Origin: a virus
Virus record (IMG/VR): IMGVR_UViG_3300035661_000155
Coordinates: 1 to 39,429 of that record
Length of the DNA: 39,429 nt
Reading direction: 5' to 3' (one strand)
The notes under the pieces were generated by a model. That model was not told where the DNA came from. It did not search any database and saw only the letters and a list, made by a program, of their open reading frames with translations. Below are positions 1-39,429 of this stretch, one piece after another. The position numbers and the translations under genes are program-made. Every line of letters starts with the position of its first letter. Within the stretch, counting starts at the first letter, position 1.

Positions 1-127
1 ACGCGCATTTCCTGCGAGCCGTACTGACCTTGGTACATCAGCTTGAAGTCGTTGTCCGCCCACAACTGACGCATCGACATGTTGTCGAGGTACAGGTTGA
101 ACGTCACCGAATCCATGCCGGTGTTGT
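1..127. repeat. Contig-end direct repeat, left copy (circular closure)
   Basis: Bases 1-127 are identical to 39303-39429. Both copies lie inside the major capsid gene and keep its frame, so the contig is circular with a unit of 39,302 bp. A length of exactly 127 equals a common assembler k-mer size, so this is probably an assembly overlap and not a biological terminal repeat. It implies a circularly permuted or otherwise closed genome (inference). Confidence 0.9.
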
Positions 128-992
128 TGCGCAACATCGCCACAGCATCTTCCACCGCGCCAAGGGTCAGCTTGTCGGTCGAGGTCAGTGCGGCTTGCGA
201 AGCGGTGGCCTGCGTAGCAGAACCGCCGAGGTACTTGCCGTTCGGACGGACGATCTGCGCAGCGTAGGTGCTGGCGACCACATTACCGGCAGTGCCGTCG
301 GCCACAGTCACGTTGGCCGAGAAGGTCAGCGTGCCAGAAGCGCCGCTTATACCGCCGCCGGTGATGATCGTAGTCGTGACATTGGAACCATCAACAGCCA
401 CACCTACGCAGTTGTAGATGCTGGAGCCGACCAGAACGGGTAGCGGGTTGCCGGCGGAAACTGGCGACATAACACCGTTGGACAGCGCATAGGCGAAGCC
501 GCGCACGTCGTCTACTGCTAGCGTGGTGGCTGGTGCGCCCAGGGTGGTACGCACGCGGGAATTACCACCGAGGTAGGCTCCAAACAGCGCATTGCGGGCA
601 ATACGGTCGAGAGACTGACGAGCCTGCACACCGTTGACCTGCGCATTCTTAAGGAACTGGTTGGCAATGCCGACCTGCGAGGTAACCGTGTTCAGGTCAA
701 TCGAGTCACCATACTGGTTGATGCTTAAGGTGTACTGCTCGACCGTGAAGGACGAAGGCGCGATGCCGTTGTCCATGTTGGTGTTGGTACTCGGAGTCAG
801 CGGGGTCGTGACAGGGGCCTTGAGGCCGTTGCGGGTCTTCGTGACGGTTTCACCGACGTTGATTGCAACTGGTTCGCGGTCGGCCACGGCACGGTAGCCA
901 ATGGCGGATTGCAAGGCGTCGTGGAACTCGCGCTCCAAGAATCCTTGCTGGATGATCGGCTGTAGCGCCGTCGGCATGTTTTGAATGGACAT
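1..992 (-). CDS. Major capsid protein, N-terminal part (continues at 39302-38924)
   Basis: This builds the icosahedral head shell. The start is ATG at 992-990, preceded by a GGAG ribosome site. The frame stays open to base 1 and continues in the same frame from 39302 to a stop at 38924, giving 456 aa in the closed genome. The N-terminus begins MSIQNMPTALQPIIQQGFLE, and the middle is rich in short beta-type Gly/Thr/Val stretches. The call rests on size, on position directly after the scaffold gene, and on an abundant-protein-like composition without enzymatic motifs. It is probably expressed at high level, with a strong terminator just upstream at 38786-38806 ending the preceding head-tail transcript. 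The family is inferred from gene order and overall character, with no searched alignment. Confidence 0.85.
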   Translation of the reverse strand, partial: MSIQNMPTALQPIIQQGFLEREFHDALQSAIGYRAVADREPVAINVGETVTKTRNGLKAPVTTPLTPSTNTNMDNGIAPSSFTVEQYTLSINQYGDSIDLNTVTSQVGIANQFLKNAQVNGVQARQSLDRIARNALFGAYLGGNSRVRTTLGAPATTLAVDDVRGFAYALSNGVMSPVSAGNPLPVLVGSSIYNCVGVAVDGSNVTTTIITGGGISGASGTLTFSANVTVADGTAGNVVASTYAAQIVRPNGKYLGGSATQATASQAALTSTDKLTLGAVEDAVAMLRNNTGMDSVTFNLYLDNMSMRQLWADNDFKLMYQGQYGSQEMR

Positions 993-1086
993 TTGTCACT
1001 CCAAAGAAAATGAGGTTTCGGCTATTCCCCTTGGTGGCCCGCACCCGATGGGACGAACCTTGGCCGCGAACAGCCAAGGCGTGGAT

Positions 1087-1623
1087 TTACTTGTTGCCTT
1101 TGAGGGCGGCCGCTTTCGCAGCCGAGTACTCTTCAGCGGACATATCCGACGCTTTCTTGGGTGTCGGAGGATTTGGGTCTGGCGCTTTCCCCGTATGGGT
1201 AGTTGTCGCCGGTTGCCCGAACAGATACGGCTTGTCCTTCTTGAGATCCTCCATCAATGTGTCAGCACCGTCTAGGGTGCCGTCGTCTTTCAGGGCTACT
1301 TTCGAGAGGTCGGCCAACTTCAACCCGTCAATGTCTATCATCCCGGCTTTGAGGGCTGCGGCTTTCAGTTCGGCGCGAATGATGCGAGCGTCCGCCTCGG
1401 CCTTGGCCTTGGTGGAAACTTCCTCCGCATCTTTCAGCGCCTTCTGTGCCGCTTCCTCGTTCTCCTTGGCTTTCGTGCGGTAGTGCGCATTTTCACGGCG
1501 CAACTCCTTCACGTAGTCTGCGGAGAAGGTATCCGGCTCTTTGGTCGTCTGCGCTGCTGGCGCTGGCGGATTTGCCGTTGCGGGACGGGGGTTCGGGTTG
1601 GGGTTATCGTTCGGGGTGGTCAT
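1087..1623 (-). CDS. Capsid scaffold protein (GP20-like)
   Basis: Internal scaffold that guides shell assembly and leaves or is degraded before DNA packaging. The protein has 178 aa, an N-terminal Pro/Asn-rich low-complexity tail (about residues 1-30), a long charged helical stretch typical of coiled coil (about 35-95, rich in K, E and A), then a short globular part and a C-terminal Lys/Ala-rich helix. This is the usual build of phage GP20-type scaffolds, which lie directly before the major capsid gene as here. GGAG lies upstream of the ATG. A terminator-like hairpin at 1637-1665 separates it from the gene before, so it may start its own transcript together with the capsid gene. Confidence 0.8.
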   Translation of the reverse strand: MTTPNDNPNPNPRPATANPPAPAAQTTKEPDTFSADYVKELRRENAHYRTKAKENEEAAQKALKDAEEVSTKAKAEADARIIRAELKAAALKAGMIDIDGLKLADLSKVALKDDGTLDGADTLMEDLKKDKPYLFGQPATTTHTGKAPDPNPPTPKKASDMSAEEYSAAKAAALKGNK

Positions 1624-1636
1624 CGGGACGCTCCAA

Positions 1637-1665
1637 TAAAAAAACCGCCATCAGGCAGTCGGTTG
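1637..1665 (-). terminator. Probable rho-independent terminator
   Basis: On the minus strand an AACC...GGTT stem with an inner GCC/GGC pair is followed by a run of seven T. It lies between the 144-aa virion gene and the scaffold gene. Confidence 0.6.
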
Positions 1666-1697
1666 TGAATTCCCGCATCAAGCGGGGTAGTGAGAAA

Positions 1698-2132
1698 TCA
1701 TGAGTCGTACATCATCACGCCCAACAACAGGTTTGCCGGAACCGAACCCGAGAGCGTGAGAGAGACGCGAATTTTTGAGCCAACAGGCTTGCACGCCATT
1801 ACGTTGCAGTTCGTGTTCGCATTGCTAGTTGCCGGGGTGTTCGCATAAATGCTGAACAAGTACGGCTGAATGCCAGCCGCCACGAAAGCTGGGTCGATAG
1901 CCACCATGCTCAGAATGTCTGCATTGATGCTCGAGCCGCGCTTTTCAGCGGAGACCGTTCGCGCCCATTCAGGCGCATCGATGTCGAAATACACAACGTC
2001 TCCGACGGCCAAACCAGCCTGCGCCAGCACGTTGTAGTAGCGGTCGTAGCGGTAAGCGCCGTTGCCGTTCTGCCGCTTCATCGAGTCAACTATCATCGCG
2101 CCAGCAACGGTATCAAGGTTGTAAGTTGCCAT
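1698..2132 (-). CDS. Putative head or decoration protein, function unknown
   Basis: 144 aa, starting MATYNLDTVAGAMIVDSMKR, with GAGG before the ATG. It lies between portal and scaffold, in the block where phages place head-vertex, decoration or head-maturation proteins. No protease triad or nucleotide-binding motif is visible. The C-terminal half (about 95-144) alternates small and hydrophobic residues (SKIRVSLTLSGSVPANLLLG) like a beta-sandwich capsid-associated protein. A decoration or accessory head protein is the best guess from position only. Confidence 0.5.
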   Translation of the reverse strand: MATYNLDTVAGAMIVDSMKRQNGNGAYRYDRYYNVLAQAGLAVGDVVYFDIDAPEWARTVSAEKRGSSINADILSMVAIDPAFVAAGIQPYLFSIYANTPATSNANTNCNVMACKPVGSKIRVSLTLSGSVPANLLLGVMMYDS

Positions 2133-2140
2133 GTTTGGCC

Positions 2141-3598
2141 TCAGTCATTTGAATCAGGGGTTGGCTTTTGTAGCTTCGGGGTATCGGCAACCGGCGCGGG
2201 CTGGTCTGTGTCAATCTTGCTCAGCTCGTCCTGCGGGTCTTCAATATCGTAGGAATCTGCCAGCGACTTGACCGCAGTTTCACGCGACAGCAGTCCGCCA
2301 GTGCGCAGCGTCGTGAGCGTTTCCGCCTGCGTTTGTTTGTCGGCATATGTCGGCGCATACCAGGCGGGCCAGCGAAGTAACAGCTTCGCCTTGCTGTTGA
2401 GTGGTTCAATTTCCTCGCCGCGCACCTTGAGCGGGTACTTTTCCGATACCGCCACGATCTTGCACAACATGGACAGTAGCGCCCCTTCGCCGTAGCTGAT
2501 ACGTAGCTTGTCGGACAGCCAGATCAAGGATTGGTTCATCAACTCCATCGCCCGACCTGACTGCGCGGCGCTTACCTTGTCGGCGTTCGCACGGTTTCCG
2601 TGGATGGATTCGAGCGCCAGTTCACGCAGCATGCGCACGTACTCGATCACCGCCTGGGCGGCGGTGCCATTGATTTCCAGCATCTTTGCGTCGCCGTTTT
2701 CGCTAACAACGATGGCGTTGCCGCCGCCCTTGACGATGCCGCCCTGTTCGTCTACCGCTGGCTCCTTGATCAACAGCGTGGGGTCGGAGCTGTACTTTAG
2801 GCCACGGCCAGCCTGCGAAAGCTGGTAGTCGATCTCGATTGCGGTGTCGATGGCCTCCTTGAAGGTGCATGCACCATCCACGCCATTGCCGCCGGGCAGG
2901 TTTTTGACCCACTCAGCGGGCACGAAGCCGAGGCCGTGGGTCTTGGTCTTGCTGGCGTCCACCGAATTCGGTGCGCTTTTCTCGCTCACCTTCCACGGCA
3001 AGTACCAAGTTTCGGACTGGTCGTCCCACACCCGCTTGAACCAGAAATCAGCGTTCAGGTCATCGTCATCAATCGTGTAGCCGAGCGCGGAGAGCGTCTT
3101 GCCCTTCGCTTTGTACTGCTCTGTTATGGATTCCAGCGTGTCGGGCGCGTCCTCGCGCCACACAGGGTTCAGAAACTGCGTACCCTTGGACTCGAAAAAC
3201 ACGCGGCCTTTGATTACTCGCAAGAAGATCGCAACCGATCCGACGGAACCGCGTTGCGCGGCATCGATCATCACCTCGTTTAGCTTGCTTTCCTTGATTA
3301 GGTCGGCAAGCGTGTCGCGGGTGGTTTCGTCCTCGCAATCCACTGTGGGGAAGTGCCCCTCGGAGAACAGCAACGAAATAGAGTCGTCCACCACAGTTTT
3401 GCACAAGGCATACCGGATGGAAGGGCGACGGTCGCGCAGCGGGATGTACTCGCCAGAATTGGTTTTTTCCGTGTGGAAGTCATAGGCCAGATGTTCGTAG
3501 AGCTTTCCTTCCAGCACCCTCGTCAGAATATCGATGACGAACTGGCGCTCAGGGTAGTCCTGGTCGCGGTTAATCTTCGAGGTAATCGTTTTGAGCAT
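2141..3598 (-). CDS. Portal protein
   Basis: Forms the dodecameric ring at one capsid vertex through which DNA enters and leaves. From the ATG at 3598 it has 485 aa, the usual length for SPP1/T4-type portals. An in-frame ATG 16 codons upstream gives an implausible leader (MRVFCGGRHGHLG). The sequence has the mixed alpha/beta N-terminal wing, a stretch QAVIEYVRMLRELALESIHG (about 325-345) that fits the stem or crown helices, and an acidic, proline-rich disordered C-terminus. It follows the large terminase as expected for a terS-terL-portal order. Confidence 0.85.
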   Translation of the reverse strand: MLKTITSKINRDQDYPERQFVIDILTRVLEGKLYEHLAYDFHTEKTNSGEYIPLRDRRPSIRYALCKTVVDDSISLLFSEGHFPTVDCEDETTRDTLADLIKESKLNEVMIDAAQRGSVGSVAIFLRVIKGRVFFESKGTQFLNPVWREDAPDTLESITEQYKAKGKTLSALGYTIDDDDLNADFWFKRVWDDQSETWYLPWKVSEKSAPNSVDASKTKTHGLGFVPAEWVKNLPGGNGVDGACTFKEAIDTAIEIDYQLSQAGRGLKYSSDPTLLIKEPAVDEQGGIVKGGGNAIVVSENGDAKMLEINGTAAQAVIEYVRMLRELALESIHGNRANADKVSAAQSGRAMELMNQSLIWLSDKLRISYGEGALLSMLCKIVAVSEKYPLKVRGEEIEPLNSKAKLLLRWPAWYAPTYADKQTQAETLTTLRTGGLLSRETAVKSLADSYDIEDPQDELSKIDTDQPAPVADTPKLQKPTPDSND

Positions 3599-3731
3599 CG
3601 GTTCTATTCCAAGGTGGCCGTGCCTGCCGCCGCAAAAAACACGCACGAAGCGCGGAAAGGAGATCGGCTCGTCTCAACACATCACGGCCCGCCGGTTTTA
3701 TTAGCCCCAAGCCCCGGCGATGGGTTCGCGC

Positions 3732-6104
3732 TCACCGTACCATGTGCGGCACTCGCATTGCGCGCGCCGGTTCGGGCGGTGCAATGAGTTCTGAAAATGC
3801 TCTCGAAAGGGCATCTATTTGGTCGTCGTTTGTCCCGTTGGGGAACATCCGCATTTCGTTTATCACGCCGTCATTCCAAGGACCGCGCACCATCATCACG
3901 TTGCCGACGTTGATCTGCGCAGCCAGTGGTTCAGCCCGCGTCACCTTGTCGCCCGACTCGGGGGAGGTTGTGACAGGGTAGCCCGCCAGCTTGCGGGTTA
4001 GGTACAGTACCTGCGTTTTACCGGCTTGGCCGGGGTCTTGCGGCAGGCTGATTCGCACCGACTTGCCATCGCGCGAAGCGGTGTTTATCAATGCCGCGTC
4101 GCGTTCGTCTGGCCCACATCGCAGGTGAACCATGTCACCGATAATGAGGCGTCCATCGGGCAATTTGCCTAGCTTCGCGCCGGCCGTATAGTCGCCGTCG
4201 ACCGAGGCGGCCAAGTCCCAGCCGCGAATCCATTTGATTGGTTCAGCGGGCAACGCGTCTATCACGTTGATCGCGTCGGGCTTGATAATCCCTCCTTCCG
4301 GCGGCGCCGGGCGTTGCATGTATTGGCCGGCGAACACATAGGGCGCGGCCTTTTCCATTCTGCGCAAGTCGGTGATAGTGTGTTTTTCCGGCCAGAGCGC
4401 TGTTCCGTCGGCCTGAATTGCGGGCAGGCAGACATGCTCCCATTCCTCGCCGTTGCCGCCATCAAGCAGCCAGCCAGCCAAGTCGCGTTCATGCAGTCGC
4501 TGCATTATTAGGATGATTGGCGTTTCTTTGCTGTTCTTGCGGCTTTCCAGCGTGTTCTGGAACCAATCGATCACGTTCTGCCGCATCACGTCACTGCGGG
4601 CTTCATCTGCCTTGTGAGGATCATCAAGGATAATGCAATTGGATACAATCGCCCCGCTTTGTGCTAGAACAAAATTATGATTCGTTCTCACTTCCAGGCA
4701 GAAGGTAACGTCGACATGTCCGACATCACGAACGAACGCTGGCTTGAAGTAGCCGGCACAGAAGGGCTTTACGAGGTCTCCGACATGGGCAGGGTTCGCA
4801 GGACAACCCCCATGCGCTTGCTCAAACCCAGCAACGACGGCAAGGGCTACCTCCGCGTTAACTTTTCGGTGCGCGGCAAGGTGTCGCATCGATACGTCGC
4901 GCACCTTGTCCTTGAAGCTTTCGTAGGAAGCCGACCAGATGCGAATGAAGCTCGCCACCTTGACGGAAACAGCCGAATAAATGCGCTCACAAACCTCGCG
5001 TGGGGCACAAAGGCCCAGAACATGCAGGATGCCATCAGACACGGCACCTTCCCGCTGCTCGAGCGGAGACCGGGCGCAAGACTTACGCGCGAACAGGCCG
5101 TGGCGATATTCACTAGCATGGACAGCACAGCAAGCATCGCCGCTAGGCACGGCATCTGTACTGGGGTCGTTCGGCAGATCAAGCTGCGCGAGACCTGGGC
5201 TAGCGTTACGGCAGACCTTCCAGATGCCGACTGGCGATACAAGCCAAAACACTCGCCGGATGTAATCGCAGTAGCGATTGACCCAACAAAGACCCGTGCG
5301 CATGCCATGAGCGAAACCGGACTTTCGCTGCACCAGATCAAGCGAATCCGCAAGCTGGCTCGCCTCAATCCATCCGACGCTGGTCAGTAGTTCATGATTC
5401 GGCGTACAGCGAAAGCTGCTACCGTCTGACATACCGACTTCAACAATGTCGTTTCCAGGGTTAGTCCAGAACGTGTCAATCGGCATCAGTTCGGCGACAC
5501 CGGCCTGCTCGTTCCACGACCAGACGCGCACAGGAATCCGCTTTGTCACAATGTCGCCAATAGCGAGCTGGCCGACCTCCGTCTCAATTAGCTGCTCGTA
5601 AGGGAAGCAACCGCCGAAGCCATCGCGGTGCTTTCCGGCGCCGAATCCGGTGATCGTGCCACCAGCGCCGGCGGCGTACATCACGCCGCCTTCAGTGGTC
5701 GTCCAATGGCTTTTTGCGTCCGATGCCAAACGGCAAGCCGGGAAAACTTGGCTGTAAGCCTCGTGCTGCAACAACGAACGCACGTTGGCGCTGTTGTTCA
5801 CGGCCAGCGGTGCGGCGTAGCTCGCGTGGATGAACTCTGCATCCGGCACCTGACCTAGCGCCCAGGCGATGAAATTCACCACCGCGATTTCGGTTTTCGA
5901 GTACCGGGGCGGCATGTTGATGATTAGGCGCTTGCACTCGCCGCGAAACACGCGCATGAGAGCATCACATATGGCTTTGTGGTGCGTACCTCGCAGCCAC
6001 TTGTAGCGGCGGCGCTGAAAGAACATCCAGCGCGAGAAAAAGTACAGGTCTGCCCGCGCCATCCTTGCAGCCGCGAATTGTTCGTCCGGGCTGAATTTGC
6101 GCAT
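3732..6104 (-). CDS. terL: Large terminase subunit, interrupted by an intein
   Basis: ATP-driven DNA packaging motor and headful or site-specific nuclease. The start is ATG 6104, with GAGG seven bases before it; the TTG six bases further upstream has no room for a ribosome site. Numbering from that TTG: Walker A-like NMPPRYSKTE at 65-74, extein join FGG|CIILDDPHK with Walker B at 492-498, an RNase H-type nuclease start RGWDLAAS and a late acidic residue in DDQIDALS. The precursor is 790 aa. Removing the 324-residue intein leaves 466 aa, a normal TerL length. The intein sits between the adenine-binding half and Walker B, the conserved site type that inteins favour. An HNH gene overlaps the intein on the other strand. 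The terS stop lies three bases upstream, so translation is coupled. Confidence 0.93.
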   Translation of the reverse strand: MRKFSPDEQFAAARMARADLYFFSRWMFFQRRRYKWLRGTHHKAICDALMRVFRGECKRLIINMPPRYSKTEIAVVNFIAWALGQVPDAEFIHASYAAPLAVNNSANVRSLLQHEAYSQVFPACRLASDAKSHWTTTEGGVMYAAGAGGTITGFGAGKHRDGFGGCFPYEQLIETEVGQLAIGDIVTKRIPVRVWSWNEQAGVAELMPIDTFWTNPGNDIVEVGMSDGSSFRCTPNHELLTSVGWIEASQLADSLDLVQRKSGFAHGMRTGLCWVNRYCDYIRRVFWLVSPVGIWKVCRNASPGLAQLDLPNDPSTDAVPSGDACCAVHASEYRHGLFARKSCARSPLEQREGAVSDGILHVLGLCAPREVCERIYSAVSVKVASFIRIWSASYESFKDKVRDVSMRHLAAHRKVNAEVALAVVAGFEQAHGGCPANPAHVGDLVKPFCAGYFKPAFVRDVGHVDVTFCLEVRTNHNFVLAQSGAIVSNCIILDDPHKADEARSDVMRQNVIDWFQNTLESRKNSKETPIILIMQRLHERDLAGWLLDGGNGEEWEHVCLPAIQADGTALWPEKHTITDLRRMEKAAPYVFAGQYMQRPAPPEGGIIKPDAINVIDALPAEPIKWIRGWDLAASVDGDYTAGAKLGKLPDGRLIIGDMVHLRCGPDERDAALINTASRDGKSVRISLPQDPGQAGKTQVLYLTRKLAGYPVTTSPESGDKVTRAEPLAAQINVGNVMMVRGPWNDGVINEMRMFPNGTNDDQIDALSRAFSELIAPPEPARAMRVPHMVR
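4638..5609 (-). other. Intein inside the large terminase
   Basis: A protein-splicing element of 324 residues. It begins with Cys (CFPYEQLIETEVGQLAIGD, block A) and has block B CTPNHELLTSVGW about 68 residues in. It ends FCLEVRTNHNFVL...GAIVSN (blocks F and G), followed by extein Cys+1. The termini Cys...Asn|Cys fit standard class 1 splicing. The residue before the final Asn is Ser, where His is usual. Removing it restores FGGCIILDDPHK, a continuous Walker B region. The linker between blocks B and F shows no LAGLIDADG or HNH motif in sense. Instead the antisense strand carries the HNH gene at 4716-5390. Confidence 0.9.
4716..5390 (+). CDS. HNH homing endonuclease (NUMOD4-HNH), antisense within the intein
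   Basis: Probable site-specific nuclease that spreads the intein. The ATG at 4716 (AGAAGG ten bases upstream) gives 224 aa; an earlier ATG at 4677 has no ribosome site. The NUMOD4 motif WLEVAGTEGLYEVSDMGRVR is at 8-27. An HNH_3 module follows, from HRYVAHLVLEAFVG through ARHLDGNSRINALTNLAWGT, with the expected H, N and N. A helix-turn-helix-like C-terminal part (about 130-170, LTREQAVAIFTSM...IAARHGICTGVVRQI) probably binds DNA. The gene fits almost exactly between splicing blocks B and F of the terL intein and runs opposite to it. I see no clear promoter of its own. Confidence 0.88.
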   Translation: MSDITNERWLEVAGTEGLYEVSDMGRVRRTTPMRLLKPSNDGKGYLRVNFSVRGKVSHRYVAHLVLEAFVGSRPDANEARHLDGNSRINALTNLAWGTKAQNMQDAIRHGTFPLLERRPGARLTREQAVAIFTSMDSTASIAARHGICTGVVRQIKLRETWASVTADLPDADWRYKPKHSPDVIAVAIDPTKTRAHAMSETGLSLHQIKRIRKLARLNPSDAGQ

Positions 6105-6106
6105 GT

Positions 6107-6535
6107 TCAAACCTCGTCGGCGATTGCCTTGGCGATCTCCCGGAATTCGTCCTTGGTCATGCTCACGCTTTGGACTGGCCCACCGCCGTTTCCGGACAGT
6201 TCAACACGCTGCGTGTCCCTCCACCCCGCCTGAGATTTCAGCCAGAAAATGACTGAGGCGGTATCGCCTGCAATCGCTTTTTTGTAGAGAGTCTGCGCGA
6301 CAACAACATTAGCTTTGATCTTTCCGGTATCGAGTTCGGCGGCAAAGTTCTTGCGCATCGTCGGTTCACTGATTGGCTTGCCCTTAGCATCTTTGATGAA
6401 TATGCAAATGTCGGAGTGCCGCAGGCCGAATGATGCCAGTTGCAGCACCAGGTCTCGGTGTTCATCGGTCGGCTTGAACATCGTGCGGCCGGCGCCTGGA
6501 CGTTTTCCGCCAGATTTACCCTTAACTCCAGGCAT
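6107..6535 (-). CDS. terS: Small terminase subunit
   Basis: Recognises phage DNA and loads the large terminase. 142 aa. The N-terminus is basic and Gly-rich (MPGVKGKSGGKRPGAGR). It is followed by a helix-turn-helix region (about 24-65, LVLQLASFGLRHSDICIFI) and the family-typical block GDTASVIFWLKSQAGWRDTQ (about 94-113). The C-terminal helix EFREIAKAIADEV probably contacts TerL. GGAG lies upstream of the ATG, and the stop is three bases before the terL ATG. It is the first gene of the late operon. Only a methylase remnant and a terminator lie in front of it. Confidence 0.85.
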   Translation of the reverse strand: MPGVKGKSGGKRPGAGRTMFKPTDEHRDLVLQLASFGLRHSDICIFIKDAKGKPISEPTMRKNFAAELDTGKIKANVVVAQTLYKKAIAGDTASVIFWLKSQAGWRDTQRVELSGNGGGPVQSVSMTKDEFREIAKAIADEV

Positions 6536-6554
6536 TTGTGGTCTCCATGCGCCC

Positions 6555-6670
6555 TTACTCCATCACGGAGAATGCGCGTCCATCATCGTCCAGCGTTGCT
6601 TGCTTTTCGGTGAATTCTTGCCAGCGACGGATGATCACGTCGCAGTATTTCTGGAATAAAAAAACCCGGT
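6555..6670 (-). pseudogene. C-terminal remnant of a DNA methyltransferase
   Basis: The minus-strand frame ending in TAA at 6555-6557 reads YCDVIIRRWQEFTEKQATL followed by DDDGRAFSVME. From family knowledge this is the tail of phage DNA adenine methylases, which follows motif I and the acidic SAM-binding residue (typically ...EIDPKYCDVIIRRWQEFTG...). The open frame has no usable start codon: upstream it runs into a terminator hairpin and a stop near 6733, and motifs I and IV are absent. So it looks like the last ~30 codons of a gene whose body was lost. Intact relatives often lie directly before terS, as this one does. Confidence 0.65.
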
Positions 6671-6687
6671 AGCAAGTGCGTTCCGGG
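6658..6687 (-). terminator. Rho-independent terminator of the 6799-7851 operon
   Basis: On the minus strand a CCCGG...CCGGG stem with a 13-base loop is followed by seven T. It would stop transcription from the small methyltransferase operon before terS. The stretch 6688-6798 holds no gene I can support. Confidence 0.75.
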
Positions 6688-6798
6688 CTTTGGGGGGAAT
6701 TCGGGGTTTATCGATTAAGGCGGGATTTTCCCCCTAAAAATTGCACTGTCAAGCGATACTTCTGTCCTCGGCCTTTCCGCCCGCGAACGGGTCTAGCG

Positions 6799-7470
6799 TC
6801 ATACCGCCGACTGGGCAGAACTGGCGTCTGGCTTCATGAACACCAGCCAGTGCGTCAGGCCTTTGCGTCCTGAAATATGGCCGAACAGCGGCTTGACTGG
6901 CGTTAACGCAAGTACTTCTCCGACTTTAATTTGCGTTTCGTTCCACTTGAAGACAAGCGTCCCATCGGGGTGCAGAACGCGGAAACACTCGGCAAAGCCC
7001 TTGCGCAAGTCGTCTCGCCAGTTGTCCGATAGTTTTCCGTACTTCGCGGCCATCCAGCTTTTCGGGCCTGCCGTGCGAAGGTGCGGAGGATCGAACGCAA
7101 TCAATTTGAAAGCCCCATCCTGGTACGGTAGCGCCCTGAAATCCAGCAGCGTGTCCGGCTCAATCCGCAGCGTTCGCGTACCGTTTTCGCTCCCGTTCGA
7201 GCGGTCGGTGACAACGATAGTCTCGCTGCGCTGGTCGCCGAATATGGTGTCCGGGTGCTTCCTATCAAGCCACATCATCCGGCTACCGCAACATGGGTCT
7301 AGCACTCGCGGAATGCAGCTACTGTAGCAAGGGTCGAGCACCGCCGGGAATGTCGGCGCCGGAGACGCGGCGACCCCTAACGCGGCGGTCAAGTCGGACA
7401 GGCCGCCGGCGCTGTTATTTTGAGTTTGTGTGTTATGCGGCCTGCCGCTTACCTCTACGTTAGCCGCCAC
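6799..7470 (-). CDS. SAM-dependent methyltransferase (DPPH family)
   Basis: Class I methyltransferase, substrate unknown (DNA, a nucleotide or a small molecule). The motif I-like VLDPCCGSRMMW is followed by a stretch around FGDQRSE, and motif IV is IAFDPPHL. The C-terminal part CFRVLHPDGTLVFKWNETQI is characteristic of a conserved phage family, usually near 180 aa, that starts just before motif I. The longest frame starts at GTG 7470 without a ribosome site, overlapping the previous stop by 11 bases. Its first ~35 codons run through an attC-like palindrome (7374-7466), so GTG 7341 (180 aa) or GTG 7305 (168 aa) may be the true start. Motif I is partly duplicated in tandem (VLDPCYSS then VLDPCCGS, 36 bases apart). 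It is the last gene of a three-gene operon. Confidence 0.8.
   Translation of the reverse strand: MAANVEVSGRPHNTQTQNNSAGGLSDLTAALGVAASPAPTFPAVLDPCYSSCIPRVLDPCCGSRMMWLDRKHPDTIFGDQRSETIVVTDRSNGSENGTRTLRIEPDTLLDFRALPYQDGAFKLIAFDPPHLRTAGPKSWMAAKYGKLSDNWRDDLRKGFAECFRVLHPDGTLVFKWNETQIKVGEVLALTPVKPLFGHISGRKGLTHWLVFMKPDASSAQSAV
7374..7466 (-). repeat. attC-like recombination site (site A)
   Basis: On the minus strand R'' GGCTAAC opens the site and R' GTTAGGG closes it. Inside, GGTAAG pairs with CTTGACC leaving one unpaired G, and CAGGCCGC pairs perfectly with GCGGCCTG around a loop of about 30 bases. This is the layout of an integron attC site: R'', L'', loop, L' with an extrahelical base, R'. The TAA stop of the 56-aa gene lies in R'', as in gene cassettes. 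The first 14 bases after R'' (AACGTAGAGGTAAG) are identical to site B at 21419-21508 on the other strand. The last base of R' deviates from GTTRRRY. Confidence 0.65.
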
Positions 7471-7630
7471 GTTTCGCGGCCTTGTCTCGTTTCCGACGCA
7501 ACTTCTCGGCGGCCTCTTTTACCGCTCCGTGGTCGCCTGGGTGTACCCATAGTTCCAGGCGGGTAAAGCCTTCGGCCTGGCGGCGCTTGCGTAGCGCAGC
7601 CATCCTTTCGGTGGCGGGCTTGGCGGTCAT
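7460..7630 (-). CDS. Small basic protein, unknown function
   Basis: 56 aa from the ATG at 7630, which overlaps the previous stop as ATGA, so translation is coupled. The sequence is highly charged (MTAKPATERMAALRKRRQAE...). A central LELWVHPGDHGAVKEAAEKL resembles a ribbon-helix-helix or other small DNA-binding fold with a long basic C-terminal helix (KLRRKRDKAAKR). Function is not recognised. A longer frame to 7762 exists, but it overlaps the upstream gene. Its TAA stop sits in the R'' box of attC-like site A. Confidence 0.6.
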   Translation of the reverse strand: MTAKPATERMAALRKRRQAEGFTRLELWVHPGDHGAVKEAAEKLRRKRDKAAKRGG

Positions 7631-7851
7631 GCGTCCATTCCTATGTTGCGCATCCAATTTTTGCGGTTCTCGCGCTTTTTCTCGCCAACGGTCGGAAAGC
7701 TGATTTCGGCTTCTATGAGTGCCGTTCTGGCGCCTGCAAGTTCTGCCGTTGCGATTTCCCATGCTTCCAGGCTGGCGCCCATTTCTGTTGCGCGTACATT
7801 TGCAAGTGCGGCGTCGTAGGTGGCTTGTGCTTGTTTGCGTGATGCGTTCAT
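7627..7851 (-). CDS. Small coiled-coil protein, unknown function
   Basis: 74 aa from the ATG at 7851 (GGAAAC upstream), reading MNASRKQAQATYDAALANVR and continuing as an almost uninterrupted amphipathic helix to about residue 55. The tail is basic (KKRENRKNWMRNIGMDA). It is the first gene of the minus-strand operon, 32 bases downstream of a good sigma-70 promoter. The in-frame extension to 7911 would cross that promoter, so I reject it. It is possibly a small regulator or host-interaction protein; nothing specific is recognised. Confidence 0.65.
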   Translation of the reverse strand: MNASRKQAQATYDAALANVRATEMGASLEAWEIATAELAGARTALIEAEISFPTVGEKKRENRKNWMRNIGMDA

Positions 7852-7882
7852 TTTGTTTCCACTGTGCGTTGTTGATGGTGTA

Positions 7883-7911
7883 ACTATAGCTCGCCGTAAC
7901 AGGTTACGCAA
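7883..7911 (-). promoter_or_regulatory. Sigma-70 promoter for the 6799-7851 operon
   Basis: On the minus strand: -35 TTGCGT (7911-7906), a 17-base spacer, -10 TATAGT (7888-7883). It lies just upstream of the 74-aa gene and diverges from the early promoter at 8290. Confidence 0.6.
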
Positions 7912-8289
7912 GAAGGTTGTTCATTGTTTTTCATGTTTTTATATGCCCCCCCCCGCCCCGCATCACAATTACGGCGCTGGGAAATGGTGCACTGTTCTAC
8001 GCGCTCCCAAACGTGAGCCTCCCCACAATAGAGCGCACCTCGTGTTGGATGGAGAACACGTGCCACCACTTCGTATCTGTGCGCTCCGGAACCAGGCAAA
8101 CCACCGTAGCGCCTCCGTTCGCCGCCTCGTTGGCTTTCTCCGCCTTTGGCGACCAGCCAACCTTGGGCGGCGAAGGTGTTGGTGTCTAGATTTTTAATGC
8201 CCCAAAAATATCAAATCGGGCCCAGCTCGCCGAACATGCGCGGATAGTCTATACAGTTGTGCGCAGCGAAAAAATAATTCAAAAAGTTC
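7912..8289. other. Long intergenic region between divergent operons
   Basis: About 380 bases without a gene I can support. It contains a C-rich tract near 7946-7960 and then GC-rich sequence with open frames on both strands (for example 7917-8189 plus). None has a convincing ribosome site or recognisable domain. It may hold a control region, an origin or a degraded gene. I see no iterons or tRNA. Confidence 0.4.
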
Positions 8290-8317
8290 TTGCACTCTCA
8301 TGATTTGTGTGTAGAAT
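8290..8317 (+). promoter_or_regulatory. Sigma-70 early promoter
   Basis: -35 TTGCAC (8290-8295), 16-base spacer, -10 TAGAAT (8312-8317). It drives the first plus-strand early genes. Confidence 0.65.
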
Positions 8318-8381
8318 ACAACTCATGGGATGCACGTTGCTTCCCTTCCGAGCCACGGGAAATCAGTGGATGGAGTTGAAA

Positions 8382-8606
8382 ATGACCACCTTTTACGCAG
8401 CAGACAATAGTTACGGTTCTGAAACCGATGCGGGGTTTTACAATACATCTTACGTGATCGCCTTCCCCTCCAAGGCCGCTCGCGACGAGTACGTCGCGGC
8501 CAGCCCAAGATGTTCAACTATCGCCATCAAGGCATCACAAATAAGGGAGCATGGCGCAGTTACATGCCGCCAGTCCGCCAATGGCTCGATTGAGCAAGTC
8601 TGGTAA
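8382..8606 (+). CDS. Small early protein, unknown function
   Basis: 74 aa. I choose the ATG at 8382 because GGAG lies six bases upstream. The earlier in-frame starts at 8307 and 8325 overlap the promoter. It begins MTTFYAADNSYGSETDAGFY and carries a short motif SKAARDEYVA often seen in small phage proteins with a beta-beta-alpha fold. It has no membrane segment and no Cys cluster worth calling metal-binding. As the first gene after the early promoter it is a candidate host-takeover or regulatory protein (inference). Confidence 0.65.
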   Translation: MTTFYAADNSYGSETDAGFYNTSYVIAFPSKAARDEYVAASPRCSTIAIKASQIREHGAVTCRQSANGSIEQVW

Positions 8607-8616
8607 GGGGCGGGCC

Positions 8617-9030
8617 GTGACAAACAAAGTCAAAGTTCGTGGCCGCCTCACCGTCGCCCTGGGCGGCGCGTGGCGGCTTTACACCGCCTTGATCCCTTCT
8701 GGGAGCCGGGCGATCGGCACAATTACCCGCGCTCCAGGCGACACTGGGGCGCTAGTGTGGCTAGACGCCACCGGCCTCTATATCCAAGTCAACTCCGGTT
8801 CTATCCGCTCCTTGCCGCAAAGCAGAGTAGCGGCGGCGGTGGCCGAGGTTCGCACGGGTAGCGGCGGCCCTGGCCGTGGACAGGGCGTTAGGGCGGTCGA
8901 CGGGGCAACTGGCCTCAAGCGCCGGAATATCAGCGTCGACGACGCCACTGTTGAAATCCTTCGCAAGTTCGGCGACGGTGATTTTTCCCTGGGTATTCGG
9001 CGCGCCGCCGCCCATATCAAAGCCCTATAA
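8617..9030 (+). CDS. Putative DNA-binding protein with RHH-like C-terminus
   Basis: 137 aa from GTG 8617, which has AAGGGG upstream. Starts before it overlap the preceding gene. The N-terminal half (about 1-75) is a compact, beta-rich domain of unknown kind. A Gly/Arg linker (about 80-100) follows. The C-terminal RRNISVDDATVEILRKFGDG and SLGIRRAA resemble the ribbon-helix-helix signature of phage proteins with the pattern ISVDD.T...LR..GDGN.S.GIR. It probably acts as an early repressor or DNA-binding factor (inference). Confidence 0.65.
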   Translation: MTNKVKVRGRLTVALGGAWRLYTALIPSGSRAIGTITRAPGDTGALVWLDATGLYIQVNSGSIRSLPQSRVAAAVAEVRTGSGGPGRGQGVRAVDGATGLKRRNISVDDATVEILRKFGDGDFSLGIRRAAAHIKAL

Positions 9031-9040
9031 CTTTCAGTGG

Positions 9041-9062
9041 CATCGGAAAGCCGCCGATGTTT
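9041..9062 (+). terminator. Weak terminator-like hairpin
   Basis: CATCGG and CCGATG form a 6-bp stem around a 7-base loop, followed by only three T. It lies after the 137-aa gene and before the next promoter. Confidence 0.3.
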
Positions 9063-9100
9063 ACCCGGTAGCACTGAAGAAAAAAATATTTAAAAAACGC

Positions 9101-9129
9101 TTGACGAGAGTTTTATTTTTTACTAAGAT
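9101..9129 (+). promoter_or_regulatory. Strong sigma-70 promoter
   Basis: -35 TTGACG (9101-9106), 17-base AT-rich spacer, -10 TAAGAT (9124-9129). It lies in a markedly AT-rich stretch and probably drives the main early operon from 9161 on. Confidence 0.75.
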
Positions 9130-9160
9130 TCGTTCACCCATTCACAAACGGAGAAAGAAG

Positions 9161-9448
9161 ATGATTGGAAAACACGTACTTGTCCGCACCCGCAGCGCTG
9201 GCGTTCATGTTGGCACCCTGAAATCCAAGGACGGCAAAGAAGTCGTCCTAACCGACTCCCGCCGTATTTGGTACTGGGACGGCGCGGCAACAATTAGCCA
9301 GCTAGCAATAGATGGCACGAGCAAGCCGGAGAACGGCAAGTTCCCGGCGGCGGTCCCGGAAATCCTCCTTACGGAGGCAATTGAAATAATCCCCTTAACC
9401 CAAAAGGCGCGAGATTCAATCGCGGGGGTGAAAGAATGGAAACTGTAA
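9161..9448 (+). CDS. DUF6948-like conserved phage protein
   Basis: 95 aa, ATG preceded by GGAG. It reads MIGKHVLVRTRSAGVHVGTL, then RRIWYWDGAATISQLA and a TEAIEIIPLT stretch. From memory of the family this is the DUF6948 pattern (GK.VLVRT.SAGVH.GTL, RR.WYW.GA..LS.LA..GTS.P, LTEA.EI.P). Such genes are small phage proteins of unknown role. They often lie next to short Gly-rich repeat genes, as here. It is the first gene of the operon behind the strong promoter at 9101, and its stop overlaps the start of the next gene. Confidence 0.75.
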   Translation: MIGKHVLVRTRSAGVHVGTLKSKDGKEVVLTDSRRIWYWDGAATISQLAIDGTSKPENGKFPAAVPEILLTEAIEIIPLTQKARDSIAGVKEWKL

Positions 9449-9528
9449 ACGGATACTGCGACGGCTCTGGCTCGCGCTCGGGCGACGGATCGGGCTCGGG
9501 CTACAGAGACGGCTCGGGCATCGGCTAA
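9436..9528 (+). CDS. Small Gly-Ser repeat peptide (first copy)
   Basis: 30 aa (METVNGYCDGSGSRSGDGSG...), starting inside the end of the previous gene in another frame. It is built almost entirely of GSG/DGSG units encoded by GGCTCG and GGATCG hexamers, and closely resembles the 76-aa protein downstream. Function unknown. It is probably a short relict or paralogue of that protein. Confidence 0.5.
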   Translation: METVNGYCDGSGSRSGDGSGSGYRDGSGIG

Positions 9529-9584
9529 AACAGGAGAAGAAGCATGAACAAGACGAACAAAATGAGCGGGGTGGCAGTATGAGC
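9523..9584 (+). repeat. Imperfect direct repeat, copy 1 (leader module)
   Basis: This ~62-base module reads GGCTAAAACA, an AGGAGAAG ribosome site, a 12-codon leader and GGTGGCAGTATGAGC. It is repeated at 9804-9865 with a few substitutions. The two copies bracket the 76-aa Gly-Ser gene, which suggests a segmental duplication. Confidence 0.65.
9544..9582 (+). CDS. 12-aa leader peptide, copy 1
   Basis: MNKTNKMSGVAV, with GGAGAAGAAGC before the ATG. Its TGA overlaps the ATG of the Gly-Ser gene as ATGA. It is probably a translational-coupling leader. The second copy at 9825 has the same design. Confidence 0.45.
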   Translation: MNKTNKMSGVAV

Positions 9585-9809
9585 TGCTACGACGGCTCGG
9601 ACTACGGATACGGCGACGGATCGGGAGACGGATCGGGCTCGGTCTCGGGATCGGGCTCGGGATCGGGGTCGGGATCTGGATACGGCTCGGGATCGGGCCG
9701 AGGCTCGGGCTCTGGCTCCGTCTACGGCTCTGGATACGGCTCCGTCGATGGCTCGGGCTCGGGCTGCGGCTCAGGATCCTTCGACGGATACGGCTCGGGC
9801 TGCGGCTAA
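9579..9809 (+). CDS. Gly-Ser repeat protein
   Basis: 76 aa (MSCYDGSDYGYGDGSGDGSG, then almost pure GSGSG with scattered Y, D, V and C). The DNA is a degenerate hexamer array of GGCTCG and GGATCG units. Length changes by slipped-strand mispairing are therefore likely. Low-complexity proteins of this kind sit beside DUF6948-like genes in several phages; their role is unknown. Four Cys and repeated Tyr suggest a flexible, possibly aggregating polymer. It starts by ATGA overlap with the leader peptide. Confidence 0.6.
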   Translation: MSCYDGSDYGYGDGSGDGSGSVSGSGSGSGSGSGYGSGSGRGSGSGSVYGSGYGSVDGSGSGCGSGSFDGYGSGCG

Positions 9810-9865
9810 AACAAGGAGAAGCAAATGAACCAAGTGAACCAAGTGAGAGAGGTGGCAGTATGAGC
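9804..9865 (+). repeat. Imperfect direct repeat, copy 2 (leader module)
   Basis: Second copy of the module at 9523-9584. It has the same order of GGCTAAAACA, an AAGGAGAAG ribosome site, a 12-codon leader and GGTGGCAGTATGAGC. Confidence 0.65.
9825..9863 (+). CDS. 12-aa leader peptide, copy 2
   Basis: MNQVNQVREVAV, with AAGGAG upstream and ATGA overlap with the next gene at 9860. It matches the leader at 9544 in length and C-terminus (VAV). Confidence 0.45.
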   Translation: MNQVNQVREVAV

Positions 9866-10024
9866 GCATCTCTAGTAATCGCCCTGGTCGTCGCGGCCGC
9901 GCTGCTGGTCGCGCTGGTCTGGTGCGCCAGCCGCATGAATGGGATCGAGGAAAGCGATCATGAGCCGGCTGGCGACGTGGTCGACGTTAAATCGTTCCTC
10001 CAGCGATGGGAGGACAGGCTATGA
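9860..10024 (+). CDS. Small membrane protein
   Basis: 54 aa. One hydrophobic segment near the N-terminus (MSASLVIALVVAAALLVALV) is followed by a short acidic tail (EESDHEPAGDVVDVKSFLQR). It is probably a single-pass inner-membrane protein with the tail in the cytoplasm. Both ends overlap neighbours as ATGA, so it is tightly coupled. Function unknown. Confidence 0.6.
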   Translation: MSASLVIALVVAAALLVALVWCASRMNGIEESDHEPAGDVVDVKSFLQRWEDRL

Positions 10025-10128
10025 AAGCGCGCGACTACCTCGCCGACCTGGTGGCTATGCTCGCTATGCTGGCATTGCTATACAGCTTCTTGATTATTGG
10101 ATCGCTAATCGAGCAGGGGGCTCTATGA
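10021..10128 (+). CDS. Small membrane peptide
   Basis: 35 aa, MKARDYLADLVAMLAMLALL continuing hydrophobic to about residue 30. It is a single transmembrane helix with almost no soluble part. ATGA overlaps occur at both ends. Function unknown. Confidence 0.55.
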   Translation: MKARDYLADLVAMLAMLALLYSFLIIGSLIEQGAL

Positions 10129-10301
10129 AGCGCATACCCTATCCGATCCCGATACCGGATCGAGCAGAACTCATTGCCGCCGGTAAAAATGCAATGCGTT
10201 ACCCGCTCAAAACTCCGGAACGCGCAGTCGCGGGCTTTGAGGTGCGCGAGGTAATCGCGGCCATCGCACTCAAGTACGGAATAGAAGAGGCCGGCGAATG
10301 A
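10125..10301 (+). CDS. Small early protein, unknown function
   Basis: 58 aa, starting MKRIPYPIPIPDRAELIAAG. The proline-rich start is followed by a predicted helical part (REVIAAIALKYGIEEAGE). It starts and ends in ATGA overlaps with its neighbours. No domain is recognised. Confidence 0.6.
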   Translation: MKRIPYPIPIPDRAELIAAGKNAMRYPLKTPERAVAGFEVREVIAAIALKYGIEEAGE

Positions 10302-10474
10302 GCGACGACGATAACGACGGCGGCCTGCGCTGGTGGGCAGAAGTCGGGCAGTACGAACAAGACCGGCAATATCAACCCAATGAGCAAAAGGAGATTAATC
10401 GTGAAGTTCGAGAAGGCAGTGAGAAGGAAAGCCAAGCTACGGCTGGCGCTGACTGGCCCAAGCGGGTCGGGTAA
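10298..10474 (+). CDS. Small acidic ORF overlapping the ATPase gene
   Basis: 58 aa, MSDDDNDGGLRWWAEVGQYE and onward, starting by ATGA overlap. Its last 24 codons overlap the start of the ATPase gene in another frame. The chain of ATGA couplings before it supports expression. The overlap and lack of a recognisable family keep confidence low. Confidence 0.4.
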   Translation: MSDDDNDGGLRWWAEVGQYEQDRQYQPNEQKEINREVREGSEKESQATAGADWPKRVG

Positions 10475-11339
10475 GACGCTATCCGCGCTGTTGTTGGCGA
10501 AGGGAATTGGCGGCAGTATCGCAGTGCTGGATACGGAACGCGACAGCGCAAGTCTCTATGCGTCGTCCGTGTCCCTGCCGGATGGCCGAGTCGTCCAGCC
10601 GCCAGAATTCGACGCGCTGAGCATGTCCTCGCCCTACACACCAGAGAGATACATCGAGGCGATCCGCGCGGCTGAAGCCGCCGGCTACACCACGCTGGTG
10701 ATCGATAGCATTACCCACGAATGGAGCGGTGTCGGCGGCTGCCTGGAATTGGTCGACGAGATCGCGCGCGCTCGTTACCGTGGTAATTCCTGGTCGGCTT
10801 GGAACGACGTAACTCCGCGTCACCGCGCCCTGCTTGACGCGATCCTGCAAAGCGGGCTGCACATGATCGTGACGATTCGATCGAAGACGGAAACGGCGCA
10901 GCAGGAAGGGCAGAACGGAAAGAAGAGTGTGGTCAAGCTCGGCTTGAAAGCCGAACAGAGGGACGGATTCGAGTACGAAATGACTTCCGTGCTCGACCTG
11001 ACCCACGACGGCCACTACGCCGCCGCCACAAAAGATCGTACCGGACTGCTAATGGGGCGCGATCCGTTCGTTATCACCGAGGCAACAGGCCGCCAGTTGC
11101 TCGAGTGGCTAGAGTCCGGCGAGGACTCCGTACCTACGCCGCCGGCCGGAATGCCCGAAACAGCCGTCGCCGACCACTTGGCCGCAATCGAAAGAGCCGG
11201 AACGCTGGACGAACTCAAGTCCGCTTTCGGAGCGGCCTTCAAAGCCGGGAAGGCTTCTAACGATGCCGGCGCGCTGGACAGGTTCAATTCCGCAAAAGAA
11301 GCCCGCAAGGCCGCTGTATCAGAACAGGCTACCGCCTGA
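10401..11339 (+). CDS. RecA/Sak4-like recombination ATPase (AAA_24)
   Basis: Probable single-strand annealing or recombinase ATPase. 312 aa from GTG 10401, chosen because AAGGAG lies seven bases upstream; an ATG at 10380 has no such site. Walker A GPSGSGKT is at 19-26 and Walker B TLVIDSITHEW near 103-113, with a RecA-like core to about residue 230. The C-terminal helical tail (PETAVADHLAAIERAGTLDE) looks like a small interaction domain. Sak4-type proteins act with phage SSB, which is encoded two genes downstream together with a 3'-5' exonuclease and NinB. This makes a coherent replication-recombination cluster. Confidence 0.8.
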   Translation: MKFEKAVRRKAKLRLALTGPSGSGKTLSALLLAKGIGGSIAVLDTERDSASLYASSVSLPDGRVVQPPEFDALSMSSPYTPERYIEAIRAAEAAGYTTLVIDSITHEWSGVGGCLELVDEIARARYRGNSWSAWNDVTPRHRALLDAILQSGLHMIVTIRSKTETAQQEGQNGKKSVVKLGLKAEQRDGFEYEMTSVLDLTHDGHYAAATKDRTGLLMGRDPFVITEATGRQLLEWLESGEDSVPTPPAGMPETAVADHLAAIERAGTLDELKSAFGAAFKAGKASNDAGALDRFNSAKEARKAAVSEQATA

Positions 11340-11362
11340 TTCTGCCAACCAAGGAGAAGAAA

Positions 11363-12091
11363 GTGAATATATACATCGACATTGAAACCATCCCCGGCCA
11401 GAGCCAGGCCGTGCTGGAGGCAATACGCGAGGATGCCGCCATCGAAAAGGCGGCTATTCGCGCCCCATCGAACTACAAGGATCAAGCAAAGATCGACGAG
11501 TACATCGCGTCGAAGCGTGCCGAGATCGACGCGTCCAGCGATGAGCGGTGGCGCAAGACTGCGCTCGACGGCGCATACGGGCAGATTGTCGTAGCGGCTA
11601 TCGCCATCGACGACGCGACCCCGGTGGCGTTTTACCGAGACAACTATGTGTTCGCCGAACGCGAAATACTGCGCGACCTGTTTGCCGCCCTGGATGGGGC
11701 CAACAACCTGACCCGCCCGACGTTCATCGGCCACAATCTCGTCGGATTCGACCTGCGCTTCATTTTTCAGCGCGCGGTGATAAACAATGTTATCCCGCCC
11801 GCCATGATCCCATTTAACGCGCGCCCGTGGGACGAAACTGTGTTCGACACGATGACCGCCTGGGCCGGCGTAGGAAATCGCGTAAGCCTCGACAAGCTGT
11901 GTGGAGCATTCGGCCTGCCGAAGAAGGGCAGCGAAATCGGCGAAGAAATCGACGGCAGCAAGGTATGGGACTACGTGCGGTCCGGGCGGATCGCCGACGT
12001 TGCCGAGTACTGCAAAGCCGATGTGGAACGCACCCGCGCCCTGCATCGCCGGATGACCTTTGCCGACATTTCAGAGGCGGGGCAACTATGA
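11363..12091 (+). CDS. DnaQ-fold 3'-5' exonuclease (PolB exo2-like)
   Basis: Removes nucleotides from 3' ends, probably to process DNA ends for annealing. 242 aa from a GTG start with AAGGAG upstream. Exo I is IDIETIP (6-12), with D and E as metal ligands. Exo II is FIGHNLVGFDL (about 121-131). The Exo III-like part is AEYCKADVERT (near 220-230). A charged helical insert (about 15-60) separates strand 1 from the rest. The stop overlaps the ssb ATG as ATGA, so the two are translated together. Confidence 0.8.
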   Translation: MNIYIDIETIPGQSQAVLEAIREDAAIEKAAIRAPSNYKDQAKIDEYIASKRAEIDASSDERWRKTALDGAYGQIVVAAIAIDDATPVAFYRDNYVFAEREILRDLFAALDGANNLTRPTFIGHNLVGFDLRFIFQRAVINNVIPPAMIPFNARPWDETVFDTMTAWAGVGNRVSLDKLCGAFGLPKKGSEIGEEIDGSKVWDYVRSGRIADVAEYCKADVERTRALHRRMTFADISEAGQL

Positions 12092-12537
12092 AGCTCATCG
12101 GCGTGGCCCGCCTGGGCAATGATGCCGAGATTAGAATCACTCCAAGCGGAAAGCCAGTGGCTAACCTATCGCTGGCCTACAACTACGGCAAAAAGGACAG
12201 CGAAGGCAAGCGGCAGACACAATGGGTCGACGCCGCCCTGTGGGGCGACCAGGCGGAACGCCTCAAGGAGTGGTTGATCAAGGGAACCGTGCTGAACGTT
12301 ACCTGCCGTGACGTGCATATCGAGGTGTTCGAGGGGCGCAACGGGACAGGACACAAGCTAGTCGGAACCGTCGTTGACCTCGAGTTCGTTCCGAAGCAGC
12401 GAGACGACGGTGGCGGCCGGCAACAGGAACCACGCCAGCCCAGTACCCCCGCGCAGAACCGGGGCGGTTTCGCCGGAATGGACGACGACATACCGTTCTT
12501 CGACACCTTGGGTCGCACCTTGTGGCGGGTGGTGTAA
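12088..12537 (+). CDS. ssb: Single-stranded DNA-binding protein
   Basis: Coats single-stranded DNA during replication and recombination. 149 aa. The OB-fold is at 1-110 (MKLIGVARLGNDAEIRITPS, TQWVDAALWGDQAERLKEWL, KGTVLNVTCRDVHIEVF), followed by a Gln/Pro/Gly linker. The acidic tip DDDIPF, normally the very C-terminus and the docking site for partner proteins, is at 132-137. Here another 12 residues follow (FDTLGRTLWRVV). The ATG overlaps the exonuclease stop. Confidence 0.92.
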   Translation: MKLIGVARLGNDAEIRITPSGKPVANLSLAYNYGKKDSEGKRQTQWVDAALWGDQAERLKEWLIKGTVLNVTCRDVHIEVFEGRNGTGHKLVGTVVDLEFVPKQRDDGGGRQQEPRQPSTPAQNRGGFAGMDDDIPFFDTLGRTLWRVV

Positions 12538-12540
12538 CCC

Positions 12541-12930
12541 GTGCTACTGCGCGTTTTTGTCCTCAGCGAGGAACTCCGGGCGCGCGCTTTGTGGGGGTTC
12601 CTCGAGGCCAATTGGAGGGAGCTTGCCCATTCCGGGCGGCCACTTTCCGTCGAGGTCAAGGAATTTAAGGCGAAGCGCAGCTTGGAGCAGAACAAATTTT
12701 ATTGGAGGCTACTGAACGAAATTTCCGAGAAGGCGTGGGTAGGCGGCAGACAGTTCAGCACCAATTCCTGGCACGAACTCTTTAAGCGCACGTTCATCGG
12801 CATGGAAGAACTTCCGCGCGGCGGAACCGTCGGCATATCGACCACGACGCTATCCGTCGCCGAATTTTCAGACTACCTCAACCAGGTCGAGGCATACGCC
12901 GCGACCGATCTTGGCATCACCATTTCATAG
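12541..12930 (+). CDS. ninB: NinB-like recombination protein
   Basis: Binds single-stranded DNA and supports phage recombination (lambda NinB/Orf family). 129 aa from GTG 12541, three bases after the ssb stop. Characteristic stretches are KAKRSLEQNKFYWRLLNEIS (about 41-60), the basic HELFKRTFIG (near 79-88) and TTLSVAEFSDYLNQVEAYA near the C-terminus. Size and position in an SSB-exonuclease-ATPase cluster fit. Confidence 0.85.
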   Translation: MLLRVFVLSEELRARALWGFLEANWRELAHSGRPLSVEVKEFKAKRSLEQNKFYWRLLNEISEKAWVGGRQFSTNSWHELFKRTFIGMEELPRGGTVGISTTTLSVAEFSDYLNQVEAYAATDLGITIS

Positions 12931-12943
12931 ATAGGAGCACGAC

Positions 12944-13384
12944 ATGAACGCACCCGAAAACCTCGTAGGCACCAAGGAATACTCCGAAGATGTGGCCCGC
13001 CGGTTCCTGCTTGGCGACCTAATCAAAGCCAGTAGCAAGCGCTTCAAGGCGCTGTCTGTACCGTACTCGGAATTGAAGCAGGCCGAACAGGAAAGACTGC
13101 TGGAAGGCCTGCATGACGATATCCGAGAAGCTGTGTTCGACGCCATTGACCTAATCTCCAGCAACACCAGGCTAACCTTCCGCGCCTCCGTCGACCAGGT
13201 TGTTTTTAAGGACGGCGTGAAAGCTGTTCTCACAATGGGCAAAACTTTGGAGGCTCATTCCCTGGCCGACGCCGAGGGGTCGTTTGTAACGATCGTGATA
13301 GAGGATCGCTCGACGATGCTGGACGCCGGCGACGCCACCGCTGGCGAACCGGATCAGCCGGCGCTGTTCGGGGCTGGACGATAG
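12944..13384 (+). CDS. Conserved phage protein, unknown function
   Basis: 146 aa, ATG with AGGAG upstream. The N-terminus is charged and helical (MNAPENLVGTKEYSEDVARR). A central segment RLTFRASVDQVVFKDGVKAV looks like a beta hairpin, and the C-terminus ends in DQPALFGAGR. The end pattern .Q..LF resembles a clamp-binding motif (inference). It closes the recombination operon, so a role in DNA metabolism is likely but not shown. Confidence 0.6.
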   Translation: MNAPENLVGTKEYSEDVARRFLLGDLIKASSKRFKALSVPYSELKQAEQERLLEGLHDDIREAVFDAIDLISSNTRLTFRASVDQVVFKDGVKAVLTMGKTLEAHSLADAEGSFVTIVIEDRSTMLDAGDATAGEPDQPALFGAGR

Positions 13385-13406
13385 TAATCGCGCGACGGGT
13401 CTTCTA

Positions 13407-13429
13407 GGTGGCGCATAACGCTAGCCACC
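13407..13429. other. Stem-loop after the recombination operon
   Basis: GGTGGC and GCCACC form a perfect 6-bp stem around an 11-base loop, 23 bases after the stop of the 146-aa gene. No T run follows, so it may be an RNA-processing or attenuation element instead of a simple terminator. Confidence 0.4.
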
Positions 13430-13462
13430 GATCGTTTGAAGTCAACGCATTAGGAGAGAAGC

Positions 13463-13537
13463 ATGCAAGTTGCAACGAATCACGCCCAAACACCCGACCG
13501 AGGCTTTCCAATTAAAAGCAGAACGTTTCCAATGTAA
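13463..13537 (+). CDS. 24-aa ORF with strong ribosome site
   Basis: MQVATNHAQTPDRGFPIKSR followed by TFPM, with AGGAGAGAAGC just before the ATG. It lies alone in the gap 13385-13671. It could be a leader peptide controlling the downstream Cro-like gene, or a decayed gene. The rest of the gap shows no feature I can support. Confidence 0.35.
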   Translation: MQVATNHAQTPDRGFPIKSRTFPM

Positions 13538-13671
13538 CTTTAAGTTCCGCCGGTGTATCCAATCCAGTTATTCGCCACCACGGCGGCAATAGAAAGCTAA
13601 ACAAGAAACGCTGGATAATGCAGTTTATTTTTTACTGGGCTACCTAGCGATTACCTACCTAAGGATTAACG

Positions 13672-13944
13672 GTGAACCTCAAAATGCACATGTCCTCTCT
13701 CGAGAGAGGCGGAGCAACAAGCCTAGCGAAAGCGCTTGGAGTGTCTGTATCATATCTTTCACAAATGGCCTCTGGCGCCGCAGCAATTTCCCCCGCTCGA
13801 TGCGTTGCAATCGAGCAAGCCACGGCCGGCGCAGTCACCCGACGCGACCTTCGCCCGGACGACTGGGCCGCGATCTGGCCCGAGCTGTCCGAGTCGGAAG
13901 CGCTTTCTGCGCTGGAGTGCATCCGGAGCGGGAGGTGCGCGTAA
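13672..13944 (+). CDS. Cro/YdaS-like HTH regulator
   Basis: 90 aa from GTG 13672 (AAGGA upstream). The helix-turn-helix is SLAKALGVSVSYLSQMASG (about 17-35). The typical YdaS tail follows: ARCVAIEQATAGAVTRRDLR and PDDWAAIWPEL. It is probably a Cro-type repressor that switches early transcription. No partner CI-type repressor or integrase is visible, so either the phage is virulent or the lysogeny module was lost. The stop overlaps a 15-codon leader ORF as TAATG. Confidence 0.85.
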   Translation: MNLKMHMSSLERGGATSLAKALGVSVSYLSQMASGAAAISPARCVAIEQATAGAVTRRDLRPDDWAAIWPELSESEALSALECIRSGRCA

Positions 13945-13991
13945 TGGGCTTGTCGGAGACGATCTTGGCGGCAGGCGGGGTGAATCCGTGA
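13944..13991 (+). CDS. 15-aa coupling leader before the replication gene
   Basis: MGLSETILAAGGVNP, with GGGAGG upstream. Its TGA overlaps the GTG start of the replication gene (GTGA). The replication gene has no good ribosome site of its own, so the leader probably delivers ribosomes to it. Confidence 0.5.
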   Translation: MGLSETILAAGGVNP

Positions 13992-14839
13992 ACTACTACG
14001 AGCACCACCTGGGCGACTACATGCGCGTCACGACGCATTTATCGATCGTCGAGGACGGCGTTTATCGGCGCCTGCTCGACGCCTACTACATCCGCGAGAG
14101 GGCACTGCCTATCGACGTTAAAGAGTGCTGCAAGCTCGCAAGGGCGACCAGCAAAAACGAGCGCGAGGCGGTTGCGTATGTGCTCCGCGAGTTCTTCCAG
14201 CTACAGGATGATGGCCATCACCAGGGCCGAGCAGACAAGGAAATTGCGCGGCTCCAGGGCAAGCAACGCAAGGCAAAGGCGTCTGCGGACGCACGCTGGG
14301 ATCAATATAAAATGCAATGCGAAGTAAATGCGAACGCATATCCGGATGCAATGCGTTCGCATAGCGAAGGCAATGCACCGCGCGCGCGTTCCCAGACACC
14401 AGACACCAGTAACCAAATACAAGATCAAAACCCTTTGGCATCGCAGCCGGTAGAATTGCCGCCTTCGGCGCCCTCGAAACGGGCGGGGCGACTCCCCGAT
14501 GACTGGGTTATCCCGATAACCTGGGTCGAATGGGCAACCGCCGAACAACCCACATGGTCGCCCGACCACTGCCACCAAGTAGCCGCCTCGTTCGCCGACT
14601 ACTGGCACGCCAAGGCCGGGAAGGATGCCGCCAAGCTCGACTGGGAGGCGACTTGGCGCATCTGGGTTCGGAGGGAGGGCCCGATGCGACTAAACGGCGG
14701 GCCGCGAGGCCAGCACCAAGAAAGTGAGAGAGACATCCGCAGCAGAGCAAGGCGCGAATTACTGGAGCAGATAAATGGAAAATCGAACCGTGGTGCATTT
14801 TCGGCAGCTATCGACGGCGAAGCAGTGCGAGTGGATTGA
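13988..14839 (+). CDS. DUF1376 replication protein (initiator-like)
   Basis: 283 aa from GTG 13988. The DUF1376 domain is at about 1-85: MNYYEHHLGDYMRVTTHLSI and VYRRLLDAYYIRERALP. A basic, low-complexity linker with repeated Asn/Ser/Gln follows (about 95-160). A C-terminal module (about 165-260, LPDDWVIPITWVEWA, WRIWVRREGP) resembles a winged-helix, O-protein-like DnaT/DnaD part. DUF1376 proteins commonly precede a helicase-loader gene, as here. An origin may lie in the AT-richer linker region near 14310-14450 (inference). Confidence 0.75.
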   Translation: MNYYEHHLGDYMRVTTHLSIVEDGVYRRLLDAYYIRERALPIDVKECCKLARATSKNEREAVAYVLREFFQLQDDGHHQGRADKEIARLQGKQRKAKASADARWDQYKMQCEVNANAYPDAMRSHSEGNAPRARSQTPDTSNQIQDQNPLASQPVELPPSAPSKRAGRLPDDWVIPITWVEWATAEQPTWSPDHCHQVAASFADYWHAKAGKDAAKLDWEATWRIWVRREGPMRLNGGPRGQHQESERDIRSRARRELLEQINGKSNRGAFSAAIDGEAVRVD

Positions 14840-15398
14840 CCGGCTATTCGCCAGGCTAAGCGCGATGTATGGCGCCAAGTTCGTGGCGGCGTGGGAAGGC
14901 TTCGATTTATCCGGCGTGAAGTCGGTTTGGATGGAAGACCTGGCCGAGTTCACCCCAGCAGAAATCGCGGCCGGCGTGAACGCCTGCAAGACGCGCGAAT
15001 GGCCGCCTTCACTACCCGAATTCATCCGCCTATGCCGCCCGAGCATCGACTACGAGCGCGCGTTCCACGATGCTTGCGACCAGATGCGCCGGCGCGAACG
15101 TGGCGAGGATTCGTGGCCGTCCGCAGCGATCTACTGGGCCGCTGTCGGCCTCGGACGCGACCTTATCGAGCGCCCTTATGCCGACCTTCGCGCACGGTGG
15201 GCGAAGGCCATGGACGACGCGGTTGCGGCAATCAGGGCGGGCAGTACGCCAGACTTCGTCCCGGCTAGGGCGGCCGCACTCCCAGCACCGGGCAAAGCAA
15301 CGCCGGATCGCGAAACCGTGCAGGCGAATCTCGACAGGATCAAGGCGATGGTCGGGCTCGTCGCTGAGTCGAAAATCGCCTCCCGCGACGCGGCATGA
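14775..15398 (+). CDS. Replication protein P-like (helicase loader)
   Basis: 207 aa. GGAG lies seven bases before the ATG, and the gene overlaps the previous one by 65 bases. The core (about 15-110) contains AKFVAAWEGFDLSGVKSVWM and the family-typical NACKTREWPPSLPEFIRLCR, a pattern I know from phage replication P or helicase-loader-like proteins. No Walker motif is present. The C-terminal helix (about 175-200) is charged. Position after the DUF1376 initiator supports a role in loading the host helicase. Confidence 0.7.
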   Translation: MENRTVVHFRQLSTAKQCEWIDRLFARLSAMYGAKFVAAWEGFDLSGVKSVWMEDLAEFTPAEIAAGVNACKTREWPPSLPEFIRLCRPSIDYERAFHDACDQMRRRERGEDSWPSAAIYWAAVGLGRDLIERPYADLRARWAKAMDDAVAAIRAGSTPDFVPARAAALPAPGKATPDRETVQANLDRIKAMVGLVAESKIASRDAA

Positions 15399-15404
15399 GC
15401 GGCA

Positions 15405-15605
15405 ATGTGCGGATCGAAACCGTGCGAGAATCCGAACTGCACCTGGAGCGAAGCGCACAAGCTGGCGTGCCTGGCACGCGCAGTGGTGAAGCTACCGGGC
15501 CTGGAAGTGCGGCGGGAATGGCTCAAGAAGTTCAGGGCCCGGCACGGGGACGCGGCGACGGACAAACTGGAGCGGGAGATCAAGGCGCAATGGGCAAGTC
15601 GATAA
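15405..15605 (+). CDS. Small conserved Cys-containing phage protein
   Basis: 66 aa, MCGSKPCENPNCTWSEAHKL then LACLARAVVKLPGLEVRREW. Four Cys near the N-terminus (C2, C7, C12, C22) plus His18 could bind a metal ion. The rest is a charged helix. Similar small proteins precede rusA in many proteobacterial phages (family knowledge). It overlaps the rusA start by 16 bases in another frame, so the two are coupled. Role unknown. Confidence 0.65.
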   Translation: MCGSKPCENPNCTWSEAHKLACLARAVVKLPGLEVRREWLKKFRARHGDAATDKLEREIKAQWASR

Positions 15606-16045
15606 AACTCACCTTGCCGCCGGCTATTTCGGCAAATCGGTACTGGAGAAGCTTTGTCCCGCGTGGCCACCGCCGCGCCATCGTGGTTGTTTCCGATGAG
15701 GCAAAAGCCTTCAAGTCACAGGTCGTGTTGATCGCCAAACAGGCCGGCATCTACACTCCGTTTTCCGGCCGCGTGCAGGTTGATTGCCAGCTCTACCCGG
15801 CCTTGCCGAAAGACGCTGCGAGCAGGATTCGGCGGCGCGGCGATGGTTGGGACGACGACGTGCGCAGCGTCGACCTCGACAATGCGTTGAAGGTAATGAT
15901 CGACGCGCTCAAGGGCATCGCCTACGAGGACGATAAGCAGGTGTGGCGCATCAACGCAGAACGCATGGAGCCGACAGGCGAGGCGCGCCTGGTTGTGACT
16001 ATCACGCCGATCGCCACTAACTCGCCGCAGGCACGATTGGTCTGA
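15590..16045 (+). CDS. rusA: RusA-type Holliday junction resolvase
   Basis: Cuts four-way junctions so that replicated or recombined DNA can be packaged. 151 aa from ATG 15590; the longer frame from 15395 overlaps two genes and reads as low-complexity sequence. The start is MGKSIKLTLPPAISANRYWR. The catalytic region is DDDVRSVDLDNALKVMIDAL followed by KGIAYEDDKQ, holding the conserved Asp residues of the RusA fold. TGATG overlap with the next gene. Confidence 0.9.
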   Translation: MGKSIKLTLPPAISANRYWRSFVPRGHRRAIVVVSDEAKAFKSQVVLIAKQAGIYTPFSGRVQVDCQLYPALPKDAASRIRRRGDGWDDDVRSVDLDNALKVMIDALKGIAYEDDKQVWRINAERMEPTGEARLVVTITPIATNSPQARLV

Positions 16046-16245
16046 TGGCGATCGATTCTTACCGATACCGGGACCCGCTCGAGGTACTTATCGCCAAAGA
16101 GTCCAGGACGTGCAAAGGCTGCGCGCACGAGGTCTGCGCCGAATTCAGAATAGGCGGACAGAAGCGGGTTTACAAATCGTGCAGCAAATCCCGGAAGCAC
16201 GGTCGGCGTTGCCGGCAATACCTAAATCCAACGGAGACGCAATGA
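16045..16245 (+). CDS. Small zinc-ribbon-like phage protein
   Basis: 66 aa, MAIDSYRYRDPLEVLIAKES then CKGCAHEVC...C...KHGRRCRQY. The arrangement CxxC...C and a later C, with a basic C-terminus, suggests a metal-stabilised nucleic-acid-binding protein. It belongs to a family I recognise as common between rusA and the late regulator in phages, but its function is not known. TGATG and ATGA overlaps with both neighbours. Confidence 0.65.
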   Translation: MAIDSYRYRDPLEVLIAKESRTCKGCAHEVCAEFRIGGQKRVYKSCSKSRKHGRRCRQYLNPTETQ

Positions 16246-16751
16246 TCGACGAGCCGCTTTTCCCCCATGCCCATGCCGCCCTAGTGTTCGCCTTCCGGTT
16301 CTCCGGACAATCCGGCGCAGCCCCTACACCGATGGCAAAACTCATGCGCGGGCCGGCCGCAACAGGAAAAGGACTCGCCGGACTGGACGGAGCGGCTCAG
16401 GCCGGCATGATCCGCTGCGAAGTGGAGGCGCTGGAGCCCATACTCAGGAATATCATCGTCGCCAGGTTCGCGTTCGAGGATCTGGAGCGGTTGCGGGCGC
16501 TGTTGGCTCTTATCCCGCATGCCGCCGAGCAACTCGGCACCGGAATCAATAGTCGCCGCATGGTCGACACGTTGGTACAGCGATATTTTGGCGCGCGGGT
16601 TTTACTATGCGACCTGGCCGAACAAATCGGAGTGCACTCCAGCACCGTCACCCGCACATGGCAGAAAATCTACGCCAGGTTCCAGGCCGACGAAGCTCGC
16701 GCCGGCGCGGAAATCGGCGACCGGCTGAGAATCGCTGGCCTTGTGCCCTGA
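16242..16751 (+). CDS. Q-like late regulator with HTH
   Basis: 169 aa from ATG 16242 (ATGA overlap). The N-terminal half is variable. The C-terminal half holds a helix-turn-helix, VLLCDLAEQIGVHSSTVTRT (about 120-139), followed by WQKIYARFQADEARAG. Phages of this layout carry an antiterminator or sigma-like activator of late genes at the end of the replication operon, and the HTH and position fit that role. Its target could be the promoter just downstream or the start of the late operon. I call it by position and motif only. Confidence 0.55.
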   Translation: MIDEPLFPHAHAALVFAFRFSGQSGAAPTPMAKLMRGPAATGKGLAGLDGAAQAGMIRCEVEALEPILRNIIVARFAFEDLERLRALLALIPHAAEQLGTGINSRRMVDTLVQRYFGARVLLCDLAEQIGVHSSTVTRTWQKIYARFQADEARAGAEIGDRLRIAGLVP

Positions 16752-16905
16752 CGGGATAAAACGCATTAAACGAATTGGGGCGTAGTGCGCCGGGTGCTGA
16801 TGGCCCTGGGGTATCTCGAGAGGAAAACCCCCCCGGATAATCCGCCGCTTTTGGATAAGGGGGCGGCGCGGCCGTAGGTCGTCGCCTTGAACCGGTAGGT
16901 TATGT

Positions 16906-16949
16906 GTGCAGAAAACAAATTTATATTTATTTATAAGTGCAGAAAACAA
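16906..16949 (+). promoter_or_regulatory. Direct-repeat operator
   Basis: GTGCAGAAAACAA occurs twice, at 16906-16918 and 16937-16949, exactly 31 bases (three helical turns) apart in AT-rich DNA. The second copy ends one base before the -35 box. This is the layout of an activator or repressor site pair, perhaps for the Q-like or Cro-like protein. Confidence 0.6.
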
Positions 16950-16950
16950 G

Positions 16951-16978
16951 TTGACAACATCTGATTGAGTTATACAAT
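16951..16978 (+). promoter_or_regulatory. Strong sigma-70 promoter for the accessory block
   Basis: -35 TTGACA (16951-16956), a perfect consensus, then a 16-base spacer and -10 TACAAT (16973-16978). It drives the genes from 17012 onward. The rest of the gap 16752-16905 is GC-rich, with a C-run/G-run hairpin near 16826-16865 and no gene. Confidence 0.8.
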
Positions 16979-17011
16979 TCAAGCATCAAGAGAGACAAGC
17001 CGACAAAGACC

Positions 17012-18061
17012 ATGACCAAAATCCCGACCTCCCAAGAGCTCCGAGCCGCCGCCGCTTCTGTGGCTGGCGCTCGTGGTATGGGCATCGCAACTGCGGCCAG
17101 CGAGGCCGCCCCAGCCCTTCTTGAGCGCGCCGAACAAGAGCTCGAATCCATGCTGGGTCGTGCTGCCGGATTGGAACCGTCCGCCCCCGATCAAGCCGAC
17201 GAGCGGCGGTATTACGCCGCCTCTTCTATGGCCGCCGCGTATTCGGCGGCAATCGACGATCTCCGGGCATCGCTTGGCCTGGAGACGCATGCAGCCATTG
17301 CTGCCGCTGCTCGTGAAGCGCGCAATCAAGCTGCGCGTGCGGCGGCCGAAACTCTCGAGGTTGAAGAAGCCGCATCGCAAGCCGCCATCGCGGCGGAGGA
17401 ACAGGCCGCCCGTACCAAAGCTTGCGATGCCATGAAAAAGCCGATCTTTGACTCTCGCGGACAGCGGGTTTTTATCGCCACAAAGTCCACGTACTCGGAA
17501 GGCCGGTTCTCCAGCCTTGGCGGCTGGAACGATGGTGGAGATTTAATCGGGCGACTCATGAGCATGACCGCCGAAGATGGACGGGATGTTACCGGCGAGG
17601 TTGTATCTTCTCCGGAAGGCGAGTTCCGGCTTGAACAGCCCTCCCCCCGTTCCCACCCCAGCGGAGGCACGATCCGACACGGCGGGGGGCTGGTTGCAGT
17701 CGCGACCACGGCAACCAGCGAGTGGCTACCGGAGGGAGCGGTAGTGCCGGAGGGGCGTTCCGAGTATCAGGTTGCCGGCGATTGGGCGGCCGCCGATCGG
17801 GCAAAGGCCGACGATGCCTTGCTCGCCGATTTGATAGCTATGCCAGAATCCTGGCAACAGGATCGCGCCAGCCTGCTCGAGGCTTTTGCCGATAACCCAT
17901 ACGCCACTTATGGCGGGTTGAATGGTGATAAATATTCCGTCCGTATTGCCCTCCGCGAAGATCTGGACGAGCACCAGGCGGCGCAACGCGCCATAGTTGC
18001 GGATAAATCCGCGCGGGCGGCATCTTCACCTTTCGCGGCCTTGGCCGCACTCAGGAGGTAA
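17012..18061 (+). CDS. Unknown accessory protein, Ala-rich
   Basis: 349 aa, not recognised. Residues 1-140 are Ala/Glu-rich and helical, likely coiled coil (EARNQAARAAAETLEVEEAA). A compact central domain (about 145-215) begins FDSRGQRVFIATKSTYSEGR. A C-terminal domain (about 240-330) contains NPYATYGGLNGDKYSVRIAL. There are no Walker, HTH or membrane features. It is the first gene behind the strong promoter with the repeat operator. Its ribosome site is weak, and its start lies 34 bases after the -10. This suggests an abundant, regulated early protein acting on the host (inference). Confidence 0.6.
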   Translation: MTKIPTSQELRAAAASVAGARGMGIATAASEAAPALLERAEQELESMLGRAAGLEPSAPDQADERRYYAASSMAAAYSAAIDDLRASLGLETHAAIAAAAREARNQAARAAAETLEVEEAASQAAIAAEEQAARTKACDAMKKPIFDSRGQRVFIATKSTYSEGRFSSLGGWNDGGDLIGRLMSMTAEDGRDVTGEVVSSPEGEFRLEQPSPRSHPSGGTIRHGGGLVAVATTATSEWLPEGAVVPEGRSEYQVAGDWAAADRAKADDALLADLIAMPESWQQDRASLLEAFADNPYATYGGLNGDKYSVRIALREDLDEHQAAQRAIVADKSARAASSPFAALAALRR

Positions 18062-18063
18062 GC

Positions 18064-18498
18064 GTGAGCATCATCAACCTAACTCAGCACCAGGCCACCC
18101 CCGAGCAGGTAGCAGCCGGCGTGTTCGATCTACCGACTATCCTGCGCGGCTACTTGTCTGAGCTTTTGACATTCGATGCTATTCCCAGCGCCGAAGAAAT
18201 CAAGGCGCGCGCCAACGACATCGCCATCATGGCGGCGATGCTCGCCAGAGGCGCCGATCGCGCCGAAGAGGCGGATGGAGCGGTAGCGGAAAACGATCGC
18301 GGCGCGTTAGCACGGTATGCCATGATCGGCGGAGCTCCATATCTTATGGCGCCGTTGGAAATTGCCCTGTGCGATAACGAGATTCAGCCGCTCTATGCTT
18401 TCTCTGTGCGCGAGAGTGTGGAGCAGGAACAGCCAGACGGAACTGTCCGCAAGATCAACATCTTCCGCCATGCCGGGTTCGTCCCGGCTGTAGTGTGA
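18064..18498 (+). CDS. Conserved phage LTQHxATPEQ-family protein
   Basis: 144 aa from GTG 18064, two bases after the previous stop. The N-terminal signature is IINLTQHQATPEQVAAGVFD, the middle carries GGAPYLMAPLEIAL (about 97-110), and the C-terminal stretch is LYAFSVRESVEQEQPDGTVR then FRHAGFV. I recognise this pattern from many unrelated phages and prophages, but no function is established to my knowledge. It looks like an alpha/beta, Rossmann-like fold. The stop overlaps the next GTG. Confidence 0.65.
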   Translation: MSIINLTQHQATPEQVAAGVFDLPTILRGYLSELLTFDAIPSAEEIKARANDIAIMAAMLARGADRAEEADGAVAENDRGALARYAMIGGAPYLMAPLEIALCDNEIQPLYAFSVRESVEQEQPDGTVRKINIFRHAGFVPAVV

Positions 18499-18680
18499 AG
18501 CCCATGAAGCCCAAGGCGAAAGGCGGTAAGCGTGCTGGGGCAGGCAGGAAATCAAAGGATGGAGCAACCGATCTGGTTCAGATCGGCTTGCGCATCCGAG
18601 CCAGCCAAAAGCCTAAGCTGTCGCGCCTTGGCGGAAGTGTTTGGTTGCGCAGCAAGATTGATGGGGCGGACGAAGGATAA
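18495..18680 (+). CDS. Small basic RHH-like protein
   Basis: 61 aa from GTG 18495 (GTGA overlap); an ATG nine bases later is also possible. The N-terminus is basic and Gly-rich (KAKGGKRAGAGRKSKDG). The strand-helix stretch VQIGLRIRASQKPKLSRLGG resembles a ribbon-helix-helix DNA-binding protein. It may autoregulate this operon. The TAA stop lies in the sequence GGATAAC. Confidence 0.55.
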   Translation: MKPMKPKAKGGKRAGAGRKSKDGATDLVQIGLRIRASQKPKLSRLGGSVWLRSKIDGADEG

Positions 18681-18764
18681 CGCTTGAATTGATGCGACTT
18701 TGCGTCTTTATCGCAAATGGCGCCTAGAATGAAATTTTATGCAACTACTTTATTGGAGAACGTA

Positions 18765-19064
18765 ATGCACAAATTAATGACTCTGGAAATGCCTGATGGT
18801 AGCAAGTGGGGCGTGCCCGTGGAAATGATAGCCAGGAACCGAGCGGAACACTACGCAAAAGAGTTTGGCGGAGACGTAGAGCTTAGCCTTTCAGAAGGCA
18901 CAATGCCGTTATTCGAGAGCGACAGCCGCGTGATTGAGGATTGGGCAGTAAATAACATGGACTGGTCTGATTTCGACGGGCATCAAGTGAAGGTATCAGA
19001 AGCACCATCGCCAGATTTTCAAGATGCGTGGATGAATAGCCCAAAGGGGTTTGTTGGTGCATAA
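18765..19064 (+). CDS. Conserved small phage protein
   Basis: 99 aa from ATG 18765, with GGAG six bases upstream (an earlier ATG at 18717 has none). It reads MHKLMTLEMPDGSKWGVPVE, then RAEHYAKEFGGDVELSLSEG and WAVNNMDWSDFDGHQVKV. This is a family I have seen in many phage accessory regions, with a conserved WAxNNMxW motif and no known function. The TAA stop is part of the R''-like box of attC-like site F. Confidence 0.65.
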   Translation: MHKLMTLEMPDGSKWGVPVEMIARNRAEHYAKEFGGDVELSLSEGTMPLFESDSRVIEDWAVNNMDWSDFDGHQVKVSEAPSPDFQDAWMNSPKGFVGA

Positions 19065-19128
19065 AACCCGAATCCAGGTGCGGGAAGGCTTTATAGCCCA
19101 GTCCCGATTGGGCGAATTACTGTTTCGC
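19060..19128 (+). repeat. attC-like site F (weak)
   Basis: AAAAC at the stop of the 99-aa gene pairs with TGTTT at 19121-19125. Inside, CGGGA..GGC pairs with GCC..TCCCG around a short loop. The R' (GTTTCGC) deviates from GTTRRRY. This is the weakest of the plus-strand sites. Confidence 0.35.
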
Positions 19129-19154
19129 CGGTGCCCAACAAACCAAGGATGAAT

Positions 19155-19781
19155 ATGGCTGAGAAAGTAGTGATCGGGAATTGCGAACTGGTGTGGATTT
19201 ACGCGCTGTGCGATCCCGTCACCAATGCGCCGCGCTATGTCGGCAAGACATCGAAGCCGTTGCTGCAACGGCTGAAAGAGCACAAGCGGCTTGCCAGGCG
19301 CAAGCGCAGGCTTCCGGTTCAGCGGTGGATGAATTCCGTTGATGGCGTGAATATCTGCGGGGCGTACATGCGCGTCCTTGAAGCCGCAAATGTCAGTAAT
19401 TGGGCCGAACGCGAACGGCATTGGATTGACTACGGAAGGCGCACCGGATGGGATTTATTCAACCTGACCGATGGCGGCGACGGCTTTCATGGTTTGGTTA
19501 AGTCTCATGAGCATGTTGCGAAGATAGCGGAATCCCTGAAGAAAGGAGCGATGTTCGCTTGCCAGTGCGGGGCGCAGTTTTGGCGCAAGCCGTCGGCCAT
19601 TGCAGCAGGCGAGGCGAAGTTTTGTTCCCGCGCCTGCTATCAAGAGTGGCAGAAAGGCAAGCCGAAGGCGATACCGAAAGGTGGCATCCCTTGGAACAAA
19701 GGCCGTCCGTGGTCAGACGACGAACGTAAGAAGATCAGCGAAGGGAAGAAGATCAGCGAAGGGAAGCGCCATGCCGTTTGA
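19155..19781 (+). CDS. GIY-YIG endonuclease with zinc finger and NUMOD3-like tail
   Basis: Probable homing-type or restriction-type DNA endonuclease. 208 aa from ATG 19155 (AAGGA five bases upstream; ATG 19149 abuts it). The GIY-YIG core is [20 protein letters not shown] (about 13-32), followed by LLQRLKEH and a Glu-bearing helix [11 protein letters not shown] Cys cluster [12 protein letters not shown]...FCSRAC (about 138-165) probably forms a zinc finger. The C-terminus [20 protein letters not shown] is a NUMOD3-type DNA-binding motif. A tandem repeat [12 protein letters not shown] stands at the end. It overlaps the methyltransferase start by 11 bases. Confidence 0.82.
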
Positions 19782-20487
19782 TGAAGTCATGATAGGTGAC
19801 TGCCGCCTGATACACGGCGACTGTCGCGATGTACTGCCGCTGCTGCCCGATTTTGATTTGGTGCTGACCGACCCGCCATATGGGATTGCGCTAAACACTG
19901 ACAATAGCCGCTTTTCGGGTGGCAACACGGCCCATGTTACAAAGCGCAGCAAAAACGTCGGTTCGGCGGGAGGTCGCCCTATTGTCGGGGATGATGCGGA
20001 CTTTGATCCGTCGTTCCTGCTCGGACTATCCGGCGACAAGATCATTTGGGGGTGGAACAACTATCCAGACCGATTGCCGCGCGGTGCGTGTCTGGTGTGG
20101 CTTAAGCGAAACGACGCCGCGTTCGGTTCGTTCCTGTCAGATGCCGAACTTGCGTGGATGAGCAAGGGACATGGCGTCTATTGTCGCCGCGACCTATCAA
20201 ACGCCGCTATCACAAACGACCGCGCGCATCCTACGCAAAAGCCGGTGACGCTAATGGAGTGGTGCTTGGGGTTTGTTCCAAAAGCCAAGACCGTCCTTGA
20301 CCCTTTCATGGGCAGCGGGAGCACTGGCGTCGCTTGTGTGCAAACCGGGCGTCATTTTGTCGGTGTGGAAATCGACCGCGCGTACTTTGACATCGCATGC
20401 AGGCGCATTGAAGACGCACAACGGCAAGGAAAGATGTTTGAAGCACCATCTCCACCAAAGCCAGAGCAACATAACCTTTTGGTCTAA
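19771..20487 (+). CDS. DNA methyltransferase (N6-adenine or N4-cytosine)
   Basis: Modifies phage DNA, probably protecting it from restriction or from the adjacent GIY-YIG nuclease. 238 aa. The catalytic [13 protein letters not shown] (DPPY at 34-37) comes before the SAM-binding [15 protein letters not shown] (175-189) and [10 protein letters not shown]. This order and size fit the beta-class N6/N4 methylase family. The region [14 protein letters not shown] (153-166) is the usual family link. The target-recognition region is short (about 45-140). The ATG overlaps the end of the nuclease gene, so the pair is co-translated. The TAA is inside the R'' box of attC-like site C. Confidence 0.9.
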
Positions 20488-20539
20488 CGCGGAAATAACC
20501 GGCGGCTGAAAGCCGTCCGCGTTGATTGACGGGTTAGTG
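20482..20539 (+). repeat. attC-like site C
   Basis: R'' is GTCTAAC (20482-20488, matches RYYYAAC) and contains the methylase stop. R' is GTTAGTG (20533-20539). CTAAC pairs with GTTAG. AAC-CGG pairs with CCG-CGTT, leaving one unpaired base. CGGCT pairs with AGCCG around a GAA loop. Unequal spacers (8 and 10 bases) give the unpaired central spacer typical of attC. Confidence 0.6.
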
Positions 20540-20569
20540 GTTGAATTACTACGACGAAAGGATTTTGAC

Positions 20570-20791
20570 ATGATTGACGCAACAGAACTTCCAGATGGAT
20601 TTTATAACCTACGATGCCCGAGAGTTCCAGAGTCTGAAACTTGTTTGGTGCGCCTGTACACACCACACGATCCGCCAGTTCGCGGAATTGGTTTCGGTGT
20701 ATGGGATGGTGGCGCATTCATGCCACTGGCCGACATTACCGATGATTCGCGGCTGACACCACTGACGATCACGGAAACCCCTAACGCATAG
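20570..20791 (+). CDS. Cassette gene 1: small protein, unknown
   Basis: 73 aa, ATG with AAAGGA upstream. It begins MIDATELPDGFYNLRCPRVP, beta-rich, with FGVWDGGAFMPLADITDDSR in the middle. No domain is recognised. It starts 31 bases after the R' box of site C and ends inside site E, so it forms a single-gene cassette-like unit. It has no promoter of its own. Confidence 0.6.
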   Translation: MIDATELPDGFYNLRCPRVPESETCLVRLYTPHDPPVRGIGFGVWDGGAFMPLADITDDSRLTPLTITETPNA

Positions 20792-20840
20792 ATAATGGGC
20801 GCCCGTTTTTTGGCGAGGCCGCTTGCACGCTGGGTTGCGG
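20779..20840 (+). repeat. attC-like site E
   Basis: R'' CCCTAAC (20779-20785) and R' GTTGCGG (20834-20840) pair at five of seven positions. Between them GGC-GCC pairs with GGC..GCC across a T-rich loop. The stop of cassette gene 1 is in the first 13 bases. Confidence 0.45.
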
Positions 20841-20859
20841 CACTTTTTTGGAGACGGAC

Positions 20860-21093
20860 ATGGAAGACGGAACGATGGTTTATGTGGCGGCCGACATGGC
20901 CCAGCCGGGCGCGGCATGGGCGGCTTGCGTGGATGATCCGCGACGGGCGAAGGACACGGCGAAGGATATTGCCGGATGGGTGCGCAATGGTGCAGCCGTG
21001 ATGCGGGTGACGCCGGAAGTGGCCCGAGAAATGATGGCGAAGTGGGTGCAGCCCGAGAAAAAGCAGAAGGCAAAAAAGGCGGCGCCGCTGTGA
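20860..21093 (+). CDS. Cassette gene 2: small protein, unknown
   Basis: 77 aa from ATG 20860 with GGAG six bases upstream (a TTG at 20848 is less likely). It reads MEDGTMVYVAADMAQPGAAW then DPRRAKDTAKDIAGWVRNGA and ends in a Lys-rich tail (EKKQKAKKAAPL). The central alpha/beta pattern with AAVMRVTPEVAREMMAKWV resembles small phage proteins of unknown role. The gene lies between attC-like sites E and D, and its TGA is directly before the R'' of site D. Confidence 0.6.
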   Translation: MEDGTMVYVAADMAQPGAAWAACVDDPRRAKDTAKDIAGWVRNGAAVMRVTPEVAREMMAKWVQPEKKQKAKKAAPL

Positions 21094-21094
21094 C

Positions 21095-21149
21095 GCACAA
21101 CGCAGAAACAGGGGCGGAGAAGCCGTCCAGCTTGATTGATTTGTTTGGC
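21095..21149 (+). repeat. attC-like site D
   Basis: R'' GCACAAC (21095-21101) and R' GTTTGGC (21143-21149) pair at five of seven positions. GG-C-GG pairs with CC-G-T-CC around the loop AGAAG. It directly follows the stop of cassette gene 2. Confidence 0.5.
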
Positions 21150-21189
21150 ATGGATTTTTATATCACAAGCATTTTCAAGGAGTTACAAA

Positions 21190-21429
21190 ATGATTGAAAT
21201 TCAATTACCAGATCGGCCAAAGCCGGTAGATTGCGAGTCTCTTCCGTTCGACGCTTACAGCGGAATGCAGATGATGGCGTATGGCAGAGCGTGCGCCGAT
21301 GCGCAAAAACTAGCCGATGAAAATGCCGAGATTAAGAGATTGCGCGAGGCTTTGGAGAAGATTGAATGCGAGCCGATCAATGCCGAATACCTTGCACGGG
21401 CCGCACTCGATGATGTGGGCACAACGTAG
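21190..21429 (+). CDS. Cassette gene 3: small helical protein, unknown
   Basis: 79 aa with a strong AAGGAG seven bases before the ATG. It begins MIEIQLPDRPKPVDCESLPF. The second half is a coiled coil (DAQKLADENAEIKRLREALE). Similar 'EIKRLREALE' proteins are common in phage accessory regions and are of unknown function. Its TAG lies inside the R'' region of site B. Confidence 0.6.
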   Translation: MIEIQLPDRPKPVDCESLPFDAYSGMQMMAYGRACADAQKLADENAEIKRLREALEKIECEPINAEYLARAALDDVGTT

Positions 21430-21508
21430 AGGTAAGGGGCGCGAGTGATGAACCAACCACGAAGTGAACCCGGCTCTTCGCGCGTCCCGCTTGACCCGCT
21501 TGTTGGGC
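21419..21508 (+). repeat. attC-like site B
   Basis: The clearest plus-strand site, 90 bases. R'' is GCACAAC (21419-21425). R' is GTTGGGC (21502-21508, fits GTTRRRY), and the two pair at six of seven positions. GGT-AAG pairs with CTT-G-ACC, leaving an extrahelical G. GGG pairs with CCC and CGCGA with TCGCG around a long loop. It shares AACGTAGAGGTAAG and the same extrahelical-base arrangement with site A on the minus strand at 7374-7466. Confidence 0.7.
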
Positions 21509-21522
21509 TTGAGGCGGCCGAC

Positions 21523-21831
21523 ATGGACATTACCGACCGGCTGCACGGATACGCAATGCTGGACAAGGGCATGACGCCCGAATCATTGGCGATGGCCGAG
21601 GCCCGAGACGAGATCGTTGGATTGCGCAGGATAGCTGCCGCGCAGCGCGATCTGATTACCTCCCTGGAGCGAGTGGCGAACGTTTCAATAACCGCCCTGG
21701 CCGAACGGGCCACGAACGTTTTTGACGTGGCAGAGATAGATCGGAAGCTAAAAACACTGGCGGCGGCAAAGGTGGGATGTATGACGCCTAACGATATGCT
21801 CGAGGGGCGCAACGTGACTGGCAGAGAGTAA
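21523..21831 (+). CDS. Cassette gene 4: small phage protein, unknown
   Basis: 102 aa from ATG 21523, with GAGG eight bases upstream. A longer frame from 21445 would translate the attC-like site itself, so I prefer the start just after its R' box. It reads MDITDRLHGYAMLDKGMTPE then SLAMAEARDEIVGLRRIAAA, a pattern (DI.DRL......EA.DEI..LR) frequent in small phage proteins. The rest is helical. It is the last plus-strand gene and converges with the spanin gene. Confidence 0.6.
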   Translation: MDITDRLHGYAMLDKGMTPESLAMAEARDEIVGLRRIAAAQRDLITSLERVANVSITALAERATNVFDVAEIDRKLKTLAAAKVGCMTPNDMLEGRNVTGRE

Positions 21832-21871
21832 TCACGGTTGTGCGGCAATTATGCGGTCGCACGCTCTGCGC

Positions 21872-22384
21872 TTATTGCGTCTTCCGGTCCTCAATGATTA
21901 CTTGCTGGCAGGCGGTGAGCTGGCGAGTGACGTCGTCGGCGTCGGAGGCAAGGGCGAGAAGAAATTCAGAAGTCGCTGCCGGAAGTTCGGCTCCCTGGGG
22001 ACCATCACGTCCGCCGGGGCCGGGGCCAGTTTCGGCGGAGCGATTTCCAAGGGAATAGATGCTGGCGGGATATTGGTCGCGCAGCCGGAGAGTGCCAGCA
22101 CGGATAGCAGCAATATCAGCAGCGCGTAGTTTGCTCGCATCGCTCAATTCCTTTTCGTAGTTAGTTGATACGGCGTTCAGCGCCAGGGCGTGAGCCTGCT
22201 CGTCTCGCCTGGCGCTATCCTGCATGGCCTTGATCTTGTCGTTGGCCGTGCGCAGTTCTGCATTCTCGCGCGCTTGCCAAACCGTGCGCTCAGCGACGTG
22301 TCCGGCTTTGTTCTGCCACCATCCGACTCCGGCGAGGCTGGCCAGCCAGCCTATCAGTAGGCCGATAATTAGATAGGGGTTCAC
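21872..22384 (-). CDS. Rz-like inner-membrane spanin
   Basis: Links inner and outer membranes in the last lysis step. 170 aa. An N-terminal signal anchor (MNPYLIIGLLIGWLASLAGV) is followed by a periplasmic coiled coil (about 28-90, ERTVWQARENAELRTANDKI). A Gly/Pro-rich stretch and a C-terminal helix come last. The start overlaps the holin stop as ATGA. The Rz1-type lipoprotein is encoded entirely inside it in another frame, which strongly supports the call. Confidence 0.85.
   Translation of the reverse strand: MNPYLIIGLLIGWLASLAGVGWWQNKAGHVAERTVWQARENAELRTANDKIKAMQDSARRDEQAHALALNAVSTNYEKELSDASKLRAADIAAIRAGTLRLRDQYPASIYSLGNRSAETGPGPGGRDGPQGAELPAATSEFLLALASDADDVTRQLTACQQVIIEDRKTQ
21898..22140 (-). 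CDS. Rz1-like outer-membrane lipoprotein spanin (nested)
   Basis: 80 aa, wholly embedded in the Rz-like gene in a shifted frame. The signal peptide is MRANYALLILLLSVLALSGC, with lipobox LSGC at 17-20, so Cys20 becomes lipidated. The mature part is Pro-rich (IPPASIPLEIAPPKLAPAPA), as in Rz1. It forms the outer half of the spanin complex. Confidence 0.85.
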   Translation of the reverse strand: MRANYALLILLLSVLALSGCATNIPPASIPLEIAPPKLAPAPADVMVPREPNFRQRLLNFFSPLPPTPTTSLASSPPASK

Positions 22385-22629
22385 GGCGCGTCGCCTTTAA
22401 CCGGAGCCTCCGGCTTGAGCTTTAACGCCGCCCCGACGCCGGCAAACACCGCCCCCAATCCAAGGCCGAAACTCTGCATGTCGAACGCCTGCGGCGATGG
22501 GCCTGCCCATCGAACTACCACCCAGACTTGCAGCGCAAGGCCGATGACGACAGCGAGCACCGCAAGCATCCGGATATGGTCGTAGCTTTCTCCATCCGAT
22601 TCGGTAAGCGCATCTTTGAGCCACTTCAT
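22381..22629 (-). CDS. Holin
   Basis: 82 aa with two transmembrane segments, MLAVLAVVIGLALQVWVVVR (about 21-40) and FGLGLGAVFAGVGAALKL (about 54-71). The N-terminus is charged, and a short Lys/Pro tail ends the protein. This size and topology fit a class II or III holin that opens the inner membrane. It lies between lysozyme and spanins with ATGA overlaps on both sides. Confidence 0.75.
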   Translation of the reverse strand: MKWLKDALTESDGESYDHIRMLAVLAVVIGLALQVWVVVRWAGPSPQAFDMQSFGLGLGAVFAGVGAALKLKPEAPVKGDAP

Positions 22630-23105
22630 GGCTGTCTCCCAATTTCAAAAAGGCGCGTAAGCCAGCCCACGCCAAAGGTATCGAAGCCGCGCGTGCTGGT
22701 GTAGCGGAGGGCGCGGAATGCGAGGAAGCGGGCGGCGTGCCATGGGCCGGACTTGGCCGCCAGTGCCAGAGTTTGCGCGCCGATATTGCCGTCCTGGGTT
22801 GTGTCCAGGGCGCGTTGCAACATCCTGATTGCCGCGCCAGCGCCCTGGTTCACCGCGCTATCGAACACGTACAGACTGAGCGGCCAGGGAAGGTTGTCGC
22901 AACTGCACGCATCCCAGTAGTCGGCCCGGTAAATTTTGCCGGACAGGTCGATCGGAAGGTTGCGCATGTCGCCGGCATAGCCGTTCGCTCGAGCTACGGC
23001 TTCAGTGATTCCGTAGCGTGTCTTGCCGCCTGGGTCGTTGGCGTCGTCGGAATAGCCGCCTTCCTGCGCGAGGATGATGCCGAACGCTTCGTCGAATTTG
23101 CTCAT
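22626..23105 (-). CDS. Endolysin, GH108-type muramidase
   Basis: Cleaves peptidoglycan glycan strands at lysis. 159 aa. The catalytic Glu is in IILAQEGGYSDDANDPGGKT (about 10-29), followed by RYGIT, the hallmark of the family. The C-terminal half (about 90-159) with DGNIGAQTLALAAKSG is the PG_binding_3-type region. No signal peptide is seen, so release depends on the holin. The stop overlaps the holin start. Confidence 0.88.
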   Translation of the reverse strand: MSKFDEAFGIILAQEGGYSDDANDPGGKTRYGITEAVARANGYAGDMRNLPIDLSGKIYRADYWDACSCDNLPWPLSLYVFDSAVNQGAGAAIRMLQRALDTTQDGNIGAQTLALAAKSGPWHAARFLAFRALRYTSTRGFDTFGVGWLTRLFEIGRQP

Positions 23106-23115
23106 GGTTGTTTGC

Positions 23116-23358
23116 TCATGGTTTTATTAACCCGTTTTTTAGTAGCCACCAGTAGATAGCCACGGAAACCAAGCCGGCGATCCAGAAGAACTTGCCGACC
23201 GCCCATTGTCCGATTCCCTGGTATGCGCCGGCTTTCAGCCGCTCGATCGCGCGTTCCGCAGCCCTCTCCGCGATTGATTCGATTTGATCTTCTGAGAGCG
23301 GCAGGCTGCGTCGTTCCGGTCCAGAGTACTCGTCAGTTTTGATGTACTGTTGGTTCAT
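23116..23358 (-). CDS. Small membrane protein, second holin candidate
   Basis: 80 aa. The N-terminal half is charged with a helix SEDQIESIAERAAERAIERL. The C-terminal half has one membrane segment, FFWIAGLVSVAIYWWLLKNG (about 57-76). AGGA lies before the ATG. It lies directly before the lysozyme gene in transcription order. This architecture is seen in phage holin-associated or antiholin-like proteins, so it may regulate lysis timing or help form the pore. Confidence 0.6.
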   Translation of the reverse strand: MNQQYIKTDEYSGPERRSLPLSEDQIESIAERAAERAIERLKAGAYQGIGQWAVGKFFWIAGLVSVAIYWWLLKNGLIKP

Positions 23359-23421
23359 GCGGGATTCCTATATGGCTGGTAGTGTACTGGCGGTTTGGCG
23401 CGATCCCACTATTCTCCATAA

Positions 23422-23439
23422 GGCCGCTACCTAGCGGCC
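23422..23439 (-). other. Stem-loop across a stop codon
   Basis: GGCCGCTACCTAGCGGCC is a near-perfect inverted repeat that includes the TAG of the peptidase-like gene. No T run follows. It may protect the mRNA end or act as a partial terminator before the lysis genes. Confidence 0.45.
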
Positions 23440-23963
23440 TCGATTGCAAATGTGGTGGTTCCAAGCGCCCGGCATAACTCGCCTGGGCTTGGCATGTCGG
23501 GGAAACCCGTGGGGGGCGGCCAGCTTGCCCATTGCAGCCAACGGCTGGCGAAGGTGCTGCACAACATTTCGCCGTTTCCGTCCTTTCCTGTGCTTGTGCG
23601 AAACAGTAGGCGCATGCCAATTCGCAGCAGGTCGAGGTAGTCGTACCGGATGGGGTCGGACGTGGCGCGGTCGTACTGTGCACGCATTGCGTCCAGCGCC
23701 ACCGGAGAGCGGAACACCATCACCGAACTGCCCTCGGCGATGTGTTGCGACACCGGGCGCAGCACGTTGTGAGCGCCGTCTATTTCCACCGAGTACAAAC
23801 GGCCATTGACCCACCACGCCACACCGACGTGTGTGATCTGTGCGAACTCGCCAAGGCCGGCGGAACGCTGCACCGCCTTGACCAACGACCAGAACAGCCC
23901 TTTGCATGAAACGCCCAAAATGTCACCGTCCGCGATCTTGTCGCGGGCGTCCTCATAGCGCAT
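23427..23963 (-). CDS. Permuted NlpC/P60-like (YiiX-type) peptidase or amidase
   Basis: 178 aa from ATG 23963; the longer frame overlaps the tail fibre assembly gene. The order GDILGV, then ITHVGVAWW with His (about 47-55), SVEIDGA, and later LCSTFASRWLQ with Cys (about 134-144) is the circularly permuted papain-like arrangement of YiiX/YebB proteins. Such enzymes hydrolyse amide or acyl bonds in cell-wall or lipid substrates. It lies between tail fibre and lysis genes, so either a virion-borne cell-wall role or an accessory lysis role is possible. Confidence 0.65.
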   Translation of the reverse strand: MRYEDARDKIADGDILGVSCKGLFWSLVKAVQRSAGLGEFAQITHVGVAWWVNGRLYSVEIDGAHNVLRPVSQHIAEGSSVMVFRSPVALDAMRAQYDRATSDPIRYDYLDLLRIGMRLLFRTSTGKDGNGEMLCSTFASRWLQWASWPPPTGFPDMPSPGELCRALGTTTFAIEAAR

Positions 23964-23974
23964 GGCGGGCCCCC

Positions 23975-24538
23975 TTACCAGTTGAGGGCTTGAACTTCCG
24001 CCACCGTAGTGGCCGCCTCGATCTGCGCTCGCAGCCCGGCGTTCTTGGTCAGGAAGCCAATGATTGCCGCTTTTCCGTCTGTGCCGACCTGCCGAATCTG
24101 CTCCGCCGTGTGCGGCAGGTAGGCCCACTCGCCGTTCGCATCGCCGCAAATTTGCAGTGTCGTCCAGTCGGCCGGAATACCGGGCAAAAGGCTCGAAACC
24201 ACGTTGGCGTTCAGGTTGGCTTGGTCATTTTGCGTGCTTGGGTAGGTGTAAGCCTTGCCGAGTGCCGAGGACTGGAAACCGCCGGTGATGGCTGTAGCGC
24301 AGTCCGCGCCAACGATGGCGAGTTGTGCTTGCTGCGCCTGAGCGAGCAGTTGCCATGCTGTCGGCGTTGGAGCCGGAACGATGACGAGATTTCCGCCCTG
24401 AACATCCAGGGTTGCTCCTGCCGGCCTATTCATGGCCGCGCTGTAATCGTCGTCAGTGACGGCAATCAAGTCGGAAGGCGTGTTTGTATATTGGATGTCG
24501 TCGGGGTAGAAACATCCAGTGGTTTTGCTGAATCTCAT
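23975..24538 (-). CDS. Tail fibre assembly protein-like (DUF4376)
   Basis: 187 aa with TAAGGAG before the ATG. The N-terminal part MRFSKTTGCFYPDDIQYTNT then DLIAVTDDDYSAAM is typical of Tfa-type chaperones. The C-terminal domain (about 95-187, AYTYPSTQNDQANLNANVVS, WAYLPHTAEQIRQVGTDGKA) matches the DUF4376 pattern. It follows the fibre gene directly and probably assists its folding or caps its tip. Confidence 0.75.
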   Translation of the reverse strand: MRFSKTTGCFYPDDIQYTNTPSDLIAVTDDDYSAAMNRPAGATLDVQGGNLVIVPAPTPTAWQLLAQAQQAQLAIVGADCATAITGGFQSSALGKAYTYPSTQNDQANLNANVVSSLLPGIPADWTTLQICGDANGEWAYLPHTAEQIRQVGTDGKAAIIGFLTKNAGLRAQIEAATTVAEVQALNW

Positions 24539-24547
24539 GAGAACTCC

Positions 24548-26161
24548 TTAGAAGCCGATGGCAATCCAGAATTGGTTTTTGGTGGCTGTGTTAGTGGCTG
24601 CAATAAATCCGGTGGTTGACAAACTAGACACCCCGCTTGTAGTACCAACACTATAGGTGTCTAGTGTCGTTGCCACCACAGAAGCACAGGAAGTTGGAAA
24701 CGCAATAGGAAATGACACGGACAAACTTCCCGATGTAATTACAGCCATACCCCACTGAATTATCAAGCCGCTTGGCAACTTTTGATACCCGTTTGATGCC
24801 TTGCTTGCACCGAACGAAGCGGAATTCCCGACCTGCTTGGAACCGCCGATGGCGGCCCAATAGCTTCCTGAGCAAACCAGTACCAGCGTGTCGCCATCGC
24901 CAAGAGAAACCGAGGCCACCGACGTTGCGCCGTTCATCGAAATATTGTCAGAACCCTGACGCTGCACCGTGCTAGATGCGCTTGAAGTCCCTTCAAACGT
25001 GAAGGTGTCACCGGCTTGGCAGGCAGAAATCAAAGGGAGCGTGATCGTGAGGCTGCCGGGGCTCCCAAGCAGGAAAGCACCATTAGCCTGCGTTGCTGTC
25101 AGCGTTGTGTTTGCTGTAAGACTTGTCACGCCGTTGAATTTGTTGCTAGAACCGCTTACGCCCTTTGCCGGGTTCAATAGCACCCACTTATCAAGCGTCA
25201 GGTCGTACCGCAACTCAATCCAATGCCCACTGCCTGCAATGTCGCCAGCGACGAGAGGCAGTCCGTTGCCCTTGACGATGGCCTTTGCCGCAATGGTGCC
25301 GCTGGCTGGGGTGAATGTTGGCGCGGTTGTTGCGTTGGCCGATGCCGCGCGCGCGTTCAGAAGCATGCCGTTTGTCAACGCTGTCACCGCCGGGCTGTAG
25401 GTGCCCGTGATCGCATCCGAAGTACCGCCGGCATTCGCCACGCTGTAGGCGCTCTGCTGGAAACCGACCTGCGTCGCGTAGCGTGCGTCGCCGGTAGTTA
25501 GGCCGATCTTCTGCGTCAGATTCTCTGTCAGAAACGGTGCGCTGGGATAGGCGCTGATGTTCGCGCCGGTGATCGTGCTCGCCCCGTTCGCAACAGTAAC
25601 CACATACAGGCCAATATAACCGGGGTCTGGCGCTGGCGTTACTTGGGCGCCGCTGGTGGCCGCCACGCCAACCTTCGCAGCGACTTGGCACAGACCTTGG
25701 CGGACGGTCGCTTGCGAGGTGCCGCTGTTTGCAGGTCCCGAATATGCCTGCGCGGGGTTGCTGGCGTTGTAGTACGGCAGCACCGTTAGGCCGGTATCCA
25801 CATCCTGATAGGTCGCCTGTACCAAATAGTTGATGCTTTGGCCTGCCGTGGCCGGCGCTGGGCATGGAAGCGTTACAGCATCCATCAACAAGCCCTGCTT
25901 GAGGATTTGGTGCGCGGTGTCGGCGGCCAGCGACGAGAAGGCGGTGCTGTCCACGTTCTGCAAGCTGTAGATTTCGCCTGCTGCAACTGCAACCAGCATT
26001 GATGCGGGCGAGGTTGGTCCACAGGCCAGCCCGTTTACCATCGTGCTAGTGCCAAGAATGGCGGCGGATAGTTTCGCCGCGCCGATCATGGAGTCCTTGG
26101 CCATGTTGAGTAGGGTTGTCTCCGGCAGGATTTGGCCGGGATATACGGTCTGTCGGTGCAT
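24548..26161 (-). CDS. Tail fibre protein
   Basis: 537 aa from ATG 26161, which has AGGAG five bases upstream; the frame extends further but overlaps the baseplate gene. The N-terminus (MHRQTVYPGQILPETTLLNM) probably attaches to the baseplate. The long Ala/Thr/Ser/Gly-rich middle is a trimeric beta shaft. The C-terminus GYQKLPSGLIIQWGMAV...SFPIAFPTSCASVVAT...NQFWIAIGF is the gp53-like receptor-binding tip. It decides host range. A hairpin terminator lies just upstream at 26178-26198, so it may be transcribed separately. Confidence 0.85.
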   Translation of the reverse strand: MHRQTVYPGQILPETTLLNMAKDSMIGAAKLSAAILGTSTMVNGLACGPTSPASMLVAVAAGEIYSLQNVDSTAFSSLAADTAHQILKQGLLMDAVTLPCPAPATAGQSINYLVQATYQDVDTGLTVLPYYNASNPAQAYSGPANSGTSQATVRQGLCQVAAKVGVAATSGAQVTPAPDPGYIGLYVVTVANGASTITGANISAYPSAPFLTENLTQKIGLTTGDARYATQVGFQQSAYSVANAGGTSDAITGTYSPAVTALTNGMLLNARAASANATTAPTFTPASGTIAAKAIVKGNGLPLVAGDIAGSGHWIELRYDLTLDKWVLLNPAKGVSGSSNKFNGVTSLTANTTLTATQANGAFLLGSPGSLTITLPLISACQAGDTFTFEGTSSASSTVQRQGSDNISMNGATSVASVSLGDGDTLVLVCSGSYWAAIGGSKQVGNSASFGASKASNGYQKLPSGLIIQWGMAVITSGSLSVSFPIAFPTSCASVVATTLDTYSVGTTSGVSSLSTTGFIAATNTATKNQFWIAIGF

Positions 26162-26177
26162 TTGCGCTCCTGAAATT

Positions 26178-26198
26178 AAAAAGCCGCCAGAAGGTGGC
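26178..26198 (-). terminator. Probable rho-independent terminator
   Basis: On the minus strand GCCACC pairs with GGCGGC at five of six positions around TTCT, followed by five T. It sits between the baseplate gene and the tail fibre gene. Confidence 0.6.
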
Positions 26199-26225
26199 CA
26201 AGGGTGAATCGGTAAGTGGTGTTCG

Positions 26226-26888
26226 TTAGTTGGTGATGCGCGTCCAGGCGATCGTGCCAGCGGGATTAACTGAGTCGATTGCCGCATAAATATCTGCATC
26301 GGTCACCGCCCCTTGGATCTGCGAGAACGATGGGATCACCGCACCTCCTGCCGTAATGCCCAGGCCAAAAGGAGCGGTACCCAAGCCAGGCACATAGGGA
26401 ATACCCACGGTAAGCGGTCGGTATGCGGTTACGAATGCCTGATAAGGCAAAAGCAGCGAGCCGACACCACCAGCCATGCCGAGCGCCAGATTGCTGCCAA
26501 GTGCGCCAGTGTCGGCCGGTCGGCGTGGTTCAAAGATGGCGGGTGCTCGCCCAGTCAGGTCAGTGAGAACCTTGATTATCGCCGCCCGCGTCCCGCGTTC
26601 GCGGAACATGTTGATGATGATCTGGTTGCGGAACGATGCGTCGCTCTGATTGCTCTTACGCTGCAAGCTTGTGCCGAAGAAGTCCGCCGCAATCATGTCT
26701 AACCAGCCGTCGGTCGCGGTCTTGATGCGCGTTTGCAGACTGGCATAGATTGTTAGGCTATAGACAAACGACTTCGCATAAGCGAATCCTTGCAGGAGCG
26801 CATTGAGTACCGGCGTGCTGTCGCTGAACCAATTTGGAATCAGCGCCTTGATGCGCTGAAACATGTCTTGTTGGTCACCTGTTGCCAT
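26226..26888 (-). CDS. Baseplate protein (gp48 / P2 gpI-like)
   Basis: 220 aa. It follows the J-like wedge gene and precedes the fibre gene, where Mu gp48 and P2 gpI stand. The N-terminal half is helical (LKALIPNWFSDSTPVLNALL region and LQTRIKTATDGWLDMIAADF), with a conserved-looking FRNQIIINMFRERGTRAAII (about 86-105). The Gly/Pro-rich C-terminal part probably contacts the fibre. The role is assigned by position and general pattern. Confidence 0.65.
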   Translation of the reverse strand: MATGDQQDMFQRIKALIPNWFSDSTPVLNALLQGFAYAKSFVYSLTIYASLQTRIKTATDGWLDMIAADFFGTSLQRKSNQSDASFRNQIIINMFRERGTRAAIIKVLTDLTGRAPAIFEPRRPADTGALGSNLALGMAGGVGSLLLPYQAFVTAYRPLTVGIPYVPGLGTAPFGLGITAGGAVIPSFSQIQGAVTDADIYAAIDSVNPAGTIAWTRITN

Positions 26889-28016
26889 TTACGCCACCAC
26901 CACGGTTCCGGCCTTGATCGTCTGCTGTTTGGTTGCTGCAAGGTCTGCTGTCGCGCCGTTCAGCGTCACCCCCGTCACGTTGGTCACATAGGGCGACGCA
27001 TCATAGGCAATTTGTGCCAGCCGAGTGAATGGCAGGCTGTTGCCTAGGCCGAGCGCGTTGATCGCGTTTGTGATCGCGGTTTGTACTAGCGTGGTAATGT
27101 CCGTGTGCAAATAGCCCACCGCCGTTGTGATTGTCATCGTCGCGTTGGCCGTTACCACCGCCGGCGCGAACACGGCGAATGCCACCGTGAATGGGCGCAC
27201 AGCATCTACGGCGTTGTACACCGTCGAGAGCAGCGACCCACTTGGATAGCCTGTTCCGTCGTCCACGACCACATAGAAATAGCCCAGCGATGCCGTGCCG
27301 TTGTACTGCTGGTTTTCTGTTAGCGTGCAAGTCATGCCCTGCTTGAGCGCCGTCACCGCGTAGCTGATTGCCGTTTTGGTGGCTTTGGATAGCGAGGCCA
27401 GGTAGGCAATGAATCGGGCACGCAGGGCGGCGTCGGATTCGGCGTCAGCGCCATTCGTGAATGCTGCCGCGTTGGTCACCGTGTCAATGCCTGGAATGGC
27501 CTGTGCCAGCGTGTTGATGCCGCTCAACGCTGCATTGCCTGCGGCGCCGGCGGTAGTGGCCACGACGGGGACAGTCACCGCCGCATTGCCTGCTGCCAGC
27601 ACGTAGCCGCCCAGAGTGGCGCTGTAAGCCGAGTTGGTGGTGTCGGTTGTGACTGCGTATTGCTGCGTTCCGTCGGCGGTTTGCGCTTTTGAGCCAACAG
27701 GCACAACGGCTTGCTGCGTCGCCGTGAAGCGGGAGAATGTCACCTGACCGCTGGCGACTGCCGCCGGGAGTCGCGTCAGGCCGTAGTCGGCCACCCACGA
27801 ATCCAGGTCGGCGCCGCTCGATGTCGCGGCGCGGGTAACCGCTAGCAGTTGCAGGATAAGCCACTGCAACCACAGCGCTACCGCGCTGTACGCCTCGACC
27901 ACAGCACGTAGGATGCTTCCGACGGACAAGTCCACCAGAACTTTGCTTCCACCTTGAATTGCCGCAACCTGCTCGCGCACCAGCGTTTGAAAGTCTTTTG
28001 CCTGCATGTTAGCCAT
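26889..28016 (-). CDS. Baseplate wedge protein J / gp47-like
   Basis: 375 aa from ATG 28016 (a GTG just before is possible). The N-terminal helices contain LVDLSVGSILRAVVEAYSAV. A baseplate-J core follows: TSSGADLDSWVADYGLTRLP (about 67-86), a beta-rich middle with VTVPVVATTAGAAGNAA, and the family-typical ESDAALRARFIAYLAS (about 196-211). It forms the wedges around the hub together with the gp25-like protein, whose stop overlaps its start. Confidence 0.88.
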   Translation of the reverse strand: MANMQAKDFQTLVREQVAAIQGGSKVLVDLSVGSILRAVVEAYSAVALWLQWLILQLLAVTRAATSSGADLDSWVADYGLTRLPAAVASGQVTFSRFTATQQAVVPVGSKAQTADGTQQYAVTTDTTNSAYSATLGGYVLAAGNAAVTVPVVATTAGAAGNAALSGINTLAQAIPGIDTVTNAAAFTNGADAESDAALRARFIAYLASLSKATKTAISYAVTALKQGMTCTLTENQQYNGTASLGYFYVVVDDGTGYPSGSLLSTVYNAVDAVRPFTVAFAVFAPAVVTANATMTITTAVGYLHTDITTLVQTAITNAINALGLGNSLPFTRLAQIAYDASPYVTNVTGVTLNGATADLAATKQQTIKAGTVVVA

Positions 28017-28399
28017 CACTTGCTCACATTGAAATTCAGGGTTACAGGCTGCCCAGTTGAGGCATCGTGGTACTTGATTGAAACCGCGATGCCACCGCCG
28101 GAGCCTCCGTTGATTTGCGACACATTGATGGCTGGCGCGGGCGATTTGGCAACCGAGTCCTCAAGCAGAACCTGCCCACGAACCAAGGCGCGAATCTTGG
28201 CAATGTCGGCAGTTTGTCCAACGTACTGCGGCAGACCTGCTCCATATTCTGGGTTGAAAATGTAATCGCCGGGATTGGTTAGCAACCGGCGCAGTACGCG
28301 CTGCTGTCCGCGCAGCGTGCCATTTGCCGCTTGCAGGTCGCCCGTACCGGACGAAGACAGGTCGCCACCCACGTACTGGCTGAGGTCGTTTATGTTCAT
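28016..28399 (-). CDS. Baseplate wedge protein, gp25/W-like
   Basis: 127 aa. The family core is GQQRVLRRLLTNPGDYIFNP followed by EYGAGLPQYVG (about 31-61), the lysozyme-like gp25 fold that initiates sheath polymerisation. C-terminal strands IAVSIKYHDASTGQPVTLNF finish the domain. ATGA overlaps with both neighbours show tight coupling with the spike and J-like genes. Confidence 0.8.
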   Translation of the reverse strand: MNINDLSQYVGGDLSSSGTGDLQAANGTLRGQQRVLRRLLTNPGDYIFNPEYGAGLPQYVGQTADIAKIRALVRGQVLLEDSVAKSPAPAINVSQINGGSGGGIAVSIKYHDASTGQPVTLNFNVSK

Positions 28400-29106
28400 T
28401 GCGGTTGTCCTGTGTTGCCGATGCCGGTCTGTACGCCGTTGTGTGTGTGCGTCTTGAGGCTGATGCCGTCGGCGGTCACGTTGCCGCTAGTCACCACCAA
28501 ATTGCCAACCACAGTCGCAGTCGCGCCAGTGCCACCGCTGATGGACATGCCGCCCTGCCCGGTAATATTGCCGGTCACCTGCTCAGTGCCGTTGATTATG
28601 ACGTTGCCATTCACGGTAACAGGCCCGGCGTGGTTCCACTGCGCCGCGCTGCTGTTGATGTTTCCGGTAACCGCCACGTTTGCATTTCCGGCCACTGACG
28701 CATTCAGGTCGGCGGCCGTGTGAAGCTCGACGCTGCCGTCGTTGTGGAACTTGAGCAGCGACCCGGACTTGTGTACCAGCCAGAATTCGCCAGACGGGCA
28801 TGGGAGCGGGCGGTCATAGTCGTTGAAGAACCGCAGTCCAGCGCTTCCGACGCCGCCGTCGTCCTCCTGAAAATCAACCTCGACCGCATCGCCAATTGAT
28901 GGCGGGCAGAAAAGCCCCCAACTGTTTCCAACCCATGCTGACTTGAGAGGAATCCAGCCGGTCAAAACGTTGTCGGGTTGCAGCGCGACCTTGATCGCAT
29001 AGGCGCTTGGGTCGTAGCTGGTGACAACGCCTTGTCGCGTCGATGCGCGAGATTGTGAGGCTTGTTGTGCCGCCGCCTTTTGTGAGTTGAGTAGGTGCTG
29101 CATCAT
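28396..29106 (-). CDS. Baseplate spike protein (gp45 / gpV-like)
   Basis: 236 aa. The N-terminal OB-fold region is about 20-110 (RQGVVTSYDPSAYAIKVALQ, IPLKSAWVGNSWGLFCPPSI, GDAVEVDFQEDDGG). A C-terminal triple-helix region built of short repeats such as VTGNITGQ and VTSGNVTADG follows. The end LKTHTHNGVQTGIG holds the His-x-His apex that binds iron in phage spikes. It pierces the outer membrane. Confidence 0.88.
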   Translation of the reverse strand: MMQHLLNSQKAAAQQASQSRASTRQGVVTSYDPSAYAIKVALQPDNVLTGWIPLKSAWVGNSWGLFCPPSIGDAVEVDFQEDDGGVGSAGLRFFNDYDRPLPCPSGEFWLVHKSGSLLKFHNDGSVELHTAADLNASVAGNANVAVTGNINSSAAQWNHAGPVTVNGNVIINGTEQVTGNITGQGGMSISGGTGATATVVGNLVVTSGNVTADGISLKTHTHNGVQTGIGNTGQPQ

Positions 29107-30221
29107 TGCGTCACCTCCAATTCAGGGCTGGCGTTCTTGGCGCGAATGTTCATCCGGTAGCCCTCGGTCAAGCTCATGGAGCGCATGACGCTCTCCGGGT
29201 AATAGACTTGATCGAAGCTTGTTCCTGTTCCGCGCACCACCATTGTCTTGGTGCAGTTCAGCACATTGTCGGCTGGCAGGTAGGCCGTTAGGCGCATCTC
29301 GTGGGCAACTATCTGATTGTAGATGCTCTGCGCCCGTTGTAGCGCCTTGTCTTGCGTCAGTCCGGCGATGTTGTACCGATAGACCTGTGTTTTTGCCGAC
29401 TGACCGGGCTGCACTGTCTTGGCCGCTTTCGTCCACGAAGCCGAGAACCCTTTTTTCTGCTTGGCGTTCCAACTGTGCACCTCTACCGTCACACCCTTTG
29501 CGATGGTCAGGTTGCGCGAAAACTGCAAGCTTACAGCGTTGGCAATCGGGAATGCGCGGTCTGCGTTCGGGGCATCCCATGCAATTGCATAATGGCTGGT
29601 CTGCTCGCCTGGGCGTGGTTCAAAGTGCAGTTCCTGCCCTTTCACGTACAGCACGAAGTCCTCGACGTTTGCCAAGAACGTCAGCAATTCCCACTCGCTT
29701 TGCTGCTGAGTGGTGCTAGCGTGGTCGTCCTTGTAGTAGTCGCCTGCCCGCGTCTTGGTAGCCGTCACCACCGGGGTCAGTCCGTGCCGATTCGCCAGCG
29801 TTGCAGCTATCTGGCTGGCCGTCTGGTTTGCAAAGTGCTCGCTTGTCTTTGTGTCGATAAGTGCAGCCGTCAGGTCGCGGCCGGACAATTCGATGACGCC
29901 CTTCACCGGGTCAAACAAAACCTCGTCGGTCTGTCCGTAGAGCAAGCTATCCAGTTCAGACGATGTGAAGTGCGCCGGGTCTGCGGGGAAGCCCGCCAGA
30001 ATCTCGACCATCATGCTTGACTGCGCAGCGAACCACGCCGCGTCGCGGGTGGATGGAAGCATCGATACCACGAATACCACACGGAAAGTATCGGCGCTGC
30101 GGTAGGCGTTGTTGTCCACCTCCCACGACACCCATCCAGGGATGACTTCGCCGTTGAGCTTCACCGCACCGCGCGGCTGCCGAGAATTCGGCGCCACGGG
30201 CAAGGTGTTCAGATCAGACAT
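29103..30221 (-). CDS. Baseplate hub protein (gp44 / gpD-like)
   Basis: 372 aa with GGAG before the ATG. The N-terminus ...GAVKLNGEVIPGWVSWEVDN and the central ELSGRDLTAALIDTKTSEHF followed by QTASQIAATLANRHGL are typical of hub proteins of the gpD/gp44/VgrG-like fold. The middle QSEWELLTFLANVEDFVLYV is the expected conserved block. It forms the central trimer that carries the spike encoded next. Confidence 0.85.
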   Translation of the reverse strand: MSDLNTLPVAPNSRQPRGAVKLNGEVIPGWVSWEVDNNAYRSADTFRVVFVVSMLPSTRDAAWFAAQSSMMVEILAGFPADPAHFTSSELDSLLYGQTDEVLFDPVKGVIELSGRDLTAALIDTKTSEHFANQTASQIAATLANRHGLTPVVTATKTRAGDYYKDDHASTTQQQSEWELLTFLANVEDFVLYVKGQELHFEPRPGEQTSHYAIAWDAPNADRAFPIANAVSLQFSRNLTIAKGVTVEVHSWNAKQKKGFSASWTKAAKTVQPGQSAKTQVYRYNIAGLTQDKALQRAQSIYNQIVAHEMRLTAYLPADNVLNCTKTMVVRGTGTSFDQVYYPESVMRSMSLTEGYRMNIRAKNASPELEVTQ

Positions 30222-30237
30222 TCGGCACTCCGTCGGT

Positions 30238-31173
30238 CTAGTTGTTGTATGGCGGGATGGTCAGAGTAGCCAGCCCATTCACTTGCGGGTCTTTCAGTCC
30301 GTTGGCCTGGGCGATAGCCGTCCAGCCCATTGCATCGCCATACTGCTTGGAAGCCAGTGAGAACAGATTTCCGCCGACCACCGGAACCTGCCGAGTGCCA
30401 CTGTTGATCGTGCCGATATTCGTCTGCATCCGACCAAGCACTCGATCAAGGTTTATCAGCATTGGCGATTGATTAACCGCGTTGATCTGGCCGAGCAGCT
30501 TGGTCGCCTGCTGTGCAATGGGGTTGCCCGGAAGGATGCCGCCCAAGGTCGTGACGTTCTGAATCGCGGCGTTTGTGGACTGAATCAGAATTCCAACCTG
30601 AGAACGCACAGCCGCAATTGGTTGTAGCACACTGTTTAATGTGCTTTGAGCAGCAGAAGCGAAGCTCCCGACCGCTGAAATCGCGCTGTTTAGGTTGACC
30701 GTCAGTGACGACAAAGAGCTGTCACCGACACTGGATGCAAGCCCATTTGCCGTATTCATGTCGTCATTAATCAACTGGTCAATGCTTGGCGCGGCGGTGT
30801 GGTGCACCGGGCCGGTCAGGTCTTTCACTACCTCGCACGAAATGAGATACGGCAGCCGATAGAACCGTTTGAACTCGCAGTGGAACGACTTGATCACCAC
30901 TTTGAAAGCAAGTGCATCCCAAGATAGGTCAAGCTCATTTCCTGCTTTGCGCAGCCTGTCGATGTAGAGGGCGCGTTCCAGCGCCGTATCTCCGACGAAA
31001 TGCCCAGACCACTCAACGGGCATCGGTGTTGCGCCCATTGCGTCGATGACACGCATCCCGCCGACAAGCCCATGTACCGTCAGGCGCTGCTCTCCGCCGA
31101 ATGGAATCTGCTCAGGGATTTCAAAGCGTGCAAACTTGAAATCACCGAGCAATAGTGTGGTGTCAGGTTTCAT
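30238..31173 (-). CDS. Tail protein with LysM-like C-terminus
   Basis: 311 aa. A beta-rich N-terminal domain (about 1-120) begins MKPDTTLLLGDFKFARFEIP. A long helical, Ser/Ala/Asn-rich linker follows (about 130-260). The C-terminal module VVGGNLFSLASKQYGDAMGW then TAIAQANGLKD...LTIPP resembles the LysM-like region of gpX or gp53-type tail proteins. Located between tape measure and hub, it probably joins the tube end to the hub. The start overlaps the tape measure stop. Confidence 0.75.
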   Translation of the reverse strand: MKPDTTLLLGDFKFARFEIPEQIPFGGEQRLTVHGLVGGMRVIDAMGATPMPVEWSGHFVGDTALERALYIDRLRKAGNELDLSWDALAFKVVIKSFHCEFKRFYRLPYLISCEVVKDLTGPVHHTAAPSIDQLINDDMNTANGLASSVGDSSLSSLTVNLNSAISAVGSFASAAQSTLNSVLQPIAAVRSQVGILIQSTNAAIQNVTTLGGILPGNPIAQQATKLLGQINAVNQSPMLINLDRVLGRMQTNIGTINSGTRQVPVVGGNLFSLASKQYGDAMGWTAIAQANGLKDPQVNGLATLTIPPYNN

Positions 31174-33146
31174 CGAGCATGTCCAAGTCCGACCGGCGTA
31201 GCGCCCATCGTTGGGTCAAACAACGCGCCGCCAATTGCCGGTCGGTTTAATTCGCGTGCTTGGTGCATCGTGGTATTGCGTGCTACCTCACGACCATCAA
31301 GATGCGAAACCACCGTGACATGCATCGGACGCTCGCTTCTGGGTTTTACGTACCCGCTTCCACTTTTTTTATCCAAGTTGTTCTTGGCATAGTCGTCGGC
31401 GAACGACACCCGGTTCAGCGCCATCGCCTTCGGCAGCAGTTTATTGATGCCACCGATTAGGTAGTTAAACAGCGACTGCCAGCCGCTCAGGAACATGTGA
31501 ATGAAGGTGTGAAAGCCGTTCTTGATGCCTTCCCACATTTCCAGCAGCTTCGGCTTGACGCTACCCCAGTTATTCCACAGCAGTAAGGCCGCAGCAGCGA
31601 TTCCCGTCACGACCAGGCCGACGGGGTTCATCAGCAGCGCCCGGCCAAGGAATAACACCGCCTTTCCGGCGACGCTAAGGCCGAAACCAACACCGGACAT
31701 GAGGGCGCCGAACACTACGCCAAGCCCCGTGTATTGCCAGATTACCGCCAGCGCTAGGAATGCAGAGGCAAACAGCAGAATTCCGCCAGCAACGACAGCC
31801 AAGCCCGCCAGCGCCGCTATGCCCACCACCAGCACCTTTGTCAGTGTCGGCCACTTTTTGGCAAAGGCGGTCACGCGATTCAGTACGCCGATGAGCATTT
31901 CCAAACCACGAACGGCAAGCGGCAGAATCTTCACGCCGAGCACCAGTTTCAGGTTTGCTAGCTTCGCTTCGTAGTCGATCTCTTTGCCAGTCAGTCCACC
32001 GCTACCAACCTTGTAAAGGGCATCAATTCCCATAGCGCCTTCACCGGCGACCATGTGCTTGCGGATGTTGGCACGCTCGCGGTACATCGTGTTGAGCAAG
32101 TTGCCCCATGTGCGGTTTGAATACAGCTTGTCGAGGTAGTCGGTCATTTGCTGACCGTCCTGTACACCCTTGGAGCGTGCCTGTGGCAGCACGACCTTTT
32201 CCAGATACTCGAACGGGTTTTCCCTGAACAACTGGGCGTTTTGCAACGCCCCAGGCAACACCTTGGTAATGTGCCCGGTCTTGCCGTACTTGATCTGCGA
32301 CGGGTCAATCATTCCAGCCTTCGCCATTTCCTCGGCGACCTGCTGCGTGGTGCGCCCCATCACCCAGTTCTGATAGCCGCTCATCAGCGACATGCCGATG
32401 CGGCGGCCGCCCATCTCCTGCATCATGTGCATCATGCCAAAGAAGAAGCTGTTGTCAGAAAGCCCTTTTGCGGACACGCCGCCGGTCTTGATCAGGTTCA
32501 GATACTCGGAAGGCTTCACCAAACCACCAGAAGCGGTGTAAGCCTTGGCCATCAGGTCAAGCGTTTTGTGGAAACGCTCTTCGCTGAATTTCCCGCTGAT
32601 GGGGTCATTTAGGGCGCCGCGCAATTCGGAAACCTTGAGCGCGTCTATGAGCATGCGCTGCGCTTTTTCGCCGTGGCCATCACCGCGCCCACCTTGCGCC
32701 ATGACTGATTCGATGCCGAACTTCATTTTCAGTAGCAAAGGGGTTACTTCCTTCGCGTGCTCAAAATCGCGCAGCACGGACTGTGATTCGGCCAGCGTTT
32801 TGAGGGTGTCGGTCGAACTGGCGCCGATGATCTTCTGTGCATTGGCGTACTTGTCGGCCTGCGCGAGGGCCGCATCGCCCACACCTTGGCCTTTGAGCTT
32901 CGCCATTTCGTTCTGATATTTCTTTGCCTCTTCGAGTGGGCCTTGCAGTAATTTAAGGCCAAAACCACCGGCTGCCACTACGCCACCTCCCAAAAGCGCC
33001 ATATTCCTGATGCCGGACAGGCGGCTTTGAAGCTCTTCCGCGCTTTTGTTGGTTGCAATAAAGTGGCGGGATAGGGACGCAAGTCCAGCCGTCACGTTTT
33101 CAACCAGGGCGATTTTTACCGCGATTTTGTAGGCTTCGATACTCAT
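31170..33146 (-). CDS. Tape measure protein
   Basis: Sets tail length and is ejected with the DNA. 658 aa from ATG 33146, chosen because AAAGGA lies upstream; the ATG at 33164 has none. It has helical N- and C-terminal parts and hydrophobic segments in the second half: VLVVGIAALAGLAVVAGGIL, then FASAFLALAVIWQYTG and LLMNPVGLVVTGIAAAALLL. These are probably the membrane-inserting parts. At roughly 1.5 angstrom per residue this predicts a tail near 100 nm (rule of thumb, not measured). Confidence 0.88.
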   Translation of the reverse strand: MSIEAYKIAVKIALVENVTAGLASLSRHFIATNKSAEELQSRLSGIRNMALLGGGVVAAGGFGLKLLQGPLEEAKKYQNEMAKLKGQGVGDAALAQADKYANAQKIIGASSTDTLKTLAESQSVLRDFEHAKEVTPLLLKMKFGIESVMAQGGRGDGHGEKAQRMLIDALKVSELRGALNDPISGKFSEERFHKTLDLMAKAYTASGGLVKPSEYLNLIKTGGVSAKGLSDNSFFFGMMHMMQEMGGRRIGMSLMSGYQNWVMGRTTQQVAEEMAKAGMIDPSQIKYGKTGHITKVLPGALQNAQLFRENPFEYLEKVVLPQARSKGVQDGQQMTDYLDKLYSNRTWGNLLNTMYRERANIRKHMVAGEGAMGIDALYKVGSGGLTGKEIDYEAKLANLKLVLGVKILPLAVRGLEMLIGVLNRVTAFAKKWPTLTKVLVVGIAALAGLAVVAGGILLFASAFLALAVIWQYTGLGVVFGALMSGVGFGLSVAGKAVLFLGRALLMNPVGLVVTGIAAAALLLWNNWGSVKPKLLEMWEGIKNGFHTFIHMFLSGWQSLFNYLIGGINKLLPKAMALNRVSFADDYAKNNLDKKSGSGYVKPRSERPMHVTVVSHLDGREVARNTTMHQARELNRPAIGGALFDPTMGATPVGLGHAR

Positions 33147-33423
33147 GGATTTCCTTTGCCGCACACAAGATTGGATTGCCGACCGGGTACGACGAATTCA
33201 GTACCCAAACCTGCGGAATGTCGTTCGTAAGCCCGACTGGAAGCCCTATCGTGGCAATCCGTTCATCCTGATTGACGAGAACCGCACGACAGATAAAGCC
33301 CGCCTGTCATGGTGGGCGGCGGTGCCGTTGCTGCTTGTTTCGCTCATGGCACTCATGATCTTGGTGCCACTATTGATATTCGTCAGCGTGTTTGCTTATG
33401 TTGCAATCAGCAGCCTTTTCTAA
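33145..33423 (+). CDS. Plus-strand membrane protein inside the late operon (moron candidate)
   Basis: 92 aa, the only gene read against the late operon in this region. It fills exactly the gap between the tape measure start (33146) and the stop of the gp10-like gene (33420). The N-terminal half is soluble and basic (MDFLCRTQDWIADRVRRIQY). The C-terminal third is very hydrophobic (WWAAVPLLLVSLMALMILVP then LLIFVSVFAYVAISSLF), one long or two short membrane helices. No strong ribosome site precedes the ATG. No minus-strand frame is open across the gap. It could be an independently expressed moron such as a superinfection-exclusion protein (inference). Confidence 0.55.
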   Translation: MDFLCRTQDWIADRVRRIQYPNLRNVVRKPDWKPYRGNPFILIDENRTTDKARLSWWAAVPLLLVSLMALMILVPLLIFVSVFAYVAISSLF

Positions 33424-33908
33424 ATCTCGTGGTCATATTCCAGACTGGACGGAATTGACCCGCCCCCTAAAAGCCCTTTCACCACAGCGCCGCCGACGAT
33501 CTTCTTGATCGCCTCGTGGTTGCGCTCGACCGCAGGGCCAAGGAATGGGCGAGGGGGTATTTTCGAGGTGCCCAGCTCTTGATATACCGCAATGTCGGAA
33601 TCCGATCCGATGACGGCCTCCAACCCCTTTGTCTGGTGACTAATGGAGTCGCGTAGCGCACCGCTGCGCAACAGTGGATCGTTTTCGGTGTAGCCCTTGC
33701 TAACGCGGTCGGCCTTGGTGCTGTCGGCCAGTTCTTCCCATGCCGGGAATGGGCCAACAGCCTCCTGATACTCGCCGATCTCGTCTTTCGCGGTTTTCTC
33801 AATCATGGCGGCGACAGCTTCCAGCCCTCTTTCAAGCTCTAACACCACCCCGTCTTCCAAGGCCGGGATTTCGGCAGCGAATGCCGCGAGGCTTCCAAAC
33901 TGCTTCAT
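33420..33908 (-). CDS. HK97 gp10-like / tail completion protein
   Basis: 162 aa from ATG 33908 with AAGGAG upstream (the longer frame to 33986 overlaps the chaperone extension). It begins MKQFGSLAAFAAEIPALEDG. The conserved block SGALRDSISHQTKGLEAVIG then SDSDIAVYQELGTSKIPPRP and FLGPA is the HK97-gp10 signature. Such proteins finish the head-tail joint or tail end. Here it stands unusually late, between the chaperone and the tape measure. Confidence 0.75.
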   Translation of the reverse strand: MKQFGSLAAFAAEIPALEDGVVLELERGLEAVAAMIEKTAKDEIGEYQEAVGPFPAWEELADSTKADRVSKGYTENDPLLRSGALRDSISHQTKGLEAVIGSDSDIAVYQELGTSKIPPRPFLGPAVERNHEAIKKIVGGAVVKGLLGGGSIPSSLEYDHEI

Positions 33909-34515
33909 TTCGGTTGCTCCTTGAAAGTCATGGTGTTGAGGTCGAATTCTGCGCCTTGAAACTCGCTGAACTTGATCGCCATCCACTGCCTCCGGGCGTC
34001 TGAATTTGCCATCCAGTTGCCAAGTTCGTCGTTCGACACACCAAAGGCGACCGATGGCGGGATGCCGTTATGGACGAGCCACAAACACTCGTTTGCAGCT
34101 ACGTCCGTTAGGAGTTTTTTAGTTCGGCCTCGTTACCTTGAGCGGCGGCGGCCCCTCCGAATACTTCCGCGACACCTCGCATGGCCGCTTCGTTGCCTTC
34201 TTCGCCCAGGCGCTGGTACAGGGCGCGAAGCTCGCCTTCCGTGCTAGGCGTAGCGACCGCTTGGTCGTCAATCGCTGCCACGAACTTCAAGTGCACGACT
34301 TCGGCTAGATACAACAGGTTCAGCTTGTCGCTGCCTGCGGCCTTGGCAAAGTCGAGGTTAGCCAGCGGATTCGGCTTTTTCAGGCGAATGCTGCGGCCAA
34401 GTGAATCAGTAACTGTCACGTCCTTCGCTGCCGGCTTTGCGGTTGCCAACTCGGACGGGTTGATGGTGACTTTCGCTCCGCCGACTGCGGCGACCTTCTG
34501 CTCTGTTCCAGACAT
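33905..34515 (-). CDS. Tail assembly chaperone, frameshifted long form (G-T type)
   Basis: The long product is read in the short chaperone frame to the AAC codon ending at 34114, then slips back one base. The -1 frame stays open for 69 more codons (DVAANECLWLVHNGIPPSVA, then FGVSNDELGNWMANSDARRQ and WMAIKFSEFQGAEFDLNTMT) to a TGA at 33907-33905 that overlaps the next start. The fusion would be 203 aa. It chaperones the tape measure during tube assembly, as gpGT does in lambda. The extension has no start codon of its own, which supports frameshifting. Confidence 0.8.
34108..34515 (-). CDS. Tail assembly chaperone, short form (G type)
   Basis: 135 aa, ATG with AAAGGAG upstream. It begins MSGTEQKVAAVGGAKVTINP. 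The middle VTVTDSLGRSIRLKKPNPLA then NLDFAKAAGSDKLNLLYLAE is typical of myophage tail chaperones. It ends GNEAELKNS at TAA, directly after an A-AAA-AAC slippery heptamer. It lies between tube and tape measure, as expected. Confidence 0.78.
   Translation of the reverse strand: MSGTEQKVAAVGGAKVTINPSELATAKPAAKDVTVTDSLGRSIRLKKPNPLANLDFAKAAGSDKLNLLYLAEVVHLKFVAAIDDQAVATPSTEGELRALYQRLGEEGNEAAMRGVAEVFGGAAAAQGNEAELKNS
34114..34120 (-). promoter_or_regulatory. -1 ribosomal frameshift slippery site
   Basis: A AAA AAC on the minus strand, in frame as CTA AAA AAC, two codons before the short-form stop. This is one of the most efficient bacterial -1 slippery heptamers. The continuing -1 frame encodes the chaperone extension. 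Confidence 0.8.
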
Positions 34516-34535
34516 TGCAACTCCTTTGGGTGATG

Positions 34536-34561
34536 AAAAAGGCCGGAATCAATCCGGCCTA
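34536..34561 (-). terminator. Rho-independent terminator
   Basis: On the minus strand AGGCCGGA pairs with TTCCGGCCT around a short loop, followed by T5. It lies between the tube gene and the chaperone gene, so part of the transcription stops after the abundant tube mRNA. Confidence 0.85.
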
Positions 34562-34577
34562 TGGGTGATGCCAGCGC

Positions 34578-35012
34578 TTATGCCTGTTTGATTCGGCGCG
34601 TGGCCACGAACGAGATTTTCAGGTGTACCGACTTGTCGCCAGCCCAATCTCCAGCGTCGTCGTACTTGAGCAGCACGCGCTCATAGCGGTATTGCGACAC
34701 CTGTCCACTGGGTTCAACGATGGTCTGTTGCAACGTGGCGGGCGGTTCGTCGACACCGGCATAGAAGTTTGATTCCAGCTTGTAGAAATAGACATCAAGC
34801 TCAGGCCCACGACGTTCGGATTCAAACGAACCAGACCAGCCTTCGTAGAAGCGCAGGTGATCTACGATGCCGTCGATACCTTTCAGCTTCTGGTCGGTGG
34901 TGTCCTGTTTGGAAGTGAACTTGGTGACTTTGCCGAGGTTCAGGCTGCTACCGTCCGGCAGGATGATTGCCAGCGTTACGTCGCGCCCAAGCGAATAACC
35001 GTTTTGACTCAT
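34578..35012 (-). CDS. Tail tube protein
   Basis: 144 aa, GGAG before the ATG. It directly follows the sheath gene, the standard place for the tube subunit. It is beta-rich throughout: MSQNGYSLGRDVTLAIILPD, LRFYEGWSGSFESERRGPEL and the C-terminal SVHLKISFVATRRIKQA. The pattern fits the tube/Hcp-like fold, which stacks as hexamer rings inside the sheath. A strong terminator follows, as expected for an abundant protein. Confidence 0.8.
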   Translation of the reverse strand: MSQNGYSLGRDVTLAIILPDGSSLNLGKVTKFTSKQDTTDQKLKGIDGIVDHLRFYEGWSGSFESERRGPELDVYFYKLESNFYAGVDEPPATLQQTIVEPSGQVSQYRYERVLLKYDDAGDWAGDKSVHLKISFVATRRIKQA

Positions 35013-35068
35013 GAGAGGCTCCTAAAAGCGAATAACCCCGCCGGAGCAGGGTCGGAAATTGAATGGAA

Positions 35069-36604
35069 TTACTGCGGCGTGATATTGGCGACGCTTATCT
35101 TGACCGATTGTCCGCCTTCCACGTTGATGATTAGTTTTGTAATCACCGACAGGTAAGTTATTCGGCAGTCGATCTGCATGTACCCAAGGGCGACACGGCT
35201 GGACGGGTTGTTGTTCTTGTCCAACTGGATCGAGAACGGCTGCTTTTGCGGGTCGTTCACGTCACCGACCATTCCTTGCTGCCACAGGTTGGACATGAAG
35301 GCATTGACCGTACCGAAGGCATCGTTTCGCGTCTTGGGGCTTTGCAGGAGACCAACATACAGACCCATACCGCCATTCAGCGTGTAGGCGATGTAGTTGG
35401 TCATCCGGGTGTAGTTGTCGCCGTTGATTACCGCGCTGGACGAGCAGTTCTGCCCAATTCGCACGCCGAAGCTGTTGCCGGCTGGGATGGGGTTGGCAAT
35501 CACGTCGATGCCGGCTTGCGCCAGCGCCTGCAACTCGGCCTGCGAGTAGGTTAGGTTCTGGTAGCTCTTCTGCGTGCCGACTATGCCGTACAGCGGCTTG
35601 TTAAGGCTGGACCGCTCAGGAGACAGACCGGACAAACGGCCCGCCACGAAGCCTTGCGGCGAAATCAGGCGGGTCTGGTTATTCACCGTGTCTTGGAAGT
35701 ACACCCAATCGCCGAACAACAGCTTCATGGTGTAGGTGTCGATACCGGCGGTGGCCTTGGCGGTAACGGCGTTGCTGATGGTGTCACCCACCGGCCCAGT
35801 GGCAATCATGTAGATACCCTCGGACAGACCGAATGCAACCTGTGTCGTCCAGGTGGTGCTGTCGTCGCAATCCGTGAGCATCGCCACGCTAGTGTAGGTG
35901 CCGCGCAGCGCATACATGCCCTTGCGAGGCGTGGTATCCACGCCCAACAGAGTCGCGCCAGTGATGGCGGTAGCGCCATCGGTTCCGCCCGCTAGCGTGT
36001 AGGTCGATGCGGTCGGTGCCGTGGCGCCAGCGCCGGCGGTCGCTACGACCAGCGCGGACTTACCGCGAAGGCCAGATACGCCGTTGTTGATGGCGTTGGC
36101 AATGGCAATCCACAAAGCATTGCCGGTGCCGGTAACATTGTCGTACACCTCCGGCACGAGGCCGGGAAGCGCAACGACAGCCTTCCAGCTATTGGCCGCG
36201 CTACCGGCCGCAAGCGTGACTTGCAGCGAGTTTCCGAGCGACCCGGTGTACATGGCTGTGAAGGTAATACAGTTGGTTTGTACTACCTGAGCGGCGGCCA
36301 CGTCTGTGCCGTCGGTGACGCGCACGCAGCGCAGGTTGTTCGCGCCGTTGAGCACCGCCGCCCAAACCGCCGTTCCCATGTCGTACTTTCGGGCTTGGAT
36401 GTTGCCGAACTTCTGCACGTAGTCGGACAGGTTGCCGACGATGGTGGGCGCATTGACAGGCCCCCATTGTGCAGTACCGACCACGCCGAGGATGTTGGTC
36501 GGGAGGCCGTTGAGGAAATTTTCAGACGGCGGAACGATCTGGACGTATACGTCCGGGACGTAAAGCGCCGTGGTGTTGATTGCACCTTGCTGACTGACTG
36601 GCAT
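35069..36604 (-). CDS. Tail sheath protein
   Basis: Contractile outer cylinder of the tail, which identifies the phage as a myovirus. 511 aa with a strong GGAGG before the ATG. N-terminal YVPDVYVQIVPPSENFLNGL (14-33) and ILGVVGTAQWGPVNAPTIVG are the usual sheath start. The C-terminal domain holds NYIAYTLNGGMGLYVGLLQS, TVNAFMSNLWQQGMVG and SRVALGYMQIDCRITYLSVI. The middle domain (about 100-330) carries the variable, surface-exposed part. Confidence 0.92.
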   Translation of the reverse strand: MPVSQQGAINTTALYVPDVYVQIVPPSENFLNGLPTNILGVVGTAQWGPVNAPTIVGNLSDYVQKFGNIQARKYDMGTAVWAAVLNGANNLRCVRVTDGTDVAAAQVVQTNCITFTAMYTGSLGNSLQVTLAAGSAANSWKAVVALPGLVPEVYDNVTGTGNALWIAIANAINNGVSGLRGKSALVVATAGAGATAPTASTYTLAGGTDGATAITGATLLGVDTTPRKGMYALRGTYTSVAMLTDCDDSTTWTTQVAFGLSEGIYMIATGPVGDTISNAVTAKATAGIDTYTMKLLFGDWVYFQDTVNNQTRLISPQGFVAGRLSGLSPERSSLNKPLYGIVGTQKSYQNLTYSQAELQALAQAGIDVIANPIPAGNSFGVRIGQNCSSSAVINGDNYTRMTNYIAYTLNGGMGLYVGLLQSPKTRNDAFGTVNAFMSNLWQQGMVGDVNDPQKQPFSIQLDKNNNPSSRVALGYMQIDCRITYLSVITKLIINVEGGQSVKISVANITPQ

Positions 36605-36622
36605 GTTATGCCCTCCGAAACG

Positions 36623-36663
36623 AAAAAACCCCAGGAGGCGTGTGCCTGCGGGGGCTTGGGGTT
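36623..36663 (-). terminator. Rho-independent terminator before the sheath gene
   Basis: On the minus strand AACCCCA pairs with TGGGGTT, with a GC-rich inner part, followed by T6. It separates the connector transcript from the sheath-tube transcript. Confidence 0.75.
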
Positions 36664-36678
36664 ATTGGGAATCCGTGG

Positions 36679-36837
36679 TTAATTATTTGCTGTGTACTCA
36701 GCGGGTGCAGGTTCGTCTGGAACCTTGACCACGTAGTGCGCTTGCTCTGAGTCCAAAACCGTCTTGATTTCGTCCTCGTTGGTAATTTCGTCGCCGACGG
36801 CGTTGTTGCCGAACGGCTGGATAACTCTCAGTTTCAT
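36679..36837 (-). CDS. Small protein before sheath, unknown
   Basis: 52 aa, MKLRVIQPFGNNAVGDEITN and onward, with GAGG seven bases before the ATG. It has a beta-strand start, a short helix EDEIKTVLDSEQAHYV and an acidic/Pro tail. Small proteins of this kind often stand between tail completion and sheath genes. No function is known. Confidence 0.6.
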   Translation of the reverse strand: MKLRVIQPFGNNAVGDEITNEDEIKTVLDSEQAHYVVKVPDEPAPAEYTANN

Positions 36838-36845
36838 GATTTGCC

Positions 36846-37451
36846 TCACGTAATGACGGTGGTGGATGGGCCTTGAGCATCAAGCGTGGGGCCAACGCTG
36901 ACATTGGTTTGCGTTTGTTTGACCGCGTAGTCGGCCTCAGTCTGCGTGGTAGCGTAATTGACCGCATAGAACAGGTCGCGCCGATAGATTCCTTGATTCT
37001 GCCGGTCGTCGTCCTGCGTTGAGTTCACGTAGGTCATCACGCCTTGCGATCCGTCGGCCAGCGTCAATCGGGTAACGGCGGCCAACGCGCTATCGATGGC
37101 TTTTGCAACCGGGTCGCGCCGGTCAAAACAGCTTGCCCACAGGGTGATTTGGAAGGTTCGAGTTTGCCGCCGGATTTCCAGAATGCTCACGCCCTGCGTG
37201 CCGTCGTTACTCTGTTCAATCCATTCGGTATCGCCGAGCATTACCGATGTCACACGGTCGCCCGGTCGCGGGAACACTGAAATATGCACTTTTCCCGCCC
37301 GCACGTCGGCCTCGAGCTGCTGCGGGTTCGGCCAGCCTTGATAGACCAGAATCGGGCAGTTGCCGACCGACGGCTGCGCGGTGCCGTTGGGATAAGCGGC
37401 CAGCGCAATCGCCGCGACAAGCGCCTGACCGACTTCTGTGAGGTCTGCCAT
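36846..37451 (-). CDS. Tail completion / terminator-like protein
   Basis: 201 aa. MADLTEVGQALVAAIALAAY then GWPNPQQLEADVRAGKVHIS and the strand-rich TFQITLWASCFDRRDPVAKA fit proteins that cap the tube at the head side. They are placed between connectors and sheath, as here. The start overlaps the previous stop as TAATG. The assignment is by position and pattern. Confidence 0.6.
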   Translation of the reverse strand: MADLTEVGQALVAAIALAAYPNGTAQPSVGNCPILVYQGWPNPQQLEADVRAGKVHISVFPRPGDRVTSVMLGDTEWIEQSNDGTQGVSILEIRRQTRTFQITLWASCFDRRDPVAKAIDSALAAVTRLTLADGSQGVMTYVNSTQDDDRQNQGIYRRDLFYAVNYATTQTEADYAVKQTQTNVSVGPTLDAQGPSTTVIT

Positions 37452-38143
37452 TACGTGTGTTGCTCCTGTGCGTTGATTCGCCAGCCAATGTCGCTGAGTT
37501 CAGCGGCATCGATGGCGTACCGTTTTCCGAGGTCGTCGGTCACAATGTCGCCAGCGCTTAGCACCACCGGAACAGACGGCGGTAGCAGGATGCGCCAGCC
37601 GGAATTTTTCACGTCGCCGGGCAAGCCGATTGCATCCCGACTTTTGCCGCCTAACAGAATGGCGCATGGCCAGCCAACAAAAACACCGCCATTGCTGGCG
37701 GGGTTAGTGCCGATCACATCGATGGACTCGGCTGGTGCATCGCAAATTCCGTTGTATCCAACCGCACCGACCGTTCCCGCTGCTCCTTGCGGAGCGGCAC
37801 GCGACAAGCGAACCTTGCGGTTGCAATCGACACAGATGATCGGCAGCAGCGATTGCTGCGCGGCGATGTACTTGATGTCCAGCGGGTTAGCTGGGTGCAC
37901 CAGATAGTCACCGGCCTGCGTCACGCGAGCGTCGAAATCGCCATACCAGAAGGCATCGCCCGGCATGTTGGGAGACTTGTAGCTGTTGTCGCCCGAATTG
38001 AACGCGGCCTTGATCGTAGCGACCTGATTGGACATTGGGTCGGAGGCGGTCGCCGGCCTGAACACACCGTAATCCAAACCAAGCCGCAAGGCCACCTTGC
38101 CGCGCCCGGCATAAATCTTGGCGTTGATCCGAGCGGCGTTCAC
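37451..38143 (-). CDS. Head-tail joining protein, unknown family
   Basis: 230 aa from GTG 38143, which overlaps the previous TGA as GTGA; the longer frame to 38209 lies over that gene. It starts MNAARINAKIYAGRGKVALR. The middle is beta-rich with a repeated Gly/Pro/Asn pattern (WYGDFDARVTQAGDYLVHPA). The C-terminal DLGKRYAIDAAELSDIGWRI ends the protein. In similar phages this position holds a minor head or tail-attachment protein. Confidence 0.6.
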   Translation of the reverse strand: MNAARINAKIYAGRGKVALRLGLDYGVFRPATASDPMSNQVATIKAAFNSGDNSYKSPNMPGDAFWYGDFDARVTQAGDYLVHPANPLDIKYIAAQQSLLPIICVDCNRKVRLSRAAPQGAAGTVGAVGYNGICDAPAESIDVIGTNPASNGGVFVGWPCAILLGGKSRDAIGLPGDVKNSGWRILLPPSVPVVLSAGDIVTDDLGKRYAIDAAELSDIGWRINAQEQHT

Positions 38144-38523
38144 ACGATCACCGACAGGCCACCGCCAGCGCCGAGGTTTGGCCCAGGCGGGATGCCAAGA
38201 AAGCCGCACATCTGGCGGCGGAAGTCGAAATACAACCTCCGGCGGTCGAGGTGCTCGTTCTTGTTGTGCTTCCAGACGGCGGCCTCGTCCGTGTCTAGAT
38301 TTTGCGTGGTCTGATCAACCATGTCGGTTTCAAGCGTTGTCAGGCGTGCCAGATACACCGTGCGCAGCGTCGATTCCTCGGCATCTTGCAGGTTGTTCAG
38401 CTTGTATTCCAGCGTCCCGTATACCGTCGAGAACCGATAGCCTGACGCCGGAAGCGCCTGCTGGCCGAAGCTTCCATAACCTGCAAATCGGCGCACGTCG
38501 ACTTTTTCGGCGTCCGTAAGCAT
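38140..38523 (-). CDS. Head-tail connector protein
   Basis: 127 aa: MLTDAEKVDVRRFAGYGSFG, then YKLNNLQDAEESTLRTVYLA and RRRLYFDFRRQMCGFLGIPP. It is mostly helical, like the gp6/gp15-type adaptor rings that sit under the portal. It begins three bases after the previous stop and overlaps the next gene. The call is by position and helical pattern. Confidence 0.6.
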   Translation of the reverse strand: MLTDAEKVDVRRFAGYGSFGQQALPASGYRFSTVYGTLEYKLNNLQDAEESTLRTVYLARLTTLETDMVDQTTQNLDTDEAAVWKHNKNEHLDRRRLYFDFRRQMCGFLGIPPGPNLGAGGGLSVIV

Positions 38524-38526
38524 GGC

Positions 38527-38769
38527 TTACTCCAGTGGCGCTTGCCGTTCGACCAGCAGTTTGATGTCGTCGGGGTCGGTCACTTCCTGACCGGATTGCC
38601 AGTAGCGGCGCTCGCCGGTTTCATCGTCGACGAAGCCGTAAGGCGAAGCCAGCTTGACCGATTCTGGTAAGGGTGCTGCCGTTGGCTGGTTGCCCTTGTT
38701 TTGTGTGGGTTGTGCCGTAGTCTCGTCCGCCTTGGGCGTTTCGGGATCGTTGTCCTGTGCGGTTGCCAT
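38527..38769 (-). CDS. Small head-associated protein
   Basis: 80 aa with GGAG upstream. A disordered acidic, Pro/Thr/Gln-rich N-terminus (about 1-35) precedes a conserved-looking C-terminal part VKLASPYGFVDDETGERRYW (about 38-57) and EVTDPDDIKLLVERQAPLE. I recognise this C-terminal pattern from small genes that follow the capsid gene in other phages. Function unknown. Confidence 0.6.
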   Translation of the reverse strand: MATAQDNDPETPKADETTAQPTQNKGNQPTAAPLPESVKLASPYGFVDDETGERRYWQSGQEVTDPDDIKLLVERQAPLE

Positions 38770-38785
38770 TTTTAAACTCCAAATG

Positions 38786-38806
38786 AAAAACGCCCCGAAG
38801 GGCGTT
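38786..38806 (-). terminator. Strong rho-independent terminator after the capsid gene
   Basis: On the minus strand AACGCCC-TTC-GGGGCGTT with a tight loop is followed by T5. It lies 118 bases after the capsid stop, so it ends the abundant capsid mRNA before the connector genes. The rest of 38807-38923 shows no gene. Confidence 0.9.
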
Positions 38807-38923
38807 GCATGACGCGTGCGAATCTTGGTGTATTTGCCTGGTGCACGCCGAAGCGCTCGCGGTATCCGTCATCAAGCAGGGTTCCATCGGGGAACCCTGG
38901 CGACGGAATTCAATAACAATCAC

Positions 38924-39429
38924 TCACGCTGCATGCTCGATCACCACCGCACGCTTGTAGTAAGTCTGCGAAGCGGTCGGGATGATGGACGAGGTGGCGG
39001 TCGCGTCGGTCGGGGCCGTGAAGCCACCAATCCAGAACCAAGACTGAGCGATGATTTGTTGCAAGCGGTCAATCGGAGCGCGAACAACCTGCACCACATC
39101 ATCCATCGTCTGAACGATGCTGTTGACACCAGAGGCGTCCATAGCGCGCTGTTCCATACCTGCGAAGTCGCCTTCCACAAGAGCACCGGGAGCGCACAGG
39201 ACGGGGCGACGCACACCGGCAGTAACGCCAGTGTTGGCCGGCTGGTACGGCGCTTCAGTGGTCGGGATGAAATTGCATCCGAGAAGCTGGAACACCTTGC
39301 CAACGCGCATTTCCTGCGAGCCGTACTGACCTTGGTACATCAGCTTGAAGTCGTTGTCCGCCCACAACTGACGCATCGACATGTTGTCGAGGTACAGGTT
39401 GAACGTCACCGAATCCATGCCGGTGTTGT
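38924..39429 (-). CDS. Major capsid protein, C-terminal part (joins 1-992)
   Basis: This is the same gene as at 1-992, separated only by the contig break. Bases 39303-39429 duplicate 1-127. The C-terminal 125 or so residues after the duplicated part include KVFQLLGCNFIPTTEAPYQP, GVRRPVLCAPGALVEGDFAG and the end YYKRAVVIEHAA. An internal ATG at 39418 is not a true start, because the frame is open upstream across the circle. In the closed genome the gene is 1,371 bp (456 aa). Confidence 0.85.
   Translation of the reverse strand, partial: NTGMDSVTFNLYLDNMSMRQLWADNDFKLMYQGQYGSQEMRVGKVFQLLGCNFIPTTEAPYQPANTGVTAGVRRPVLCAPGALVEGDFAGMEQRAMDASGVNSIVQTMDDVVQVVRAPIDRLQQIIAQSWFWIGGFTAPTDATATSSIIPTASQTYYKRAVVIEHAA
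39303..39429. repeat. Contig-end direct repeat, right copy
   Basis: Identical to bases 1-127. See the left copy for interpretation. Confidence 0.9.

Follow-up and report, generated by a model that had tools for sequence, protein, structure and literature searches.

The palindrome at 7375-7465 of the window (the whole stretch of 39,429 nucleotides that was analysed, an IMG/VR virus record) is an integron-type attC, and we propose, with a probability of about 0.78, that it heads a reversed cassette of the phage type, a unit that, read in gene sense, would consist of the attC (7465 to 7375) followed by a DNA methyltransferase gene running to 6799. Integrons are regarded as a bacterial gene-collecting route and reports of them in phages are rare. 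We show here, for the window and for most of the viral loci sampled, that phage attC generally point opposite to the genes beside them.

The window is circular, via an identical 127-nt end repeat (1-127 equals 39303-39429), and its terminase, portal and tail sheath genes make it the genome of a contractile-tailed phage. Megablast of positions 1-25000 against cultured phages gave 0 matches; the closest portal proteins among cultured phages are those of the Komagataeibacter phages phiKX1/phiKX2 (43%), and the portal protein of a relative, L089, is 94% identical to that of the window. An Rfam scan of the whole window found no family. The large terminase frame (3732-6110, minus strand) is interrupted in frame, after GFGG, by about 320 aa that end HNFVLAQSGAIVSN and are missing in L089; this insert has the look of a Walker B-region intein. 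Elsewhere, at 9436-9809, two short Gly/Ser/Tyr/Asp-repeat ORFs with similar flanks (9544-9584 and 9825-9865) form a duplicated low-complexity gene.

The canonical (top) strand of the attC is the plus strand, on which we find the R'' box CCCTAAC (7375-7381), the L'' box GGTCAAG (7387-7393, with an extrahelical C at 7390), the L' box CTTACC (7448-7453) and the R' box GTTAGCC (7459-7465). The minus strand, from 7465 to 7375, reads GGCTAAC-GTAGA-GGTAAG-CGG-CAGGCCGC ... GCGGCCTG-TCCGA-CTTGACC-GCCGC-GTTAGGG. L'' and L' pair (GGT-C-AAG with CTTACC; on the minus strand GGTAAG with CTTGACC, leaving one extrahelical G), the spacers to the R boxes are 5 and 5 nt, and a perfect inner stem of 8 bp joins 7399-7406 to 7437-7444. 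The minus strand is the recombinogenic (bottom) strand and also the gene-sense strand; as ssDNA it folds to exactly the attC structure (-18.9 kcal/mol, z -2.3), and crossover is predicted between 7460 and 7459, at G|TT of R', the bond on which the breakpoints of cassettes shared by other phages fall. Compared with the consensus RYYYAAC/GTTRRRY, the AAC/GTT cores and inner positions of the R boxes fit and one outer position per box is off (C for R); the outer two base pairs between these boxes are mismatched. Neither the L boxes nor the extrahelical base nor the inner stem is damaged, and the score equals those of sites in live arrays. The original prediction had described such a palindrome, with these boxes, the extrahelical G and the 8-bp stem, and a covariance search, which it had called for, now gives 39.2 bits.

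That score comes from a covariance model (R1) which we built for the present analysis, and which is neither HattCI nor IntegronFinder, from 44 bacterial attC, all in normal orientation, taken from chromosomal arrays (of Betaproteobacteria and relatives) and from class 1 plasmid integrons (aadA, catB3, aadB; loci L168-L171). It matched 7375-7465 on the plus strand (E 1.2e-7, R1 E-values being rough) and reported no match there on the minus strand. With a second, PWM scorer the site reached 47, and 332 kb of shuffled sequence yielded no score of 18 or above. These two methods had taken the place of a hand-made box score that was too permissive on shuffled sequence. Across 146 distinct phage attC, pairing in the L-box helix reaches 96.7% and 8/8 pairs have changed on both sides; the alignment was model-fitted and so is biased in the model's favour.

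An attC is asymmetric: its extrahelical base and L-box letters distinguish the top from the bottom strand. Bacterial arrays such as L177, which has an intI, show the strand ending CTTACCTCTAC-GTTRRRY leading into the start of the next gene. This canonical strand is plus at 7375-7465, where both flanking genes are on the minus strand, and minus at 20482-21508, where the genes are on the plus strand, so that the neighbours of the window's attC divide 8 opposite to 0 same. The arrangement at 7375-7465 is therefore not that of a bacterial cassette, in which a gene in top-strand sense is followed by its attC. The same reversal extended to 121 IMG/VR viral loci with 499 attC (uncurated contigs, with genes called by our own hexamer gene finder), where 920 neighbouring genes were opposite and 23 in the same direction, and where the majority of neighbours was opposite to the attC in 118 of the 121; a bacterial integron control gave 97 neighbours in the same direction and 27 opposite. 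Viral loci with attC on both strands mostly obey the reversal (17 opposite and 0 same in L262; a tie in L254). L250 was the only viral pattern locus with both attC neighbours in ordinary polarity, beside the tied L254 and L259, which had no gene neighbour. Among published phages PH101 (with its annotated genes) and MW202573 are reversed by the present scoring and TJE1 is ordinary.

Selection bias was considered as the source of the reversal and rejected: the search patterns are blind to gene strand, the same motif shows the normal polarity in bacteria, and three viral loci fetched solely because they encode the methyltransferase agree (9 opposite, 0 same). An origin of the reversal in plasmid or host DNA is disfavoured, as 11 of 20 tested records had a portal, terminase or capsid match over the cut-off.

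If the attC is reversed, crossover should fall at the edge that faces the upstream stop (RYYTAA|C in gene sense). Viral loci were compared all-against-all for shared cassettes, and cassettes common to different viral contigs were found in L193/L228 (99.5% over 394 nt), L244/L298 (98% over 572 nt) and L244/L280 (99.7% over 299 nt); in each of these pairs the flanks are mostly unrelated and both cassette ends sit on the RYYTAA|C edge. Counting matches of at least 90% identity, we found 21 ends no more than 12 nt from that edge in the two partners alike; the other edge had 0. The position of these ends indicates that the mobile unit is an attC plus the gene downstream of it. In the original prediction the site at 7375-7465 closed the upstream 56-aa gene as its 3' attC; the extrahelical base, the box sequences and the exchange breakpoints make it instead the 5' attC of the methyltransferase. 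What was right is that the 56-aa gene (7460-7630, minus strand; a weak match to a phage transcription-regulator family) stops in the R box, at TAA 7462-7460.

The order of the phage unit is thus attC (often with an RBS and start codon in its loop), gene, and a TAA stop lying in the attC that follows. In 201/456 cases the R-box TAA is itself the stop codon of the upstream gene. Short sites (about 60 nt) have the start 20-40 nt downstream, and long sites (about 90-120 nt) have it inside the loop: 197 of 295 long loops have a Shine-Dalgarno-like motif with a start codon, compared with 16/295 on the reverse strand. The bottom strands of bacterial attC are Shine-Dalgarno-like too (26 of 57), so the loop motif alone is no proof of selection in phages; from the outset, a bottom strand rich in purines may have lent itself to carrying translation signals. 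The cargo, sampled as 108 cassette proteins, includes several kinds of DNA methyltransferase, Mom, Lar restriction alleviation, Acb2/Tad1, RNA ligase and many unassigned proteins.

The SAM-dependent DNA methyltransferase frame of the window (6799-7470, minus strand; phrog_954) is open across the entire attC, and its conserved protein extends from about residue 53 (7312) to 6799. Because the first codons of this frame are palindrome, a mis-set gene start had been suggested. In favour of this, non-cassette homologues of the METHYLTRANSFERASE start past the palindrome, at a point that matches about residue 53 of the window frame and lies some 3 codons ahead of the VLDPCCG motif; against it, cassette homologues of the same family, which lie behind different attC in L005, L014, L017 and MW202573, start inside the attC with the frame open across R' (the attC of L014 and L017 score just 17 by our own scorer). 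As these homologues read through their attC, an open frame through the palindrome is normal for the family, and the methyltransferase is itself a recurrent cassette cargo. The window leader NNSAGGLSDLTAALG resembles that of L005 (TNAAGGQSVLTDGLG). No in-frame ATG, GTG or TTG is present in the loop of the 7375-7465 attC, and the candidate starts are a TTG in the L box, a GTG near 7344 and the GTG at 7470. At 7308-7364 (minus strand) an imperfect self-copy precedes the conserved methyltransferase start (VLDPCYSSCIPR|VLDPCCGSR), as if by short tandem duplication.

At its other end, the methyltransferase gene of L005, L035 and L068 runs into an attC R box or is succeeded by one (ATGAAGCCCAAC). This R box has been lost in the window (KPD instead of KPN), which leaves its unit without a second attC; a covariance scan of the window found none 3' of the methyltransferase. 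The close relatives L088 and L089 are without the cassette, and L089 has at this position, upstream of terS, a whole ParB-like/DNA-methylase gene, the 3' end of which persists in the window at 6541-6654 (minus strand), ahead of the terminase small subunit (6107-6535, minus strand; phrog_309), the next gene after the methyltransferase. Because of this remnant, replacement is likely to have taken place at the methyltransferase locus instead of clean insertion. The remnant, which carries no attC, marks the far edge of the replaced stretch, an edge that did not arise by attC recombination. Relatives lacking the methyltransferase with a clean junction, for which the original prediction had suggested a search, were not found, the position in L089 being occupied by the other gene.

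The site at 7375-7465 stands alone, 13 kb from a cluster at 20482-21508. There, with canonical strand minus and genes plus, we find an attC at 21419-21508 (R1 40.9 bits), in whose loop the following gene has its start (GTG at 21445 or ATG at 21448), and an attC of the short type at 20482-20539 (34.7 bits), in whose R box the N6/N4 methylase gene at 19771-20487 stops. Immediately 5' of this methylase is a homing-endonuclease-like gene (19155-19781). Two degenerate attC-like sites lie between, both on the minus strand, at 20779-20840 (R1 13.6 bits; PWM scorer 22.8) and 21095-21149 (R1 15.8 bits), and the small ORFs called in this second array on the plus strand (20571-20791, 20860-21093, 21190-21429 and 21448-21831) have no assigned function. 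Six attC-like sites had been counted in the window, of which only three are statistically solid by R1 score. A 14-bp core shared between 7375-7465 and a site on the opposite strand had also been claimed, and AACGTAGAGGTAAG does occur exactly twice in the window, at 7448-7461 (minus) and 21423-21436 (plus); even when up to 2 mismatches are allowed, a shuffled window is expected to contain this 14-mer 0.04 times. The 20482-21508 cluster, where two sites are solid and two degenerate, is a CALIN (at least 2 attC within a few kb, no intI); the window is not a complete integron, having no TIGR02249 match and hence no intI with an attI.

An integron integrase was thus not found in the window by TIGR02249, and host integrases are the likely source for most phage attC. 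One of 19 other phage records tested encodes a full IntI (IMGVR_UViG_3300032093_000278, 420 bits), and this record also carries portal and HK97 capsid genes. Its intI (L324 5630-6718, which is contig 15129-16217) adjoins an array of reversed cassettes, in which the attC have the position and orientation towards intI of a normal integron and the genes alone are turned; a look for an attI at 15,058-15,129 of the contig gave no clear site. The same attC core is found in integrons of Thiobacillus, Sideroxydans, Rhodocyclales and Hydrogenophaga (Betaproteobacteria/Hydrogenophilales), and this occurrence suggests betaproteobacterial hosts for these phages. A common cassette source, proposed in the original prediction, is in keeping with this: bacterial integrons and many phages have this attC family, and a cassette pool shared between them is likely.

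Considering how the unit could have moved, we propose that the minus (gene-sense) strand would be folded, and exchanged between A7460 and C7459 right after the TAA of the 56-aa gene, by an integron integrase that came from the host or from a different phage. Units that begin with their attC bring their own stop, RBS and start signals in phages, so that swaps between phage genomes can spare the neighbouring genes, and the methyltransferase would shield phage DNA from host restriction. We infer all three of IntI action on 7375-7465, continued activity of the site and the counter-restriction role. The window copy may well be fixed or decaying, because the loop start codon has been lost and there is no second attC after the methyltransferase.

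That last point leads to a variant of our preferred explanation, with which it may share its origin: a formerly mobile reversed cassette whose attC is now inactive, having persisted by chance or because it forms the 5' end of the methyltransferase message. We consider such a relic quite conceivable, at a little under even odds, given the loop without a start codon, the mismatched outer R-box pairs, the KPD ending, the lack of a partner attC downstream and the lack of an intI in the genome; the intact L boxes, extrahelical base and inner stem, and a score that matches live-array sites, weigh against it. It is improbable that the site is the 3' end of an ordinary cassette of normal polarity holding the 56-aa gene, with the methyltransferase as the next cassette. 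A stop inside the R box is indeed common in integron cassettes, but the strand-specific model scores only the plus strand at 7375-7465, and the breakpoints of phage cassettes shared recently are at the edge of the attC towards the upstream stop and not at the opposite edge.

We think it similarly doubtful that these palindromes are kept for a purpose other than recombination, as translation or transcription signals that combine stop, RBS and start in a single hairpin. Most long-site loops do hold a start codon and Shine-Dalgarno, but this would leave unexplained why the L boxes, both R cores and the extrahelical base are conserved, and why different viral contigs have cassettes that are 98-99.7% identical and sharply bounded by attC; IntI is present in one such phage. 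GC-rich DNA has many long inverted repeats, which would speak for a chance palindrome or terminator unrelated to integrons; this reading is refuted by an E of about 1e-7, by 0 comparable matches in the 332 kb of shuffled sequence, and by a 14-bp core common to the genome's two sites, other phages and bacterial integrons.

Returning to the reversed cassette, we lean, with some reserve, towards a wider hypothesis: that phages share their own pool of attC cassettes of reversed polarity, each unit being an attC with RBS and start in its loop, a gene and a TAA, swapped by integron integrases (some phage-encoded) and carrying much counter-defence cargo. Reversal would keep such units out of the host's expressed cassettes and would make the recombinogenic strand the coding strand. 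IntI selectivity for the attC bottom strand normally makes cassettes enter facing Pc, and an attC bottom strand on the lagging template raises excision (PMC11023631). We hypothesise that in reversed units the recombinogenic strand is both the coding strand and, where replication is co-directional with transcription, the lagging template, and that this may be a reason for the reversal.

If the reversal is true, phages run a parallel cassette economy with its own grammar and the same recombination sites, in which restriction-evading and anti-defence genes could pass between unrelated phages in one step. It would explain how an attC can lie within an operon without breaking it, and would correct the start-codon calls of attC-led genes; comparing the extrahelical-base strand with the gene strand would also give a simple rule for spotting cassettes in viral metagenomes.

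In the open-access literature we found no earlier report of reversed phage attC, attC-borne starts, exchange boundaries or such abundance, and the sole related paper was that of Qi et al. 2023 (PMC9892861). In that paper, attC are described in phages (TJE1, P12002L, PH101 and MW202573), including methyltransferase cargo; 17 CALINs are counted in 10,705 phage genomes, with arrays called typical integron structure; and IntI1 recombined 5 of 6 virulent-phage attC tested, including sites of phage PH101. Like those phages, the window has attC without intI and a DNA methyltransferase as cargo, that of MW202573 being of the same family; beyond what we found in that text, we describe the reversal, the attC-borne starts, the exchange boundaries and the abundance in IMG/VR. 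The window's sites resemble those of betaproteobacterial sedentary chromosomal integrons (for example L177, with intI) in attC core (AACGTAGAGGTAAG ... CTTGACC), box spacing and extrahelical base, but in those integrons the genes are the other way round to the attC, starting just after R', and large arrays lie beside intI. Similarly, the attC architecture is that of mobile class 1 cassettes (the aadA, catB3 and aadB attC of L168-L171), which differ in being plasmid-borne, of normal polarity and expressed from Pc.

Follow-up and report, generated by a model that had tools for sequence, protein, structure and literature searches.

Does a tailed phage that encodes no integrase carry integron gene cassettes, and if it does, to which gene does each recombination site belong? 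The question is raised by a run of small genes and attC-like sites in the 39.4 kb stretch of DNA analysed here in full (the window), which is a single virus record. In a canonical cassette the gene lies on the attC top strand and the attC stands at the 3' end of the gene. A complete integron consists of an intI gene and an attI site adjoining the array, and a CALIN is a group of two or more neighbouring attC sites that lacks an intI in cis. PHROG matches to portal, terminase, major head, tail sheath, baseplate, tape measure and tail fibre proteins place the window among contractile-tailed phages. The array is preceded on its 5' side by a rightward replication block (SSB, NinB, primosomal protein, helicase loader, RusA) and followed on its 3' side by leftward genes of lysis type, as read from their translations. 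No tyrosine recombinase is encoded anywhere in the window contig, as the earlier note on this DNA had stated; intI is likewise absent, and the window therefore does not hold a complete integron.

Sites and genes of the array

Bacterial attC sites were taken from genomes matched with the 18-base core of the best site in the window. These genomes belong mainly to Thiobacillus, Sulfuriferula, Rhodocyclales, Hydrogenophilales and Methylococcaceae, and a complete integron integrase (full IntI match) was found in 16 of the 22. R1, a covariance model trained on 23 attC sites from bacteria and on no phage sequence, was run on the window without filters. An independent two-half weight matrix was set against a null of 100 dinucleotide shuffles of the window, and its top five positions are the same five sites that R1 recovers. 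The best R1 match, missing from the list in the earlier note, is site A at a second locus (7375-7466, minus strand; 52.6 bits, E 2e-11), which matches the core motif with 1 mismatch. The other four lie on the plus strand: site B at 20481-20539 (R-box YAAC at 20486; 45.0 bits, E 1.8e-9), site C at 20778-20840 (AAC at 20783; 25.2 bits, E 2e-4), site D at 21094-21149 (AAC at 21099; 15.8 bits) and site E, of the start-carrying type, at 21418-21508 (AAC at 21423; 43.1 bits, E 5.6e-9). Three E-values are thus at or below 6e-9, and that of site D is a marginal 0.058. The matrix scores are 42.7 (E), 41.5 (A), 34.1 (B), 28.4 (D) and 25.2 (C), against a best shuffled score of 30.9 and 0.07 expected positions per shuffle above 26. 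The scores of the two weakest sites fall below the best shuffled score, and their support therefore comes mainly from their position in the array. As sequence matches, three sites are beyond doubt and the other two are weak alone.

Four of the five plus-strand sites proposed in the earlier note are thus matched by R1, two of them with matrix scores below the best shuffle; the fifth, 19060-19128, is matched by neither the covariance model nor the weight matrix and was rejected as an attC. Folding gave a divided outcome as well. The fold energy is clearly more favourable than that of shuffled sequences only at 20482-20538 in site B (z -4.3) and at 7376-7465 in site A (z -2.8), while site D shows no improvement over shuffles and site C, degraded yet recognisable, equals them at best. 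The window has no match in Rfam at gathering thresholds. The sites read AACG, spacer, TAAGGGGC, loop, GTCCC G CTTGA, spacer and GTT, with extra bases on the 3' arm. Their assignment to the attC family found in integrons of Beta- and Gammaproteobacteria is part of an explanation that, taken as a whole, we consider highly probable.

The left edge of the array is a GIY-YIG nuclease gene (19149-19781, plus strand; GIY-YIG, E 2.9e-5), 5' of which neither R1 nor the weight matrix recognises an attC. It is followed by an N6/N4 DNA methylase gene (19771-20487, plus strand; N6_N4_Mtase E 2.6e-19, phrog_67 E 2.3e-50) with relatives in many array contigs, and the TAA stop of this gene falls within the R-box of site B. 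The next three genes, all plus-strand open reading frames with no assigned function, are gene B (20570-20791, 73 aa), which has no confident Pfam or PHROG match and whose stop sits in site C right behind its AAC, gene C (20860-21093, 77 aa) and gene D (21190-21429, 79 aa), whose TAG stop overlaps site E. Gene E (21448-21831, plus strand) follows, and inside it, at 21785-21808 on the plus strand, lies a candidate for the 5' half of one more attC, at the end of the array (5' half score 21.3); its 3' half is missing, and the whole-site score of 22.8 is at chance level.

With four sites within 1.03 kb and no intI in cis, the window is, by its sequence, a tailed-phage CALIN with integron-type attC sites. 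The proposal of an array lacking its integrase in the earlier note is borne out to this extent, by the model-matched sites together with the missing tyrosine recombinase. Megablast against a phage collection returned no close relative of the window, and a stretch with a start-carrying attC had no match in the same collection. Among the relatives compared, only contig L152 has backbone genes in common with the window, at 75-79%. In L152, genes that look by eye like terminase come immediately next, and the array is missing at this position. The absence there is suggestive, but it comes from a fragment of 7 kb.

Start codons within attC loops

In site E, the L box AAGGGG is located 8 nt upstream of an ATG at 21448 in the loop, which opens the leader MNQPRSEPGSSRVPLDPL, followed by V. 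The frame of gene E is open from GTG 21445 or ATG 21448 in the loop, crosses the outer box and continues into the gene. Initiation in the loop is uncertain for gene E, given a later in-frame ATG about 8 codons past the outer box. At the second locus, the frame of a DNA methyltransferase gene (6799-7470, minus strand; phrog_954, E 9e-69) is open from GTG 7470 across the entire site A. The homologue of this gene in contig L105 (47.5% identity) lies directly 3' of a start-carrying attC and has its start in the loop. There the methylase core comes right behind the attC and leaves no room for an alternative start. The layout described in the earlier note, with a stop codon at R'' and the next start past R', is correct apart from the gene after 21418-21508, which can start in the loop.

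We defined a loop start as an ATG with a Shine-Dalgarno sequence in the loop and a frame that stays open for 25 or more codons beyond the outer box. Among the matches listed, 38 of 277 viral sites have such a start, against 1 of 105 bacterial sites, and shuffling of the viral loops yields a mean of 3.7 and a maximum of 9. In loops of at least 40 nt the counts are 36 of 74 for viral sites (among the matches listed) and 1 of 51 for bacterial ones. A second viral sample contains loop starts at 33 of 72 sites among the matches listed, and the opposite strand has them at 2 of 285 (also among the matches listed). Bacterial long-loop attC sites were considered as the source of the loop starts and rejected, since the only case among the 51 is L024. 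This Omnitrophota MAG contig shares cassettes with phages and may itself be a phage contig.

The loop starts use two frames almost exclusively (19, 18 and 1), and the third frame appears to be closed by the TGA of CTTGA. Several leaders recur across phages (SVPLERxV, AQGPVDVxV, DGxSxLNxGL). No selection on the leader peptide was detected in related leaders, whose differences are spread evenly over the codon positions (36, 44, 45); the peptide itself therefore seems unimportant. Together with the second in-frame start of gene E, this evenness would suit the view that loop starts are a by-product of compact genes, the true starts lying later and the open frames being due to chance. Against it stand the roughly tenfold excess over shuffled loops and the near absence of such starts on the other strand and in bacteria. 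Moreover, for 34 of the 38 loop-start sites no second in-frame start with a Shine-Dalgarno sequence lies within 25 codons, and L105 has no room for one. We regard a by-product origin as unlikely. We favour a translational role instead: the loop ATG comes after the L box AAGGGG or after a Shine-Dalgarno sequence further in, and ribosomes would initiate within the attC loop and read on through the attC into the gene.

Polarity of the sites and orientation of the genes

The outer boxes of attC look symmetric, and the orientation of a site has to be read from the unpaired bases and the inner boxes. The covariance model is directional, and the 3' arm has the surplus of unpaired bases in bacterial sites by 68:6 and in viral sites by 136:45 (among the matches listed). 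In the aadA1 attC of R100, the coding strand bears the extra bases on its 5' arm and the bottom strand on its 3' arm. The strand matched by the model therefore corresponds to the canonical bottom, recombinogenic strand. In the window, sites A, B and E have the 3'-arm excess on the coding strand (0 versus 3 unpaired bases in site B, whose plus strand is thus the canonical bottom strand), and sites C and D fold poorly. Three of three callable sites in the window are inverted: the genes lie on the bottom strand with the attC in front of them, and the window departs from the canonical cassette orientation. The earlier note had taken the plus strand for the attC top strand and the order of sites and genes for that of an integron cassette array. 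Neither holds, as the matched plus strand is the canonical bottom strand, the polarity of the sites is opposite to that of the genes, and each attC belongs to the gene that follows it.

This arrangement is common in the viral sample, which, like the bacterial one, was drawn from one attC sequence family and called for gene orientation with simple rules. Among the matches listed, 215 viral sites are inverted and 8 canonical, and viral contigs divide 66:0; the corresponding bacterial figures are 14 inverted and 46 canonical sites, with contigs at 3:24. When the Shine-Dalgarno criterion is left out, the ratio of inverted to canonical sites is 103:34 for viral sequences (among the matches listed) and 1:55 for bacterial ones. 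A second viral sample, selected with another pattern, gives 133:5 sites and 39:1 contigs in the same sense (among the matches listed), and a bacterial sample picked with the viral pattern has 2 inverted and 13 canonical sites. The two best R1 matches in phage TJE1, whose attC sites Qi et al. 2023 assayed (PMC9892861), are weak (E 0.018 and 0.2) and lie opposite to its genes, that is, in canonical polarity. TJE1 thus appears canonical, which indicates that inversion is no rule for all phages and that the method does not yield inversion by construction.

Several of the inverted arrays, for instance those of L253, L264, L268 and L279, belong to records with IMG identifiers that resemble those of isolate genomes more than those of metagenomes. 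Viral status in these counts rests on IMG/VR and, in about 17 checked contigs rather than all, on packaging, head, ejection or lysis genes, and some of the IMG/VR contigs may be non-viral. The inversion could be a matter of sampling, with most viral contigs descending from one inverted array or with misfiled bacterial arrays in IMG/VR. Differing backbones share cassettes, so that the pool is connected, and two of the contigs contain IntI, as such a view would have it. The contigs differ in their terminase and head-gene families, however, and the second viral sample repeats the inversion. Bacterial arrays are oppositely oriented, and misfiling would dilute the signal rather than create it. We judge sampling an improbable cause, less probable than a by-product origin is for the loop starts. 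The phage cassettes are better read as inverted, with the attC bottom strand as the coding strand, and this reading shares in the high probability of the whole explanation. Against the open-access literature compared, the inverted polarity of phage cassettes seems to be new.

Cassette exchange and relation to known systems

Blocks shared between unrelated contigs terminate at the AAC box, where cleavage takes place (G^TT, or AA^C). Such ends are seen in the contig pairs L071/L130 and L125/L136 and in the bacterial contigs L033/L037/L038. The window offers a case at the downstream end only. The protein of gene C has a counterpart of about 84-85% identity in L002, another phage with unrelated flanks, and the shared DNA block stops at the AAC of the downstream R-box; the attC on the upstream side is divergent. 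In phage units, the stop codon frequently reaches into the R-box that comes next. The 38 kb contig L071, which has a terminase, and L130 have one unit of about 360 nt in common, running from AAC to the next AAC with a coding part 99.7-100% identical and both flanks unrelated. Exchange unit by unit, as the earlier note had envisaged, is supported by these block ends between contigs with unrelated flanks. The possibility of genes uncoupled from their attC sites, with breakpoints at R'', was dropped once the polarity was known, the breaks lying at the canonical cleavage point.

For genes common to viral contigs with differing flanks, the attC in front has a median core identity of 0.73 (n=21) and the attC at the rear 0.52 (n=11), the latter close to random pairs at 0.53. 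The greater likeness of the front attC indicates that the mobile unit comprises an attC and the gene following it. The unit would run from AA^C to the next AA^C, with the cleavage sense as in bacteria and the gene reversed, again within the explanation we hold highly probable overall. Contigs of several backbone kinds have cassettes in common: phages exchange cassettes with each other and with one IntI-bearing contig.

These comparisons also bear on the view that the window is an ordinary canonical CALIN, with each attC 3' of its gene and captured from a bacterial integron. The same attC family does occur in IntI-bearing bacteria, and phage CALINs are already in the literature (PMC9892861). 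The polarity given by the model and the unpaired bases contradict this view, in over 100 viral contigs the genes run opposite to those of bacterial arrays, and the front attC, not the rear one, travels with shared phage genes; we consider an ordinary CALIN very improbable. Equally remote are hairpins that IntI does not use, namely attC-resembling intergenic repeats or weak terminators with homologous recombination between conserved arms: the window contig has no integrase, the phage encodes the recombination proteins Sak4-like, NinB and RusA, and sites C and D are eroded, but box spacing, unpaired bases and the conserved cleavage motif fit IntI-associated sites, several pairs have block ends at AA^C, and IntI1 recombines phage attC sites that belong to a different family (PMC9892861).

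A full IntI occurs in each of L095 and L130, two related contigs in which genes are inverted at 12 of 12 callable sites. In L130 it adjoins a lambda-type phage integrase, and L095 has VapE-like and ParB genes. Pairwise comparison of IntI proteins gave identities of 42-66%, which do not by themselves define a clade of phage-type integrases. For the array in the window, an integron integrase encoded by the host, or by some other element within the cell, would act in trans, and the methylase cargo would likely serve to shield the phage DNA from restriction. On the evidence of the sequences compared, it is highly probable that the window holds a phage array of inverted integron cassettes, many phage attC hairpins doubling as translation start regions. 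On balance we also favour, with distinctly less assurance, a cassette pool proper to phages of Beta- and Gammaproteobacteria, in which the 5' attC would serve as the start region and IntI supplied in trans, including that of phage-like elements, would maintain the pool.

Integron theory explains the bottom-strand selectivity of recombination by the need for an inserted gene to face the promoter of the array (PMC8946536). In many phage arrays the genes point in the opposite direction, and the hairpin seems to do further work at the ribosome. If this is true, cassette design is more flexible than believed, and phages constitute a separate gene pool with a format of its own. The near-identical cassette in L071 and L130, one a terminase-bearing phage contig and the other a contig with IntI, would then be a concrete link between phages and integrons. 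The origin of cassettes would become testable through such defined phage-borne units.

The carriage of cassettes by phages, which the earlier note had offered as a new route, was published in 2023 together with a test of attC by attI1 recombination. Qi et al. 2023 (PMC9892861) report integrase-less attC clusters with methyltransferase cargo in the isolated phages TJE1, PH101 and P12002L, and recombination of 5 of 6 tested phage attC sites with attI1 through IntI1 in E. coli. Integrase-less attC clusters and methyltransferase cargo are common to those phages and the window. Their attC families differ, and the passages of the article that were consulted do not describe inverted genes or start codons in attC (PMC9892861). 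The sedentary chromosomal integrons of Thiobacillus, Sulfuriferula, Methylococcaceae and others agree with the window in attC consensus, cleavage motif and spacing; unlike the phage arrays, they have their genes on the top strand with the attC 3', and loop starts are almost absent. A further likeness exists with ORF-11 in the attI1 of class 1 integrons, a frame with its own Shine-Dalgarno sequence that spans the recombination point, as in phage attC, and aids downstream translation (PMC8876359). ORF-11 differs in lying in attI, in acting mainly by coupling through a short peptide, and in being part of the platform rather than of a mobile cassette (PMC8876359). Fused cassettes likewise have translation signals at the cassette junction, but such cassettes arise through loss of an attC (PMC4670013), whereas the phage attC is intact and carries the start itself.

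Genes adjoining the array

The array is adjoined on its left by a gene encoding a protein of 100 aa (phrog_17928, window 18762-19064). A relative of this protein, 62% identical, is encoded between two attC sites of another viral contig (L105:4855-5139), and the array of the window may therefore once have reached further left. Directly to the right of the array, two nested frames on the minus strand (window 21872-22384 and 21898-22140) look by eye like lysis genes, the inner frame resembling an Rz1-type lipoprotein and the enclosing frame appearing Rz-like.

Sites and integrases in other contigs

Among the bacterial contigs, a convincing start-carrying attC, with a Shine-Dalgarno sequence and an ATG inside the loop reading into the gene, was found only in a 42-kb contig of an Omnitrophota MAG (L024, JAJVIE010000007.1). 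Since it has cassettes in common with phage contigs and its length is that of a phage genome, this contig may be a misbinned phage.

Inverted attC arrays, with genes on the canonical bottom strand, adjoin a complete integron integrase in two contigs classed as viral (L095, IMGVR_UViG_3300044858_004705; L130, IMGVR_UViG_3300014814_000055). In the latter, intI is immediately followed by a lambda-type integrase.

In another viral contig, a small hairpin of sequence GTTATAGGCACC...GGTGCC, with AAAC or TAAC next to it on the far side, is repeated (L002:5899-5925 and L002:6243-6272). Its copies immediately follow two R-boxes, the outer attC boxes with AAC, as if attC had been lost or replaced there.

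Abundance of attC arrays in metagenomic viruses

Two attC patterns were scanned over viral contigs, and each matched at least 120 stretches. Because of these counts, attC arrays look far commoner in metagenomic viruses than the 21 published phages would suggest.
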